In this document: one piece after another, positions 1-64,000 of the stretch
How the letters are laid out: every line of letters begins with the position of its first letter
Position numbering within the stretch: the stretch's first letter is position 1
Source of the DNA: Winogradskyella thalassocola
Lineage (GTDB): Bacteria; Bacteroidota; Bacteroidia; Flavobacteriales; Flavobacteriaceae
DNA: 64,000 nucleotides
Direction of reading: 5' to 3'
Assembly (NCBI RefSeq): GCF_900099995.1
Contig: NZ_FNCZ01000001.1
Location: forward strand, 1,240,001 to 1,304,000
Position numbers and translations under genes: made by a program
The notes under the pieces: generated by a model
The model's database searches: none
The model's input: only the letters and a program-made list of their open reading frames with translations
Told to the model about the DNA's origin: nothing

Positions 1-375
1 TTTTCTAATTTAGAATTAGACAGCAGTGTAACGACGCATCAAGCCAATGAAACCGATTTTAAATCGTTTAAAGATGCTGTGAAATGGGGACCTAATTGTT
101 ATGTTCTCGTGCTAACACATAATCATGCTATCGATTTTGATTTGATAACTATGGCTTTGCAAAATGAAACTAAATTTTTAGGACTAATAGGAAGTAAAAC
201 CAAAAAAGTAAGGTTTAATAATATGCTCATTAACGAGATGCATATTCCAGAAGGTATGACAAATGTGGTTTGCCCTATAGGTTTAGACATTGGAGGAGAT
301 ACACCAAAGGAAATTGCGATTAGTGTGGTGGCTCAATTGCTTCAAGTGCATTATAAAGACACCGTTGAGAATTAA
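1..375 (+). CDS. xdhC: XdhC family protein, C-terminal part (5' end outside window)
   Basis: The reading frame is open from base 1 to the TAA at 373-375 and the start lies before the window. The visible 124 residues match the C-terminal Rossmann-like half of the XdhC/CoxI family: a V-L-V-L-T-H-N-H motif, then F-L-G-L-I-G-S-K-T-K, then a P-I-G-L-D-I-G-G-D-T-P-K-E-I segment near the end. XdhC proteins bind molybdenum cofactor and help insert the sulfurated form into xanthine dehydrogenase. The xanthine dehydrogenase subunits lie 3 kb away on the opposite strand, which supports this role. An ATG at 79 is internal to the family domain and is not the real start. Confidence 0.85.
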   Translation, partial: FSNLELDSSVTTHQANETDFKSFKDAVKWGPNCYVLVLTHNHAIDFDLITMALQNETKFLGLIGSKTKKVRFNNMLINEMHIPEGMTNVVCPIGLDIGGDTPKEIAISVVAQLLQVHYKDTVEN

Positions 376-381
376 AAGAGA

Positions 382-399
382 TTCCCGTTTTTACGGGAA
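382..399 (+). repeat. Family B hairpin 6 bp before a start codon
   Basis: TTCCCG/CGGGAA stem around a T-rich loop, preceded by GAGA. It ends 6 bp before the ATG at 406. One of eight similar palindromes in the window. Confidence 0.7.
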
Positions 400-405
400 G
401 TATGC

Positions 406-1413
406 ATGAAAAACAATAAATCCATTATAGAAAAACTAACCGCACTTTGGGCTTTAAACGAGTCAGGTTTAGGTGGTTTTTTACACGTGTTTAATTCTCC
501 ATTTACAGGATTGATTGTAGGTGGCGTGTCCATTTTACTTATAAGTTTAATTGCTTATTATGCCGAAAATAAATGGCAAGCCATCTTAAAGGCATTGGTC
601 ATTGTCTTAATTATAAAAATGGCAGTGAGTCCATATTCACCTTTTGGAGCTTATGTTGCTGTGAGTTTTCAAGCGGTTTTAGGAGCAGTTTTATTTTCTA
701 ATTTCTCATGGAAAGGAGCTACGATAATGGTTTTAGGAATGATGACCTTTTTAGAATCGGCACTTCAAAAATTATTAATACTAACCATCGTTTACGGAAC
801 AAATCTCTGGGAAGCCATTGATATTTATGGGGCTTGGGTTCAGAAAAAATTAAATTTTGTTTCAGAAACCTCTACAACATCGGTTTTAGTCACCACCTAT
901 CTTTTGGTTTATGGGATTTGCGGAATTTTAGCTGGGATTTTTATTAAAAACACGATTAAGATTATTTCAAATAAAAAAGAAACTGATTTTTATCTTCATC
1001 TTGAAACGGATAAACGCGATAAGAAAACCAAAAAAGTAGCTTTTAAAACGAAAGTCATTTGGGTGTGGCTAGGCACAGTTGCGGTTATGGTTTTGGCCTT
1101 TTCAATATTTGGAGGTCCGCTTTTGGGGTGGCAAAAAGCCATTTATATTGTATTGAGAAGTTACTTGATTTTAATGCTTTGGTATCTAGTAATTGGTCCT
1201 TTTTTGTTGAAAGTGGTTCAGAAATATCTTCGAAAAAAAGAATCTAAATATCAAGAGGATATTGCGAATGCGATGGATTTGTTTCCATATTTCCGTCAAA
1301 TTATTGCATTTACATGGAAAGACACAAAACATTTAAAAGGTTACACGCGATTCCAATATTTTATGGCGAATAGTATTTCTAATTGTATTCATTTTAAAGT
1401 GCCTTCAGAATGA
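406..1413 (+). CDS. Multi-pass membrane protein of unknown function
   Basis: 335 residues with about seven hydrophobic segments (roughly 35-52, 60-75, 80-97, 103-125, 155-178, 215-237 and 245-268) and a charged cytoplasmic-type stretch around 185-212, rich in Lys and Asp. I do not recognise a named family. The first half, with its short hydrophobic hairpins, recalls substrate-binding (S) components of ECF-type importers, but that is only a resemblance. The stop overlaps the start of the NTPase gene by 4 bp (ATGA), so the two are translationally coupled and probably act together. The position after xdhC suggests a link to molybdenum-cofactor or purine metabolism, for example uptake, but this is inference. 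Confidence 0.6.
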   Translation: MKNNKSIIEKLTALWALNESGLGGFLHVFNSPFTGLIVGGVSILLISLIAYYAENKWQAILKALVIVLIIKMAVSPYSPFGAYVAVSFQAVLGAVLFSNFSWKGATIMVLGMMTFLESALQKLLILTIVYGTNLWEAIDIYGAWVQKKLNFVSETSTTSVLVTTYLLVYGICGILAGIFIKNTIKIISNKKETDFYLHLETDKRDKKTKKVAFKTKVIWVWLGTVAVMVLAFSIFGGPLLGWQKAIYIVLRSYLILMLWYLVIGPFLLKVVQKYLRKKESKYQEDIANAMDLFPYFRQIIAFTWKDTKHLKGYTRFQYFMANSISNCIHFKVPSE

Positions 1414-1895
1414 TATATATCCTCAGAGGTGATATCCGAACAGGAAAAACAACGGCTTTATTAGAGTGGTGTAAAAACCGTGATGATGTTGATGGAGTAT
1501 TGTGTCCTGATAATGCCGAAGGAAAGCGCTATTTTCTAGAAGTAAAGTCTAAAAGTGAATTTGAACTTGAAACTGAACTTGAAACTGAAGCCATCATTGA
1601 AATTGGATACTTTAAGTTTTTAAAATCAGCTTTTGAAAAGGCGAATGCTTATTTGCAATCTGTTGCTTTAAAAAATGAATCGAAGTATCTTATTATTGAT
1701 GAATTAGGGAAGTTGGAATTGAAAGGAGAAGGCTTGCATTTGTCAGTAGAAAGATTGATTCCTAATTATGAAACTAATGAAAACAAGCACCTCATTCTTG
1801 TTGTTAGAGATTATTTATTGGAGGCTGTTTTGACGCATTATTCAATAGAGAAATATAGGATTCTCACAAAAGTAAATTTAGAAACACTGAATTAG
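1410..1895 (+). CDS. THEP1-like nucleoside-triphosphatase (NTPase_1 family)
   Basis: 161 residues, which fits the small NTPase_1/THEP1 P-loop family. The Walker A motif G-D-I-R-T-G-K-T is at residues 7-14. The Walker B-like motif I-I-D-E-L-G-K-L-E-L-K-G lies near residues 93-104 and is typical of this family (usually D-E-I-G-x-x-E-L). These enzymes hydrolyse NTPs in vitro; the cellular role is generally unknown. It overlaps the membrane protein upstream by 4 bp, so an NTPase-plus-membrane-protein pair is likely. A 12-bp tandem duplication at about 1563-1586 gives an in-frame E-L-E-T-E-L-E-T stretch. Confidence 0.7.
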   Translation: MIYILRGDIRTGKTTALLEWCKNRDDVDGVLCPDNAEGKRYFLEVKSKSEFELETELETEAIIEIGYFKFLKSAFEKANAYLQSVALKNESKYLIIDELGKLELKGEGLHLSVERLIPNYETNENKHLILVVRDYLLEAVLTHYSIEKYRILTKVNLETLN

Positions 1896-2139
1896 TCCTG
1901 TAAGGTTTTTAGAACCTGACAGGTCTGGTAAGTAGATGTTCCGCATCACACAATCTCATTTGTGTTTGTATGGTGAGGTCTTATTTGAAATAGTAAGACC
2001 TTTCAGGTTTTTCAAACCTAGCAGGTCTGGTAAGCAAGAACGTATAATCTATTTGTCGGGTGTTATCCTGATGTGATTTTAAAAATTTGCGACTGTTAAT
2101 TAGCTTTTGTACCTGTCAGGTTCTAAAAACCTTACAGGA
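1896..2139. repeat. Cluster of three family A palindromes, outer two a perfect inverted pair
   Basis: Most of the 301-bp gap 1896-2196 is three imperfect palindromes of about 27-32 bp (1896-1924, 1996-2027, 2111-2139), each built as CCTG(t/c)xAGGTT-spacer-AACCTxxCAGG. The copy at 2111-2139 is the exact reverse complement of that at 1896-1924 over 29 bases. CAGGTCTGGTAAG follows the first two copies. No gene is seen here. The convergent genes on both sides suggest the hairpins may act as terminators. Confidence 0.75.
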
Positions 2140-2173
2140 TATGTACGATAGTAATTTTCTTCTCATTAATGAG

Positions 2174-2193
2174 ATTCCTGCGTTTGCAGGAAT
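2174..2193 (+). repeat. Family B hairpin at a gene 3' end
   Basis: ATTCCTGCGTTTGCAGGAAT, a perfect 8-bp stem with a 4-base loop, preceded by GAG. It lies 3 bp from the stop codon of the minus-strand gene at 2197. It is one of two family B copies not placed just before a start codon. Confidence 0.75.
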
Positions 2194-2196
2194 TGG

Positions 2197-2571
2197 TTAA
2201 GAAAAAATAGTCTCACTCAAAGCATAATAAATCGCCATTAAAGCAGAAAAAGCGGCAGATCCAAGAAACCTCCATTTCAGTTGGAATCGATTTTGAATAA
2301 TATAATTTGCCATAAAGGAAATAGGAATATTCACTAAAAACGACCAAAACGCAATCTCTAAAAGGTTAAAATCAATAGCTTCAAACTGGCCTGAAAATAA
2401 TTTAATAAACAGTAAATGTCTGGCGACCCACAAGGGGTTAAAATAGGCTATTGCTAAAATAGTTTTGCTTAATGTGGCTTTAGCCCCTTTTCTAAACTGT
2501 GTTGTTTTTACAATCCAATCAAAATAATTCGGGATTTCAAACGCATAAAAAGTAGCACCAATAAACATCAT
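2197..2571 (-). CDS. Small multi-pass membrane protein, possibly Mpv17/PMP22-like; start uncertain
   Basis: 124 residues from the double ATG at 2566-2571, with three to four hydrophobic segments. The C-terminal half has a W-x5-P-x4-A-N-Y pattern followed by an L-K-W-R block and a final hydrophobic helix, which resembles the end of Mpv17/PMP22 proteins; the match is weak. The frame stays open upstream to a TAA at 2698-2700. That extra stretch (about 42 codons) encodes protein-like sequence including a G-D-T-I-A motif that would fit the family's first helix, but it has no ATG, GTG or TTG. Either a rare start (ATT or ATC) is used or the gene has lost its 5' end. It is last in the xanthine dehydrogenase cluster. 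Confidence 0.5.
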   Translation of the reverse strand: MMFIGATFYAFEIPNYFDWIVKTTQFRKGAKATLSKTILAIAYFNPLWVARHLLFIKLFSGQFEAIDFNLLEIAFWSFLVNIPISFMANYIIQNRFQLKWRFLGSAAFSALMAIYYALSETIFS

Positions 2572-2692
2572 GCCTAGTAGGCGATACCAGATGAATTCAC
2601 CAAGTAAAAGAGCAGCAATAGTGTCACCAGCACTGTAAATAAGTGCGCCTTTAAGGATGTTTTGTTTTTTGTAATGTAGTGCGATAAGGCGT

Positions 2693-3268
2693 TTAGTTTA
2701 GATCTGATTTTATGAGACAATAAATTTCGCTATCTAAAAATTGGCCATCATAATAGAAGTCCTCTCTAAAACGCGCCTCTAATCTAAATCCAAATTTAAG
2801 TAACAGTGCCTTAGAATTTTCATTTTTAGTATTAACATTAGCATCGTAACTATGAAGATTTAAATTATTGAATCCAAAACGAATTAAGGTATTAAAAGCT
2901 TCTGTCATGTATCCTTTTCCCCAAGAGTCGGGATGTAAAATATAGCCTATTTCTCCTCTTGAGTTTTGCCTGTCAATGCGCCAAATCCCAAAATCACCTA
3001 TAGGACAATTACTAGACTTTTCAATAATAGTCCAAGTAATACCTTTTTTTTCCTCGAAAGCGCTCTGATAGTCTATGATTTTATTTTCAGCATCTCCAAT
3101 CTGTTTAGGGATTGTGGTATCCATATATTTTGAAACATCTTTATGACTTCTAAGATTAAAAAGCGCTTGAGCATCATCCTTTTTATAAGCTCTAAAAAGT
3201 AATCTTTCGCTTTCTAATTCAGGGAATGTTTCAAAAATGCGTTCGTTGATTTGTGTTTTTGTAGTCAT
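2693..3268 (-). CDS. GNAT N-acetyltransferase, RimJ/RimL type
   Basis: 191 residues of the Acetyltransf_3 type. It opens with the family's L-E-S-E-R-L-L-F-R-A-Y strand (about 17-27), then the E-I-G-Y-I-L-H-P-x-x-W-G-K-G-Y-M-T-E-A acetyl-CoA loop (about 110-128), and ends with the N-x-N-S-x-x-L-L-x-K-F-G-F motif. Members acetylate protein N-termini or small amines; the substrate cannot be read from sequence. The start codon directly abuts the xdhB stop (3269-3271), so it is co-transcribed with the xanthine dehydrogenase genes, but a role in purine breakdown is not evident. Confidence 0.85.
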   Translation of the reverse strand: MTTKTQINERIFETFPELESERLLFRAYKKDDAQALFNLRSHKDVSKYMDTTIPKQIGDAENKIIDYQSAFEEKKGITWTIIEKSSNCPIGDFGIWRIDRQNSRGEIGYILHPDSWGKGYMTEAFNTLIRFGFNNLNLHSYDANVNTKNENSKALLLKFGFRLEARFREDFYYDGQFLDSEIYCLIKSDLN

Positions 3269-5611
3269 TTAAACGCTTTGGTTGTTGTACAAACTCATCA
3301 ACACTTTTTCAGGTGTCATCGGTGCATGAAATTCTAAATCATAATTAGAATTAAAAGCCTTTATCGCATTTTGAAGTGCAAAATAAGCGCCAATACCATA
3401 CATTAATGGTGGCTCACCAACGGCTTTAGATTTTAAAATTGCCATGTCATTGCCTTCGGTTTCTACTGGAATCACTTCCACACATTTTGGTACAGAAAAT
3501 ATATCAGGTACTTTATAAGTGGATAATGCATTAGATAATAATTTACCATCATCATTATAGGCGATTTCTTCCAAAGTCATCCAGCCGATACCTTGTATTA
3601 AAGCACCTTCTACCTGGCCTAAATCAATACCTTCACTCATACTTTTTCCGTAATCGTGTACAATTTTAACGGAGTCAAATTCGTAAGTACCACGCGTACA
3701 ATCTACAGTTACCGTTGTAATCGCTGTGCCGTATACGTGATAGGCAAAAGGATGTCCTTTTTCTTTGGTTTTATCAAAGTGAATTTCTGGTGTGGCGTAA
3801 TGGGCATTTTCAGTTAAAGCAACACGTTTGAGCATGGCACTACTGATGAGTTGTGTCCAGGATAATTCTGATGGTTTATCATTTATAAAGACAGATTCAT
3901 CTTTTAAAGTAATGTCCTTTTTTGACACATTTAAATCTTCTGAAGCCACTAGTTTTAAACGTTCTACTAAAGCATTACAAGCCATTAAGGTCGCTTTTCC
4001 GTTTAAATCTGCCGTAGAACTCGCAGCAGAAGGCGACGTATTGGCAACACGCGTTGTATTGGTCGTTTCAATCTTAATTTTTTCAATAGGAATCGAAAAT
4101 ACATCCGCAGCAATCTGCATCATTTTTGTATTTACACCTTGACCCATTTCTACAGCCGCTGTGCTTATGCCAACACTGCCATCTAAATAAATATGAACCA
4201 AAGCACGTGCATGATTCATTGGTGTATTGGTAAACGAAATACCAAAAGTAATTGGCATAAACGAAAGCCCTTTTTTGAAGGCTGTATTATTTTTGTTGAA
4301 ATCAGCAACTTCTTGTTCTAAAGCATCACTATTAAATATGTTTTTAGCAGAATGCCATGTGTTTTTGGCTTCTACTTTTTTAGCAATTTGTCCATAGGAG
4401 AACGTGTCATTTTCATCTAACAAATTCGCTTCCTGAATTTGTCTAGCTGAAACCCCAATTTCAGAAGCTGCTTTTGCAATTGCAGACTCAATTACAAACA
4501 TACCTTGTGGTCCACCAAAACCTCTAAAGGCCGTATTTGGTGGTAAATTGGTTTTGCAACTCAACACTTTTGTGGTCACGTTTGGTACGTAATAACTATT
4601 GGTAGCATGAAACAAAGTACGTTCTGCAATCGCAGGTGATAAATCTGCTGCTGCTCCAGAATTTTGTAAAAATTCCGTTTGATAAGCAAGAATTTTTAGG
4701 TCTTTAGATAATCCAATTTTATAGGTGCTTTCATAAGGATGACGCTTTCCTGTCATGCGTAAATCATCATGACGATTCAGTATTAATTTTACCGATTGAT
4801 TTAGGTGATGCGTTGCCAAAGCAACCATAACTGCCCAAGGTGTGGCTTGATCTTCTTTTCCACCAAATCCGCCACCAAGACGTGTCACATCCACTTCAAT
4901 TTTATGCATGGCAATACCCAAAACTTTGGCAATAGTTTTTTGTACAGCTGTTGGGCCTTGCGTAGAAGAAGTCACTTTTATGTTGCCATTTTCCATGGGT
5001 TCGGCATAAGAACCTTGCGCTTCAATGTATAAATGTTCTTGTCCGTTGGAAAAGGTTTCCCCTTCAAAAACGTAGTCACAGTCTGCAAATGCTTTTTCGG
5101 TATCACCTAAACTAAAAGAGCGTGGCGCGTTGATAAAACTACCTTTTGCTTTGGCTTCTTTTGCTGTGGTGATGACTGGTAAATCTTCAATTTCAATCTC
5201 GATTAAACCTCTTGCTTTTCGTGCAATAAATTCAGATTCGGCAACAATTAAAGCAATTGGCATGCCCCAAAAATGAACCTCGTCTTCTGCAAATAATGGT
5301 TCGTCTGCGATGATGCCTCCAATTTCATTTTCGCCAGGAACATCTTTGTAGGTAAAAATACGTTCGACACCTTCCAGAGCTTCCGCCTTAGAATAATCGA
5401 TATGTTTTATTTTTCCGTGTGCTTTTGGTGAGTCAAAAACTACGGCATGAAATGTACCTTGTCTGACATTAACATCATCAACATATAACGATTCACCACG
5501 AACATGCGTATAAGAATCTAAGTTTTTAATGCTTTGTTTTAATGACAGAGAAACGGCGTCTAACTTCGTGTCTAAGACTTTATTTGATTTGTTTTTATGC
5601 ATGTTGAACAA
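3269..5611 (-). CDS. xdhB: Xanthine dehydrogenase, molybdopterin-binding large subunit
   Basis: 780 residues, the usual length for the separate Mo subunit. It catalyses hydroxylation of hypoxanthine and xanthine to urate at the Mo-pterin centre. An Ald_Xan_dh_C hammerhead domain covers about 30-150; the rest is the Mo-binding domain. G-G-G-F-G-G-K-E at 246-253 and R-G-F-G-G-P-Q at 363-369 are the cofactor loops. Glu197 (in Q-E-H-L-Y-I-E), Arg290 (in T-G-K-R-H-P) and Glu733 (in A-V-G-E-P-P-L) correspond to residues that orient xanthine and act as the base in the bovine enzyme, so this is a purine hydroxylase rather than an aldehyde or CO dehydrogenase. It overlaps xdhA by 17 bp. Confidence 0.93.
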   Translation of the reverse strand: MFNMHKNKSNKVLDTKLDAVSLSLKQSIKNLDSYTHVRGESLYVDDVNVRQGTFHAVVFDSPKAHGKIKHIDYSKAEALEGVERIFTYKDVPGENEIGGIIADEPLFAEDEVHFWGMPIALIVAESEFIARKARGLIEIEIEDLPVITTAKEAKAKGSFINAPRSFSLGDTEKAFADCDYVFEGETFSNGQEHLYIEAQGSYAEPMENGNIKVTSSTQGPTAVQKTIAKVLGIAMHKIEVDVTRLGGGFGGKEDQATPWAVMVALATHHLNQSVKLILNRHDDLRMTGKRHPYESTYKIGLSKDLKILAYQTEFLQNSGAAADLSPAIAERTLFHATNSYYVPNVTTKVLSCKTNLPPNTAFRGFGGPQGMFVIESAIAKAASEIGVSARQIQEANLLDENDTFSYGQIAKKVEAKNTWHSAKNIFNSDALEQEVADFNKNNTAFKKGLSFMPITFGISFTNTPMNHARALVHIYLDGSVGISTAAVEMGQGVNTKMMQIAADVFSIPIEKIKIETTNTTRVANTSPSAASSTADLNGKATLMACNALVERLKLVASEDLNVSKKDITLKDESVFINDKPSELSWTQLISSAMLKRVALTENAHYATPEIHFDKTKEKGHPFAYHVYGTAITTVTVDCTRGTYEFDSVKIVHDYGKSMSEGIDLGQVEGALIQGIGWMTLEEIAYNDDGKLLSNALSTYKVPDIFSVPKCVEVIPVETEGNDMAILKSKAVGEPPLMYGIGAYFALQNAIKAFNSNYDLEFHAPMTPEKVLMSLYNNQSV

Positions 5612-7004
5612 AATCGTTTAAGGTGAAATGATTGGGGAACAACTCCGTAAAATGCGCGAAAAACAATTGTCTTGCGAGCAAACGTTTATAATCACTAGTT
5701 CCTCTGACATCACTAATTGGAGTGATTTCCTTTTGAAGTATCTCATTAGCTTCTAATATCGTTTCTGAAGTCAAGGGCTTTCCTGTTAAAAATGCTGAGG
5801 TATCGTGTAAATACTTCGGAATTGCAGCAACACCGCCAAGAGACACATGCGCTTCTGAAATGGTACTATTTTCAACTGATAAATGTATTGCTGAATTGAC
5901 ACTCGCAATATCCAAATGGGTGCGTTTACAAACTTTTTCAAAATTGAAAAATGACTGCGCTGTTGGTAACTTAAAGCTGATGGCTTTTAGAAGTTCATCA
6001 TCTTTTAAGTCGTAAGTTTTATAACCTTGATAAAAGTTATTTAGTGCAACACTGCGCTCTTCGTATTTTTTATTGATAATCGTAAGATCACTATTAAGTG
6101 CTAAGAAAAATATTGTCATATCTCCAATAGGTGAAGCATTGGCGATGTTTCCACCCAAAGAAGCCATGTTTCTAATTTGTTCTGAAGAGACCAACTTTAA
6201 GTGTTTTCTTAAATTGGGTAAAATGCTGTTTAACTCTTTGTGATTCCATAAATCAGAAACGGTAGAGTTGGTTCCAATGGTGCAAATCCCATTTTCAATT
6301 GAAATGCCTTTTAAAAAGTCTTTTTTAGCAATAAGATGAACAGGATTGTCGATTAATTTGTCGGCTTGCTGGACGTATAAATCGGTTCCTCCAGAAACAT
6401 ATTTTCCTTTGGGTTGATTCAAATCCTTTGCTTCAATATCTTTTAAACGTTGTGGAATGCTTTCAAAATACTCTGGAATAAATCCATTGTCAATTAACCA
6501 TTTGAAAGAATTTTTTTCTTGATGCTCTAGTTTTTCCACCACTTGATGTGCCGCTTTTTCAATGGCTTTATAACCTGTGCATCTACAAATGTTTCCACTT
6601 ATAGCGTCAATGGCATTACTATAATTTTTATCTGAATTAGATAAAGCAAAGCCAGTTAGAGCTACGACAAAGCCTGGTGTGCAAAATCCGCATTGGGTAG
6701 CGTAATTAGCTTTCATGGCTTCTTGAGCTGTAGTGAGTGTGTCTTTTAGATTGGTACCTTCAACCGTTACAATATGTTTGCCATGTGCGTTTCCTAATGG
6801 TGAAATACATGAAGTAATACTTTGGTATTCCATCGTATCGTCGTTTAGTGTACCGACCAAAAGTGTGCAAGCACCACAATCGCCTTCACGACAACCAATT
6901 TTGGTGCCAGTTAAGCGTTGTTGGTAACGTACAAAATCCAGTAAAGTGGTTCCGGAATGTTCCGATGTTTTAATGGTTTTGTTATTTAGGATGAAGGTGA
7001 TCAC
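5595..7004 (-). CDS. xdhA: Xanthine dehydrogenase, FeS/FAD small subunit
   Basis: 469 residues that fuse the two electron-transfer modules. The plant-type [2Fe-2S] domain has C38, C43 and C46 (G-C-R-E-G-D-C-G-A-C). The helical second [2Fe-2S] domain has C105, C108, C140 and C142 (C-G-F-C...C-R-C). The C-terminal part is a FAD-binding domain with G-G-T-D-L near 205 and S-L-G-G-N-I-A-N-A-S-P-I-G-D near 282-295. Electrons pass from the Mo site in XdhB through the clusters and FAD to NAD+. The gene order xdhA-xdhB with a 17-bp overlap fits a stoichiometric complex. Confidence 0.93.
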   Translation of the reverse strand: MITFILNNKTIKTSEHSGTTLLDFVRYQQRLTGTKIGCREGDCGACTLLVGTLNDDTMEYQSITSCISPLGNAHGKHIVTVEGTNLKDTLTTAQEAMKANYATQCGFCTPGFVVALTGFALSNSDKNYSNAIDAISGNICRCTGYKAIEKAAHQVVEKLEHQEKNSFKWLIDNGFIPEYFESIPQRLKDIEAKDLNQPKGKYVSGGTDLYVQQADKLIDNPVHLIAKKDFLKGISIENGICTIGTNSTVSDLWNHKELNSILPNLRKHLKLVSSEQIRNMASLGGNIANASPIGDMTIFFLALNSDLTIINKKYEERSVALNNFYQGYKTYDLKDDELLKAISFKLPTAQSFFNFEKVCKRTHLDIASVNSAIHLSVENSTISEAHVSLGGVAAIPKYLHDTSAFLTGKPLTSETILEANEILQKEITPISDVRGTSDYKRLLARQLFFAHFTELFPNHFTLNDFVQHA

Positions 7005-7025
7005 TCTGTAATTGTATTTTATAGA

Positions 7026-7274
7026 TTATTGAATTACTTGATTATCAATTATGAATTCATCGAATAATTTTTGTTCTCGTTTTGCTTCTTCCGACATTTC
7101 TGATAATTTCATATCACTCATTCCACGAGGGGAATAGAAATGTGTTTTCCAAATTGGTCTATGTTTAATAAATAGATGTTTTTCATCAAATTCATCATGA
7201 TCATATAAGCCAATCCACAATTTTGCAAATATTAGAATTACAATTATTAATATATATCCAATTCTTTTATTCAA
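7026..7274 (-). CDS. Small single-pass membrane protein, unknown
   Basis: 82 residues. One N-terminal hydrophobic helix (about 5-24) is followed by an Asp/Glu/His-rich polar tail. I recognise no family. It lies between guanine deaminase (25 bp gap) and xdhA (21 bp gap) on the same strand, so it is likely part of the transcript. Its base composition is more AT-rich than its neighbours. It could be a local insertion with no role in purine metabolism. Confidence 0.5.
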   Translation of the reverse strand: MNKRIGYILIIVILIFAKLWIGLYDHDEFDEKHLFIKHRPIWKTHFYSPRGMSDMKLSEMSEEAKREQKLFDEFIIDNQVIQ

Positions 7275-7299
7275 TTCTGTTTCAAAAAAATTCTATCAA

Positions 7300-7773
7300 T
7301 TAATATTCCGTTTTATCTAGCTTCTTAGTCCATTCCTGAAAAGGCTCTAAAGCAACTTCTCTCGCTAATTGTTCAAATGGAATGCTACGTTCTGAGTATG
7401 GTAATGGAATTTCCTTGTAAATAAATTCATCATCAAAACCAATATTAGCAGCATCTACTTGATTGCTTCCATAATATACTTTGTCTGGTCTCGCCCAATA
7501 AATAGCGCCTAAACACATTGGACAAGGCTCGCAAGAGGTGTAAATTTCGCAACCATCTAGTTGAAAAGAATCTAAGTTTTTACAAGCATCTCTAATGGCT
7601 GTAACTTCAGCATGAGCCGTTGGATCGTTGGTAGAAGTAACTTTGTTATTTCCGCGACCTACTATTTTTCCATCCTTTACAACGACGCAACCAAATGGTC
7701 CACCTTCGTTGTTATTCATTCCTTTTAAAGCTGCGTTTACAGCTTCTTTCATGTATTGTTCTTTATCTGTCAT
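7300..7773 (-). CDS. guaD: Guanine deaminase, cytidine-deaminase fold
   Basis: 157 residues from the ATG at 7771-7773, close to Bacillus GuaD (about 156). It converts guanine to xanthine and ammonia. Zinc ligands are H54 (in H-A-E) with the catalytic E56, and C84 and C87 in P-C-P-M-C. The domain-swapped C-terminus of GuaD is present (W-A-R-P-D-K-V-Y-Y-G, then F-D-D-E-F). A longer reading from 7830 would start inside a perfect -7 promoter element (7828-7835) and add 19 residues foreign to the family, so the shorter start is preferred. It is the first gene of the run leading to xdhAB and supplies their substrate xanthine. Confidence 0.9.
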   Translation of the reverse strand: MTDKEQYMKEAVNAALKGMNNNEGGPFGCVVVKDGKIVGRGNNKVTSTNDPTAHAEVTAIRDACKNLDSFQLDGCEIYTSCEPCPMCLGAIYWARPDKVYYGSNQVDAANIGFDDEFIYKEIPLPYSERSIPFEQLAREVALEPFQEWTKKLDKTEY

Positions 7774-7827
7774 ATGTGTAGTTGTTGTCTTATTTTGAAA
7801 CGTGTGTTTCAATAAAGGTATTAAATT

Positions 7828-7835
7828 CAAATATA
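7828..7835 (-). promoter_or_regulatory. -7 promoter element for guaD
   Basis: TATATTTG on the minus strand matches the Bacteroidota -7 consensus TAnnTTTG exactly and lies about 55 bp before the preferred guaD start. No clear TTG -33 element is visible. Confidence 0.5.
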
Positions 7836-7881
7836 ATAAGGTATTTTTTAATGTATTTGATTTCTTCAGGTTTTCGCAATA

Positions 7882-10164
7882 TTAAAACGAATAGCCAATA
7901 GCGAAGTTAAGCACAGGTTCGTCATATTTAAAATCGAAACGTTTTCCTGGTGCTAATGACGGATCGTGGAAAGGTGCTGCCAAATCGAAACGAATAACAA
8001 AACCTTGCACATCAATATGCAACCCAAATCCGGCTCCCATACCTAATTCATTGATGAAGTTAGAGGTGAATTTATCTTCTCCGTCAAACACAGAATTGGA
8101 TTTAGAGTTCCAGACATTTCCAGCATCGGCAAATACCGCACCTTTAAAATATGAAACTATAGGAAAACGATATTCTACATTGGCTTCTAATCTAATATTT
8201 CCGGTTTGATCCCAATAGGTTACATCGTCGTTATTGCTATCGTCATTGTAAGTTCCTGGTCCTAAAGAGCGCGTTTTAAAAGCTCTAACACTATAAGGGC
8301 CACCTGAAAAATATTGCTTTACATACGGAATAACATCCGAGTTTCCATAAGGTAAGCCGTAGCCAGCAAATAATCGTGTTGCTAAGGTTTGTGCTCTATC
8401 TTTACCGAAGTTAAGATGGAACCTTAAATCTAAATCGGCTTTCGCATATTGCGCATATTGCAATCCTAAAAATTCTTTTGGTTCGCCAGAAGTGGTTTCT
8501 TTTCCTAGCAAACTAATCGAATTACCTGCAACATCTAAAGTTGTGTTTAGGTAAAACTGATTAGGATCGTTGGCATCTACCATTTCGTTATAAGTAAATG
8601 AAAAGGTCATACCTGAAATAAATTGCTGATCGAAACTTTGTTGTAAGTATGAATTTTCGTCTAAAATAGTTTCAAATTCAGCGGTCGTATTTGAAAGTTT
8701 AGTGTAGCTTATTGAAATAGGATTAAATTGATAGGTTATAAATTTATTGGCATTCCAAGAGTACCCAAACTGCCCAGTTCCTGAAAGTAAAGTATACAAT
8801 TCACTCCGATTCAAATAATTAAGTCCAACACTTGTTTTTGTTTTTGGGATGGAATATTTAAAGAAATCCGTATTGATTTTTACAGGAAATAAAACACGTG
8901 GAAAAATAATCTCAGTGGTTAGACCTAATTCTACACTGCTAAGTCCTGTGTTGTCACCACTGATAAATTGCGATTCGTAACCAACATTTGTGCTAATGTT
9001 TAACGTTTCTCCTCCTTTAAAAACATTACGATTACTGTAGGTTAACGCTAAATGAGGACCTGTGTAATTATTGGATTTGGTGACGGCTTGTATTTCGGCA
9101 CGGACGGCACGTTTAGTTAGTGGTGATAAAAAAATATTGGTTTCGAGAACTCCTAAACTATCCGTGAGTAGCGAATCAACTTCTTTATATTGAATGTTGA
9201 CATATTTATACGCTCCAATTTTTGATAAGCGCCTGGCGGTATTTTTAGAATTTTCAGGACTGTAGAAATCACCTTCATTTAGTGTAATAAATTCATCGAG
9301 GAATTTAGGTTTTATAAACAGTGTGTCTTGTATGTAATTCTTATTGTTGAACCGTTCTGTTTTGGCGTATGTGGAATCTTGTAAGTCGTAATTAGCAAAG
9401 ACATTTATCTTTGAAATGCGATAAGGAATAGTCGCTTTTTTAGGAACTTCGGCTTTCAATTTTAAAAATAAATCGAAGCGTTTATTGTCGTATTGATTAG
9501 TATCTGCTTCAAAAATGAAAAAATCAGGATTGAGATTATAATAGCCTTTTTGCTTTAGTTGTGCATCAATACGCTGGCGTTCTAATTTCATATTAGACAA
9601 ATCGAAACGCATGTTCTTTTGAAATGGGGATTTGTCAGTTTCCTTTTTTACATCTTCATAGAGTGGTGAAGGCATAGAGTCAATTTGGAAACGCTCCATT
9701 TTATAAGGTTCTGTAATTTTTAGTTTATAATTAATGGAGGCTTCCATCTCTTTTTCTTCAAAAGCGGAAGTTGCAGTGCTGTAGAAAAATCCTTTGTTTT
9801 CAAGGCGATTTCTTAGTACGTCTTCAATCTCAAAAGGTTCTACGCTAGATTGATAAATAGGTTTTTCTCCTATTTGTTTATATAGCCATCTGTTGATGAA
9901 ACCTGGTTTTTTCTTTTGCATTTTGTAATAATAATACAAGCCTAAATGCATTCCCAAGAACTTAGAATTCGGTTCAGGTCTTAAAACGGTTTCTAATTCT
10001 GTTTTTAGTTCTTCTTCATTTTTTATGATAGAATCCGATTCAATTTCAATTTTAGCACCAGTATATAAACGTTCGCCTTCAGGAATGTGTTTTTTTATAC
10101 TGCAGGAGTATAAAATCATTCCGAAGAAAATAAAAGAGATACTATGTTTTAAGATTCTTTTCAA
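7882..10164 (-). CDS. tamL: TamL, lipoprotein TamA/BamA-family outer membrane protein
   Basis: 760 residues. The N-terminus is a lipoprotein signal with lipobox L-Y-S-C (Cys21), unlike proteobacterial TamA, which has a cleaved signal peptide. POTRA-like domains follow (about 30-340), then a C-terminal Omp85 16-strand barrel (about 370-760) that ends in Phe (A-I-G-Y-S-F) as barrels do. A lipidated TamA variant paired with TamB is known in Bacteroidota as TamL and is linked to outer-membrane homeostasis. Its start is 2 bp after the tamB stop, so the two are co-translated and likely form one envelope-spanning complex. Confidence 0.85.
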   Translation of the reverse strand: MKRILKHSISFIFFGMILYSCSIKKHIPEGERLYTGAKIEIESDSIIKNEEELKTELETVLRPEPNSKFLGMHLGLYYYYKMQKKKPGFINRWLYKQIGEKPIYQSSVEPFEIEDVLRNRLENKGFFYSTATSAFEEKEMEASINYKLKITEPYKMERFQIDSMPSPLYEDVKKETDKSPFQKNMRFDLSNMKLERQRIDAQLKQKGYYNLNPDFFIFEADTNQYDNKRFDLFLKLKAEVPKKATIPYRISKINVFANYDLQDSTYAKTERFNNKNYIQDTLFIKPKFLDEFITLNEGDFYSPENSKNTARRLSKIGAYKYVNIQYKEVDSLLTDSLGVLETNIFLSPLTKRAVRAEIQAVTKSNNYTGPHLALTYSNRNVFKGGETLNISTNVGYESQFISGDNTGLSSVELGLTTEIIFPRVLFPVKINTDFFKYSIPKTKTSVGLNYLNRSELYTLLSGTGQFGYSWNANKFITYQFNPISISYTKLSNTTAEFETILDENSYLQQSFDQQFISGMTFSFTYNEMVDANDPNQFYLNTTLDVAGNSISLLGKETTSGEPKEFLGLQYAQYAKADLDLRFHLNFGKDRAQTLATRLFAGYGLPYGNSDVIPYVKQYFSGGPYSVRAFKTRSLGPGTYNDDSNNDDVTYWDQTGNIRLEANVEYRFPIVSYFKGAVFADAGNVWNSKSNSVFDGEDKFTSNFINELGMGAGFGLHIDVQGFVIRFDLAAPFHDPSLAPGKRFDFKYDEPVLNFAIGYSF

Positions 10165-10166
10165 GT

Positions 10167-13100
10167 TTAATTCTTTTTCTGTTCTATACTTTCGTCCGTT
10201 GCTTCTTGCTGTTTTTCTTGTGCCTCTTTCTCGGTTTCAGGTTTTGCTTTCTTCTCTTTTTTAGAACGCAAAATAGCATCCCAAAGTTCGCTAAATTGAT
10301 TGAATTCTTTTGTGAATATTAAACTAATACCACTCACTATGGTTTGGCCATCTATCACATTTTCAAATTCACTTTTTCTAAAGCCCTTTAGTCGGTATCT
10401 GCCGTCTTCTGTTAATGCATATTCTAAGCTTACATTACCAATTACAGGTGCTTCCTCATCAGTGCTACTGCTGCCTTGTATGTCTACGTCACTACCAACA
10501 CTAACCGTTAATCTGTCGTTAAACAATTTTTTCTTTGCTGCGATTTCTAACTCAGTACGATCTGATGGTGAATCGCCTTGATAATCGGTGTAGCTGTTAA
10601 GTCCAAAATCGAGCTCTATACCAGTACCACCTAATATTTTATCAGAAAATGTATTTAGCTGATCGGATACTGCATCATTTAAATTGTCTCTTGCAATTGT
10701 AGCAAAGCCTCCGTCACTACCATCACTGCCAGAATCTGGATAAAAACGATTGAGCACTAAAAGTGAAAAAACTTGGCGATTAAGTTCTCCTTCTTGCTGG
10801 TTCACTTGTTGTACTCTAGAATATACTTGTCCGCTAATGGCACCTTGGTCTTCTTCTGGCATATCTAAACCAAATGAAATTTTAGGTTGTAATAATTCGC
10901 CATCAATATTGAGGTAGACATTAAAAGGTAAAACTTCTTGGTATTTAGTTTTTACAGAGGAATCTGCACCAGAGATTTGCGATGCCATCAATCCGTAAGC
11001 CGAAGTTTCTAAATTGTATATGGCGCGTATATCTAGTTTCGCATCAAAAGGATCGCCAGACCAAGTGACACGACTGCCTTGAGCAATTAAGAATTTTCGA
11101 TTCACTAAATTGTAAAGGTTGAGTTCGTAATGGCCTTCTGAAATTTCATAGGCACCAGTAAGTGTGATTCGCCCATTTGGTTTCATGGTGAAAACAAAAT
11201 CACCTTCACCTGAAATTTTAAAATTATCTCCGGTTTCTTCATCTATAATTATAGTGACTGCTGCATTTTTTCCAACGTTGAATAACGCTCTAATATCAAA
11301 GCCTTTTATCGTAGCCGTTTGTTCTTCAGTTTGGGTGAGAATAGCATCTCGATTTTCACGATTAACAAATACAACAACTCCATCGCGTTCCTCCACACTG
11401 GCTACTGATGATGGTAGTACATAAGTGAGATCGGTATCGGAACCTAAAGTGAGTTTGGCGTCTAATTTTGGGATTTGTAAATCGCCAGTTAGTTTTGCAT
11501 TGGCGTCAAAAGTGACCTTGCCGTAGAATTCTTGATTGTCTTCTTTTGAAGCGTTTAAGACTTGAAAATTTGTAGTTTTTACACTTAAATCGAATGTTGG
11601 ATTGATAAAACTCTCGGTACCAACCTTACCAGAAAGTACCAAGGCATTATTGTTTTCATCACGAATGGTGAAATCTTTCATTGAAAGGCCATCATTATTG
11701 ATGCTCAGCGTTTCTTTAGTCATGCTAAATTTAGTGTTCAGTTTAGCGACATTGAAACCAGCATTGTTGAATGTTATAGAACCATCATACTTTAAATCTG
11801 ATGTTGAACCTGTAACTTTAAAAGCACCAGAAAAACTACCGTCAGCATCTTTAATTTCACCCATAGATAAGGTGTTGAGTGCTTGTATTTTGAATTCGTT
11901 GATATTAAAATCGAGATCGAGATTTGCTATGTTGTTAGTGACAGTGTAATCACCGACGAGATCAAAATCAATATCACCACCTTTTAGTCCAGCATTAAAA
12001 GCATAACTATTGTCGTCCAATGAATTTCCATTCACGCTTAAAGTGCCTAAATCGGTTTTAAGCATGTTTAATTGTTCAATACTTAAATCGGCTAAAATAC
12101 CAGCATTAGTAAACGGATCTTCGAGAATAAAATTACCATTTAGTTGCCCGGTTGCTAATTCGGCTTCTGGATTTAAATAATTAAAGATGGCATTGATGTC
12201 AAAATTCTCGAATTCAATGGCAATATGTTCTTTCGAAATTTGCTCTAATTTGTCTGTAAGCGCAATAGATTGATTGTTTTGGTTGATTTTAAAGTTATTA
12301 AATTCGAGATGCTTATCTGTTAGGATGATTTCATTGTCTTCAGGAATTAACCATTTCTCTTTATTGAGTATTAAGCTATCCGGATTTACTGTAAATCTTA
12401 AACGCTCTCTGCTGCCAGTGATTTTGGTGTTGACATTCATGAGTTGCTCTCCTTGATGATAGCCCAAAAAGTTAAGCGCTAATTCGTTGTTGGTTTGGTG
12501 GCCAGTTATGATGGTTTTAGGCACATCTAACGGACCAGCAGTGATGTTTTTAAAACCTAGATTAAAATTGAAATTCTCTTTGTCGGTGTCCATAGAAAAA
12601 GCAAGACTGTCCAATTTATTGCCGCTATAGTTAATATGTGGCGCCGTAATATTTGCTTGTAGTTGTCGCGCTTTTTCGTTGAAATCTACAGCCACGTTAA
12701 TGGTGTCTAAACCTTGAACATTAACTAAGAAGACGTCATTCAGTAAAGGGGATTGCGAAATTTTACCTTTGAGGTTTAAGTTCACAAAATCGCTAATTGT
12801 GTCTGAGACATTTTCATCTCTATAAAAATAACTTAGAACGTGTCGTTTAATCGCTTTACTAAACGTTTGAGGATTGGTATTTGACTTTAAATCAAGATCT
12901 AAAATGTTGTTTTTAACCGAAACCGAAGTCGTGTCTCTATCCACATGCGCCATGGCTTTAATATCACCTATTAAATAACTTCTATTGTCATACACAACAA
13001 CACCGTTGTCAATGTTAGCGCTAGCATCGTAAGTTTCACCATTACCTTTAAAATCTACAGTGACATTCATGGCCGTTCTAATATTACGACTCATTACACC

Positions 13101-15251
13101 AAGCGCTTCTAGGTTGGCGCCAATAACGTTAATTTTAACTTTAGCTTCAGGAGAAATAGAATCTAAAACCACAAAAGCATCTAGGTTCGCATTGAGATTA
13201 CTGTCTTTATATTGCGACTGAATATTTCCTGTTCCGTTTTTAATATCACCATTAAGATGAAGATCTTTTATAGCATAATTATTAAGTTGAAATTCAGAAA
13301 TAGTAGCATCCAAAATGGCATCGAGTGTGTTGATGGTGTTCCCGCTTCCTTCAGATGTAAGGGTAAGACTTAGTGTTCCAAATTGTGGATTGTTAAGCAA
13401 TTCATTAACTTTATAATCTTCAATAGCGACTGTAGCATTAAACGCAATTTTATCCGTGTTTTTATAACTACCATCAATATTCGCAAGGCCTTGAGAGCTT
13501 GTTAGGTTTGCTTTTGCTGAAATGTCTTGAGGGTTGCCTTTGAGTTGTGCTACAAATTTCACGTCATTTGGAAAGCTAATTCCTAAGTCTTCCTCATTTA
13601 CAAACTGAATTAAATCAGATCGCTTTGTAATTGCTGAAAACTGTGGAATATCAAATTGAAGTGTTTCAGGATTGGTGACGTTTTGAAGCGTTCCTTTAGT
13701 GGAGATTTTTGTTGAATTTCCCCAGTTAAGTTCTGCTTTATTCAAATTAATTGATGCTAAAGTTCCGGAAGCATTTAGATTTCCTAGAATTAGTTTTTTG
13801 CTTAATTTATTGAGGTATTCGTTATTTTTTAAATCAGGTTGAAATTTGAAAATCTCTGTCAATGAGAGTTGAAAGGCTGGGAGGTTTAAGTTGACCTTAG
13901 TAGTTTCAGGAGCTTCTATTAATTTTGAAAGTGACTGATACTCTAAATGTGCATCACCTGAAATTGAATTGTTATTTAATTTGAATTGTAAATCATCCAA
14001 ACGCATATCTTGATCTGTAGCGTTAAAATTAACAGCCAATTGATTGAGGTTTAATCCTGAATATTCGTTAAAATTTAGTTGTTCTAAGTCTAGTGTCGCT
14101 TTTTTATCTTTTAAAGAAATGTCTTTCGCTTGAAGCGTAAAATTTGAAAGTGCGATAGCATTCGGGTTAAAAATATCCTTTGTAGGTTTTGCGTTACCCA
14201 CGCTATAATTAATCTGATTGTTTTCAAAATCAATGGACGCAGTATTAATTGTTAGTTGTGGCCATTCAAACGTTGTGATGTCTGTTTTTACTTCCTCAGT
14301 AACTTCCTCTATTTTTTGCGTTAAGCCATTAATTTCAGCGTCTGTGGTTAAGCTGATTTTAGAATTTTTAAGCGTGATTTTTTTAAGATTGAAATCACTA
14401 GCTGCTAAATTTATGAGTGGTGATTCTGTTGAGAATTCTGAAATATCAACATCTGCAATCAAACGGTCAGGTTGCGATTCGTAATAAGCAACCACATTGT
14501 TTAGCGCAATAGTTTCAAAAGCTAATTTTGGTAAAGGAGTATTTGAAGTTGTGGTGTCAATCGCCACTGGTTTTTGAATAAACTTGATATTAGCATCACT
14601 GAGTTCAACCGTTGAAGCATTAAAAATCATGTCTTCAATATTGGTGGTTTTCATATTAGCCTTCAACTTCCCAATTTTAAATCTAGAATCAATGCCTGCA
14701 ACCGCATCATCAAAAACAACATCAAAATTATTGAAATTTAAGTTGCCTAAAACAAGGTTCAGTGGAGTAGAGGTGGTATCTGTTGCAACAGCTGTAGTGT
14801 CGGTAGAAGCAAAAGCATCAATTAGAAATTGAAAGTTATAACCTTCAATGCTATCTTTTCTAATCACATTGGCACGCAAACCATCCCAATCTAAAGCATC
14901 AACTCCGATGCCATTACCACTTATGATTTTAATTAGAGGGATGTTAGCTTCCAATGATTTTGAATAGACTAAGGTGTCTCCTTTTTTGTCTTCGAGATAC
15001 AGGCCATCGAGTTGTATATCACCATCAAACGTAATAAAAAGTTTTTCTATGGCGACCTTAGTTCCGGTTTTATCAGAGACGTAACTGACTGCTTTATCCA
15101 CAATGATACCTTGTCCCCAAGGGCTACGAACAAAAAGAATTACCAAAAAAAAGAACACAAAAATGCCTAACAGTACGCGTAAGGTTCTGCGAAACCAACG
15201 ATATTGTCGTTTTTTTGGTATTTGAGGCTCTGTATTTTCGATCTTGTTCAA
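10167..15251 (-). CDS. tamB: TamB, inner-membrane-anchored translocation/lipid-transport protein
   Basis: 1694 residues of the AsmA/TamB superfamily. A basic N-terminus is followed by a single membrane helix (about 24-43), then a very long beta-rich periplasmic body and the conserved TamB (DUF490) C-terminal domain (about 1230-1650). The tail is charged and Gln/Glu/Lys-rich. Family members are long groove-shaped proteins thought to carry lipids or assist outer-membrane assembly. The start is TTG: an in-frame TGA lies two codons upstream and no ATG or GTG occurs before the membrane helix. A perfect -7 element ends only a few bases before this TTG. Confidence 0.87.
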   Translation of the reverse strand: MNKIENTEPQIPKKRQYRWFRRTLRVLLGIFVFFFLVILFVRSPWGQGIIVDKAVSYVSDKTGTKVAIEKLFITFDGDIQLDGLYLEDKKGDTLVYSKSLEANIPLIKIISGNGIGVDALDWDGLRANVIRKDSIEGYNFQFLIDAFASTDTTAVATDTTSTPLNLVLGNLNFNNFDVVFDDAVAGIDSRFKIGKLKANMKTTNIEDMIFNASTVELSDANIKFIQKPVAIDTTTSNTPLPKLAFETIALNNVVAYYESQPDRLIADVDISEFSTESPLINLAASDFNLKKITLKNSKISLTTDAEINGLTQKIEEVTEEVKTDITTFEWPQLTINTASIDFENNQINYSVGNAKPTKDIFNPNAIALSNFTLQAKDISLKDKKATLDLEQLNFNEYSGLNLNQLAVNFNATDQDMRLDDLQFKLNNNSISGDAHLEYQSLSKLIEAPETTKVNLNLPAFQLSLTEIFKFQPDLKNNEYLNKLSKKLILGNLNASGTLASINLNKAELNWGNSTKISTKGTLQNVTNPETLQFDIPQFSAITKRSDLIQFVNEEDLGISFPNDVKFVAQLKGNPQDISAKANLTSSQGLANIDGSYKNTDKIAFNATVAIEDYKVNELLNNPQFGTLSLTLTSEGSGNTINTLDAILDATISEFQLNNYAIKDLHLNGDIKNGTGNIQSQYKDSNLNANLDAFVVLDSISPEAKVKINVIGANLEALGVMSRNIRTAMNVTVDFKGNGETYDASANIDNGVVVYDNRSYLIGDIKAMAHVDRDTTSVSVKNNILDLDLKSNTNPQTFSKAIKRHVLSYFYRDENVSDTISDFVNLNLKGKISQSPLLNDVFLVNVQGLDTINVAVDFNEKARQLQANITAPHINYSGNKLDSLAFSMDTDKENFNFNLGFKNITAGPLDVPKTIITGHQTNNELALNFLGYHQGEQLMNVNTKITGSRERLRFTVNPDSLILNKEKWLIPEDNEIILTDKHLEFNNFKINQNNQSIALTDKLEQISKEHIAIEFENFDINAIFNYLNPEAELATGQLNGNFILEDPFTNAGILADLSIEQLNMLKTDLGTLSVNGNSLDDNSYAFNAGLKGGDIDFDLVGDYTVTNNIANLDLDFNINEFKIQALNTLSMGEIKDADGSFSGAFKVTGSTSDLKYDGSITFNNAGFNVAKLNTKFSMTKETLSINNDGLSMKDFTIRDENNNALVLSGKVGTESFINPTFDLSVKTTNFQVLNASKEDNQEFYGKVTFDANAKLTGDLQIPKLDAKLTLGSDTDLTYVLPSSVASVEERDGVVVFVNRENRDAILTQTEEQTATIKGFDIRALFNVGKNAAVTIIIDEETGDNFKISGEGDFVFTMKPNGRITLTGAYEISEGHYELNLYNLVNRKFLIAQGSRVTWSGDPFDAKLDIRAIYNLETSAYGLMASQISGADSSVKTKYQEVLPFNVYLNIDGELLQPKISFGLDMPEEDQGAISGQVYSRVQQVNQQEGELNRQVFSLLVLNRFYPDSGSDGSDGGFATIARDNLNDAVSDQLNTFSDKILGGTGIELDFGLNSYTDYQGDSPSDRTELEIAAKKKLFNDRLTVSVGSDVDIQGSSSTDEEAPVIGNVSLEYALTEDGRYRLKGFRKSEFENVIDGQTIVSGISLIFTKEFNQFSELWDAILRSKKEKKAKPETEKEAQEKQQEATDESIEQKKN

Positions 15252-15255
15252 TAGT

Positions 15256-15263
15256 CAAATATA
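15256..15263 (-). promoter_or_regulatory. -7 promoter element immediately before tamB
   Basis: TATATTTG on the minus strand (consensus TAnnTTTG). It ends 4 bp before the TTG start codon, so a transcript from it would begin at or very near the start codon. No clear -33 TTG is seen, so it may be chance. Confidence 0.35.
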
Positions 15264-15341
15264 TACGTGTAAAAGTATAACTATTGTCTTTAATGCTAAT
15301 AATATTAACGCTCTCACATTAATTTTTAACTAAAATTAAAA

Positions 15342-15377
15342 CTAAAAAATAAAAAAGCCGAACGATTTGTTCAGCTT
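15342..15377 (-). terminator. Terminator of the methionine operon
   Basis: On the minus strand, AAGCTGAAC pairs with GTTCGGCTT around a 5-base loop, followed by a T-rich run (TTTTATTTTTT). It lies 26 bp after the metX stop, just before the tamB promoter region. Confidence 0.85.
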
Positions 15378-15402
15378 CTATTTTGTTAAATGCAAGGTTG
15401 TT

Positions 15403-16410
15403 TTAAGCAACGTGCTGTTCGAGTTTTTCGTTTGATTTCAATACCGTTGAAAAAATAGGCTTCAAAAAACGTGCTAATTGATCAAATTCTATTAAAAAAG
15501 CATCGTGGCCATGCACCGATTTAATTTCATGAATATGAACGTTGTCTTTCACTGCTTTTAAGTCCACATAAGTATTCCAATTTTCATCCGCTTTAAAAAA
15601 CAAATCAGAATTAATAGTGATGATATGAATATCACTTTCAATTTTTGAAGCGACTTCTAAAAAATCAGTTCTGTTTCTTGTAATATCAATAGTACGCAAA
15701 ATTTGATTCATCAGTTTATAAGCTGCCACCTGAAAACGATTGTCTAGTGCATTTCCATGATAACTCAACCAAGATTCAATATTGTAAAGGGCATCGTTTT
15801 TCTTAGTGCGATCAAATTTTTGTGTTAGCGATTCTGGTGTACGATATAAGGTCATGGCGTGCATTCTAGCATCCACTAGTGGTTGTGTAGAATTATTCAA
15901 TATCGCATCTTGAATGTGGCAATTCGCAATGACCCAATCCGTAGATTTCCAGTCGGTCGCAATAGGAATTAAATGTTGAATTAAACGAGGTTTTAGTGCG
16001 GCTAATTCCCATGCAATTCCCCCACCGACAGAACCACCTATAACCGCAAATAAATTTTCAATTTCTAATTGTTCTATAGCTAAAGCAAATAGTTTGGCAA
16101 TGTCTCTTGCTGTAAAATCTTTATAATTTTCAATGCAGTTATCTGCAATATTATCGTAGCCATTACCAAGAATGTTAAAGGCTAAAATAGTATAATCATT
16201 AGTGTTAATACATTTGTCGTCTCCAATAATATCATTCCACCAGCCGTCTTCTCCAACCACATTTGAGTTTCCGGTAAGGGCATGGTTGACTAAAATTATG
16301 GGTGCAGAATGTAATGCTTTACCAAAAGTTTGGTAAGACAATTTAGGGGTAATTGTCTTACCGCTTTCAGTAACATAATTAGTTAGGGTTATGTAGTGTA
16401 AATGTGCCAT
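15403..16410 (-). CDS. metX: Homoserine O-acyltransferase (MetX family)
   Basis: 335 residues, alpha/beta hydrolase fold. It transfers an acyl group (acetyl, by family default) from acyl-CoA to homoserine, giving the substrate of MetY. The nucleophile elbow is G-G-S-V-G-G (Ser127); most MetX proteins have G-G-S-M-G-G. The oxyanion region reads N-H-A-L-T-G-N and the catalytic His is in V-H-G-H-D-A-F near 300. It lies 9 bp after the osmC-like gene and is the last gene of the SAM-riboswitch operon. Whether acetyl or succinyl is used cannot be settled here, but the MetY partner is the O-acetylhomoserine type. Confidence 0.87.
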   Translation of the reverse strand: MAHLHYITLTNYVTESGKTITPKLSYQTFGKALHSAPIILVNHALTGNSNVVGEDGWWNDIIGDDKCINTNDYTILAFNILGNGYDNIADNCIENYKDFTARDIAKLFALAIEQLEIENLFAVIGGSVGGGIAWELAALKPRLIQHLIPIATDWKSTDWVIANCHIQDAILNNSTQPLVDARMHAMTLYRTPESLTQKFDRTKKNDALYNIESWLSYHGNALDNRFQVAAYKLMNQILRTIDITRNRTDFLEVASKIESDIHIITINSDLFFKADENWNTYVDLKAVKDNVHIHEIKSVHGHDAFLIEFDQLARFLKPIFSTVLKSNEKLEQHVA

Positions 16411-16419
16411 GGCAAATTT

Positions 16420-16872
16420 TTATATAGCTGTATATTCTTTTTCTACGGAAATTTTTAAAGGTGTTTTATTCTGTAAATTATCCTTTACAGGACAACGTTC
16501 TTCAACAATTTGAAGCCATTTTGTTAAAACTTCAATACTGGCATCGGTCTCTGGAATAAGGTTGAGGTTAATGGTTTTAAAGCCTGCGCGTTCTTTGGTA
16601 GAGGTACCTAAAAACCGATCCGGATTTAATTCACCCGTCACTTCAATCTTTAAATTTTTAATTGTGAAACCTAATTCCTTGGCTACGAGATGTCCGACAA
16701 CATTGGCACAACCAGCAAAGCCTGCTAAAATGTATTCCACCGGATTGGCATCTTCATCGGTGCCGCCTAAAGCTTCAGGTTCATCTACAACTAAAGTAAA
16801 TTGTCTTGTTTTTCCTATAAATTGGGTTGCAGAAGCACTGTCTCCTACAACGGAGAATTTTAAATCACTCAT
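16420..16872 (-). CDS. OsmC/Ohr family protein
   Basis: 150 residues with the two redox cysteines of the family: C54 in G-F-A-G-C-A-N and C127 in E-E-R-C-P-V. OsmC/Ohr proteins reduce organic or lipid hydroperoxides, and some members are linked to sulfur metabolism. The D-A-N-P-V-E-Y-I-L-A segment before C54 is typical of the OsmC branch. It lies between metY and metX in a SAM-regulated operon, which suggests a sulfur-related job, such as handling reactive sulfur species, rather than general stress defence. That last point is inference. Confidence 0.82.
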   Translation of the reverse strand: MSDLKFSVVGDSASATQFIGKTRQFTLVVDEPEALGGTDEDANPVEYILAGFAGCANVVGHLVAKELGFTIKNLKIEVTGELNPDRFLGTSTKERAGFKTINLNLIPETDASIEVLTKWLQIVEERCPVKDNLQNKTPLKISVEKEYTAI

Positions 16873-16953
16873 GTTTTTGTCTTTTTAGAATTGAATATTA
16901 TAAAACAGATGCCTTTATAATTAAAGACATCCGTCTTACTTCACAATTTAAAT

Positions 16954-18252
16954 TTAATTTTGAAGGGCTTTTTTCTGTTTTACAACAGCAAAAGCTTCTT
17001 TTAAATCGTCTTTTAAATCTTCGATATTTTCAATACCTACAGATAAACGAATTAAATCTTTAGTAACACCTGTGGTTTCTTGTGCATCATCACTTAATTG
17101 CTGATGCGTAGTACTTGCAGGATGAATGATAAGTGATTTTGTGTCTCCTATATTGGCTAATAATGAGAATAATTTGGTCGTATCAGCAATAGTTTTTGCA
17201 GCTTCGTAACCACCATCCACTCCAAAAGTGACGACGCCACTTTGACCTTTTGGTAAATACTTTTTAGCTAACGCATGATACTTGCTAGATTTTAATCCTG
17301 GGTAATTCACCCATTTAACTTCAGGTTGAGATTCTAACCATGTTGCTAATTCAAGAGCGTTTTCACTATGTTTTAGAATACGTAATTCTAAAGTTTCTAA
17401 ACCTTGAATAATTTGAAAGGCATTAAACGGACTTAAGGCTCCACCATAATCCCGTAAACCTTCAATTCTGATTTTTGCTATAAATGCAGCAGCTCCAATA
17501 GCTTCGCTATATACTAAACCATGATAACCTGCAGAGGGTTCTGTGAATTCTGGAAATTTTCCGTTAGTCCAGTCAAAAGTACCAGCATCGATAATGATGC
17601 CTCCTAATGATGTTCCGTTTCCGGTGATATATTTGGTTAACGAATGAATAACGATGTTTGCACCGTATTCAATTGGATTTAATAAATAAGGTGTAGCTAC
17701 TGTATTATCTACAATTAAGGGCACTTTATGCGCTTTCGCTCCTTTCGAAATCGCTTCAAGATCTAAAACATCTAGTTTCGGGTTTCCTAAAGATTCTATA
17801 AAAAAGGCTCTTGTGTTTTCTTGTGCTGCTTTTTCAAATTCTTCTGGGTTTGACGCGTCAACAAATGTCGTCGTAATACCGTGTCTTGGTAAGGTAACGC
17901 TCAATAAATTGTAGGTGCCTCCATACAAACTGCTCGATGCGACAATATGATCACCAGCTCTTAAAAGTGTTAGTAAAGTTGTTGCAATTGCTGAGGTTCC
18001 AGAAGCTGTAGCCACAGCTGCAATTCCGCCTTCTAATGCTGCTAATCGCTGCTCTAGAATGTCGTTTGTTGGATTGTTTAAACGTGTGTAAATGTATCCA
18101 GGAACAGAAAGATTAAATCGTCCAGCGGCTTCATCTGAATCTTTAAAAACATACGATGATGTTTGGTAAATAGGAACAGCTCTTGTTCCTGAGGTTAGAT
18201 TGGTGTCGTGACCTGCGTGCAACGCTTGTGTTGCAAATTTTTGTGTACTCAT
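16954..18252 (-). CDS. metY: O-acetylhomoserine sulfhydrylase (Cys/Met metabolism PLP enzyme)
   Basis: 432 residues, the usual size for O-acetylhomoserine aminocarboxypropyltransferase. It makes homocysteine from O-acetylhomoserine and sulfide. The PLP lysine is K207 in H-S-L-T-K-Y-I-T-G, with the phosphate-binding S-G-T-S-A near 84-88 and V-D-N-T-V-A-T-P-Y at 181-189. The A-L-H-A-G-H-D-T start and the long insert after K207 place it with MetY rather than cystathionine gamma-synthase. It is first in the operon, directly behind a SAM-I riboswitch, so high SAM is expected to shut it off. Confidence 0.92.
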   Translation of the reverse strand: MSTQKFATQALHAGHDTNLTSGTRAVPIYQTSSYVFKDSDEAAGRFNLSVPGYIYTRLNNPTNDILEQRLAALEGGIAAVATASGTSAIATTLLTLLRAGDHIVASSSLYGGTYNLLSVTLPRHGITTTFVDASNPEEFEKAAQENTRAFFIESLGNPKLDVLDLEAISKGAKAHKVPLIVDNTVATPYLLNPIEYGANIVIHSLTKYITGNGTSLGGIIIDAGTFDWTNGKFPEFTEPSAGYHGLVYSEAIGAAAFIAKIRIEGLRDYGGALSPFNAFQIIQGLETLELRILKHSENALELATWLESQPEVKWVNYPGLKSSKYHALAKKYLPKGQSGVVTFGVDGGYEAAKTIADTTKLFSLLANIGDTKSLIIHPASTTHQQLSDDAQETTGVTKDLIRLSVGIENIEDLKDDLKEAFAVVKQKKALQN

Positions 18253-18310
18253 TTTTCTAAGTTTTTGAGTTAATAAATGATTAAACCAAAAGCCAAATAA
18301 GCCTCTTTTG

Positions 18311-18333
18311 TTCCTTGAGCGTAGTCGAAGGAA
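18311..18333. repeat. Family C repeat remnant (GAGCG-AGTCGA)
   Basis: TTCCTT and AAGGAA flank GAGCGTAGTCG, related to the GCGCAGTCGA elements at 37841-37907 and 42881-42905. It lies in the metY 5' leader between the riboswitch terminator and the start codon. Confidence 0.55.
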
Positions 18334-18341
18334 GAAGCGTA

Positions 18342-18392
18342 CTTAATAGAAAAATATTAAAAAGAAAATGCTAATTACAGATGAGTAATTAG
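18342..18392 (-). terminator. Riboswitch expression-platform terminator
   Basis: On the minus strand, CTAATTAC pairs with GTAATTAG around a 6-base loop (18371-18392), followed by a T-rich run (CATTTTCTTTTTAATATTTTT). It sits 7 bp after the 3' end of the SAM aptamer, as expected for transcription termination when SAM binds. Confidence 0.75.
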
Positions 18393-18398
18393 TCTTGA

Positions 18399-18520
18399 GT
18401 TATCTATCCAATTTTTCGATTAATGAATCAAATAATTAAGTAGAATTTAGCACCTTCTTAGTAAATCTAAGGGTTGCTAAGGCTTCATAGGGTCATTCCC
18501 TCCGCCTTTCTTGATAACAT
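18399..18520 (-). ncRNA. SAM-I (S-box) riboswitch aptamer upstream of metY
   Basis: The minus strand carries the S-box conserved blocks in order: ATCAAGAAAGG, then GGAGGGAATGACCC, then ATGAAGCC, then GCAACC, then AAGGTGCTAAATTC. Helix P1 is closed by GTTATC (18513-18518) with GATAAC (18399-18404), and P3 by CTTAG/CTAAG. This is the standard SAM-I layout. A terminator follows at once. The aptamer should repress metY, the osmC-like gene and metX when S-adenosylmethionine is plentiful. Confidence 0.93.
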
Positions 18521-18562
18521 TTCAGTAAGTGTTTGAACTTTGTGAGCACAAATATTGCAATA

Positions 18563-18592
18563 CAAAAACTACAAATCCAAATAATTTGTCAA
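18563..18592 (-). promoter_or_regulatory. Possible promoter of the met operon
   Basis: On the minus strand a TTG (18590-18592) is followed after 18 bp by TAGTTTTTG (18563-18571), close to the Bacteroidota TTG/TAnnTTTG pattern but with one extra T. It lies about 45 bp upstream of the riboswitch, where the operon promoter should be. Confidence 0.35.
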
Positions 18593-18622
18593 TTTTATGA
18601 GTTTTTTGTGAAATTCGTAGAA

Positions 18623-20173
18623 TTATGAACTTTTCTTTGCTAAATACTTAGTTTGAATTATTTCGCCTACGGGTTTGTTTTCAATTTTACTCTCTAGCCA
18701 AGAAATAATATCGAGGTACAAAAAGGCACGTCGCTCGTACGGATGATCTTCAAAAGTCTTCAACGTTTTGTGTAATTCTCTAAACGCATGTTTAAGATCG
18801 TGTGGATAAATATCCTGAAGTCCTCTAATGAATTTTATCATTTCCTTTTGCACTTCATGCAGGTCATTCATCTTTATTAAAAATTTATACGTGCTTCGTA
18901 AAAGGGTTTCTAAATGATAATCTAAACCAGCTTCATAATGCGCTACAAGGTTTAGAACTCTCGAAAAACAGAGTAAATCTTCACGCATTGAAAGTGTTTT
19001 GTTTGAGATAATTTTATCCAAATATTTTATGCACGCTTTGTTGTTGCCGGCTCCAAAATGTAAACTTGCAAACTTGTAATAAAATATCATTTTATGATGG
19101 GGATCAATTCTGTCATTAAAAGGAATTAGTGCTTTTTCTATTTTAGGAATTAAATCTAAGCCGTCCTCAAAACTGCCGTCAATAAAGTGTTTATTGATGC
19201 TGTGGAAATTGGTGTAGAGAAAAACTAAAGTGGCCACATTTTCATCTTCGGGAAAATCGGACTTTTGAATTGTGGCTTCAAATTCTGAAAGTTTTTCTGA
19301 AAATTTTGGTTTGTTTCCAATAAAAAATAAGGCTTCTAAAAGATAATTATTTCCTTTTAAAAAGAATACAGGATTCAGATTAATCATGCTTGGATTCTGA
19401 TAAAATAAATCCACCCATTTTGAAGCATATTTATAACAGCTCAAAAAATCTTGAAGTAAAAAACTCTGCCATAAATTAGCTTTGTAAAGCCATAATTTTT
19501 CTCGGAATCCTAATTTTTCAATGTTTACTTTAGGAACATGTTTATTAAAATAATTAATAACCATGTTAGCTTCTTTTTCATTTCTTATATAGCCTGTTTT
19601 TAGAATGGTGCTATAAAGTTGAAGTGATAAATTGGAGAGTTTACTTGCTATGACATTTAGTGAACTCAACTCTTTGGCTTGCACTGCCAATTCATCTGCG
19701 CGAGTACTAATACTTCGTGTAATGTATTGGGATTCAATTACTTTTTCGAGTTCGACAATCTCGAAAGCTGAATTTTTTTCCTCGTTAATAATCGCTAATT
19801 CCTTGGCTTTGTCTAAGATTTTCAAGCTTTGTTTATATAAGCCTTTATGGTACAGAATGGAAGCGAAATCGAGTTGTTCTCTTATTTGTAAACGCACATT
19901 TTGATGTGATGGATTGAGCTTAAGACTGATTAGAATTTGTTTATACAAATGCGCTTTTACATTGGCAAGTTGTTGCTTTTTTACAATACCACTCTTTAAA
20001 ATTAAAGCTTCATTGTAGGTTTTAGCTTTGTCCAAAAGATTGAATAAATTCAAGAATTTAGAATCTGAATTTACCCCAAGTCTTCCTACGTAAAGTTTAA
20101 ATTGCCGTTTTTCGGATTTTGTTAAGGACTTTACAAGTGAGAATAAATTATCTTTTTGGTCTTTAGTTATCAA
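18623..20173 (-). CDS. Conserved helical-repeat protein of unknown function
   Basis: 516 residues, almost entirely alpha-helical in character. It has TPR-like pairs of helices with small/aromatic spacing (for example the I-L-Y-H-K-G-L-Y-K-Q-S-L-K-I-L-D-K-A-K stretch near 112-130) and no signal peptide or membrane segment, so it should be cytoplasmic. I do not recognise a named family or catalytic motif. It is transcribed divergently from leuA with a 145-bp gap and is not in the met operon. A scaffold or regulator role is possible but unsupported. Confidence 0.75.
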   Translation of the reverse strand: MITKDQKDNLFSLVKSLTKSEKRQFKLYVGRLGVNSDSKFLNLFNLLDKAKTYNEALILKSGIVKKQQLANVKAHLYKQILISLKLNPSHQNVRLQIREQLDFASILYHKGLYKQSLKILDKAKELAIINEEKNSAFEIVELEKVIESQYITRSISTRADELAVQAKELSSLNVIASKLSNLSLQLYSTILKTGYIRNEKEANMVINYFNKHVPKVNIEKLGFREKLWLYKANLWQSFLLQDFLSCYKYASKWVDLFYQNPSMINLNPVFFLKGNNYLLEALFFIGNKPKFSEKLSEFEATIQKSDFPEDENVATLVFLYTNFHSINKHFIDGSFEDGLDLIPKIEKALIPFNDRIDPHHKMIFYYKFASLHFGAGNNKACIKYLDKIISNKTLSMREDLLCFSRVLNLVAHYEAGLDYHLETLLRSTYKFLIKMNDLHEVQKEMIKFIRGLQDIYPHDLKHAFRELHKTLKTFEDHPYERRAFLYLDIISWLESKIENKPVGEIIQTKYLAKKSS

Positions 20174-20318
20174 TAGAAAATAGATTTATAAATCTGTAAA
20201 TCAGTTATTTAAAGTATATTTTGGCAACTGAACATCGTAAACTAACTATATCAATAATGTTTAAATCTAAATCAAAACATACATTCGTTAGACAATACTA
20301 TAAAATATATTTTGATAT

Positions 20319-21494
20319 ATGTCAAATAATAACATACAAATCTTCGATACAACACTTCGTGATGGCGAGCAGGTTCCAGGTTGTAAACTTAACTCAGAAC
20401 AAAAAGTGGTTATTGCAGAGCAGTTAGATCAACTTGGAGTCGATGTCATTGAAGCAGGATTTCCAGTTTCTAGTCCAGGTGATTTCAAATCTGTAGAAGC
20501 GATTTCAAAAATTGTTAAGAATGCTACTGTTTGTGGTTTAACAAGAGCCGTAGAAAATGATATAAAAGTAGCGGCAGAATCATTAAAATATGCTAAAAAG
20601 CCTAGGATCCATACAGGAATAGGCACTTCAGATTCGCATATCCTTCATAAATTCAAATCGAACAGAGAAGCTATTGTTGAGCGTGCTTTTGAAGCGGTAA
20701 AATATGCCAAGTCATTTGTTGAGGATGTTGAGTTTTATGCTGAAGATGCTGGACGAACAGATAATGAATATTTAGCAAGAGTATGTGAAGCAGCAATTAG
20801 AGCTGGCGCAACAGTATTGAATATTCCTGATACAACAGGGTATTGTTTGCCTAGTGAATATGGTGCAAAAATTAAATACTTAAAAGAAAATGTAAAAGGT
20901 ATTGAAAAGGCTATTCTGTCTTGTCATTGTCATAATGATTTAGGTTTGGCAACAGCAAATTCTATTGAAGGTGTCATTAATGGAGCACGTCAAATTGAAT
21001 GTACGATCAACGGTATTGGTGAGCGTGCAGGAAATACGGCTTTAGAAGAAGTGGTGATGGTGCTAAAGCAGCATCCTTATCTTAATTTAGATACAAATAT
21101 TAATACATCGATGCTATTTGGAATGAGTCAATTGGTAAGTGATAGTATGGGTATTTATACACAACCCAACAAGGCAATTGTTGGAGCTAATGCTTTTGCG
21201 CATAGTTCTGGGATTCATCAAGATGGTGTGATAAAAAATAGAGCAACTTACGAAATTATCGACCCTAGAGATGTCGGTGTTACGGAGTCGGCTATTGTGT
21301 TAACCGCAAGAAGTGGACGTGCTGCTTTGGCTTACAGAGCAAAAAATGTAGGTTATGAACTTACGAAGTTGCAGTTAGATGATGTGTATGCTAACTTTTT
21401 AAGTTTTGCAGATAGAAAGAAAGAAATCAATGATAATGATATTCATCAAATTATCGAAACGAGTAATGTGTATCAACAAATAATTTCAGCATAA
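20319..21494 (+). CDS. leuA: 2-isopropylmalate synthase, short form without regulatory domain
   Basis: 391 residues. It condenses acetyl-CoA with 2-oxoisovalerate, the first step of leucine synthesis. The HMGL-like TIM barrel is complete: D-T-T-L-R-D-G-E-Q (10-18), metal-binding H-C-H-N-D-L-G, and the G-N-T-A-L-E-E-V motif. The linker region with S-G-I-H-Q-D-G-V is present, which separates it from homocitrate or citramalate synthases of other types only weakly. The C-terminal leucine-binding LeuA dimer domain (about 120 residues in E. coli-type enzymes) is absent. The gene order leuA-leuC-leuD-leuB supports the isopropylmalate role. The start ATG at 20319 gives the standard N-terminus. Confidence 0.9.
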
Positions 21495-21499
21495 GATAG

Positions 21500-22882
21500 A
21501 TGAGTAAAACATTATTTGATAAAGTTTGGGATTCTCACGTGGTCAGTACTATAGAAAATGGGCCGCAAATATTATATATAGATAAACATTTAATACATGA
21601 AGTAACAAGTCCACAGGCTTTTAATGAGTTAGAAGATCGTGGCATTCCTGTATTTAGGTCCAATCAAATTGTGGCTACAGCAGATCATAATACTCCGACG
21701 TTGAATCAAGATCAACCGATAAAAGATGAGTTGTCTAGAAAGCAATTGGAGCAATTATCTGAAAATTGTAAAAAAAATAATATAACACTATACGAATTAG
21801 GACATAAATATAACGGTATTGTGCATGTAATGGCTCCAGAGTTAGGGGTGACACAACCAGGCTTGACCATGGTCTGCGGTGATAGTCATACGTCTACACA
21901 TGGTGCGTTTGGGGCCATTGCTTTTGGTATTGGGACAAGTCAGGTGGCGCAAGTATTTGCGAGCCAGTGCTTGTTGCTTACAAAGCCAAAAAGTTTAAGA
22001 GTTACCGTTAATGGTAAGTTGAAAAATGGTGTTTTACCAAAGGATGTAATTCTGTATATCATTTCAAAATTAGGAACCAATTCTGGTACGGGCTATTTCT
22101 GTGAGTATGCAGGAAATGTGTTCGAAGACATGAGTATGGAAGGTCGAATGACGGTCTGTAACATGAGTATCGAAATGGGGGCAAGAGGGGGAATGATTGC
22201 ACCAGATGAAACGACTTTTGAATATGTAAAAGGTAGAGAATTCGCGCCAAAAGGTGAAGCGTTTGATAAGAAAGTGGCCTATTGGAAAACCTTGCCAACA
22301 GATAGCGATGCTAAATTTGATAAAGAATACAGCTTCGATGCAGAAGATATAGCGCCAATGATTACGTACGGTACTAATCCAGGAATGGGAATTAAAATTT
22401 CTGAAACGATTCCTGTGGATGAAAATCCATCGTTTAAAAAATCTTTAGCTTATATGAATTTTGAAGCTGGAGAAAGTTTAATTAATAAGCCTATCAATTT
22501 TGTGTTTATAGGGAGTTGTACCAATTCTAGAATTGAAGATTTTAGAGTCGCAGCCAACTATATAAAAGGCAAGAAAAAAGCCGCTAATGTTACGGCTTGG
22601 TTAGTGCCAGGAAGTAAGCAAGTGGAAACTCAAATAATAGAAGAAGGTCTAAAATCTATTTTTGATGATGCAGGTTTTGAATTGCGTCAACCAGGTTGTT
22701 CAGCGTGTTTAGCGATGAACGATGATAAGATTCCTCAGGGAGAATATTGTGTATCAACCTCAAATAGGAATTTCGAAGGTCGACAAGGGCAAGGTTCACG
22801 TACTATTTTAGCAAGTCCTTTAGTAGCGGCAGCAACTGCAGTAGAAGGTAAAATTATAGATATTTCAAGGCAATTGAATTGA
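21500..22882 (+). CDS. leuC: 3-isopropylmalate dehydratase, large subunit
   Basis: 460 residues, typical LeuC. With LeuD it isomerises 2- to 3-isopropylmalate through a [4Fe-4S] cluster. Cluster ligands lie in G-S-C-T-N-S-R (near 341) and G-C-S-A-C-L-A-M-N (near 401-404). The aconitase-type [11 protein letters not shown] and G-R-Q-G-Q-G-S-R motifs are present. It starts 5 bp after the leuA stop. Confidence 0.95.
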
Positions 22883-22886
22883 TATT

Positions 22887-22917
22887 ATCCTGCAAGGCTT
22901 CAAAAACCTTGTAGGTA
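22887..22917. repeat. Family A palindrome between leuC and leuD
   Basis: CCTGCAAGG at 22889-22897 and CCTTGTAGG at 22907-22915 form an imperfect hairpin, directly after the leuC stop and inside the operon. Confidence 0.7.
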
Positions 22918-22941
22918 TTTAAAATGAATTAAAAGAAGATA

Positions 22942-22955
22942 CCCACTTTTGTGGG
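22942..22955 (+). repeat. Family B hairpin 7 bp before leuD
   Basis: CCCAC-TTTT-GTGGG, a perfect 5-bp stem, ending 7 bp before the leuD ATG. An in-frame GTG at 22951 lies inside it and is therefore an unlikely start. Confidence 0.7.
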
Positions 22956-22962
22956 CATTACT

Positions 22963-23553
22963 ATGGAAAAGTTTACAACATTACAATCGAGAGCCATTCC
23001 ATTACATATTGAGAATGTAGATACGGATCAAATTATACCTGCTCGTTTTTTAAAAGCGACAGATAGAGAAGGATTTGGAAACAATGTATTTAGAGATTGG
23101 AGATATCACAAAGATGGAACAATTAATACGGATTTTGTATTAAATGATTCAAAATACTCAGGGAGTATTTTAGTTGCAGGAGATAATTTTGGTTGCGGAT
23201 CGAGTAGAGAACATGCCGCTTGGGCCATAACAGATTTTGGATTTAAAGTGGTGGTGTCTAGTTTTTTTGCAGATATATTTAAAGGGAATGCCTTAAATAA
23301 TGGATTGCTGCCAGTGCAGGTTTCTCCAGCGTTTTTAAGTGACTTAATGCAGCGAGTTGTGTCCAATCCAGAGACAGAATTAGTGGTTGATCTCGAAAAA
23401 CAAACCATTTCAGTAAAAGATTCAGAGTTATCCGAAAATTTTGAAATTGATGCCTACAAAAAAACATGTATGATCAATGGTTATGATGATATCGACTATC
23501 TGATTAATAATAAAGAACAAATTGAAGCTTTTGAAGCTCAAAAAATATACTAA
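22963..23553 (+). CDS. leuD: 3-isopropylmalate dehydratase, small subunit
   Basis: 196 residues from the ATG at 22963. It is the swivelling domain partner of LeuC. Family motifs are [14 protein letters not shown] (about 16-29) and G[12 protein letters not shown] (about 72-84). The upstream in-frame GTG (22951) would start inside a palindrome and add residues not seen in LeuD, so it was rejected. It is co-directional with leuC and leuB. Confidence 0.94.
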
Positions 23554-23600
23554 TAATTAAACGTAAGATTTTCGTTAATTCGGGAATTGATTTTTCTTAG

Positions 23601-24719
23601 ATGAAATTAAACATAGCAATTTTACCAGGTGATGGTATTGGTCCAGAAGTTACAAATCAAGCTATAAAGGCTTTGAAAGCAATTGCTTCGGAATTTAATC
23701 ATAATTTTAAATTTACAACGGCAGATGTTGGAGCTGTTGCCATAGATAAGCATAATGATGCTTTACCTGAGAAAACATTAGAACTTTGTAAGAAAAGTGA
23801 TGCGATCTTATTTGGAGCTATTGGTGATCCTAAATATGATAACGATCCTTCTGCAAAAGTGCGTCCAGAACAAGGCTTGCTTAAATTGCGTAAAGAGTTG
23901 GGTTTGTATGCTAATATTAGACCTGTAAAAGCTTATAAAACCTTATTGGATAAATCGCCATTAAAGAAACATATCATTCAGGGTACGGATATTTCTATTT
24001 ATAGAGAATTAACTGGTGGTATTTATTTTGGTGAAAAACATACGTCGGAAGATGGTAATTACGCTTCGGATTTATGTGGGTATTCTCGCGAAGAAATAGA
24101 GCGTATTGCACATTTGGCATTTGTTGCCGCTGAACATAGAAGTCATAAGGTGACTTTAGTGGATAAGGCTAATGTGTTAGAAACATCTCGACTTTGGAGA
24201 AAGGTAGTGAAAGAAGTTGCTGAGCAATATCCAGATGTAACTCTCGACTTTTTATTTGTAGATAATGCAGCGATGCAAATGATTTTAAACCCAAAACAGT
24301 TCGATGTAATTTTAACAGAAAATATGTTTGGCGATATTATTAGTGATGAAGCTAGTGTTATCGGTGGTTCTATAGGATTATTAGCATCTGCTTCAGTTGG
24401 AGATAAATATGCGATGTTTGAACCTATTCATGGTTCATACCCTCAAGCGGCTGATAAAGGTATTGCAAATCCGATTGCGTCAATTTTATCTGCTGCTATG
24501 TTGTTGAGTCATTTTGAGTTACATAATGAAGCCGAATTAATTAGGTTAGCTGTAGAAAAATCGTTAAAATTAAACATTACAACACCAGATATAAATTCGG
24601 TGGTAAATACAGTGACGACCTCTAATGTTGGTGACTTTATTGAAGATTTCATTTACAATCCAAAAGATACTAATCTCAATTTTAAGAATATCCATTTAGG
24701 GCAGTCTACAATAATATAA
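23601..24719 (+). CDS. leuB: 3-isopropylmalate dehydrogenase
   Basis: 372 residues. It oxidatively decarboxylates 3-isopropylmalate with NAD+. It starts with the family's I-A-I-L-P-G-D-G-I-G-P-E-V, has the substrate-binding R-P-E-Q-G-L-L-x-L-R-K and the signature N-M-F-G-D-I-I-S-D-E-A. The helix that selects isopropylmalate over isocitrate is of LeuB type. It lies 47 bp after leuD and 9 bp before ppc. Confidence 0.95.
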   Translation: MKLNIAILPGDGIGPEVTNQAIKALKAIASEFNHNFKFTTADVGAVAIDKHNDALPEKTLELCKKSDAILFGAIGDPKYDNDPSAKVRPEQGLLKLRKELGLYANIRPVKAYKTLLDKSPLKKHIIQGTDISIYRELTGGIYFGEKHTSEDGNYASDLCGYSREEIERIAHLAFVAAEHRSHKVTLVDKANVLETSRLWRKVVKEVAEQYPDVTLDFLFVDNAAMQMILNPKQFDVILTENMFGDIISDEASVIGGSIGLLASASVGDKYAMFEPIHGSYPQAADKGIANPIASILSAAMLLSHFELHNEAELIRLAVEKSLKLNITTPDINSVVNTVTTSNVGDFIEDFIYNPKDTNLNFKNIHLGQSTII

Positions 24720-24728
24720 TTTAAGATA

Positions 24729-27308
24729 ATGTCCACACAACCAAAATTAACACGTTTTAATCAAAATGTATTGTCTAAGTATCAGATATACAATAGTATA
24801 TTTATGACCTTGCCGTTTGATGCAGTTACGAAAACAGGAGCGCTTTTGCCGCTGTTTCATGAAACTTGCCAAAAGGGATTTGCAAATCAAGATAATCCAA
24901 CAGCTATAGTAGATTCATTTTTTAAAAAATACCAAGCCAGACGCTCTTCTGAGAGTCAGGTGAATTTGTTATTTCGATTTATTCAATATATCGAAAGACA
25001 GGTCGTTTTATTCGATGCTATTGAAGATGCCGCTTTTCCAATTGTTAATAATATGGATGGCATCGGTACACTGAGAAGTTTGAAAGAAACTGTTTCAGCA
25101 AATAATAAGTTAGAGACTCTTCAAAAATATTTAGAAGAATTTAAAGTAAGAATTGTTCTAACAGCCCATCCAACACAGTTTTATCCAGGTTCCGTTTTAG
25201 GGATTATTACGGATTTAACGGAAGCGATTCGTGAGAATGATCTCTTAAGAATTAATGATTTATTAGCGCAATTAGGAAAAACACCATTTTTTAAGCACGA
25301 AAAGCCATCTCCTTTTGACGAGGCTGTGAGTTTAATATGGTACCTAGAGAACGTATTCTATAAATCTTTTGGAGGTATATACGATTATATTCAACAGAAT
25401 ATATTTGATGGAAAACCAATTAGTAACGATATTATTAATATTGGTTTCTGGCCAGGGGGTGATAGAGATGGAAATCCTTTTGTAACACCAGAAATTACGT
25501 TGAAGGTTGCAGGAAGATTACGACTTTCAATTATTAAAAATTATTATAGAAACGTAAGACAATTAAAACGAAAGTTAACGTTTCAAGGTGTCGAAGATCG
25601 TATGGGTAATTTGGAGCGTGAGCTTTATAGTATCATAACGAATGAATCTTCCGATTTAACTTTAGAGTATTTCGTTTCAGAATTAAAAGCGGTAAAGCAA
25701 ATTATTATCGATAAGCATCAGTCTTTATATGTTGATGAGTTGAATAGTTTGATTAATAAAACACATTTATTCGGATTTCATTTTGCGAATTTAGATATCA
25801 GACAAGATAGCCGAAAACACGAGCAGTTTTTTAATGATATGGTAAATGCGTTGCTTGATAACGGTAGTGCTATATTTCCAAAAAATTATCACGATTTACC
25901 AGAACGTGAGCAAATTCAAATTTTATCTAAAGTTGAAGGTTCTGTTGATTTATCTTTAATAAAAGATGAAGAAACCTTAATGGCTTTAGAGACGATTAAG
26001 GCCATAAAAACCATTCAAGAAACAAATGGTGAGCAAGCTGCAAACCGTTATATAATTAGTAATAACCAATCGACTTTGCATGTTATGCAATTGTTTGCAA
26101 TGTTAAAATTAGTGGCATTCCAAGACAATTTAACGGTTGATATTGGGCCATTATTTGAAACCATTACCGATTTAGAGAATGCGCCAAAAGTGATGGAGGA
26201 ATTATATTCTAATCCTGATTACGCGAAGCATTTAAAAGCAAGAGGAAACAGGCAAACCATTATGCTTGGTTTTAGTGATGGTACCAAAGATGGTGGTTAT
26301 TTAATGGCGAACTGGGCGATTTACCAGGCTAAGGAAAATTTAACCAGAGTGTCTAGAGAACATGGCATCAAAGTGATTTTCTTTGATGGACGTGGTGGAC
26401 CGCCGGCACGAGGTGGTGGAAAAACGCATAATTTTTATGCGTCATTAGGTCCGACAATAGAAGATGAAGAAGTACAGTTAACGATACAAGGTCAGACGAT
26501 AAGTTCTAATTTTGGAACTTTAGAATCTGCACAATATAATTTAGAACAATTGATTAGTTCTGGTATTGGTAACAGTTTAAACGATGCGGATTTAAGCATG
26601 CAGCCAGAAAACAGGGAGGTTATGACTGATTTAGCGAATCGTAGTTATGAGGCGTATGTGAATTTCAAAGCGCATCCAAAATTTATTTCCTATTTAGAAC
26701 ATATGAGTACGCTTAAATATTATGCGAAAACAAATATTGGTAGTCGTCCGTCTAAAAGAGGTAAATCGGAAGGTTTGGTATTTGAAGACTTAAGAGCGAT
26801 TCCTTTTGTCGGATCTTGGAGTCAATTGAAGCAAAATGTACCAGGCTTTTTTGGAGTAGGTACGGCATTGAAACATTATGAAGATATTGGTGAGTTTGAT
26901 AAAGCTCAGCATTTATTTAAAACATCAGCGTTCTTCAAAACTTTAATTGAAAACAGTATGATGTCTTTGTCTAAGTCTTTTTTCGACTTAACACGTTATA
27001 TGTCTGAAGATGAAGAATACGGTGAATTTTGGAATGTGATTTATAAAGAATATGAAACTTCAAAACGTCTAATTTTAAAACTTACAGGTTATAGTGAATT
27101 GATGCAAGAAGAGCCATCAGGAAAAGCATCGATTGCAGTAAGGGAATCTATTGTATTACCGTTATTAACGATTCAGCAATATGCCTTAAAGAAAATTCAA
27201 GAGCTTGAAAAAGCTGAGGTACGAGATGAAGAGCAGATTAAAATCTTTGAGAAGATGGTAACACGTTCTTTGTTTGGGAATATAAACGCGAGTCGTAATT
27301 CAGCATAA
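24729..27308 (+). CDS. ppc: Phosphoenolpyruvate carboxylase
   Basis: 859 residues, in the range of bacterial PEPC (about 880). It makes oxaloacetate from PEP and bicarbonate. The catalytic His is H147 in L-T-A-H-P-T-Q (usually ending T-E). Other family signatures are W-P-G-G-D-R-D-G-N-P-F-V-T, G-F-S-D-G-T-K-D-G-G, and the glycine loop F-D-G-R-G-G-P-P-A-R-G-G-G. It is only 9 bp behind leuB, so it is probably transcribed with the leucine genes. Anaplerosis may thus be coupled to amino-acid synthesis. The variant second loop (G-P-P-A rather than G-S-V-G) may be a feature of this bacterial clade. Confidence 0.93.
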   Translation: MSTQPKLTRFNQNVLSKYQIYNSIFMTLPFDAVTKTGALLPLFHETCQKGFANQDNPTAIVDSFFKKYQARRSSESQVNLLFRFIQYIERQVVLFDAIEDAAFPIVNNMDGIGTLRSLKETVSANNKLETLQKYLEEFKVRIVLTAHPTQFYPGSVLGIITDLTEAIRENDLLRINDLLAQLGKTPFFKHEKPSPFDEAVSLIWYLENVFYKSFGGIYDYIQQNIFDGKPISNDIINIGFWPGGDRDGNPFVTPEITLKVAGRLRLSIIKNYYRNVRQLKRKLTFQGVEDRMGNLERELYSIITNESSDLTLEYFVSELKAVKQIIIDKHQSLYVDELNSLINKTHLFGFHFANLDIRQDSRKHEQFFNDMVNALLDNGSAIFPKNYHDLPEREQIQILSKVEGSVDLSLIKDEETLMALETIKAIKTIQETNGEQAANRYIISNNQSTLHVMQLFAMLKLVAFQDNLTVDIGPLFETITDLENAPKVMEELYSNPDYAKHLKARGNRQTIMLGFSDGTKDGGYLMANWAIYQAKENLTRVSREHGIKVIFFDGRGGPPARGGGKTHNFYASLGPTIEDEEVQLTIQGQTISSNFGTLESAQYNLEQLISSGIGNSLNDADLSMQPENREVMTDLANRSYEAYVNFKAHPKFISYLEHMSTLKYYAKTNIGSRPSKRGKSEGLVFEDLRAIPFVGSWSQLKQNVPGFFGVGTALKHYEDIGEFDKAQHLFKTSAFFKTLIENSMMSLSKSFFDLTRYMSEDEEYGEFWNVIYKEYETSKRLILKLTGYSELMQEEPSGKASIAVRESIVLPLLTIQQYALKKIQELEKAEVRDEEQIKIFEKMVTRSLFGNINASRNSA

Positions 27309-27332
27309 AAACAAATAGTTTGTAATATTATA

Positions 27333-27369
27333 AATCCTCAGGAGTTTTAAACTTCTAAGGATTTTTTTT
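27333..27369 (+). terminator. Terminator after ppc
   Basis: AATCCT pairs with AGGATT and the inner GGAGTTT with AAACTTC, followed by eight T residues. It lies 25 bp past the ppc stop and closes the leu-ppc operon. Confidence 0.85.
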
Positions 27370-27385
27370 ATGCAACTATATTAAA

Positions 27386-27420
27386 GCAAAAACCCTCGAA
27401 GGTTAGGCTTCGAAGGTTTT
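27386..27420. terminator. Second hairpin, probable terminator for amt
   Basis: AACCCTCGAA pairs with TTCGAAGGTT with one mismatch (27391-27418). Read on the minus strand it is followed by TTTTT, so it can end the amt transcript 60 bp after its stop. On the plus strand it is followed by TTTT. Confidence 0.7.
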
Positions 27421-27480
27421 CATTCTAACAACTAAATTAATTATCAATTTAAACTCATGTGAAAGAATGCAACACGTTAA

Positions 27481-28779
27481 TTAGCGTTCTCTTTTTCCTG
27501 GGTAGGCAATTTCACCGTGTTCTGAAAGGTCAAGTCCAACTAGTTCCTCTTCTTCACTAACACGAAGACCCATTGTAGATTTTAATATTTTTAGAATAAT
27601 GAATGACAGTCCAATAGACCAAGCAGCGTAAGCTAAAACACCAGTTGCCTGAGCGCCTAATTGCGTAAATCCACCTCCATTAAATAGGCCTATTCCAGTT
27701 TCACCGTCAATTCCCCAAAGGCCAATAACGATTGTTCCCCAAACTCCGGCAACACCGTGAACAGAGGCAGCACCAATAGCATCATCAATTTTAAGTTTTT
27801 TCTCAATAAATTCTATAGAGAATACAACGATAATACCTCCAATTAAACCGGCTAAAAGGGCGCCTAATGTAGACATGTTTCCGCAACCAGCAGTAATACT
27901 TACTAGGCCGGCTAATGCTCCGTTTAAAGTTTGTGGTAGATTTGGTTTTCCGTACCAGATCCATGTCGTTATTAATGCGCCTAAACCACCGGCAGCTGCT
28001 GCTAAGTTTGTTATTAAAATAACATTAGAAGCTGCGATAGAATCGTCACCTCCCCAAGCTAGTTGAGAACCTCCATTAAAACCGAACCATCCTAACCATA
28101 AGATAAAAACACCTAAAGTTGCTAGTACTTGGTTGTGTCCTGGAATTGGCATTACTTTTCCATCAATATATTTTCCTATTCTTGGTCCTACCATGTAAGC
28201 AGCAACTAAAGCAGCCCATCCACCAACAGAGTGTACAATTGAAGATCCTGCAAAGTCAATGAATCCGAGTTCGGTTAACCAACCAGATCCTTGCCATTGC
28301 CATCCACCAGCAATAGGGTAGATTAACGCGGTCATTACGATTGAAAATATAGCGTAAGTAGAGTATTTTGTTCTACCTGCAATAGCTCCAGATACAATAG
28401 TTGCGGCTGTAGCAGCAAACATAGTTTGGAATAATAAATCAGCTCCTTCACCTTGCATTAAGCCACTCCAGAAAAACCATCCGTTAGATGTGTCACCGTA
28501 CATTAAAGAATAACCAACAAACCAATAGGTTAATGAGCCCACACAAATGTCTAGTAAATTTTTCATTGCGATATTGGCGGCATTCTTGGATCTGGTCATT
28601 CCAGTTTCAACTAGCGTAAATCCAGCTTGCATAAAGAATACTAGAATGGCAGAAATCAGCATCCAAAGCATTCCCATGTCTCCATTTATTGCGGCAACGG
28701 CGGCTTCGACTTCGGTAGGTTCAGCAGCATCTTGTACTGCTGCTAGAGTTGGGAGTATTGTTAAAAAATTATATATCAT
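27481..28779 (-). CDS. amt: Ammonium transporter
   Basis: 432 residues, about eleven membrane helices. It conducts ammonium across the inner membrane. An N-terminal hydrophobic segment and an acidic periplasmic stretch precede the first core helix. The gating region F-M-Q-A-G-F-T-L-V-E-T-G, the first pore His in S-S-I-V-H-S-V-G-G (near 182) and the second in A-S-V-H-G-V-A-G-V-W-G (near 340) are all present. The C-terminal tail is short, with E-E-E-E-L-V-G-L-D-L-S-E-H-G, the usual PII contact region. No glnK (PII) gene is next to it. It follows the porin gene by 27 bp. Confidence 0.94.
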   Translation of the reverse strand: MIYNFLTILPTLAAVQDAAEPTEVEAAVAAINGDMGMLWMLISAILVFFMQAGFTLVETGMTRSKNAANIAMKNLLDICVGSLTYWFVGYSLMYGDTSNGWFFWSGLMQGEGADLLFQTMFAATAATIVSGAIAGRTKYSTYAIFSIVMTALIYPIAGGWQWQGSGWLTELGFIDFAGSSIVHSVGGWAALVAAYMVGPRIGKYIDGKVMPIPGHNQVLATLGVFILWLGWFGFNGGSQLAWGGDDSIAASNVILITNLAAAAGGLGALITTWIWYGKPNLPQTLNGALAGLVSITAGCGNMSTLGALLAGLIGGIIVVFSIEFIEKKLKIDDAIGAASVHGVAGVWGTIVIGLWGIDGETGIGLFNGGGFTQLGAQATGVLAYAAWSIGLSFIILKILKSTMGLRVSEEEELVGLDLSEHGEIAYPGKRER

Positions 28780-28806
28780 AATAAATGTGTTAGTTAGTGT
28801 TGTGGT

Positions 28807-29841
28807 TTAGAATGTGTAGATTGCAGCTAAAGTAAATGCGCTTAAGCTACTGGCTGCTAAGCCATCATTGTCTACAACATTACCGTAAATACCTCCATCT
28901 GCATCGGTTAAAGAATCTAACCTAAACTCTGGTTTAATGATTAAGTTACTATCAACAGTATAACTACCTGTTAACGTTAATCCTATTACGCTAGGATAAT
29001 CTACGCTATCTTCATCGCCATGTAATGCAAAGTACTCACCTCTTAATCCAATGCTAAAATCATCAGATGTAGCATATTGTGGATATAATGCAGCTCCGTA
29101 AAAACCACTTCCGTCATTGTCATTGTATGCAGCGTTGATTCCTAAGAAAAATTCATCAGATACATCAAAACCACCTGTATAATCAACTTCAAAACCTAAT
29201 CCGCCATTGTTGCCACTATCATAGTAAAGATTTAAGTATTGACCAGAATATCCTAATTGAGCTCCAAATGAATATTCACCTGTAGTAGAAGTATTGTTAG
29301 TATCCCAAGGGTTCATAACCGCTAACATTAAACTAAAATCATCAGATAAAGCAAAATCTGCTTTTAAGCCCATGTGTGAAAAAGGGCCACTAGAGAATAA
29401 GTAAGATGTACTGTAGTTAAAGTTTGCTGCTGGAGCTATAACTTCGTACCCTAAAAATGTATTAAAACGTCCCATTGTTAAAGTGGTCGTTTCTGAAACA
29501 TTCCAGTATACGTAAGCTTGATTTACAATACCATCAACAATATCACTATTAAAAGTTGCGCTAGCACCTCTTGGTCCTGTAACTAAATCAAGAACAGCAC
29601 CCACTTTACCACTTTCGTAGCTAGCAATGATGTTACCCATTCCAAAAGCAAAACCTGTTTGATCTGCAAAAGCAGTACCGAAAGACGCTCCAACGTCATC
29701 AGGTGCAGATATATAAGTTTGGTAATAAGCATCTACACTTCCAGATAATGTGAATTTTTTTTCAGCTTCAGCTTCAGTAGAGTCCTGTGCAGTTAAAACT
29801 ATTGACATTAATAGTAACGTTAATGTGAAAATTTTCTTCAT
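28807..29841 (-). CDS. Outer-membrane porin-like beta-barrel, paired with Amt
   Basis: 344 residues. A cleavable signal peptide (1-19, ending L-T-A-Q) is followed by alternating polar/aromatic beta strands throughout and a C-terminal Phe (A-A-I-Y-T-F), which fits a barrel of the OmpL/porin type found in Bacteroidota. It has many acidic residues and Gly/Asn/Asp turns. As the first gene of a two-gene operon with amt, it likely lets ammonium or small N-compounds cross the outer membrane under nitrogen limitation; this role is inferred from context. Confidence 0.8.
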   Translation of the reverse strand: MKKIFTLTLLLMSIVLTAQDSTEAEAEKKFTLSGSVDAYYQTYISAPDDVGASFGTAFADQTGFAFGMGNIIASYESGKVGAVLDLVTGPRGASATFNSDIVDGIVNQAYVYWNVSETTTLTMGRFNTFLGYEVIAPAANFNYSTSYLFSSGPFSHMGLKADFALSDDFSLMLAVMNPWDTNNTSTTGEYSFGAQLGYSGQYLNLYYDSGNNGGLGFEVDYTGGFDVSDEFFLGINAAYNDNDGSGFYGAALYPQYATSDDFSIGLRGEYFALHGDEDSVDYPSVIGLTLTGSYTVDSNLIIKPEFRLDSLTDADGGIYGNVVDNDGLAASSLSAFTLAAIYTF

Positions 29842-29872
29842 AATAAAAATATTTAATATAGTTAGTTCGCTT

Positions 29873-29880
29873 CAAATCTA
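29873..29880 (-). promoter_or_regulatory. -7 promoter element for porin-amt operon
   Basis: TAGATTTG on the minus strand matches TAnnTTTG exactly and lies 31 bp upstream of the porin start codon. No good -33 TTG is visible, which would fit a promoter that needs an activator. Confidence 0.55.
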
Positions 29881-29897
29881 TATAATCTTTATTTATG

Positions 29898-29967
29898 CCC
29901 TATAAAAAAACGGGTATAAAATGTAATTTTTATGAATATAAAGTTTTATACCCTATAATTTTTGGGG
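29898..29967. promoter_or_regulatory. Symmetric operator-like element between amt and gltB operons
   Basis: GGGTATAAAA (29912-29921) and its exact reverse complement TTTTATACCC (29944-29953) are separated by 22 bp. Outside them, CCC (29898-29900) and GGGG (29964-29967) extend the symmetry as CCC-N11-GGGTATAAAA on both arms. It lies just upstream of the porin -7 element, at about -46 to -100, where an activator would bind. The rest of the gap 29842-30282 is AT-rich. It also holds a 12-bp perfect palindrome TTGATATATCAA (29992-30003) and a short ORF at 30189-30269. Confidence 0.5.
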
Positions 29968-30188
29968 TGATAATAAAATAGATTGATTTTTTTGATATAT
30001 CAATAATTTCGTTTTGATTAAATTGAGGTTAAAAGGCTTGTTTTGTGAGTTATTTTTAATCTTTTATTATTTTCGAAAACGTTTTAGCAATAAATGAGGT
30101 TTTTTGTTGAATAATTTTCATTAGCTAATTATTAGAATTTGTAGTTATTATTGCAATATTTTCATTTAGAATGCACTTAACTATCGAT

Positions 30189-30269
30189 ATGAGAAAAGTG
30201 TTTCAACTATTTTCATTATTAACTTTATGCATATATATTAGAGGAGTAATAAGGTGTAAAAACCTTTAA
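30189..30269 (+). CDS. Possible 26-residue leader ORF before gltB
   Basis: ATG at 30189 to TAA at 30269, 13 bp before the gltB start. The 26 residues are hydrophobic in the middle ([11 protein letters not shown]) with Arg and Lys near both ends. It contains only one Gln and no Glu codon, so it is not an obvious glutamate or glutamine attenuator. It may be chance or a translational-coupling leader. Confidence 0.25.
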
Positions 30270-30282
30270 ATTTTTTGAAAAT

Positions 30283-33200
30283 ATGTTTAAGAAGCAAGGG
30301 CTATATTCACCAGAGTTTGAACACGAAAATTGTGGTGCAGGATTTATCTGTAATCTAAAAGGGGAAAAGACAAATCAAATTATACATGACGCCTTAGAAA
30401 TCCTAGTAAAATTAGAGCATCGTGGAGGTGTAAGTGCTGATGGAAAAACAGGAGATGGAGCAGGTTTATTAATCGATATTCCACATGCTTATTTTAAACG
30501 CGTTTGTGGTTTTAAAGTACCTGTAAAAGGTAAGTATGCTGTAGGGATGGTGTTCTTGCCAAAAAACAGAAATCAATATAAATTTTGTAAGGATACGTTC
30601 GAGAAAGAAATCATCGCACAAGGACTTACTGTTATAGGTTGGAGAGAAGTTCCTGTAGATTCTACGCAACTTGGAGAAATAGCATTGGCATCAGAACCAA
30701 ATATAGAACAGCTTTTTGTTGGGAAATCTAATGAGGTTTCTGAAGCTGATTTTAAAGCAAAACTATATGCAGCACGTAAGATAACAGAACATACGGTTCG
30801 TAAATCTAAAATGTCTCAAAGCGCTTATTTCTACGTGTCTAGTTTGTCAATGAATACATTGATATATAAAGGTATTATTATGCCCGAAGATATTGGGCCG
30901 TATTATAAAGATTTACAAGAAGATGATTTAGTCACACGTTTAGCATTAGTGCATCAGCGTTTTTCTACGAATACGATGCCGACATGGGAATTGGCACAAC
31001 CATTTCGATTTATGTGTCAAAATGGTGAAATCAATACATTGCGTGGTAATGTGAGTCGAATGCGTGTTCGAGAAGAAATTATGAAAAGTGAAGTCTTCGG
31101 TCCACAAATAGATAAATTATTTCCAATCATTCTGCCAGGAAAATCAGATTCTGCGTCTATGGATATGGTGGTAGAATTGTTAACACACACAGGAAGGTCA
31201 TTGCCCGAAGTGATGATGATGATGATTCCGGAAGCATGGGAAAAACATGCAACAATGTCTCCAGAACGAAAAGCATTTTACGATTATAATGCTTGTATTA
31301 TGGAGCCTTGGGATGGACCCGCTTCTGTGCCATTTACAGATGGAAATTATATTGGAGCACTATTAGATAGAAATGGTTTAAGACCATCGAGATATACAGT
31401 TACAAAAAGTGGTAAATTAATCATGTCTTCAGAAATTGGAGTTGTTGATATTGCACCAGAAGATGTAGAAAGTCATGGCCGTTTAGAGCCAGGAAAAATG
31501 TTCTTGGTAGATATGAACCAAGGTCGAATAATCAATGACGAAGAAATAAAAAGTAAGATTGTTAAAGAAAGACCATATCAAGAATGGTTAGATAAAACGA
31601 GATTACATTTAAAAGATATTCCTTATACAGGAGAAACATGTCCAATTGAAACTTTAGATATCAAAACAAGACAGCGTTTATTTAATTATACGTTCGAAGA
31701 TATTCAAGAAGTTATTACACCAATGGCTATAAACTCTAAGGAAGCTTTAGGTTCTATGGGAACTGACACACCTTTAGCCGTTTTATCAAACAAACCACAG
31801 ATCATTTCTAACTATTTTAAGCAATTATTTGCTCAGGTTACCAATCCACCTTTAGATGGAATTAGAGAAGAAATTGTAACCGATATTAGCTTGTCATTAG
31901 GTAAGGATAGAAATATTTTCAGCATTACAGAACGCCAATGTCGAAAATTAAAAATTCAGAATCCTGTAATCTCAAATGATGATTTAGATAAAATCCGACA
32001 TATTAATGTGGAAGGCTTTAAAGCTGAAACCATAGAAATGTTGTACCAAAAAGATAAAGGTCTTAATGGATTGGAGGATGCTTTAGATACTATTATTGTT
32101 CAAATTGAAAAAGCATTATTAAGAAAAACAAATATTATCATTCTATCTGATAGAGGAGTAAGTAAAGCTATGGCGCCAATTCCGTCTTTATTAGCGTGTT
32201 CTTATGTAAATCATCAAATGAATCGTTTACGTAAGCGTTCGTATTTTGATATTATTATTGAATCAGCAGAACCACGTGAGCCACATCATTTTGCGACTTT
32301 ATTTGGATATGGTGCAAGTGCTGTAAATCCTTATATGGTAAATGAAATCATCAGAGCGCAAGTAAAAGAAGGCTTCATTACGGGAATGGATGAGCAAAAA
32401 GCAGTAGATAACTTCAACAAAGCTATTGGAAAAGGTATTTTAAAAGTGATGAACAAAATAGGAATCTCTACATTACATTCTTACAGAGGTTCTCAGATAT
32501 TCGAAATCGTTGGTTTCAACTCACAATTTGTTGAAAAATATTTTCCATATACAGCTTCGCGAATTGAAGGTATAGGCTTGTATGAAATCGAAAAAGAAAT
32601 TGATAAGCGCTACAAATATGCCTATCCAAATACAGAAGTTGATAAACGTTTAGGCTTAAATATTGGAGGGGATTACCGTTGGAGACGGAATGGAGAAAAG
32701 CATTTATTTAACCCTACAACGGTAGCAAAATTACAACAAGCAGTTCGTTTAAGTGATCAGGCTAGTTATGATGTTTATGCAAAAACAATTAATGAACAGT
32801 CTGAAAATTTAATGACTATTCGTGGCTTATTCGAATTTAATAATATTGACCCCATTCCTATTGAAGAAGTAGAACCTTGGACAGATATTGTAAAACGATT
32901 TAAAACAGGGGCCATGTCTTATGGGTCTATTTCTCGTGAAGCTCATGAAAATTTAGCCATTGCGATGAATAGAATTGGAGGAAAATCTAATTCAGGTGAA
33001 GGAGGAGAAGACCGTAAACGTTTTCAGCCCGATGTTAATGGAGATAGTAGGAATTCAGCTATTAAGCAAGTTGCTTCTGGTCGTTTCGGTGTTACTTCTC
33101 ACTATTTAACAAATGCGAAAGAGATTCAAATAAAAATGGCTCAGGGTGCAAAACCAGGAGAAGGTGGTCAGTTACCTGGTGAAAAAGTATTACCATGGAT

Positions 33201-34797
33201 TGCTGCAGCGCGTAACTCAACACCATTTGTAGGTTTAATTTCGCCACCACCACATCACGATATATATTCAATAGAAGATTTAGCACAATTAATATACGAT
33301 TTAAAGAATGCAAATCGTGAAGCTAGAATTAACGTAAAACTTGTTTCAGAAGTTGGAGTGGGTACTATCGCAGCTGGTGTTGCAAAAGCAAAAGCAGATG
33401 TTGTTTTAATTGCAGGTTACGATGGCGGAACAGGAGCATCGCCTTTAACCTCATTAAAACATGCGGGTTTACCATGGGAACTTGGTTTAGCCGAAGCACA
33501 ACAAACTTTAGTACTGAACAATTTAAGAAGTAGAATTGTAGTTGAATGCGACGGACAATTAAAAACAGGTAGAGATGTAGCGATTGCCGCATTATTAGGT
33601 GCAGAAGAATTTGGTTTTGCTACAGCACCTTTAGTCGCTTCAGGATGTATTATGATGCGAAAATGTCATTTAAATACGTGTCCTGTCGGAATCGCAACAC
33701 AAGATAAAGAGTTGCGTAAAAACTTTAAGGGCACACCAGAACATGTGATTAATTTCTTCTATTATATAGCAGAAGAATTGCGACATATTATGGCAGAATT
33801 AGGATTCCGATCTATGTCAGAAATGATTGGTCAAACGCATAAAATAAATGCGAATAAAGCCATCAAACATTACAAAGCTAAAGGCTTAGATTTATCTTCA
33901 ATTTTGTACCGACCAGAAGCTTACAGTAAAATGACAGTTAAGAATACTGAAAAGCAAGATCACAATCTAGATAATGTTTTAGATTTTACGATTCTTAAAG
34001 ATTCGCATCGTGCTTTGTATAGAAAAGAACAAATGACATTGTCGTATCCCATAAAGAATACGAATAGAACGGTTGGAGCTATTGTGAGTAATGAAATTTC
34101 AAAAATATATGGTCATTTAGGTCTGCCAGAAGATACGTTGAATATCAATTTCACAGGTTCTGCAGGTCAGAGTTTTGGTGCTTTTGGTGCTCATGGATTA
34201 ACGTTTAAACTTGAAGGAAATACAAATGATTACTTAGGGAAAGGCTTGTCTGGTGCTAAGTTAATAGTTAAAAAGCCTAGCAAAGCAAGTTTTAAAGCGG
34301 AAGATAATATCATAGTTGGTAATGTTTGCTTATTCGGTGCGGTTGAAGGACAAGCGTATATTAACGGAATTGCCGGTGAACGTTTTGCAGTCAGAAACTC
34401 TGGAGCAATTGCAGTTGTAGAAGGTGTTGGTGATCATTGTTGTGAATATATGACGGGTGGAAAAGTCATTGTTCTTGGTAAAACAGGTCGAAATTTTGCA
34501 GCCGGCATGAGTGGAGGTATTGCCTATGTTTATGATCCTGAAAACAAATTTGTAAACGGCTTATGTAATACGGAAACAATAGAATTTGAAAAAATCTTGA
34601 AGAAAGACGCTAATGATTTAAAAGGTATTATTGAAAAGCATGTACAATATACAGATAGTCAATTGGGTGAAAGATTATTGGCAGATTGGGAAATAAGCTT
34701 GAAGAATTTTGTTCGCGTTATGCCTACGGAATACAAACGTGCTTTAAAGCGTTTAGAGACAGAAGAACAAATGTTTGAAGAATTAGAAACAGTATAA
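30283..34797 (+). CDS. gltB: Glutamate synthase, large (alpha) subunit
   Basis: 1504 residues, full length. It transfers the amide N of glutamine to 2-oxoglutarate. In order: a class II amidotransferase domain with its catalytic Cys at 17 (E-N-C-G-A-G-F; the first 16 residues should be removed as a propeptide), a central domain, the FMN-binding synthase barrel (about 820-1200, with G-E-G-G-E-D and [13 protein letters not shown]), the [3Fe-4S] motif C-x5-C-H-L-N-T-C-P-V-G, and the GXGXG beta-helix at the C-terminus. It is followed by gltD after 91 bp. It is divergent from the porin-amt operon, which suggests shared nitrogen control. Confidence 0.95.
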
Positions 34798-34865
34798 TTC
34801 AATAATCAGATTGTCTTAGAAAAAATAAATTTACAGTAGAATTAAAATTAGAAAGTCAGGGTGAA

Positions 34866-34885
34866 ATTCCTGCTTTCGCCGGAAT
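34866..34885 (+). repeat. Family B hairpin 3 bp before gltD
   Basis: ATTCCTGC-TTTC-GCCGGAAT, one mismatch in the stem, ending 3 bp before the gltD ATG. Confidence 0.7.
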
Positions 34886-34888
34886 AAA

Positions 34889-36352
34889 ATGGGAAAAGTA
34901 ACAGGTTTTAAAGAGTTCGAAAGAAAAGATGAGTCCTACAAGCCAGTAAAGGATCGTGTGAAGCATTATAATGAATTTACGGTGCCTTTAAAGGATAAAG
35001 ACATGACAGAACAAGGGTCGCGTTGTATGGATTGTGGAATTCCGTTTTGCCATAGTGGTTGTCCGCTGGGTAATTTAATTCCAGACTTTAATCATATGGT
35101 ACACCAAGGCGAATGGCAAAAAGCGTCTTGGATATTACACTCAACGAATAACTTTCCGGAGTTTACAGGTCGTTTATGTCCTGCTCCTTGTGAACAGGCT
35201 TGTGTGTTAGGTATTATTGAAGATCCGGTTTCTATAGAAAATATTGAAAAAAATATTGTCGAACGTGCTTTTAAAGAAGGGTGGATTAAACCGCAACCAC
35301 CTAAAACAAGAACAGGAAAAACAATTGCCATCGTTGGTTCTGGCCCTGCAGGTTTAGCAGCTGCTCAACAATTAAATAGAGCAGGACATTTAGTAACCGT
35401 GTTTGAACGCGATGATGCTATTGGAGGATTATTACGTTACGGTATTCCAAATTTTAAAATGGAAAAAGGTATCATAGATCGTCGTTTAGCCATTTTGGAA
35501 GCTGAAGGTATTGTGTTTAAAACTAATGTAAACGTTGGTGTGAATTATGATGTAAAAGATTTAAAAAAGTTTGACGCTGTTGTACTTTGTGGTGGCGCAA
35601 CAGAAAGACGAAGTTTGCCAACCCCAGGTATTGATGCTGATGGTGTAGTACAAGCTATGGATTTTTTAACGCAACAAACTAAAGTTGTTTTCGGACAGAA
35701 AATTAAGGATCAGGTTTTAGCAACTAAGAAAAATGTTATTGTTATTGGAGGTGGAGATACAGGTTCTGATTGTGTTGGGACATCCAATCGTCAAGGAGCC
35801 AAATCGGTAGTTAATTTTGAAATTATGCCAAAACCACCAGGACATCGTTCGCCAGCAACACCATGGCCATATTGGCCATTACAATTAAAAACGTCATCGT
35901 CTCATAAAGAAGGTGTGGAGCGTAATTGGTTAATTAACACCAAAGAATTTATAACGGATGCTAAAGGAAAACTTACAGCAATAAAAACGGTAAATGTAGA
36001 ATGGGAAATGGTGCCAGGAGAACGTCCTAAATTAATAGAGATTGCGGGTACGGAAAAAACATGGCCTTGTGATTTAGCATTATTAGCTTTAGGTTTTACG
36101 GGGCCAGAATCTACAATTGCAGACCAACTAGGTTTGGAAAGAGATGTAAGGTCAAACTATAAAGCAACCTATGGGAAATATCAAACCAATATTTCAAATG
36201 TGTTTACTGCAGGTGATATGCGAAGAGGACAATCATTAATAGTCTGGGCAATTTCTGAAGGTCGTGAAGCGGCTCGTCAAGTGGATATTTACTTAATGGG
36301 TAAATCGGATTTGGCAACTAAAAATGAAGAAGGAGATTTAATAGGATTATAA
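34889..36352 (+). CDS. gltD: Glutamate synthase, small (beta) subunit
   Basis: 487 residues. It takes electrons from NADPH and passes them to GltB. The N-terminus carries the Cys-rich motifs for two [4Fe-4S] clusters (C-M-D-C-G-I-P-F-C-H-S-G-C-P and C-P-A-P-C-E-Q-A-C). The FAD-binding I-V-G-S-G-P-A-G-L-A-A-A (about 149-160) and the NADPH-binding V-I-G-G-G-D-T-G-S-D follow. The C-terminal F-T-A-G-D-M-R-R-G-Q-S-L-I-V-W-A is the second FAD motif. Confidence 0.95.
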   Translation: MGKVTGFKEFERKDESYKPVKDRVKHYNEFTVPLKDKDMTEQGSRCMDCGIPFCHSGCPLGNLIPDFNHMVHQGEWQKASWILHSTNNFPEFTGRLCPAPCEQACVLGIIEDPVSIENIEKNIVERAFKEGWIKPQPPKTRTGKTIAIVGSGPAGLAAAQQLNRAGHLVTVFERDDAIGGLLRYGIPNFKMEKGIIDRRLAILEAEGIVFKTNVNVGVNYDVKDLKKFDAVVLCGGATERRSLPTPGIDADGVVQAMDFLTQQTKVVFGQKIKDQVLATKKNVIVIGGGDTGSDCVGTSNRQGAKSVVNFEIMPKPPGHRSPATPWPYWPLQLKTSSSHKEGVERNWLINTKEFITDAKGKLTAIKTVNVEWEMVPGERPKLIEIAGTEKTWPCDLALLALGFTGPESTIADQLGLERDVRSNYKATYGKYQTNISNVFTAGDMRRGQSLIVWAISEGREAARQVDIYLMGKSDLATKNEEGDLIGL

Positions 36353-36410
36353 TTTAATAATACTTCTGCTGCTATAAATTTTAGGGTAGTCTTTTACTAG
36401 AGTAGAATCT

Positions 36411-36440
36411 AAAAAGCATCTGTTTTACAGATGCTTTTTT
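36411..36440 (+). terminator. Terminator after gltD
   Basis: A perfect hairpin AAAAAGCATCTG/CAGATGCTTTTT with a 5-base loop runs into T residues, 58 bp after the gltD stop. Because the A tract precedes the stem, it can also serve the minus-strand arg operon. Confidence 0.92.
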
Positions 36441-36451
36441 TATTTTTTATA

Positions 36452-36523
36452 CTGCAAGATCTTGCGGGCCTTGTAGGTGTTATTTTCATTTTTAGACCTA
36501 CAAGGTTTTTGAAACCTTGCAGG
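36452..36523. repeat. Two family A palindromes between gltD and argH
   Basis: A degenerate copy (CTGCAAG...CCTTGTAGG, 36452-36478) and a good copy (CCTACAAGG...CCTTGCAGG, 36497-36523) lie just past the argH stop. Confidence 0.7.
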
Positions 36524-36540
36524 ATTTGGTATTATTAGGA

Positions 36541-37821
36541 TTAATCTTTGCTAGGATATTTGGCTTTGATATCATCCAAGCACAAATTATGAATACTTCC
36601 TATATGAGAGTGTTCTTTTCCTAAATCGGGCTTGTACGTTCCTGCTTGTACTTGACTTCCGATTTTCTGATACGCTTCTCTAAAGCTCATGCCTTCAACT
36701 ACTAAATTATTAATACTATCTACTGTAAATAAGTATTGGTATTTCTCATCAGTGAGGTCAATATCCTTCACGATGATTTGTTGAATGGAATAATTAAAGA
36801 TGTCTAAAATATCTTTTACATCTTCAAAAGCATTGATGATATTTTCTTTCAATAATTGAAAATCTCTGTGGTAACCACTTGGTAAATTATTGGTGATTAA
36901 TAACATTTCAGAATGTAAGGCCTGAATTTTATTACACTTACCTCGAATCAATTCAAAGACATCAGGATTCTTTTTGTGTGGCATAATGCTACTTCCTGTG
37001 GTTAATTCATCTGGAAATGTCACAAAGCCAAAATTCTGACTCATATACAAGCAAATATCCATAGCAAAACGTGCCATGGTATTACATAATCCGCCTAAAG
37101 CACTAGCGATAGCACGTTCACTTTTTCCTCGACTTAATTGCGCAGCAACCACGTTATATTTTAAGGTTGAAAAACCTAATTCTTTAGTGGTAATGTCTCG
37201 GTCTATTGGAAAAGAGCTTCCGTAACCAGCAGCTGAACCTAATGGGTTTTGGTCTGCGATTTTCGATACTGCATTTAAGACGTAAACGTCATCAATTAAC
37301 AATTCCGCATAAGCAGAAAACCATAAGCCAAAAGATGATGGCATGGCGACTTGCAAATGTGTGTAGCCAGGTAATAACTGAGTTTTATGAGTTTCGGCTA
37401 AACCTAAAAGCGTATCAAAAAATGTTTTTGTTTTAGAATTTATAATTTCAAGATTCTCTTTATAGTAGAGTTGAAGGGCTACTAAAACTTGATCATTTCT
37501 AGAACGTGCCGTGTGGATTTTCTTTCCGACGTCGCCTAAGGTTTTTGTGAGCTCATGTTCAATTTTAGAATGGACATCTTCAAACGAGTCTTCAATTATA
37601 AAGGTACCATCTTCAATTGATTCCGCTAAAACTTTTAATCCTGATTTCAATTGTTCTAACTCTTCCGAAGTTATTATTCCGATAGATTCTAACATCACAG
37701 CATGCGCTCGCGACGCTTCTACATCATATTTTGCAATATGCATATCGATTTCTCTATCGTTTCCGACGGTAAATAATTCTATTTTTTTATCTATTGAAAA
37801 TCCTTTGTCCCACAATTTCAT
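36541..37821 (-). CDS. argH: Argininosuccinate lyase
   Basis: 426 residues, a little shorter than E. coli ArgH (457). It splits argininosuccinate into arginine and fumarate, the last step of the pathway. The superfamily signature G-S-S-I-M-P-H-K-K-N-P-D and the S-R-N-D-Q motif (H-T-A-R-S-R-N-D-Q-V) are intact. It is the last gene of the arg operon, separated from argE by a large inverted repeat. Confidence 0.94.
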   Translation of the reverse strand: MKLWDKGFSIDKKIELFTVGNDREIDMHIAKYDVEASRAHAVMLESIGIITSEELEQLKSGLKVLAESIEDGTFIIEDSFEDVHSKIEHELTKTLGDVGKKIHTARSRNDQVLVALQLYYKENLEIINSKTKTFFDTLLGLAETHKTQLLPGYTHLQVAMPSSFGLWFSAYAELLIDDVYVLNAVSKIADQNPLGSAAGYGSSFPIDRDITTKELGFSTLKYNVVAAQLSRGKSERAIASALGGLCNTMARFAMDICLYMSQNFGFVTFPDELTTGSSIMPHKKNPDVFELIRGKCNKIQALHSEMLLITNNLPSGYHRDFQLLKENIINAFEDVKDILDIFNYSIQQIIVKDIDLTDEKYQYLFTVDSINNLVVEGMSFREAYQKIGSQVQAGTYKPDLGKEHSHIGSIHNLCLDDIKAKYPSKD

Positions 37822-37840
37822 AGTTCTATTTTTTTAATTG

Positions 37841-37907
37841 CTGTCTCCTCGAGCGCAGTCGAGAGGTTTTTAATGTAAATAGGTCTCGACTGCGCTCGAC
37901 CAGACAG
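37841..37907. repeat. Long inverted repeat between argE and argH
   Basis: Two 24-bp arms (37841-37864 and 37884-37907) are inverted copies with two mismatches, around a 19-bp loop. The core is TCGAGCGCAGTCGAGA. In mRNA this would be a very stable hairpin in the arg operon, directly before argH. Confidence 0.85.
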
Positions 37908-37909
37908 TC

Positions 37910-38971
37910 TTATAATACTTTCTCTAACAATTTAATATACAAATCTACACCTTCTTCAATTTCAGCGATATAAATAAACTCATCTGCTGTGTGCGAACGT
38001 GTACTGTCACCTGGTCCTAATTTTAAAGATGGACAAGTTAAAACTGCTTGATCGGATAGGGTTGGTGAACCATAAGTTTCTCTTCCTATTTCAATACCAG
38101 CTTCAACTAATTCATGATTCAAGGGAATCGAGGATGAATTTAATCGTAAGCTACGTGCCACAATACTAGTGCACGGTGATTTTTTAGCTAAGATATCAGC
38201 TATTTCCTGATTACTGTATTTATCATTAACACGGACATCAATGACTAAATCAACTTCAGCAGGAATGGCATTATGTTGTCTGCCTGCGTTGATTTGAGTT
38301 ACGGTCATTTTTACATCACCTAAAACAGGTGAGTTTCGTGCAAACTGATAATCTTTAAACCATTTTAAAACCTCAATAGTATTGTAAATTGAATTATCCT
38401 TATTTGGGTGAGCGGCATGGCCAGCTGTGCCTTTTACTTTGGCATCAAAAACGACCAAACCTTTTTCGGCAATAGCTAAATTCATTAAAGTAGGTTCGCC
38501 AACAATGGCGACATCAATTTTTGGAATGATGCTTAACATGCTATTGAGTCCGTTTGGGCCACTACTTTCTTCTTCAGCAGAAGCGACGATAACTAAATTA
38601 TAGTTAAGGTCTTTTTTGTCGTAAAAATAAGTGAAGGTTGCAATTAAAGACACTAAGCAACCACCAGCATCATTGCTGCCTAATCCGTATAATTTACCAT
38701 CTTCAACAATAGCTTTTAATGGGTTTTTGGTGTAACCATTATTAGGTTTTACGGTATCGTGATGCGAGTTTAATAATAGAGTTGGTTTGCTATCATCAAA
38801 ATATTTGTTAGTTGCCCATATGTTATGATGATCTCTTTTAAAAGGAATTTTATGTGATTTAAACCAATCTTCTATAAGCAATGCTGTGTTGTCTTCTTCT
38901 GACGAAAATGATTCTGTTTCTATAAGTTGCTTTAATAAAGCAATGGCTTGTGTGGTTAGTTTTTCAATCAT
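37910..38971 (-). CDS. argE: M20 family N-acyl-amino-acid deacylase of arginine synthesis
   Basis: 353 residues, dinuclear zinc M20 peptidase fold. Metal ligands are in L-N-S-H-H-D-T-V, G-S-N-D-A-G-G and the acidic A-E-E-E-S-S-G; V-G-E-P-T supplies a further ligand. It removes the acyl group late in arginine synthesis. Because the operon has an N-acyl-ornithine carbamoyltransferase and no ordinary argF, its substrate is probably N-acyl-citrulline rather than N-acetylornithine. It overlaps argB by 4 bp. Confidence 0.85.
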   Translation of the reverse strand: MIEKLTTQAIALLKQLIETESFSSEEDNTALLIEDWFKSHKIPFKRDHHNIWATNKYFDDSKPTLLLNSHHDTVKPNNGYTKNPLKAIVEDGKLYGLGSNDAGGCLVSLIATFTYFYDKKDLNYNLVIVASAEEESSGPNGLNSMLSIIPKIDVAIVGEPTLMNLAIAEKGLVVFDAKVKGTAGHAAHPNKDNSIYNTIEVLKWFKDYQFARNSPVLGDVKMTVTQINAGRQHNAIPAEVDLVIDVRVNDKYSNQEIADILAKKSPCTSIVARSLRLNSSSIPLNHELVEAGIEIGRETYGSPTLSDQAVLTCPSLKLGPGDSTRSHTADEFIYIAEIEEGVDLYIKLLEKVL

Positions 38972-39744
38972 TGGGTTATAGTTGTGTGTCTATTGTTGGT
39001 ATTGAAAAGCATGTCTGATTTTCCAATACAAACTTTTTGAACGTTTTGATTTATGGCATGAAAGCAATTATCTAATTTAGGTATCATGCCTTCAAATATG
39101 ATTTTGTTTGCTTTTAATGTTTTGTAGCTTTCTGTGTTGATGTTTTCAATTACAGAATCGTCATTGTTTACATCTTCTAAAACGCCATTTTTTTCAAAAC
39201 AATAATAAAGCTCTGTGTTGTAAATTGAAGCAAAGCCAATGGCTAATTCTGAAGCAATGGTATCTGCATTTGTGTTTAATAATTGACCGTTTTTGTCGTG
39301 TGTAATAGCGCAAAAAACAGGTGTAATACTGTTCTTTAAAAGTATTTCTAAGGTTTCAGTGTTCACTTGTTTTACATCGCCAGCAAATCCGTAATCAATG
39401 GGTTTTGTTGGTCGTTTATCTGAAACAATGGTGTTACCATCTGCACCAGAAAACCCAATAGCATTACAGGTGTTGGCTTGCAACTGCGCAACGATATTCT
39501 TATTGATTTTTCCAGCATAAACCATGGTGATAATATCTAAAGTATCCGCGTCTGTAATACGTCTGCCTTCATTCATTTGCACAGGAATATTCATTTGAGT
39601 CGCTAATTTAGTAGCTAATTTCCCTCCTCCATGGACTAAAATTTTAGGGCCTTTTAGAGTTGCAAAATCTGTAATGAACGCTGCTAGTGCGTCTTCATTA
39701 TCGATAATATTTCCTCCTATTTTTATGACTTTTAGTATTTTCAT
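38968..39744 (-). CDS. argB: N-acetylglutamate kinase (or N-acylglutamate kinase)
   Basis: 258 residues of the amino-acid kinase fold: K-I-G-G-N-I (7-12), V-H-G-G-G-K-L-A (about 37-44), G-F-S-G-A-D-G-N near 95-102, and the C-terminal phosphate-binding segment G-M-I-P-K-L-D. It phosphorylates the N-acylated glutamate. Its length matches the short, arginine-insensitive ArgB type, which lacks the N-terminal helix used for feedback control, as far as can be judged. Confidence 0.92.
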   Translation of the reverse strand: MKILKVIKIGGNIIDNEDALAAFITDFATLKGPKILVHGGGKLATKLATQMNIPVQMNEGRRITDADTLDIITMVYAGKINKNIVAQLQANTCNAIGFSGADGNTIVSDKRPTKPIDYGFAGDVKQVNTETLEILLKNSITPVFCAITHDKNGQLLNTNADTIASELAIGFASIYNTELYYCFEKNGVLEDVNNDDSVIENINTESYKTLKANKIIFEGMIPKLDNCFHAINQNVQKVCIGKSDMLFNTNNRHTTITQ

Positions 39745-39756
39745 CTTGTTGTTTTT

Positions 39757-39818
39757 GTCATTCTGAGAGAAGCGAAGAATCTTAAACTAAGAGATTCTTC
39801 ACTATGTTCAGAATGACA
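39757..39818. repeat. Family D inverted repeat between argF' and argB
   Basis: TGTCATTCTGAG...GAAGAATCT (39757-39783) faces its inverted copy AGATTCTTC...TCAGAATGACA (39792-39818) around an 8-bp loop. The outer 11 bp and inner 9 bp pair perfectly. The element TGTCATTCTGAGxGAAGCGAAGAATCT is a dispersed repeat widely seen in Bacteroidota genomes. Confidence 0.85.
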
Positions 39819-39829
39819 TTCGTTTACTT

Positions 39830-40765
39830 TTATAAATCCTCCAAAATCTGTTTCAAAACAATCTGCGCAGCATACGTTCTATTATTCGCTTGTTTAATCA
39901 CCACAGATTGTTCACTATCTAAAACGGCATCTTCCACCACAACATTTCGTCTTACAGGTAAACAATGCATAAATTTGGCATCACCTAATTTGGCTTTCGT
40001 TATCATCCAATTTTCATCTTGGTTTAGGATTTTACCGTAGTCTTTATAGTTACTCCAGTTTTTGACATAAACAAAATCGGCATCTTTTAAAGCGTCTACT
40101 TGGTTGTGGTTTATAGGCGTGTCTTTGGTGATGGCTTCGCTTAATTCATAACCTTCAGGATGCGTTATTGTGAAATCAACTTCTAAATCTTGCATCATTT
40201 CTACAAACGAATTCGCAACCGCTTGTGGTAATGCTTTGGGATGTGGCGCCCAAGATAACACGACTTTAGGCTTTGCTTTTTCGGTTAATTCAGAAATTGT
40301 AATGGCATCTGCCAAAGCTTGTAAAGGATGTGCTGTAGCGCTTTCCATATTTACAATCGGAACAGTCGCATATTTTTTAAAGTTATTGAGGATATATTCG
40401 GATTCATCCTTCGCTTTGTTTTGTAGCGTTGGAAATGCTCTCACAGCAATAATATCTGCATATTGCGAAATAACTTGTGCGGCTTCTTTGATATGTTCAG
40501 ATGAATTACCGTTCATCACTGTGCCGTCTTCAAATTCAATATTCCAAGCGTCATTAACGTTTAAAATCATCACTTCCATGCCTAGGTTTTTTGCTGCTTT
40601 TTCAGTGCTTAATCGTGTTCTTAAACTCGAATTAAAAAAGAGCATGACTAAAGTTTTATGTTTCCCTAAGTCTTGAAATCCAAAAGGATTCATCTTCAAT
40701 AAGATGGCTTCCTTTATGGTTTGTGACAAGTTGGGCAAATCTTTTATTTGGGTGTAATTTTTCAT
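39830..40765 (-). CDS. argF': N-acylornithine carbamoyltransferase (acetyl- or succinyl-)
   Basis: 311 residues from the ATG at 40763-40765. It carbamoylates N-acylornithine to N-acylcitrulline. The carbamoyl-phosphate motif S-S-L-R-T-R is at 46-51 and H-C-L-P-V-R-R near 255. It lines up with Bacteroides-type SOTCase and Xanthomonas AOTCase rather than with OTCase (W-A-P-H-P-K-A-L-P-Q-A-V, T-H-P-E-G-Y-E-L). In G-N-S-S-E-H (86-91) the specificity position is Ser89, where AOTCase has Glu and SOTCase has Pro. A longer reading from 40795 would start inside a palindrome and is not preferred. Confidence 0.88.
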   Translation of the reverse strand: MKNYTQIKDLPNLSQTIKEAILLKMNPFGFQDLGKHKTLVMLFFNSSLRTRLSTEKAAKNLGMEVMILNVNDAWNIEFEDGTVMNGNSSEHIKEAAQVISQYADIIAVRAFPTLQNKAKDESEYILNNFKKYATVPIVNMESATAHPLQALADAITISELTEKAKPKVVLSWAPHPKALPQAVANSFVEMMQDLEVDFTITHPEGYELSEAITKDTPINHNQVDALKDADFVYVKNWSNYKDYGKILNQDENWMITKAKLGDAKFMHCLPVRRNVVVEDAVLDSEQSVVIKQANNRTYAAQIVLKQILEDL

Positions 40766-40771
40766 ATTCAT

Positions 40772-40789
40772 TTCCCACGAAAGTGGGAA
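40772..40789 (-). repeat. Family B hairpin 6 bp before argF'
   Basis: On the minus strand TTCCCAC-TTTC-GTGGGAA, a perfect 7-bp stem, preceded by GAGA and ending 6 bp before the argF' start codon. Confidence 0.75.
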
Positions 40790-40832
40790 TCTCATTAATT
40801 AAACTTTAATTCTAAGGTTTTTAAATTAATCC

Positions 40833-41966
40833 TTATTTCTTTTTTAATTCATTTTCCAAGGCTTCAAAAAATACATCAATGTGTTTTTTCTGAATCGTTA
40901 AAGGTGGAAGAATTCTTATCAAATTAGGATTTGTAGCACTTCCAGTAAAAATATGATGATCGAAAATTAGCTTTTTTCTCAATTCTGCAATCGGGAAATC
41001 GAATTCTAATCCTATCATTAAACCACGACCTTTGATTGATTTTAAGTTTGGTAATCCTTTTGCTTTTTCTTGAAAATAATCAGCAATGTTCTTCGCATTT
41101 TGCATCAGCTTTTCGTCTTCTAAAACATCTAAAACAGAAAGCGTTGCAGCGCATGCCAAATGGTTGCCACCAAAGGTGGTGCCTAATAAACCAAAAGAGG
41201 CTTCAATTGAAGGATGGATTAAAATCCCTCCAACCGGAAAACCATTTCCCATGCCTTTGGCAATAGAAATAATATCTGGTGTGATATTATGTTTTTGAAA
41301 TGCGAAAAAGTCGCCAGTTCTGCCAAATCCAGATTGTACTTCGTCTGCAATAAATGCTGTGTTGTATTGTTTGCAAAGTTGTTCTAGTCCTTGATAGAAT
41401 TCCGTTGTACTTTGGTCCAAGCCACCAACACCTTGGATAAATTCTACGATGACAGCGCAAGTTTCGTTTTGTTTTAAAATGGTTTCAACCGTGTCTAAGT
41501 CACCTAATTCTACAAAATCAACTTTTTGTTGCGCATTAATTGGTGCAACAATTTTAGGATTGTCAGTTGCGGCAACTGCAGCAGAAGTTCTGCCATGAAA
41601 CGAGTTTTTAAAAGCTAAAACTTTTTGTTTGCCATTGTGGAATGATGCTAGTTTTAAAGCATTTTCATTGGCTTCTGCTCCGGAATTACACAAAAATAAT
41701 TGGTAATCTTTACAGCCAGAAAGCGCTTCTAATTTATCAGCTAATTCAACTTGTAATGGATTTTGAATCGCATTACTATAGAAACCCAATTTTTCAACCT
41801 GATTAGAAATAGCTGATACATATTTTGGATGTGAATGTCCAATAGAAATCACAGCATGGCCTCCATAAAGATCTAAGTATTCAACATTTTTATCATCATA
41901 AACGTAAATATCTTTGGCGCTTACAGGAGTGATGTCGAATAATGGGTATACATTAAATAAACTCAT
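40833..41966 (-). CDS. argD: N-acetylornithine aminotransferase
   Basis: 377 residues, class III PLP aminotransferase. It converts N-acylglutamate semialdehyde to N-acylornithine with glutamate as amino donor. The PLP lysine is K237 in I-S-I-A-K-G-M-G-N-G; N-S-G-A-E-A-N (94-100) and I-A-D-E-V-Q-S-G-F-G-R-T-G (206-218) are family signatures. It overlaps proC by 4 bp. Confidence 0.93.
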   Translation of the reverse strand: MSLFNVYPLFDITPVSAKDIYVYDDKNVEYLDLYGGHAVISIGHSHPKYVSAISNQVEKLGFYSNAIQNPLQVELADKLEALSGCKDYQLFLCNSGAEANENALKLASFHNGKQKVLAFKNSFHGRTSAAVAATDNPKIVAPINAQQKVDFVELGDLDTVETILKQNETCAVIVEFIQGVGGLDQSTTEFYQGLEQLCKQYNTAFIADEVQSGFGRTGDFFAFQKHNITPDIISIAKGMGNGFPVGGILIHPSIEASFGLLGTTFGGNHLACAATLSVLDVLEDEKLMQNAKNIADYFQEKAKGLPNLKSIKGRGLMIGLEFDFPIAELRKKLIFDHHIFTGSATNPNLIRILPPLTIQKKHIDVFFEALENELKKK

Positions 41967-42763
41967 ATCTGCTCTTTTTTAATGTTACTAATTTTATTGA
42001 ACGAAGCGACCATACCTTGAATTAAAGACGAACTTAATCCTTTGTGCTCCATTTCGTTTAAACCTTCAATAGTACAGCCTTTTGGTGTGGTAACGCGGTC
42101 TATTTCTTCTTCCGGATGATGCCCATTTGTTATTAATAAATTGGCAGCTCCTTCACTAGTGTACATGGCTAATTCTTGTGCTTCTTTAGCATCAAAACCT
42201 AATTGAATAGCAGCCTGTGTTGTCGCTCTTATTAATCGCATCCAAAATGCAATACCACTCGCGCAAACCACGGTTGCGGCTTGCATTTGAGATTCTGGAA
42301 TAGCCAAGGTGTGACCTAATCTATTAAAAATAGCTTCAGCAATAGGTATGCGTTTTTTGCCGTTTTCATTACTACACATGCAAGTCATGGATTTACCAAC
42401 CGCAATGGCTGTATTTGGCATAGCTCTGATAATAAATTGATCTGTACCGACAATAGCTTCAATTTTTGGAATTAAAAATCCTGTGATTGTGGAAATTAAA
42501 ACGTGTTTTTCGGTTAAATGTGGTTTAATGTCGTTCAGAATCGTCTCAAAATGTGTTGGTTGAACGGCGAAGATTAAAATATCAGATTGTTTAACAGCTT
42601 CAATATTATCGGTTGTTAATGTTACATTCTTATAACCATCTAAATCTTGAATACCGCTCAAGTTTCGTTTGGTTAAGTATAGTGTGGTAATGGCGTTGTT
42701 GGTGATTAATCCCTTTGCGATGGACTTTCCTAAATTGCCTGTTCCTATGATTGCTATTTTCAT
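41963..42763 (-). CDS. proC: Pyrroline-5-carboxylate reductase
   Basis: 266 residues. It reduces pyrroline-5-carboxylate to proline. The N-terminal Rossmann motif is I-A-I-I-G-T-G-N-L-G-K-S-I; R-A-M-P-N-T-A and the C-terminal T-P-K-G-C-T-I-E-G-L are ProC signatures. Its presence inside the arginine operon ties proline and arginine synthesis to the same control. No proA or proB lies in the window. Confidence 0.92.
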   Translation of the reverse strand: MKIAIIGTGNLGKSIAKGLITNNAITTLYLTKRNLSGIQDLDGYKNVTLTTDNIEAVKQSDILIFAVQPTHFETILNDIKPHLTEKHVLISTITGFLIPKIEAIVGTDQFIIRAMPNTAIAVGKSMTCMCSNENGKKRIPIAEAIFNRLGHTLAIPESQMQAATVVCASGIAFWMRLIRATTQAAIQLGFDAKEAQELAMYTSEGAANLLITNGHHPEEEIDRVTTPKGCTIEGLNEMEHKGLSSSLIQGMVASFNKISNIKKEQI

Positions 42764-42830
42764 TTTGCTTTTCTATTCTTTTTTAATGGTAAAATGTGTT
42801 CGCATTAAAAAATGCTCGGTTCATATTTAT

Positions 42831-42964
42831 TAACCGCGAAAGCGGTTATCTCTTTAAGTTAAACTTTATTTTAATCGAGACCTTTCGACTGCGCTCATTG
42901 TGACAACTTTTATCGATTTTAAATTTGATTTTAGACCTGCTAGGTTTTTGAAATCTGACAGGTT
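42831..42964. repeat. Repeat-filled gap between argC and proC (families B, C, A)
   Basis: Three elements in a row: B-type TAACCGC-GAAA-GCGGTTA (42831-42848), a C-type TTTCGACTGCGCTCA-type remnant (42881-42905), and an A-type imperfect palindrome GACCTGCTAGG...TCTGACAGG (42933-42964). No gene is seen in the 211-bp gap. Confidence 0.7.
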
Positions 42965-42974
42965 TGAATGTGTG

Positions 42975-43952
42975 TTAAAAATAATTAGCCTTTAATTTTA
43001 AGCCTTCAGTTTCCTCATATCCAAAAATTAAATTCATGTTTTGAATGGCTTGTCCTGATGCTCCTTTTAATAAGTTATCGATGATACTCGTGACTAATAA
43101 TTTATCGTTGTGTTTATGTAAATGAAGGATGCATTTATTGGTGTTGACCACTTGTTTTAAATGAATGTCCTCATCGGAAACAAACGTAAATGCAGCGTCC
43201 TTATAAAATTCTGTATATAATTGTTTTGCCTCTTCTAAACTGCCTTCATATTTCGTGTAAAGTGTGGCAAAAATGCCTCTCGAAAAATTCCCACGATTGG
43301 GCATAAAGTTGATATCGGACTTAAAATCTGATTGTAATTGATTTACAGTTTGATTAATTTCTCCTAAATGCTGATGCGTAAAAGCTTTATAATGAGAAAA
43401 GTTATTATCTCTCCATGTAAAATGTGTGGTTGTAGATAATGAAGTTCCTGCACCTGTGGCGCCTGTCACGGCATTAATATGAACATCGTCTTGTAACGTT
43501 TCGGCTTTAGCTAAAGGCAATACGGCTAATTGAATCGCGGTTGCAAAACATCCAGGATTAGCAATATAATTCGCTTTTTTTATGGCTTCTTTGTTTAATT
43601 CAGGTAAACCATAAACAAACGTTTTGCCATCTAAATTTGACTCTGCGTTTAGTCTGAAATCATTACTTAAGTCAATGATTTTAGTCGCGTCGGAAAAGCT
43701 GTTATTTTCTAAAAACGCTTTTGAATTGCCATGACCTAAACATAAAAACAGGACATCAACTTCTGCATTTATGGCATCTGAAAAGACTAAATCTGTAGAG
43801 CCTAATAAATCTTGATGTACCTTACTAACTTTGTTTCCAGCGTTAGAGGTACTGTAAATAAAATCGATTTCTACTTTAGAGTGATGAATCAATAATCTAA
43901 TTAATTCTCCTGCTGTGTAACCAGCGCCCCCAATGATACCTGCTTTGATCAT
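42975..43952 (-). CDS. argC: N-acetyl-gamma-glutamyl-phosphate reductase
   Basis: 325 residues. It reduces N-acylglutamyl phosphate to the semialdehyde with NADPH. N-terminal G-I-I-G-G-A-G-Y-T-A-G-E-L is the nucleotide-binding loop and Cys135 in A-N-P-G-C-F-A-T the catalytic thiol. T-G-A-T-G-A-G and H-Q-H-L-G-E are further ArgC motifs. It overlaps argG by 4 bp. Confidence 0.94.
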   Translation of the reverse strand: MIKAGIIGGAGYTAGELIRLLIHHSKVEIDFIYSTSNAGNKVSKVHQDLLGSTDLVFSDAINAEVDVLFLCLGHGNSKAFLENNSFSDATKIIDLSNDFRLNAESNLDGKTFVYGLPELNKEAIKKANYIANPGCFATAIQLAVLPLAKAETLQDDVHINAVTGATGAGTSLSTTTHFTWRDNNFSHYKAFTHQHLGEINQTVNQLQSDFKSDINFMPNRGNFSRGIFATLYTKYEGSLEEAKQLYTEFYKDAAFTFVSDEDIHLKQVVNTNKCILHLHKHNDKLLVTSIIDNLLKGASGQAIQNMNLIFGYEETEGLKLKANYF

Positions 43953-45136
43953 GATTCTGAATTTACTTGCTGATAAATCTTATTCTGATTGCCAAATATT
44001 TTAATAAATCCTTTAGCTTCATCTGCGGTCCAGCCTTTATTTTCTTCACCATAACTTCCGAATTTAGCATTCATTAAATCGTGTTTAGATTTGATGCCTT
44101 CTAAAGAAAAATGATAAGGCTTAAGTGTTACGATCACGTCACCTGAAACTTTATCTTGACTACTTTGTAAAAAGGCTTCCATATCTCGCATTACAGGATC
44201 TAAATATTGACCTTCGTGTAGGTGCATGCCATAGAAATTAGACATATAATCTTTATGTTGCAGTTGCCATTTCGTCAACGTGTGTTTTTCAAGTAAATGA
44301 TGTGCTTTGATGATAATTAAAGCCGCTGCGGCTTCAAAACCAACACGACCTTTAATACCAACAATCGTATCTCCAACATGTATATCGCGACCAATGGCAT
44401 AAGCCGAAGCTAAATTATTTAAGACTTCAATATTAACTTCAGGATTATTTTCAACACCATTTAAAGCAACTAATTCACCTTTAGAAAATGTTAAGACTAC
44501 TTTTTCAGGATCTGAATGTTTTAATTGTGAAGGGTAAGCTGAATCTGGTAATGGTTTTTCAGATGTTAAAGTTTCTTCTCCTCCAACACTCGTGCCCCAA
44601 AGTCCTTTGTTTACTGAGTATTTAGCTTTGTTCCAGGACATATCGATTCCGTTTTCAATAAGGTAATCAATTTCTTGTTGTCTACTTAAACTTCCATCTC
44701 GTATAGGTGTAATGATTTCAATTTCTGGTGCTATAGTCTGAAAAATCATATCAAAACGCACTTGATCGTTTCCTGCTCCAGTACTTCCGTGTGCAATATA
44801 TTTAGCGTCTATGCTTTTGGCATATTGTACAATTTCAATGGCCTGAATAATACGTTCTGCACTAACAGATAAAGGGTACGTGTTATTCTTTAAAACATTT
44901 CCAAAGATTAGATACTTAATTACTTTATCATAATACGATGCAATAGCATCAATGTTCTTATATGTTGAAACGCCCATTTTATAAGCATTACTTTCAATAG
45001 TTTTAATTTCTTCTTGAGTAAATCCACCGGTATTCACACTAACCGCATGAACATCATATCCTGCTTTACTTAAACTTACTGCGCAGTAAGAGGTGTCTAA
45101 TCCTCCGCTATATGCTATAACTAATTTTTTACTCAT
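43949..45136 (-). CDS. argG: Argininosuccinate synthase
   Basis: 395 residues. It joins citrulline and aspartate at ATP cost. The ATP pyrophosphatase motif A-Y-S-G-G-L-D-T-S is at 9-17; G-S-T-G-A-G-N-D-Q-V-R-F and S-V-N-K-G-L-W-G-T-S are typical. It overlaps the upstream acetyltransferase gene by 8 bp. Confidence 0.94.
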   Translation of the reverse strand: MSKKLVIAYSGGLDTSYCAVSLSKAGYDVHAVSVNTGGFTQEEIKTIESNAYKMGVSTYKNIDAIASYYDKVIKYLIFGNVLKNNTYPLSVSAERIIQAIEIVQYAKSIDAKYIAHGSTGAGNDQVRFDMIFQTIAPEIEIITPIRDGSLSRQQEIDYLIENGIDMSWNKAKYSVNKGLWGTSVGGEETLTSEKPLPDSAYPSQLKHSDPEKVVLTFSKGELVALNGVENNPEVNIEVLNNLASAYAIGRDIHVGDTIVGIKGRVGFEAAAALIIIKAHHLLEKHTLTKWQLQHKDYMSNFYGMHLHEGQYLDPVMRDMEAFLQSSQDKVSGDVIVTLKPYHFSLEGIKSKHDLMNAKFGSYGEENKGWTADEAKGFIKIFGNQNKIYQQVNSES

Positions 45137-45758
45137 CTTTTTTGTCTTTTTTTAAAAACATATTCTGTTTTATCAATTTTAATCGTGTCCATACTTTCTT
45201 GTCGTAAGGACGTTCTTTGGGTTTTGATGTTTCGGCTTTAGCAGGATCATATAACATCCCTGTACACAAGCACATTTTTTGCTCTGTACGTGTTAAAACA
45301 TCGAAATTTTTACATGTTTGGCAGCCTTTCCAGAAAGATTGGTCGTCTGTTAATTCTGAAAATGTAACAGGTTTATAACCTAATTCGCTATTCATTTTCA
45401 TAACCGCTAAACCTGTGGTAATACTAAAAACTTTTGAATCTGGAAACTTGGTTCTTGAATGTTCAAAAATGACTTTCTTGATCTGTTTGGCAAGGCCTAG
45501 ATTTCTAAAATCAGGATGAACGATTAAGCCAGAATTTGCCACAAATTTACCATGACTCCATGCTTCTATATAACAGAACCCAGCAAATTGATCTCCTTCT
45601 AAAGCAATAACAGCATTACCATTTTCCATTTTGGTGATGATGTATTCTGGTTGCCGTTTTGCAATACCTGTACCTCTAACTTTAGCAGCTTCGGCAATGG
45701 TTTCGCAAATAAGTTCTGCGTAAATGCTATGTGATTTATCAGCAATAACAATTTTCAT
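45129..45758 (-). CDS. GNAT acetyltransferase heading the arg operon, probable N-acylglutamate synthase
   Basis: 209 residues. The N-terminal 130 residues form a GNAT domain with acetyl-CoA loop R-N-L-G-L-A (85-90) and an H-P-D-F-R strand. The tail has four cysteines, C146 and C149 (G-C-Q-T-C) and C163 and C165 (M-C-L-C), in a metal-site-like layout, then a basic end. As the first gene of an operon that otherwise lacks argA or argJ, it is the best candidate for making N-acetyl- (or N-succinyl-) glutamate. That role is inferred from position, since GNAT substrates cannot be read from sequence. It lies behind an Arg-rich leader ORF. Confidence 0.75.
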   Translation of the reverse strand: MKIVIADKSHSIYAELICETIAEAAKVRGTGIAKRQPEYIITKMENGNAVIALEGDQFAGFCYIEAWSHGKFVANSGLIVHPDFRNLGLAKQIKKVIFEHSRTKFPDSKVFSITTGLAVMKMNSELGYKPVTFSELTDDQSFWKGCQTCKNFDVLTRTEQKMCLCTGMLYDPAKAETSKPKERPYDKKVWTRLKLIKQNMFLKKDKKDE

Positions 45759-45947
45759 TGTGATTGTTTTTTATAGATTATAAAATGTTTGATTTTCTTT
45801 TGAATGAAGAACTGGACACACCTAAGTTCCTAATATAAATTGTACCCTTACGGGCGACGACTTAAAATATGGCGTACAGAAACCAGCTTAGTAGTTGGGG
45901 CTGCTATAGTTGAAAAAAGAGATAAATGTGATGAATTGTTCAATGTG

Positions 45948-45999
45948 AAAAAAAAATTAAAATTGATTAACTAAATGGTTTAAAGTAGATTCCATTAGC
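45948..45999 (-). terminator. Candidate attenuator terminator of the arg operon
   Basis: On the minus strand GCTAATGG (45992-45999) can pair with CCATTTAGT (45970-45978) with one bulged base, around a 13-base loop. Nine T residues follow at 45948-45956 after an AT-rich spacer of 13 bases. The stem is weak and the T run is not immediate, so this is tentative. Its 5' arm overlaps the end and stop codon of the leader ORF. Confidence 0.4.
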
Positions 46000-46060
46000 G
46001 ACGTCGCTTGTTTAATAACAAGCGTGTGGGTCTTTCAATTCTATTTCTTTGACTTAACAT
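45995..46060 (-). CDS. Arginine-rich leader peptide of the arg operon
   Basis: ATG at 46058-46060 to TAA at 45995-45997, 21 codons. Seven are Arg (positions 5, 7, 10, 13, 19, 20, 21) and the peptide ends Lys-Arg-Arg-Arg-stop. It lies 236 bp upstream of the first arg gene, on the same strand, in an otherwise gene-free leader. An 8-bp perfect stem (CGCTTGTT/AACAAGCG, 46005-46024) lies within its last third and a T9 tract follows 38 bp after the stop. This is the classic layout of ribosome-mediated attenuation: scarce charged tRNA-Arg would stall the ribosome on the CGA-CGT-CGC run. It was found by eye and no homologue is claimed. The rest of the gap 45759-46191 holds AT-rich sequence and small GC hairpins (CCCGTAAGGG). 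Confidence 0.75.
   Translation of the reverse strand: MLSQRNRIERPTRLLLNKRRR
46005..46024 (-). promoter_or_regulatory. Hairpin inside the arg leader ORF
   Basis: Perfect 8-bp stem with a 4-base loop covering leader codons 13 to 19. A ribosome translating the Arg codons would melt it. It is adjacent to the 12-bp palindrome AGCGACGTCGCT, which contains the three terminal Arg codons. Confidence 0.6.
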
Positions 46061-46191
46061 AATGTAAATTTAAAATTAATATTTAAATATTGACTTAATA
46101 TGTGGGCTTTTATGAAATTTTTATCAAATTCATAATTCTTTTAAAAAATACTTTAAATAATTCAAATTGAGTGGCTTCAAAGCGCCTTTTA

Positions 46192-47784
46192 CTAAAGTAT
46201 ATAATCTGTACTCACAAAGTTTGAAGCTCTAGAATCTAATAAATCTTTTAAAATAGCATTGTTATAATCGTTGTCTTTAGAGGCTACAAATGTTCTAATA
46301 GAAAATGAACGCAAAGCATCATGGACACTCAGTGTAGCAACTGCCGAATCTTTACGACCTGTAAACGGGTACACGTCTGGTCCGCGTTGACATGAGCTAT
46401 TTAAATTCACACGACAAACCAAATTCACAAGAGTATCAATTAAAGGCGCTAATGTTTTTACATCATTTCCAAATAAACTGACTTGTTGCCCGTAATTAGA
46501 TTCTGCCATATCATCTAAGGGCTCTTCAATATCTGAAAACGGAACAACAGGAATTACAGGTCCAAATTGTTCTTCTTGAAAGACGCGCATATCTTTTGTA
46601 ACAGGATATAAAACCGCCGGAAAAATGTAGTTTTCAGTGGTGTCTCCACCTTTTTCATTAATAACTTTGGCGCCTTTTTCTGTAGCGTCGTCAATTAGAT
46701 CTTGAATGTAATCTGGTTTATCTGGTTCTGGTAATGGAGTTAATTTAGCTCCATCTTCCCAAGGGTTTCCAAATTTTAAAGCATCGACTTTAGCTGAAAA
46801 CCGTTTATTGAATTCTTCAACAATGTCTTCATGTACATATAAAACTTTTAAAGCCGTACAACGTTGACCATTAAAAGAAGTGGTTCCTGCAATACATTCA
46901 TCTATGGCTAAATCTAAATCGGCATCTGGTAACACAATTGCTGGGTTTTTAGCTTCAAGACCTAAAACTAAACGCAGTCTGTTACTTTTTGGATGCTGAT
47001 TTTGTAAAGCATTTGCTGATTTACTATTTCCGATTAAAGCCAAAACATCAACTTTACCAGATTGCATAATTGGAGCCGCTACGGTTCTTCCTCTTCCGTA
47101 TATAATATTTACAACTCCTTTTGGAAAGCTATCTCTAAATGCTTCTAGTAATGGTGAAATTAATAATACACCATGTTTTGCGGGTTTAAAAATGGCTGTA
47201 TTTCCCATGATTAATGCCGGAATCAATAAAGCAAAAGTTTCATTTAAAGGGTAGTTATAAGGACCTAGACATAAAACAACACCTAAAGGACCTCTTCTAA
47301 TGTGTGCGTTAACGCCAGAACTTTTTACAAATTTAGCGCTATCGCGATCCATTTGTTTGTAGTCTTCAATGGTATCGTAAATGTATTCTACCGTTCTATC
47401 AAATTCCTTTTCAGAATCTGGTAGGGTTTTACCAATTTCCCACATGAGAAGTTTTACGATTTCCTCACGCTTCGTTTTCATTTGCACTACAAATTTTTCC
47501 ATGCAGGCAATTCTGTCCACAACTTTCATTGTTGGCCATAAACCTTGTCCTTTGCTGTATGCGGAAACCGCGGCATCTAAAGCTTTTATGGCTTCTTTTT
47601 TTCCTAAAGTCGGAATAGTTCCAAGTAACGTAGGTTTATAATCTTCAGTGGAAGAAATTGTAGAATAGACTTTAGAAGTTTCTCCACGCCAAGGTATCAG
47701 TGCTCCGTCTACTAAATAGGTGTTCTGGTCGACTAAATTTTTAATTTGAAACTGTTCTGGAATATTCACAAATGCTGAAGTCAT
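46192..47784 (-). CDS. gapN: NADP-dependent non-phosphorylating glyceraldehyde-3-phosphate dehydrogenase
   Basis: 530 residues of the aldehyde dehydrogenase superfamily. It oxidises glyceraldehyde-3-phosphate to 3-phosphoglycerate, giving NADPH without ATP. The catalytic Cys is in [10 protein letters not shown] and the general-base Glu in [15 protein letters not shown] is typical of GapN-type enzymes. The C-terminal [16 protein letters not shown] segment is also GapN-like. It is 80 bp after ilvA on the same strand. It could be read with the ilv operon, whose reductoisomerase uses NADPH, or from its own promoter. Confidence 0.85.
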
Positions 47785-47864
47785 AATAACTTGTTTTGAA
47801 CTATTAATTGTAAGTAATAAAGATACGTAATTGTACCTTTTATGAGGGTTAGGTATATGTTAAG

Positions 47865-49130
47865 CTATACTAAAAACTGGAATAAATCCGGTTTGTCATT
47901 TAGGTAATCTCCATAGAAATTATGAAGTTTCATTTTAGTAATTAATGGCTCTAAATCATCAGGTGATTTTAATTGTATGCCAACTACGGCCACATCGTTT
48001 TCACGGTTCGCTTTCTTGGTGTATTCGAAATGTGTAATATCATCATTTGGACCTAAAATATCAACTACAAAATCCCTTAAGGCTCCTGCGCGTTGTGGAA
48101 ACTTAACGATGAAATAATGCTTTAGATTGGCATAGAGTAGGGCACGTTCTTTAATTTCTGCCATTCGTGTGATATCATTATTGCTACCGCTAATAACACA
48201 AACTACATTTTTACCTTTAATTTCTTCAGAAAATTGGTCTAAGGCACAAAGACTTAAAGCTCCTGCTGGTTCTACAACAATGGCATCTTTATTATATAGG
48301 TCTAAAATAGTCTGACAAATTTTGCCTTCATCTACCGTAACCACACGATGTAGTGTCTCTTTGCAAATAGCAAAACTTAAATCACCAACACGTTTAACTG
48401 CAGCTCCATCAACAAAGCTATCAATGGTATCTAACTCCGTATTTTTATTAGCTCTAATAGAGGTTAACATAGCCGGAGCACCTTTTGGTTCTACACTTAT
48501 GATTTTTGTTTGAGGTGATAAGATTTTAAAAACAGAGGACAATCCTGCTGCGAGTCCACCACCACCAACTGGTACAAATACATAATGAATGGGATGCGTT
48601 TCTGCTTGATCAATAATTTCTAAACCAACTGTTGCTTGTCCTTCAATAACTTTTTCATCATTAAAAGGGTGGACAAACGTTTTGTTGAGTTCCTCACTTT
48701 GTTGCATGGCCGCATGGTAAGCATCATCAAACGTATCTCCAACTAAAACAACATCAACATAATCTTCCCCAAACATTTTTACCTGTTCAATCTTTTGATT
48801 TGGAGTAGGGGAAGGCATAAAAATAGTGCCTTTTATTTTTAAAAGCTTACATGAAATCGCAACACCTTGCGCGTGGTTTCCTGCACTGGCGCACACAATC
48901 TCATTTTTAATTTGAGAAGGACTTAAAGAGGCTATTTTATTATAAGCACCACGGATTTTGTAAGAACGCACAACTTGTAGATCTTCTCTTTTGAAGTAAA
49001 TGTTAGCATCAAAATCTTTAGAATATCGTGCATTTTTAATTAAAGGTGTTACGGATGCAATGCCTTGTAATTTTTCTGCTGCAGCTTCAATGGCTTTTAA
49101 TGTTGGTCTGTATGTGGTTTTGGTTTCCAT
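47865..49130 (-). CDS. ilvA: Threonine ammonia-lyase (biosynthetic threonine deaminase)
   Basis: 421 residues. It converts threonine to 2-oxobutyrate for isoleucine synthesis. The PLP lysine is K58 in V-R-S-Y-K-I-R-G-A-Y; S-A-G-N-H-A-Q-G-V-A and V-P-V-G-G-G-G-L-A-A-G bind the cofactor. The C-terminal region (about 330-421) is a single ACT-like regulatory domain, as in the short IlvA of Gram-positive bacteria, so Ile feedback is likely. A family B hairpin directly touches the start codon. Confidence 0.93.
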   Translation of the reverse strand: METKTTYRPTLKAIEAAAEKLQGIASVTPLIKNARYSKDFDANIYFKREDLQVVRSYKIRGAYNKIASLSPSQIKNEIVCASAGNHAQGVAISCKLLKIKGTIFMPSPTPNQKIEQVKMFGEDYVDVVLVGDTFDDAYHAAMQQSEELNKTFVHPFNDEKVIEGQATVGLEIIDQAETHPIHYVFVPVGGGGLAAGLSSVFKILSPQTKIISVEPKGAPAMLTSIRANKNTELDTIDSFVDGAAVKRVGDLSFAICKETLHRVVTVDEGKICQTILDLYNKDAIVVEPAGALSLCALDQFSEEIKGKNVVCVISGSNNDITRMAEIKERALLYANLKHYFIVKFPQRAGALRDFVVDILGPNDDITHFEYTKKANRENDVAVVGIQLKSPDDLEPLITKMKLHNFYGDYLNDKPDLFQFLV

Positions 49131-49150
49131 ATTCCTGCGAAAGCAGGAAT
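49131..49150 (-). repeat. Family B hairpin abutting the ilvA start
   Basis: On the minus strand ATTCCTGCTTTCGCAGGAAT, a perfect 8-bp stem with TTTC loop, preceded by GAG. The last base directly precedes the ATG of ilvA. Confidence 0.8.
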
Positions 49151-49243
49151 CTCTTGAGAATGACCTACTTTCATTAAATCTTAAAGTTAATGTTCTACGA
49201 AGTTTTAATTTTCGCAGTAAACAGAGTTTTTTTTATCTTTAAA

Positions 49244-49270
49244 CCTAGAAGGTTTTTGAAACCTTGCAGG
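49244..49270. repeat. Family A palindrome between ilvC and ilvA
   Basis: CCTAGAAGG...AAACCTTGCAGG, imperfect 27-bp palindrome, 10 bp after the ilvC stop inside the operon. Confidence 0.7.
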
Positions 49271-49280
49271 ATAATTTTTA

Positions 49281-50780
49281 TTACGCTAAAACAGATGCTT
49301 TTACATCATCAGTTTTAATCACTTTCATTGCTGTCATTGCCGCACGTAAACGTTGACCAACAGCTTCGATAGGATGATTTCTAATCGCGTCATTAACAGC
49401 GATTAATTCAATGTTATCAACTCCTGTTGTTTTTGAAAATGATTTTCCAATGATTGATGTATCGACTGTTTTCATGAAATCCGTTAATAACGGTTTACAT
49501 GCATGATCAAATAAATAACACCCATATTCGGCTGTATCAGAAATGACGCGGTTCATTTCAAATAATTTTTTTCTTGCGATAGTATTAGCGATAAGTGGTA
49601 ATTCATGTAAAGATTCGTAATAAGCAGAATCTTCAATAATACCTGCACTTACCATAGTTTCGAAAGCGAGTTCTACACCAGATTTTACAAAAGCGACTAA
49701 TAATACTCCATGGTCAAAATATTCTTGCTCTGTAATATGATCTGAAGTTAATTCTGTTTTTTCAAAGGCAGTTTCTTCAGTTGCAGCTCTCCAAGTTAAT
49801 AAGTTGATATCGTCATTTGCCCAATCTTCCATCATGGTTTGAGAGAAGTGTCCAGAAATAATATCATCCATATGCTTTTCAAAAAGCGGACGCATAATAC
49901 CTTTTAATTCTTCAGATAATTCGAATGCTTTTAGTTTAGCAGGATTAGATAAACGATCCATCATGTTAGTAATTCCACCATGCTTCAATGCTTCGGTAAT
50001 GGTTTCCCAACCAAACTGAATTAATTTCGCCGCATAACCAGGTTCGATACCTTCTTCAACCATTTTGTCAAACGATAAAATGGCTCCGGTTTGCAGTAGT
50101 CCACAAAGTATGGTTTGTTCTCCCATTAAATCACTTTTTACTTCAGCAATAAAAGACGATTCTAATACACCTGCACGATGACCTCCAGTTGCGGCTGCAT
50201 AAGCTTTTGCTTGCGCCCAACCTTTTCCTTCAGGATCATTTTCTGGGTGTACAGCAGTTAATGTTGGTACCCCAAATCCTCTTTTATATTCTTCTCTTAC
50301 TTCAGTTCCAGGGCATTTTGGTGCCACCATAATTACAGTGATATCTTCACGAACTTTGGTGCCTTCTTCAACAATATTGAAACCATGAGAATAGCTTAAT
50401 GTTGCTCCTTTTTTCATTAAAGGCATTATAGCTTTTACAACGTTAGTATGTTGCTTGTCTGGTGTTAAGTTTAACACTAAATCTGCTGTTGGAATTAATT
50501 CTTCGTACGTACCAACAGTAAATCCGTTAGAGGTTGCGTTTTTATAAGAATCACGTTTTTCATCAATAGCTTGTTGACGCAACGTATAAGAAATGTCTAA
50601 TCCGGAATCTCTCATATTTAATCCCTGATTTAGGCCTTGAGCACCACAACCAACAATTACTATTTTCTTTCCTTTTAACGCGTTTACGCCATCTTCAAAT
50701 TCTGAGGCGTCCATAAAACGGCATTTTCCTAACTGATCTAATTGTTCTCTTAATGGTAATGTGTTGAAATAATTTGACAT
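49281..50780 (-). CDS. ilvC: Ketol-acid reductoisomerase, long (class II) form
   Basis: 499 residues, the class II length (E. coli 491) against about 330 for class I. It isomerises and reduces acetolactate and acetohydroxybutyrate with NADPH. The Rossmann loop [10 protein letters not shown] and the knotted Mg-binding domains ([11 protein letters not shown], then a second E-rich copy) are present. It lies 15 bp after ilvN. Confidence 0.95.
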
Positions 50781-50795
50781 TGTTTCTAATTTTTT

Positions 50796-51326
50796 TTACT
50801 GTTCTAATGCTAATAGCATTGTTGATATTTTCATTTCGTCTTTAGTTACAGCAATGCGTCCTGAACGTGTAAATTGCATGATTCCGAAAACGGTTAATTC
50901 TCTGTGTAATAAATCTATTTCTTCCTTTCTGCCTGATTTTTCTATAACGAAGAAATCACGATTTACGGTGACAATTCTAGCGTTGCTTTCCTTAATTATA
51001 TTTTGAATCTGACGTTCATCAAACAATAAGTTAGATCTCATTTTGAAGATGCAAGATTCTTGGTAAATGATTTCTTCCTCCGTATGATAATAGGCTTTGA
51101 TAACTTCGACTTGCTTTTCAATCTGACCTTGAATCTTTTTCATTTGAGATTCGGTAATATTGACGACAATTGTGAATCTTGAAACACCGTCGATTTCTGA
51201 TGGTGATGTGTTTAAACTTTCAATATTCATGTGTCTTCTTTGGAATATTGCAGAAATTCTATTCAATAATCCAATATTGTTTTCTGTATATATAGAAATG
51301 GTGAATTGTTTTATTTCGTTTTCCAT
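50796..51326 (-). CDS. ilvN: Acetolactate synthase, small regulatory subunit
   Basis: 176 residues. An N-terminal ACT domain (about 8-80) starts F-T-I-S-I-Y-T-E-N-N-I-G-L-L-N-R-I and has the R-R-H-M-N-I-E-S-L motif that binds valine in this family. The C-terminal part is the ALS_ss_C type. It makes IlvB sensitive to branched-chain amino acids. It starts 2 bp after the ilvB stop. Confidence 0.93.
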   Translation of the reverse strand: MENEIKQFTISIYTENNIGLLNRISAIFQRRHMNIESLNTSPSEIDGVSRFTIVVNITESQMKKIQGQIEKQVEVIKAYYHTEEEIIYQESCIFKMRSNLLFDERQIQNIIKESNARIVTVNRDFFVIEKSGRKEEIDLLHRELTVFGIMQFTRSGRIAVTKDEMKISTMLLALEQ

Positions 51327-51328
51327 AA

Positions 51329-53065
51329 TTAATCGAGTCTTATATCTGAAACACTTGCGCCTGTTGGAATCATTGGGAATACATTACCTTCCTTTTCCAC
51401 TCTAACTTCTAGGAAATAAGGACCTTCACAGTCAATCATTTCTTTTACGGCAGCTTTTAAATCTTTACGTTCGGTTACTTTTTTAGCTTCAATAGAATAG
51501 CCTTTTGCAATGGCTACAAAATCTGGGTTTGTCATTTCTGTTGAGGCATATCGCTTATCGAAAAACAACTGTTGCCATTGGCGTACCATACCAAGGAATT
51601 CGTTATTTAATACCACAATTTTTACAGGTACTTTTTGTTGAAAAATAGTCCCTAATTCTTGAATGGTCATTTGGTAACCTCCATCACCAGCGATCATTAC
51701 AACTTCTCTGTCTGGCGCTGCCATTTTTGCACCAATAGCTGCTGGTAAAGCAAATCCCATAGTACCCAACCCACCAGAGGTAATATTACTTTTGGTTTTG
51801 TTGAATTCGGCATAACGACAAGCAATCATTTGGTGCTGACCAACATCACTTACAATGGCAGCATCTCCTTTGGTTTGAATGTTGATTTCTTTCAACACTT
51901 CAGCCATAGTTAAGCCTTCTTTTGTAGGATGCAAATCGTCTTTAATGACTTTTTCGTATTCTATTTTATATAAATCTTTAAATTTTTGATGCCAATCATT
52001 ATGAGAATTTTCATGCAATAATGGTAACAAACTTTTTAGACTAACTTTTGCATTACCTAGAACGGCAACATCTGTTTTTACGTTTTTATCTATTTCCGCA
52101 GGATCAATATCAAAATGAATGATTTTTGCCTGTTTTGCGTACGTTTCTAAATTGCCGGTTACACGGTCATCGAAACGCATTCCGATAGCAATTAAAACAT
52201 CACAATCGTTAGTTAAAACATTTGGAGCATAATTACCGTGCATACCAACCATTCCAACATTTAATGGATGGGAAGTAGGAATCGCTGAAGCTCCTAAAAT
52301 AGTCCATGCAGAAGGAATCCCGGCTTTCTCAATTATAGCTTTAAATTCTTCTTCAGCCTTTCCTAAAATGACTCCTTGTCCCCAAACCACTAATGGTTTC
52401 TTTGCGTTATTGATGAGTTCTGCTGCAGCTTTTAACGAGTTTTCATCCGTATCAGGAACTGGTTTATAACTTCTAATACCTTTACATTTTTCGTATTTAA
52501 AATCGAATTCCTCAAACTGAGCATCTTTAGTAATATCAATTAGAACAGGTCCTGGTCTTCCGCTTCTTGCAATGTAAAATGCTTTAGCAAAAGCCTCAGG
52601 GATTTGAGATGCTTTAGTAACTTGACAATTCCATTTGGTGACTGGTGTAGAGATTCCTACAATATCAGTTTCTTGAAACGCATCGCTTCCTAATAAATGC
52701 GAACCTACCTGACCAGTGATACACACCATTGGAGTAGAATCGATTTGTGCATCTGCAATACCCGTAATTAAATTGGTTGCTCCAGGTCCAGAGGTGGCCA
52801 TGCAGACACCAACTTTACCTGAAATACGAGCATAACCTTGTGCGGAATGTGTGGCACCTTGCTCATGACGTGTTAGTACATGATGAATTTTATCTTGATA
52901 CTTATATAATTCATCATAAACTGGCATAATGGCTCCACCAGGATATCCATATAGTATATCAACACCTTCGGCTAATAGACATTTAATTACAGCCTCACTA
53001 CCAGAAATACGTTCTGTCGTTTCGGTAGTTTTAGTGTTATTTTGTATGGTTTGAGTTTCTTTCAT
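51329..53065 (-). CDS. ilvB: Acetolactate synthase, large catalytic subunit
   Basis: 578 residues, ThDP enzyme. It forms acetolactate and acetohydroxybutyrate. The catalytic Glu is in R-H-E-Q-G-A-T-H-S-A-Q-G-Y-A-R, and the ThDP motif is G-D-G-G-Y-Q-M-T-x-Q-E-L. FAD-binding central and C-terminal pyrophosphate domains are complete. The first 15 residues are Thr/Asn/Gln-rich. A family B hairpin lies 8 bp before the start. Confidence 0.95.
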   Translation of the reverse strand: MKETQTIQNNTKTTETTERISGSEAVIKCLLAEGVDILYGYPGGAIMPVYDELYKYQDKIHHVLTRHEQGATHSAQGYARISGKVGVCMATSGPGATNLITGIADAQIDSTPMVCITGQVGSHLLGSDAFQETDIVGISTPVTKWNCQVTKASQIPEAFAKAFYIARSGRPGPVLIDITKDAQFEEFDFKYEKCKGIRSYKPVPDTDENSLKAAAELINNAKKPLVVWGQGVILGKAEEEFKAIIEKAGIPSAWTILGASAIPTSHPLNVGMVGMHGNYAPNVLTNDCDVLIAIGMRFDDRVTGNLETYAKQAKIIHFDIDPAEIDKNVKTDVAVLGNAKVSLKSLLPLLHENSHNDWHQKFKDLYKIEYEKVIKDDLHPTKEGLTMAEVLKEINIQTKGDAAIVSDVGQHQMIACRYAEFNKTKSNITSGGLGTMGFALPAAIGAKMAAPDREVVMIAGDGGYQMTIQELGTIFQQKVPVKIVVLNNEFLGMVRQWQQLFFDKRYASTEMTNPDFVAIAKGYSIEAKKVTERKDLKAAVKEMIDCEGPYFLEVRVEKEGNVFPMIPTGASVSDIRLD

Positions 53066-53073
53066 GTTTTTAC

Positions 53074-53092
53074 TTCCCGTTAAATTGGGAAT
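53074..53092 (-). repeat. Family B hairpin 8 bp before ilvB
   Basis: On the minus strand GATTCCCA...CGGGAA with a longer AT-rich loop, preceded by GAGATT; weaker than the other copies. The gap 53066-53218 otherwise holds a small CCTTT/AAAGG hairpin after ilvD. Confidence 0.6.
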
Positions 53093-53218
53093 CTCATTTT
53101 AAAATCTGTCATCTCGTAGGACGTTAGATTGGTTATTCAATTCTTATATCTTAATTCTCTTATAATCGAAAGGCTTTCTACTTTCTCGACTAGGAAATTC
53201 CTTTTTTAAAGGACTATT

Positions 53219-54898
53219 TTAGAATTCGTCCGTGACACACCCTTTAGATGCTGATGATACTGTTCTCGCATATTTATATAGAACACCACGTTCAAATTTT
53301 AATTCTGGCGCTTTCCAATTTTGACGTCTTTTCTGAAGTTCTTCTTCTGAGACTTCTAATGAGATTGAATTGGTTTCTGCATCAATGGTAATAATATCTC
53401 CATCTTTTACGACGGCGATTGTACCTCCTTCTTGTGCTTCTGGTGTAATATGACCAACAACAAAACCATGTGTTCCACCTGAAAAACGTCCATCTGTAAT
53501 TAACGCTACATCTTTACCTAAACCTGCTCCCATAATGGCAGCCGTTGGTTTTAGCATTTCTGGCATTCCTGGTCCGCCTTTTGGACCTTCATATCTAATG
53601 ACGACAACATCGCCTTTTTCAACTTTACCATCTCTAATACCATCGTTTGCGGCATATTCTCCTTCAAAAACTTTGGCTTTCCCTCTAAAACATAGTCCTT
53701 CTTTACCTGTAATTTTAGCTACACTGCCTTCGGTAGCTAAATTTCCGTAGAGCATTCTTAAATGTCCTGAAATCTTGATAGGTTTTTCAATAGGTTTTAT
53801 AACGTCTTGTCCTGCTTTAAGATCTGGTACATCTAATAAGTTTTCTGCAATTGTTTTTCCTGTGACAGTTAAACAATCTCCGTGAATCATGCCTTTCTTT
53901 AAGAGGTATTTTAATACTGCAGGAATGCCTCCAACGGCATGAACATCTTCCATTAAGTATTTTCCGCTAGGTTTTAAATCTGCTAAAAATGGCGTGTTAT
54001 CACTTATTGCTTGAAAATCTTTTAGTGTAAAATCTATTTGCGCAGCTCTAGCAATGGCTAAAAAGTGTAAGACAGCATTTGTAGAACCTCCTAAAATAGT
54101 CACTAGTCTTACTGCATTTTCTAAAGATTTTCTGGTAATAATATCAGAGGGCTTTATGTCTTTTTCTAATAATAAGCGTAAAGCTTCACCAGCTCTTACG
54201 GATTCTTTTTTCTTAGCATCACTTAACGCAGGGTTTGATGAATTAAAAGGTAAAGTCATCCCTAGAGCTTCAATGGCGGAAGCCATGGTGTTTGCAGTGT
54301 ACATCCCTCCGCAAGCTCCAGCTCCAGGACATGCTTTTTCAACGATACTTTGATATTCAGTTTCGTCCATGGTTCCGGCAACTTTACTTCCCCATGCTTC
54401 AAAAGCAGAAACAACATCTAACTTTTTTCCTTCGTGACAGCCAGAATCGATTGTGCCTCCATAAACTAGGATGCTTGGTCTATCTAAACGAATCATAGCC
54501 ATTAATGCTCCAGGCATGTTTTTGTCACATCCTACGACTGTGATTAGCCCATCATAACTCATGGCTTGGACTACGGTTTCCATTGAATCCGCAATAATAT
54601 CTCGAGAAGGAAGTGAGTAACGCATTCCTGGTGTTCCCATAGATATACCGTCGCTCACACCAATGGTGTTAAAAATTAACCCAATCACATCTTCGTTTTT
54701 TGTACCTTCTTTAACTAGTTTGGCTAAGTCATTAAGGTGCATATTACAAGGATTACCTTCGTAACCTGTACTTGCAATACCGACGATTGGTTTAAAGAAA
54801 TCTTCTTTGGTTAATCCGATAGCATGCAGCATGGCTTGAGCCGCTGGTTGCGTTGGATCTTGTGTAACTGTTTTACTGTATTTGTTTAATTCGCTCAT
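53219..54898 (-). CDS. ilvD: Dihydroxy-acid dehydratase
   Basis: 559 residues. It makes the 2-oxo acid precursors of valine and isoleucine (and leucine via LeuA). Cluster cysteines are in [17 protein letters not shown] and [17 protein letters not shown]. The Mg/Ser region G-R-F-S-G-G-T-H-G is intact. It is the first gene of the ilvD-ilvB-ilvN-ilvC-ilvA operon. The 317-bp gap upstream (54899-55215) is AT-rich. A 28-codon ORF in it runs into ilvD but is not rich in branched-chain codons, and I see no clear promoter there. Confidence 0.95.
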
Positions 54899-55215
54899 AA
54901 TAAATAGGTGTGCAACATCGATTTGCAGAAACTAAAGTACTTGATATGCTATGTTTCATTCGGAGTGTTCTATAAGTTAATCTAAATTCAATAGTATTAA
55001 CCTTGACTTAAAAATCTGTAAATCAATATTTTAAACCTAAATAATTATGATGTTCAAGTGTGTGAATTTTTTGTATAAAAAATGGCTTGAGTCTTTTAAT
55101 ATGAGCTTAAATAAGGAGTCTATTTTTTGTTAAAATTGTACTAAACCCGATGTTGGTAAAATCCAAAGGCGTGTATTACCGTATATATAGTATAACCAAT
55201 AAATAAAATTTAATT

Positions 55216-55860
55216 ATGAAATTAAAAAAGAATAGAATATTAGGAACAGTAACGCTAATGTTATTTGTAGTGTTAACTGCGTGTAATGATGGAAAAAAAG
55301 AAGCAGAGGAGATGAAGTTGGAAGCTGAAAAAACTGAAATGGAGGCTAACCAACAACGTGAGATGGAAATGAAAAAGATGGAAGAAGAGGAAAAGAAGGC
55401 AATGGCCATGGAAACTAGTATTGCTGGTAAAGCAATGTCTAATGGTGATTTATCTACTTTAGTAGCTGCATTGAAGGCTGCAGATTTAGCGACAATGTTG
55501 TCAGAACCTGGAAACTATACTGTTTTCGCGCCATCTAATCAGGCATTTTCTAAGCTACCAGAAGGTACAATAGATAATTTGATGAAACCTGAGAATAAAG
55601 TAGGTCTTCAAAATGTTTTAAAATACCATGTAGTATCTGGAAAAATAACTTCGGATAAACTGATGGAAGCTATTAAAGGTGGGAAAGGTAAATATACCTT
55701 TAAAACCGTAGGCGGTGAGGAATTAACAGCTATGATGGATGGTGATCAATATGTAATACAAGACTCTAGAGGTAAAAAATCTCAAGTTGTACAAGGAAAT
55801 GTTGATGCATCAAACGGAATAGTATATATTATTAATGATGTATTGATGGCTAAGAAATAA
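55216..55860 (+). CDS. Fasciclin (FAS1) domain lipoprotein
   Basis: 214 residues. Lipoprotein signal with lipobox L-T-A-C (Cys23), then a Glu/Lys/Met-rich coiled-coil linker (about 28-66), then one FAS1 domain (about 72-212). H1 is G-N-Y-T-V-F-A-P-S-N-Q-A-F and H2 is I-V-Y-I-I-N-D-V-L. FAS1 lipoproteins are surface or periplasmic adhesion-like proteins. It stands alone and ends in a good terminator. Function unknown. Confidence 0.88.
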   Translation: MKLKKNRILGTVTLMLFVVLTACNDGKKEAEEMKLEAEKTEMEANQQREMEMKKMEEEEKKAMAMETSIAGKAMSNGDLSTLVAALKAADLATMLSEPGNYTVFAPSNQAFSKLPEGTIDNLMKPENKVGLQNVLKYHVVSGKITSDKLMEAIKGGKGKYTFKTVGGEELTAMMDGDQYVIQDSRGKKSQVVQGNVDASNGIVYIINDVLMAKK

Positions 55861-55883
55861 TAACATCTAAATACTAATTGATT

Positions 55884-55913
55884 AAAGACTCAACTTCGGT
55901 TGGGTCTTTTTTA
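55884..55913 (+). terminator. Terminator after the fasciclin gene
   Basis: AAAGACTCAAC/GTTGGGTCTTT stem with a TTCG tetraloop, then T residues. Confidence 0.93.
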
Positions 55914-56001
55914 TATCACGAATTGTTTCTCTAAGTGCAGTCACGTTGAATGAAATTCTTATTTTTAAAGCGTTTTCATAAAATTTGTATATTGTTGCTA
56001 C

Positions 56002-58809
56002 ATGAAAAAAATATTATTTTTTTTACTTTTCTTAATTGTTTTTTCTTCAGACTGTTATAGTCAATTCTCTCCAAACATCCATAATTTTACTTTGGCCGAG
56101 TATAAAGCAGGTAATCAAAATTGGGACATTTCTAGAGCTGATAATGGTAAAGTCTATGTTGCTAATAATAGTGGATTATTAGAATATGACGGTTTAGTTT
56201 GGAAATTCCATCAATTACCTAATAAGACTATAGTAAGATCTGTATTGGCTGTTGATGAAATCGTTTATACTGGGTCTTATGAGGAGTTCGGGTATTGGAA
56301 GAAAGATGAATTTGGGTATCTTAAGTATTATTCCTTAAGCGATACTGTTCTTGATTTAATTTCTCCAAATGAAGAAATTTGGGAAATAGTAAGTTTTAAT
56401 GGTAAAATGATTTTTAGGTCATTTTCAAATATTTATGTCTATGATTTTGAGAATGTCGTGCGGTTAAGATCGAGCTCTGTTATTATTTCTTGTAGTGTAG
56501 TTGAAGATAATTTATATATAAGTACTTTAAATCAAGGTGTATTTTTATTAAAAGATAACACTTTAGAGCCTTATTATTTTGATGAAAAATTATTAGATAC
56601 TAAAATTGTTTCTATTAATCAGTATAAGGGTAAGCTTATGCTAATGACCTCTTTAAGAGGTAGTTTCTTCCTAGATAATGGTCGGTTAATTCCAACTGAT
56701 TTTGAAATTAATGAGCAAATTCGACTACATCAATTGAATGCATTTTCTATTTTAGGTAATGGAGATATGGTTTTTGGAACCATAAAGGATGGTGTGTTTT
56801 TAACGGATAATAATGGGAGGTCTAAGTTTCATATTAGTAAAGAAAACGGGTTATTCAATAATACTGTTTTAGGCCAGTCGATAGATAAAACAGATAACCT
56901 TTGGTTGGGCCTAGATAATGGGATAGCTAATATTGAACTCAATAGTAGTAATTACTTTTATAATGATGTCTCAGGTAAGTTGGGTGCTGTTTATGATATT
57001 GTAAGATATAAGGAGGTTATTTATATCGGAACCAATACAGGATTATTTTATTTAGATGAAAAGGAGAAGCTACAATTTATTGAAGGATCACAAGGTCAGG
57101 TTTGGGATTTAGAAATTATTGAAGACGAGCTTTTTTGTGGTCATAATGAAGGTACGTTTATAGTTGATAAGGATAAATGGACTAATATTTCTACATATAC
57201 TGGGGGGTGGACTATTAAAAAAGTGCCAGAACGAGAACATACTTATATTCAGGGGACATATTCTGGTTTAGTAAAATTTGAAAAAATTTCAGGAAAATGG
57301 CATGTAAAACATCTTGGCAAGACCACAGTTCCTTCACGTTTTTTAGTGTTTGAAAATCCATATACGGCATGGGTTGCTCATGCAACTAAGGGTGTTTATA
57401 AGGTTAATTTTGATGAAAACTATAATACAATAACTAGAGTAGAAGACTATCATGATAAAGGCATAAGCTCTAATTATAACATTCGTGTTTATAATATTAA
57501 GAATAATATTAGTTTTAAATCTAATGAAGGCTGGCAAAAATATGAGCCTATTTTGGATTCTATAGTCCCGTATGAGTTGCTCAATGAGTTGTTAGGAAAG
57601 AATAGTTATATTATTTCTGAAGACGATACAGCTATGTTCGCTCTAAAAAATAAAGGAGGGTTCATAGAATTTAAGTCATTTGATACTAGGCTCGAGGATT
57701 TTTATTTGAACGACATTTTTTTAAAAAATAGGTATATAGTTGGTTACGAAAACGTTTCTAAGATTAAAGATTCTATTTATGCTTTAAATCTCGATAATGG
57801 ATTTATGATGATAAATAATACGTCTATCGCAAGTGTTAATTTATATATGCCAAACATTGAGACTATTTCCATAAGTGGTGTTCCACTTAGTGTTTCTGCT
57901 ATTGACGATGAAGCGGTAGATTTTAAATTTAAAGAAAGTATTACGGTAGAGTTATCGTCTTCAGAGTCGTTAAATCATTTTTTTGAATATCGTATTTCAG
58001 AAGCGGAGGTGGATGAAGCAAATGATATGTGGTTTGCCATTGATGGTAATAAAGTAGAATTTTCAAACCTTATAGATGGTGATTATACGATTTCTTTTAG
58101 AACTAGTGATAATGCAGGAAATGTATCTCCAATTCAATCTTTAGGGGTAGATGTATATCCGCCATGGTACAGAGATACCTTAGGATATTTGTTGTATTTG
58201 CTTTTAGCGGGGATAATCATATTTATATTTTATACACTTCACAATAAAAAAATAGCAAAAGAACAGCGCATTATTAAAATTAAATATCAAAAAGAGCAGC
58301 AAAAGCTATTGCGAGAAAAAACCTTAGAAAATGAAAAGCGCATCGTTCAGTTAAAGAATGAATCCTTACAGAATGAAATCAAACTCAAGAGTAAGCAATT
58401 AGCGAATAATGCGATGGCATTAGTTAAGAAAAATGAAACACTTCAAGATATAAAAAAGGATTTAACAATAAATAAAGATGGTTTTAGTAATTACTACTCG
58501 TATAAAAAGCTCGTAAAGAAATTAGATAATTCTATTGTTTTAAAAGACGAATGGGAAGTGTTTGAGAATAATTTTAGTCAGGTCCACGATGAGTTTTTTG
58601 AAGCATTAAAGCTTAAGCATTCTAAGCTTACACCTAAAGATTTAAAGATTTGTGCTTACATCAAAATGAATTTATCTTCAAAAGAAATTGCACCACTTAT
58701 GAATATCTCAGTAAGAGGTGTTGAAACTCACCGATATCGATTAAAAAAGAAATTAAATTTAGAAAATGACATTTCTTTAGTTGATTATTTGTTAAATATT
58801 AAAAATTAG
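56002..58809 (+). CDS. Propeller/triple-tyrosine sensor with LuxR-type DNA-binding domain
   Basis: 935 residues in one chain. Signal peptide (1-21). A periplasmic two-propeller sensor region (about 25-620) with repeated Trp/Asp-rich blades. A Y_Y_Y immunoglobulin-like domain (about 640-715, ending P-P-W-Y-R-D-T). One membrane helix (about 724-745). A cytoplasmic Lys/Glu/Gln coiled coil (750-830). A C-terminal GerE/LuxR helix-turn-helix (about 870-930, with L-T-P-K-D-L-K-I-C-A-Y and S-S-K-E-I-A-P-L-M-N-I-S-V-R-G-V-E-T-H-R). There is no histidine kinase or receiver domain, so it would bind DNA directly at the membrane. It lies 250 bp before susC and probably controls the locus. Confidence 0.87.
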   Translation: MKKILFFLLFLIVFSSDCYSQFSPNIHNFTLAEYKAGNQNWDISRADNGKVYVANNSGLLEYDGLVWKFHQLPNKTIVRSVLAVDEIVYTGSYEEFGYWKKDEFGYLKYYSLSDTVLDLISPNEEIWEIVSFNGKMIFRSFSNIYVYDFENVVRLRSSSVIISCSVVEDNLYISTLNQGVFLLKDNTLEPYYFDEKLLDTKIVSINQYKGKLMLMTSLRGSFFLDNGRLIPTDFEINEQIRLHQLNAFSILGNGDMVFGTIKDGVFLTDNNGRSKFHISKENGLFNNTVLGQSIDKTDNLWLGLDNGIANIELNSSNYFYNDVSGKLGAVYDIVRYKEVIYIGTNTGLFYLDEKEKLQFIEGSQGQVWDLEIIEDELFCGHNEGTFIVDKDKWTNISTYTGGWTIKKVPEREHTYIQGTYSGLVKFEKISGKWHVKHLGKTTVPSRFLVFENPYTAWVAHATKGVYKVNFDENYNTITRVEDYHDKGISSNYNIRVYNIKNNISFKSNEGWQKYEPILDSIVPYELLNELLGKNSYIISEDDTAMFALKNKGGFIEFKSFDTRLEDFYLNDIFLKNRYIVGYENVSKIKDSIYALNLDNGFMMINNTSIASVNLYMPNIETISISGVPLSVSAIDDEAVDFKFKESITVELSSSESLNHFFEYRISEAEVDEANDMWFAIDGNKVEFSNLIDGDYTISFRTSDNAGNVSPIQSLGVDVYPPWYRDTLGYLLYLLLAGIIIFIFYTLHNKKIAKEQRIIKIKYQKEQQKLLREKTLENEKRIVQLKNESLQNEIKLKSKQLANNAMALVKKNETLQDIKKDLTINKDGFSNYYSYKKLVKKLDNSIVLKDEWEVFENNFSQVHDEFFEALKLKHSKLTPKDLKICAYIKMNLSSKEIAPLMNISVRGVETHRYRLKKKLNLENDISLVDYLLNIKN

Positions 58810-58842
58810 AGGTATTTTCCTACTTTATTAGAAATACTCGCT

Positions 58843-58962
58843 ACGTCATTAATACGTCACTTTGTTAATTATGTTTCTACTACAACGATTTTTTTGTAGC
58901 TTTATAGTACGTCATAACGTGTTTTATTAACACTTTTTAACTTTCCGAGTTATGTATGACGT
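58843..58962 (+). promoter_or_regulatory. Repeated ACGTCA sites upstream of susC
   Basis: ACGTCA occurs at 58843-58848, 58854-58859 and 58909-58914, and inverted as TGACGT at 58957-58962. The first two start 11 bp apart and the third 55 bp (5 x 11) further, so they face the same side of the helix. They sit in the 250-bp gap between the LuxR-type regulator and susC, as expected for its binding sites. Confidence 0.5.
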
Positions 58963-59059
58963 ATTTAAAATGTAAATAGATTTTAATAGGATTTAACATT
59001 AGATTATAACTTGGTCACTCAAATAAACTAACAGTCTAATTTAAATAGTAATCAATTTT

Positions 59060-62000
59060 ATGAAAACAAAAATCAGTCTATTGTTGATGCTCTTTGTTTC
59101 AATTTGTGCTATGGCACAGCAAATTGAGATTAATGGAGTTGTAACAACTAAAAGCGATGGAATGCCTTTGCCAGGAGTAAGTATTGTAATTAAGGGTACG
59201 AGTACAGGTACGACTTCGGATTTTGAAGGTAATTACTCCTTATTAGTAAATAAAGGAGACCAAATAGAATATAGTTATATTGGTTTTGAGACAATGATCA
59301 TTACAGTTAAAGATGAATCAAAAATTGATATTTCACTATTTGATGACATAGAAAGTCTTAGTGAAGTAGTTGTTATTGGTTATGGAACTCAGAAGCGTAA
59401 AGAAGTAACTGGTGCAATTGCCAGTGTTTCGGGTGCTGAAATTACTAAGCAGCCTGCTGTAAATGCACTTCAGTCCATTCAGGGGAAAATGACAGGTGTA
59501 AATATTGTTAACACCAACGCTCCTGGTAGCGAGCCTAATATTATCATTAGAGGTATTGGTACAGCGTCCGCAGGTAGTAACATACTATATATTGTAGATG
59601 GTGTTCAAGTGAACAGTATTACTAATATTAACCCAGAAGATATTGAAACCTTTGATGTTCTTAAAGATGCTGCATCTGCAAGTATTTATGGTATGAATGC
59701 TGCAAATGGTGTTGTTATTGTAACGACAAAAAGTGGTAAAAAAGGAAAAATGAAAGTTGAATTATCTTCATACTACGGAGCTAAATCAATGCTAAATCCT
59801 GTTGAGATGGCTAACTCAAGTCAATATGTAAGGTATTTTAACGAAAACCAATTTATGAATGGGGAAACAACTTTTTTATCTCAAGATCAACCTTATGACA
59901 CGGATTGGTATAAAGAGTTAACAGATATTGGATTTAGTAATTCTAATAACGTAGCTATTTCTGGTGCGAGCGATGATATAAAATACTTTTTTAGTTTTAA
60001 TAATTATAGTGAAGATGGTGTTTTAGATGATCATGATTATAACAGAAATACAATTAGAGCTAACAATAGTGTCGATTTATTTGAAGATCGTTTAACACTA
60101 AGTACTAATTTAAGTGCGTCTTTTATAAAATCTCTACCTAAGCCATTTAATGCTTTTAACTCAGCTTATAGACAAGCACCAGTTATTCCTGTGTATTATG
60201 AAAGTGGTCAATACGGTCAGTCATATTGGAACCAAACCACTGGTATTGCAACGTATTTAGGGGCAAATACAGATGTTATTGGGTCTTTAAACTCAGTGGG
60301 TAACCCAATCGCTGCAGTGGAGTATACAAACCAAGTAAATAACACTACAGATTTACAAGGTAGTTTTCAAGCAGATTTTAATATCACAGATTATTTAAAA
60401 GCTTCTGGTAGATATACAGGAACAAAATCGTATTCTAAAAGTAGAAGCTTTAATGATACAAGAGCTTTGTGGTTAATTAGCGACCCTACTAGAACGGATG
60501 AAGAATTTCAAATCAATCAAGATAATAATCCTGAGGTAACAACTTATGCCAACAATAGTTTGTCTTATACAAGTTCAGAAAGTTATAGATACAATTTAGA
60601 AGGGTTTTTAACCTTTGACAAAACGTTTAATTCTGTGCATAATGTTAATGCTGTTGCAGGATTTTCTAGAGGACAGAGAAATGATGTTTTTACAATGTAT
60701 GCTTTAGGGTACGGAGTGCCTTCTCAAGAAAATTATTGGAGTATTAACTTTGCTGATGATGGTTATGAAAAAGTGGTGTCGCAATTTTATTCTACGCCAA
60801 CAAGAGAACAATCTTATTTTGGTAGAGTAATGTATAATTATGACGGTAAGTATTTCTTACAAGCAAATATCAGAAGAGACGGTACAAGTAATTTTAAAAA
60901 TGATAGTAACGAAGATTATTTTGACAACTTTCCAGCATTGAGTGCAGGTTGGACAATCTCTAATGAAGACTTTTTTAATGTTTCATTTATTAACTTTCTT
61001 AAGTTAAAAGCAGGATGGGGACAAGTAGGTAATTCAAGAGTACCATTTAATCAAACGACAATAACAACTGGTACGGGCAGTAGTAGTGTAAACTATGTGT
61101 TTGGAGCAAATCAAGATTTAGTTTTTGGTGCAGCATATGGAGCAGGAATACTTCCTATATCTTGGGAAATTACTGAAGAACTAAATGCTGGTTTTAATTT
61201 AACTGCGTTTGATAATAAGCTTAGTGCCGAGTTTAATTACTACGATAGAAATACTAAGAATGCTATTTTATTAGTAACACCAGTTTATACAACAGAAGGA
61301 TCTGGTAGTTTTTATGATCATGGTGCTGAAGTAACTAATAAGGGTATTGAAATTGATTTAAAATGGAGAGATTATATCACCGATGATTTATCGTATAACG
61401 TAGGTGCTATATTTTCTACTAATAAGAATAACGTTGAAAACGTAAAGTCTGCTTATGATGGTCAAGTGGGCGGAAGTTTAAGTAATGGACAAATTACAAA
61501 ACGTTTAGAAGAAGGGCAGCCACTTTACTCTTGGTGGATGTATGATGTTGAAGGAGTTTGGCAAACTCAAGAAGAGATAGACAATGGTGCAAGTATTTCA
61601 GGTGCATTACCTGGGCATTTAAAATATTCGGATTTAAATGACGATGGTGTTATTGATGATAAGGATAAAAAATTCTTCGGTTCTTATTTACCAACATACT
61701 CATATGGACTTACTTTAGGTTTAAATTATAAAAATTTAGATTTAATCATTGAAGGCTATGGTGCTGGCGGTAATAAAATATACAATGGATTAAAAGGAAC
61801 ACGTATTAATGGTGGTGAAAATATAGCAGAAGATGTATTTAACTACAGATGGACAGGAGAAGGGTCTACAAATACTAATCCAGGAGCCAATAGAGATTCT
61901 TATGCTTCTAGCTATTACTTAGAGGATGGTGATTATTTTAGAATCAACAACATAACGTTAGGATATACATTGAAAAATGTTTTGCAAGGTGTAAGTTCTA

Positions 62001-62158
62001 TTCGACTTTATGCTACAGCTCAAAATCCATTTATGTTTACTAAATATTCAGGATTTACTCCAGAAATTATTGGTTCTTCAGCTGGTACAGGTGGTATAGA
62101 GCTATCTGCTTATCCTACTCTTAAAACATTTTTATTCGGTGTTAATATTGAACTATAA
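59060..62158 (+). CDS. SusC/RagA-family TonB-dependent outer-membrane transporter
   Basis: 1032 residues. Signal peptide (1-20), carboxypeptidase-D-like regulatory domain (about 23-100, with the P-L-P-G-V-S-I-V-I-K-G-T-S-T-G-T-T-S-D motif), TonB-box-like E-V-V-V-I-G-Y-G-T (102-110), plug (about 112-225) and a 22-strand barrel. With SusD it imports oligosaccharides or other polymers. No substrate can be read from it directly. The following glucoamylase-like gene suggests a glucan. Confidence 0.94.
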   Translation: MKTKISLLLMLFVSICAMAQQIEINGVVTTKSDGMPLPGVSIVIKGTSTGTTSDFEGNYSLLVNKGDQIEYSYIGFETMIITVKDESKIDISLFDDIESLSEVVVIGYGTQKRKEVTGAIASVSGAEITKQPAVNALQSIQGKMTGVNIVNTNAPGSEPNIIIRGIGTASAGSNILYIVDGVQVNSITNINPEDIETFDVLKDAASASIYGMNAANGVVIVTTKSGKKGKMKVELSSYYGAKSMLNPVEMANSSQYVRYFNENQFMNGETTFLSQDQPYDTDWYKELTDIGFSNSNNVAISGASDDIKYFFSFNNYSEDGVLDDHDYNRNTIRANNSVDLFEDRLTLSTNLSASFIKSLPKPFNAFNSAYRQAPVIPVYYESGQYGQSYWNQTTGIATYLGANTDVIGSLNSVGNPIAAVEYTNQVNNTTDLQGSFQADFNITDYLKASGRYTGTKSYSKSRSFNDTRALWLISDPTRTDEEFQINQDNNPEVTTYANNSLSYTSSESYRYNLEGFLTFDKTFNSVHNVNAVAGFSRGQRNDVFTMYALGYGVPSQENYWSINFADDGYEKVVSQFYSTPTREQSYFGRVMYNYDGKYFLQANIRRDGTSNFKNDSNEDYFDNFPALSAGWTISNEDFFNVSFINFLKLKAGWGQVGNSRVPFNQTTITTGTGSSSVNYVFGANQDLVFGAAYGAGILPISWEITEELNAGFNLTAFDNKLSAEFNYYDRNTKNAILLVTPVYTTEGSGSFYDHGAEVTNKGIEIDLKWRDYITDDLSYNVGAIFSTNKNNVENVKSAYDGQVGGSLSNGQITKRLEEGQPLYSWWMYDVEGVWQTQEEIDNGASISGALPGHLKYSDLNDDGVIDDKDKKFFGSYLPTYSYGLTLGLNYKNLDLIIEGYGAGGNKIYNGLKGTRINGGENIAEDVFNYRWTGEGSTNTNPGANRDSYASSYYLEDGDYFRINNITLGYTLKNVLQGVSSIRLYATAQNPFMFTKYSGFTPEIIGSSAGTGGIELSAYPTLKTFLFGVNIEL

Positions 62159-62171
62159 AAAAAAATTAAAA

Positions 62172-63581
62172 ATGAAACTAAAAACAATAAAATTCGGAAC
62201 GTTGCTTTTCACTTTGCTTTTAGTAGCAAATTGTAGCGATGATTATTTAGACGTAGATAGTAGAGCAGAAATAGATGCCGCTGATAGTGGTGATGTTGTA
62301 GTGCCAGAACAAATGGTCAATGGGATCTATGGTATGCTAACAGATTGGGACTATTCGTTCTCTTATTTAGGAGTTACAGAAATTATATCTGATAATGCAG
62401 ATAAAGGAAGTTCAGCATCAGATACAGGTGCAGATAAACACTTATTAGATGCTTTAGAGCATACTACTACAGGGCCTTCAATTTTAGCGATGTGGGAACA
62501 TTGGTATAAAAGTATTGGAAGAGCGAGTATTGCTATAACTTACACATCAGATTACGGTTTAACAGATCAAGCTTATAAAGATAGACTTATTGGTGAAGCT
62601 AAGTTCTTAAGAGCTCTAAACTATTTTTGGTTAGTGCGTTCTTTTGGCGATGTGCCTCTACAACATGTAGATTATGTTGTGCGTCAACCTAAAGCTGATG
62701 TTTATGAATTTATTGAGCAAGACTTATTGGATGCCATTGACTTGTTACCTAAAAAGAGTGAATATGCTAGTGCTGATTTAGGAAGAGCAACCCAAGGTGC
62801 GGCTCAGGCATTATTGGCTAAAGTTTACTTATATGACGAAAAATGGCAAGATTCTTATAATATGGCTACTGCTGTAGTTACAGGTGGAAATTATGATTTG
62901 CACCCTAATTATGAGGAGTTATGGAGAGCATCTCAAGAGAATGGTATAGAATCTCTTTTTGAAGTGCAAGGAAGAGGTGAGTCTATAGCACATGGTGTAC
63001 AGCAATATTCGCAAGTTCAAGGTGCCAGAGGTACTAGCGGATGGGGTTGGGGATTCAATATTCCTTCACAGAACCTATTAAATGCTTTTAATGCAGAAGG
63101 AGATGCTATCAGAAGAGATGCCACTATTATTTTTGCGGGTGAAACATTATGGGATGGAAGAGAAGTAAGTGCTTCTACAGAAAACCCAATGTATAATGAG
63201 AAAGCATACTCAAGCGCTAATGCTGGTGCTAGTGATGGGGATAAAAATGTTAGAATACTTCGTTTTGCTGAAGTATTATTAATTCAGGCAGAAGCAGCTC
63301 TTCATGTTGGTGCTGACGCGGCTACTCCATTAAATAGAGTTAGAAGTAGAGTTAATCTTACTCCTATTGCATCTCCAACTTATGAAAATATCTGGAATGA
63401 AAGACGATTAGAATTGGCTTTTGAACATGACAGATGGTTTGATATTGTTAGAACCGGTGAAGCTCAAAGTGCAATGGCGGCTGATGGGAAAACATTTGAA
63501 GTAGGTAAGCACGAATTGTTTCCTATTCCATCACTTCAGATCAACCAAACTCCAGAAATGACTCAAAACCCTAATTGGTAA
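62172..63581 (+). CDS. SusD/RagB-family surface glycan-binding lipoprotein
   Basis: 469 residues from the ATG at 62172. Lipobox L-V-A-N-C (Cys21), then the usual D-D-Y-L-D-V start. TPR-like helices form the main body and the C-terminal R-F-A-E-V-L-L-I-Q-A-E-A and N-E-R-R-L-E-L-A-F-E-H-D-R-W-F-D signatures are present. It is the lid of the SusC transporter. A start at 62139 would overlap susC and add residues before the signal sequence, so 62172 is preferred, 13 bp after the susC stop. Confidence 0.93.
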   Translation: MKLKTIKFGTLLFTLLLVANCSDDYLDVDSRAEIDAADSGDVVVPEQMVNGIYGMLTDWDYSFSYLGVTEIISDNADKGSSASDTGADKHLLDALEHTTTGPSILAMWEHWYKSIGRASIAITYTSDYGLTDQAYKDRLIGEAKFLRALNYFWLVRSFGDVPLQHVDYVVRQPKADVYEFIEQDLLDAIDLLPKKSEYASADLGRATQGAAQALLAKVYLYDEKWQDSYNMATAVVTGGNYDLHPNYEELWRASQENGIESLFEVQGRGESIAHGVQQYSQVQGARGTSGWGWGFNIPSQNLLNAFNAEGDAIRRDATIIFAGETLWDGREVSASTENPMYNEKAYSSANAGASDGDKNVRILRFAEVLLIQAEAALHVGADAATPLNRVRSRVNLTPIASPTYENIWNERRLELAFEHDRWFDIVRTGEAQSAMAADGKTFEVGKHELFPIPSLQINQTPEMTQNPNW

Positions 63582-63637
63582 TTTTTGGAAAAGGAGACAA
63601 ATAATTAAAACCCTTTATATTTGAATTAGTCTTTAAA

Positions 63638-63671
63638 TTAACTGCATCTAGAACGTATTAGATGCAGTTAA
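63638..63671 (+). terminator. 13-bp hairpin between susD and the glucoamylase-like gene
   Basis: TTAACTGCATCTA pairs perfectly with TAGATGCAGTTAA around an 8-base loop, 56 bp after the susD stop. It is not followed by a proper T run (AATTTATAAAA), so it may be a partial terminator or an mRNA-stabilising hairpin that lowers downstream expression relative to susCD. Confidence 0.65.
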
Positions 63672-63688
63672 ATTTATAAAAATCACAC

Positions 63689-64000
63689 ATGAAATTTTCG
63701 GCATTTAATATTACCATTTTAATCATGGCCTTGGCGATTTTTGCCTGTAAACAAGGTGAAGAGCAACCGTCAAAGGTGGTGGTGCAGCCTCAGGTAGAGC
63801 TTACGGAGAATAGTCTTTTAGAGACTATTCAGTACCAAACCATCAACTACTTTTGGGAAGGTGCAGAACCTAATTCGGGTTTGGCTAGAGAGCGTTTGCA
63901 TTTAGATGATGATTACTCCTTATCACCAAAACAAACTGTTACAATTGGTGGCAGTGGATTTGGTGTAATGGCGATTTTAGTGGGTATAGAAAGAGGATTT
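63689..64000 (+). CDS. Glucoamylase-like lipoprotein (GH144-type), cut by window end
   Basis: 104 residues visible, frame open to the window edge. Lipoprotein-like signal ending I-F-A-C (Cys20). Then the family's opening T-I-Q-Y-Q-T-I-N-Y-F-W-E-G-A-E-P-N-S-G-L-A-R-E-R and T-I-G-G-S-G-F-G-V-M-A-I, both hallmarks of the glycoamylase (PF10091) enzymes. Characterised members include GH144 endo-beta-1,2-glucanases. It is the first enzyme of the polysaccharide locus, so the substrate may be beta-1,2-glucan; this is a guess based on family only. Confidence 0.75.
   Translation, partial: MKFSAFNITILIMALAIFACKQGEEQPSKVVVQPQVELTENSLLETIQYQTINYFWEGAEPNSGLARERLHLDDDYSLSPKQTVTIGGSGFGVMAILVGIERGF

Follow-up and report, generated by a model that had tools for sequence, protein, structure and literature searches.

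How does a flavobacterium that apparently lacks ArgR adjust arginine synthesis to its supply of arginine? The question is raised by the arginine operon of Winogradskyella thalassocola, contained in the 64 000-nucleotide stretch of DNA analysed here (the window), which is preceded by a short arginine-rich open reading frame. The original prediction, made from the letters of the window, was that this frame encodes a leader peptide that attenuates the operon. A search for ArgR (PF01316) returned no match in the organism's own genome and none in 100 genomes of the family, this one included; the same search found the protein in 9 of 14 control genomes, Bacteroides included. Comparison with relatives leads us to propose a two-stage arginine sensor that works by ribosome-read attenuation, a reading to which we assign a probability of roughly 0.7. 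Ribosomes would probably sense arginine shortage through the leaders and turn the pathway on, thereby replacing the ArgR repressor.

The operon had been taken to begin with argG-argC-proC. In fact a GNAT acetyltransferase gene comes first and argG only after it, succeeded on the same strand by argC, a proC-like gene, argD, the N-acetylornithine carbamoyltransferase gene, argB, an argE-like gene and argH (Table 1). In Lacinutrix neustonica (L124:3001-3630) the frame of the GNAT gene is broken and the two-leader region upstream is intact, and in the tiny genomes (about 0.6 Mb) of the family coded f16 the GNAT domain sits within open frames of about 590–650 codons, as if fused with another protein; argG would fit by length. 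No match to the GNAT gene was obtained in 12 of 25 genomes of the window's genus (own included), several of them 98–99% complete, and repeated loss of the arginine pathway within the genus is possible. A leader for ilvD was also looked for in the window, with nothing clear emerging.

Table 1. Positions of the leader elements and operon genes within the window, in order of transcription.
Feature	Positions	Strand	Remarks
Predicted -7 box, TAAATTTA (TAnnTTTG type)	46065..46072	-	4 nt ahead of the ORF1 ATG
ORF1, first leader peptide, MLSQRNRIERPTRLLLNKRRR-stop	45995..46060	-	orthologues in relatives
P1 5' arm	46035..46043	-	ORF1 codons 6–9
8-bp hairpin in ORF1, CGCTTGTT(ATTA)AACAAGCG	46005..46024	-	nested within P1; variable among relatives
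P1 3' arm	45958..45966	-	
T9 tract	45948..45956	-	one base past P1, 4 nt ahead of the ORF2 start
ORF2, second leader peptide, TTG start, MNNSSHLSLFSTIAAPTTKLVSVRHILSRRP-stop	45848..45943	-	
H1 hairpin, CGCCC-GTAA-GGGTA	45843..45856	-	last Arg and Pro codons; ORF2 stop in loop
H2 hairpin, GAACT-TA-GG-TGTGT-CC-AGTTC	45809..45829	-	the leader's most conserved nucleotides
GNAT acetyltransferase	45129..45758	-	gene 1 of the arg operon
argG, argininosuccinate synthase	43949..45136	-	best matches slightly under curated cut-offs
argC	42975..43952	-	
proC-like reductase	41963..42763	-	
argD family transaminase	40833..41966	-	under curated cut-off
N-acetylornithine carbamoyltransferase	39830..40795	-	at curated cut-off
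argB	38968..39744	-	
ArgE/DapE family deacylase	37910..38971	-	under curated cut-off
argH	36541..37821	-	

The first leader, ORF1, agrees in its dimensions with the original prediction, having 21 codons, seven of them for Arg, a C-terminal KRRR before the stop, and 236 nt between it and the GNAT start (45758); the 8-bp hairpin reported inside it was likewise located. Its Arg richness does exceed chance, as had been argued. Among 6329 ATG-started ORFs of 15–30 codons from 2 Mb of simulated sequence (first-order Markov, matched in composition to these upstream regions), none contained at least seven Arg in at most 21 residues, and RR within the last eight residues occurred in 140 (2.2%), versus 49 of 52 ORF1s from relatives.

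The GNAT gene was found in 18 of 40 related genomes, and within the genus ORF1 is present in all 14 examined genomes that have the gene (13, counting the window's own, plus L021). A single scan supplied 80 loci from named genomes, almost all titled Flavobacteriaceae and the nearest being Winogradskyella; one locus titled as a Rhodobacteraceae MAG (L118), standing among flavobacterial rows, was taken as misbinned. ORF1 occurs in 54 of the 80, so that the frame proposed from one genome does recur in other Flavobacteriaceae; 52 came from a search that required three or more Arg, and L081 and L088 were added by inspection. A filter-free search by promoter position placed an ORF at the ORF1 site in 44 of the 80 loci, every one with at least three Arg. 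In a separate set of 30 loci that were read, L030 lacked any leader with three or more Arg. Arg makes up 22.1% of residues across the 52 ORF1s, a list pre-filtered at three or more Arg, versus 2.8% across 15 genes of the window. The Arg codons in the second halves of the ORF1s (n = 210) are CGC 128, CGT 38, CGA 15, AGA 15, AGG 11 and CGG 3; in the window genes, CGC accounts for 11 of 168 Arg codons. Because all six codons are used, Arg is retained in ORF1 with varied spelling, which is the pattern of conservation that a leader sensing arginine had been expected to leave.

Where transcription of this leader begins can be predicted from the promoter. In the promoter and LEADERLESSNESS analysis, TAnnTTT[GA] was sought within 30 nt upstream of leaders, and the leaders were placed on a tree of the GNAT proteins. 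The window has the order TAAATTTA-CATT-ATG. The -7 box is present in 44 of 52 ORF1s and lies exactly 4 nt before the start codon in 34 of the 44; among 18 one-leader loci, 12 have it 7 nt ahead of their only leader. In Flavobacterium psychrophilum the -7 box occupies -12 to -5 relative to the start site, according to the available text of PMC9723704. Since the box ends 4 nt upstream in 34 of 44 cases, the ORF1 start codon would be at +1 and ORF1 is predicted to be leaderless. The predicted start (a prediction only) is thus the ORF1 start codon itself rather than a site downstream of 45995, which would have told against the original prediction. On the GNAT tree, built from 79 of the 80 loci plus the window, 4 changes suffice to explain which loci have two leaders, versus 21 with shuffled labels. 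L124 is missing from the tree because its GNAT frame is broken, and three loci were left unlabelled (L081 and L088, with two leaders, and L053, with one). The two-leader state tracks the phylogeny, and this quick tree implies that it was gained or lost more than once.

The first codons of ORF1 are predicted to take part in a long-range pairing, P1, whose 3' arm ends just ahead of the T9 tract. The 86-nt segment of the window that P1 closes folds at -18.7 kcal/mol (z -4.1), a value equalled by none of 200 shuffles. In relatives the pairing is retained with differing sequences (AATATAGAGT/ACTCTATATT, AAATAAAAACG/CGTTTTTATTT, AAAATAATATACGT/ACGTATATTATTTT and ATTGTTGT/ACAACAAT). Across 47 sequences, a set that includes the mis-anchored L066, each locus's own arms pair at a mean of -11.06 kcal/mol versus -7.75 (sd 0.35) for permuted arms, and none of 10 000 permutations was as low. 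The own 3' arm ranks best in just 8 of 47 (median rank 8), because the P1 arms are A-U rich and common to relatives. ORF1 modules (47, with L066 left out and L088 in its place) have a mean fold z of -2.6, with none above zero. At least six T in eight follow P1 in 41 of 47 loci versus 22% of background windows; T clustering within the tract (6.64) shows no excess over shuffles of the same T-rich 36 nt (6.42). P1, itself rich in A-U pairs, closes a branched, terminator-like fold. The terminator originally proposed here was a different one, a weak stem at 45970–45999 that overlaps the ORF1 stop and is followed by T9. That stem is kept in the four closest relatives (L001, L003, L005 and L006), but it ends 13 nt short of T9, and as a terminator it is displaced by P1, the stem that abuts T9 and has cross-species support. 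We regard it as an inner branch of the larger P1 fold, in a segment where distant loci pair differently.

The original prediction knew of a single leader, and overlooked ORF2 and the hairpins H1 and H2. There are two leaders, and ORF2 is the commoner. Winogradskyella tangerina (L053) lacks ORF1, probably by natural loss, and retains ORF2-H1-H2. ORF2 of the window has 31 codons and ends RRP-stop within H1, whose outermost pair in the window is C-A. In 13 loci of the genus ORF2 is 96 nt long with a TTG, GTG or ATG start, except that the stop is displaced in L005 and L006. Two-leader loci mostly start ORF2 with TTG or GTG. In one-leader loci (e.g. Zobellia, Flagellimonas, Maribacter, Arenibacter and Robiginitalea) the sole leader is ORF2, with an ATG start, as in MKGQRHISNTLSNLAPVRPFSRRRRP.

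H1 takes the form CGCCC-GUAA-GGGUG in relatives, and CGCAC-GUAA-GUGCG in three Christiangramia loci. About 10–17 nt past it lies H2, a stem with a bulge of 1–2 bases, topped by GG[UGNGU]CC, which is nearly invariant in an alignment made from loci that hold the H2 motif GGTGNGTCC. That motif is present in 75 of the 80 loci, of which 62 form six uninterrupted pairs in the H2 stem (mean 5.57 versus 3.50, sd 0.20, with permuted arms). Among the five loci without it, L062 and L063 hold a paired variant (GA/TC) and L086 looks degenerate by eye; L031, L043 and L047, from the separate set of 30, also lack it. When these five and two loci without a regular H1 are excluded from the 80, 63 of the remaining 73 have Arg at codon -2 of ORF2 (CGT 47, CGC 16), a codon that the 5-bp H1 stem does not include, and 37 of the 73 have it at codon -3.

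Folding of single sequences is unremarkable here. H1-H2 of the window gave z -1.57 when folded alone (14 of 200 shuffles equal), H2 alone -1.23 (26 of 200), a piece of L122 cut inside H1 0.27, and the whole 342-nt leader -1.43 (6 of 100 shuffles equal), so that the support for H1-H2 is comparative. No textbook terminator was found in the window's leader by a simple scan. Of the 80 loci, 36 have a terminator-like hairpin, with about seven expected, and in 34 that hairpin is H1; H2 fits no terminator. A search for strong long-range pairing that could act as an antiterminator of H1 found none, and z for pairing within ORF2 or toward the GNAT start was never stronger than -4.3. A search of the own genome for further copies of H2 gave one hit with no mismatch and a second with two mismatches; a reversed control pattern also gave one and one, and the idea of other copies was dropped.

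How widely H1-H2 is distributed was assessed with R1, a covariance model of the two hairpins made from 49 sequences. Of 249 family genomes, 166 contain an R1 match and four of these contain two, and the best 30 matches, 30 of 30, directly precede a GNAT gene. Thirteen weak or second matches were opened and GNAT was present in two; five of the 13 were their genome's only match, so at least five of the 166 look like chance. Because the weak matches opened were mostly without GNAT, we estimate the true number of genomes at about 160. Twenty of the 83 unmatched genomes were tested, and 18 of these also lack the GNAT gene. As judged from these sequence comparisons, H1-H2 is a more widespread core than ORF1. 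Outside the family, inspection by eye suggests that GNAT is preceded in L015, L175, L176 and L177 by an Arg-run leader together with two hairpins, one H1-like and the other with a UNNGU-type loop, and in L018 by an Arg-run leader with an H1-like hairpin and no clear H2. The genus coded g17, probably Flavobacterium, was sampled at ten loci. Seven of them (L161, L163, L165 and L167–L170) have another conserved structured leader before GNAT, poor in Arg, with a TCTCCCGA hairpin followed by ATGCTAT..ATAG and a peptide end near SPEVRML; L166 has an RRRFRP leader whose hairpins resemble H1 and H2, and neither leader type was seen in L162 and L164. Rfam gave no match to a known RNA family, T-boxes and riboswitches included, at E values up to 1 across window positions 44900–47000.

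A leader ORF carrying codons for the end-product ahead of the operon for its synthesis, the hallmark of an attenuator, is what we found. The original prediction is partly supported: an Arg leader with attenuator-like anatomy does precede the arg operon, in genomes where no ArgR was found, but neither the weak-stem terminator nor the single leader is borne out. Comparison among relatives supports both reading frames, their Arg codons, the pairing of P1, H1 and H2, the position ahead of the operon and the absence of ArgR from the genomes searched; from these we infer where transcription starts, that ribosomes pause, in which direction the operon responds and that termination is the output, as follows. 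Transcription is predicted to begin at or beside the ORF1 start codon. When arginine is plentiful, ribosomes would finish ORF1 and depart, and its first codons would pair with the segment before the T-tract to form P1. The P1 fold would then either end transcription or hide the ORF2 start. When Arg-tRNA is scarce, a ribosome stuck on the Arg codons of ORF1 would hold the P1 fold open, so that for ORF1 the ribosome itself would prevent P1. In the second stage, a ribosome paused at the final CGY codons of ORF2 would occupy the 5' arm of H1; H1 would therefore not form and, we propose, the operon would be expressed. H2 would be a conserved accessory to this second stage. Counting against the scheme are the lack of a textbook terminator after ORF2, the unexceptional folding of the window's H1-H2 alone, the failure to find an antiterminator for H1, the A-U-rich arms of P1 and the unclustered T-tract, the mostly TTG or GTG starts of ORF2 in two-leader loci, and the Arg-poor leaders of g17.

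Much of this anatomy might also serve a cascade at the level of translation, in which P1 buries the ORF2 start and ORF2-H1-H2 acts on the translation or stability of GNAT-argG. The layout of the window suits such a scheme, with the ORF2 start following the P1 3' arm at 14 nt and the T-tract at 4 nt, as does the absence after ORF2 of the textbook terminators that follow the organism's own his and pheA leaders. However, the T-tract behind P1 (at least six T of eight in 41 of 47 loci) suits a terminator, and in the window 50 nt separate the end of H2 from the GNAT start, a region for which no strong conserved pairing was found. We consider this scheme possible, if unlikely. Attenuation through Rho, with leader translation that is finished or absent exposing the RNA, would also account for the lack of a textbook intrinsic terminator downstream of ORF2. 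Conserved hairpins such as H1 and H2 are, however, not expected at a Rho site, and we find this explanation improbable even though it has a precedent with consecutive Arg codons in speF orf34 (PMC6386406, as far as its available text goes).

The remaining alternatives shift the sensing away from the position of the ribosome on Arg codons. The nascent Arg-rich peptide might stall its own ribosome at Arg-Pro-stop and so sense free arginine, and Pro is indeed very common ahead of the ORF2 stop. TnaC, which senses tryptophan, has fixed C-terminal residues and a fixed stop position. The leaders here behave differently. The ORF2 stop is displaced with H1 retained in L006, L070, L078, L080 and L085, the Pro is replaced in L099, L107 and L123 (RRT) and in L013 (RRR), and ORF1 ends variously in RRR, RRH, RRF, RRSF and others. 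Because the stop moves in several loci and H1 stays, it is probably the RNA that dictates the Pro-stop end, the Pro codon being explicable by the CCC of H1, and an arrest peptide seems to us the least credible of these schemes. Direct sensing by the RNA, with H1-H2 as an arginine aptamer or protein site and the ORFs as by-products of its sequence, would fit the H2 top, which is nearly invariant among the aligned GGTGNGTCC-holding loci and lies outside both ORFs. But codon -2 of ORF2 stays Arg though its third base varies, ORF1 is Arg-rich without any H1-H2, and Rfam offered no match; we judge it very improbable, if slightly less so than the arrest peptide. A bolder variant keeps the ribosome as reader and makes H1-H2 a novel regulatory RNA module peculiar to the arginine leaders of flavobacteria, in which H2 would be a second sensor, read by a partner other than the stalled ribosome (arginine, tRNA, a protein or ribosomal RNA), and the leaderless peptide would have been added ahead of it as an extra gate in a large group. 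This we regard as doubtful.

The proposed two-stage attenuator has relatives close at hand. In the own genome, a His leader (MTLIQLHHHFHIIAQAR-stop) before hisG (L198, G000:C17) and an aromatic leader (MNMNISRAYYNWFYFFFS-stop) before the prephenate dehydratase gene (L199, G000:C4) are each followed by a textbook terminator, so leader attenuators are at home in this genome, and the His leader offers a ready-made positive control. Like the his, phe and trp attenuators, the arg leader has a short ORF, rich in codons for the amino acid that the operon makes, downstream of a predicted promoter and ahead of the first gene, and has RNA folds that the position of a ribosome would change. Unlike them it has tandem leaders, a first ORF predicted to be leaderless with a long-range P1 starting from its first codons, a second ORF without a textbook terminator, and the extra conserved hairpin H2. 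The fungal arginine attenuator peptide, a eukaryotic arrest peptide of fixed sequence upstream on an arginine-pathway gene, also senses arginine; the arg leader differs in that its peptide sequence is not fixed.

The attenuation principle and leaders with arginine codons are already known. According to the available text of each report, consecutive Arg codons of the leader ORF sense arginine in Salmonella speF orf34 (PMC6386406), and Arg codons of a leader ORF sense arginine limitation in Staphylococcus aureus rbfL (PMC13009471). Unlike the arg leader, speF controls ornithine decarboxylase, has a 516-nt 5' UTR and brings in Rho and RNase G, and rbfL uses rare AGA/AGG codons and covers the start site of a biofilm regulator, repressing its translation. 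Two short ORFs in one leader are reported for Salmonella mgtCBR (PMC3641672) and for ermB (PMC8274638), where they respond to different signals, whereas both ORFs of the arg leader carry codons for the same amino acid. Within the same family, the F. psychrophilum study gives clues for leader attenuators, with pheA and hisG among its conserved elements, and proposes attenuation for such 5' regions; its available text does not name the arginine operon (PMC9723704). Among the matches listed, the openly readable literature held no arginine leader in Bacteroidota, and the accessible portions of PMC2965389, PMC8632094 and PMC7366714 name none for this phylum.

Two leaders for one amino acid, one of them predicted to be leaderless, in a bacterial group with very little Shine-Dalgarno pairing (see PMC9723704), offer a good test of readout by ribosome position, and the nearly invariant loop of H2 poses a directly testable question. 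The comparison also defines a conserved RNA element that has no Rfam match. For the biology of the family, the leaders suggest a means of controlling arginine synthesis in a large group in which no ArgR was found, and arginine would be added to the amino acids apparently under leader-peptide control in Bacteroidota.
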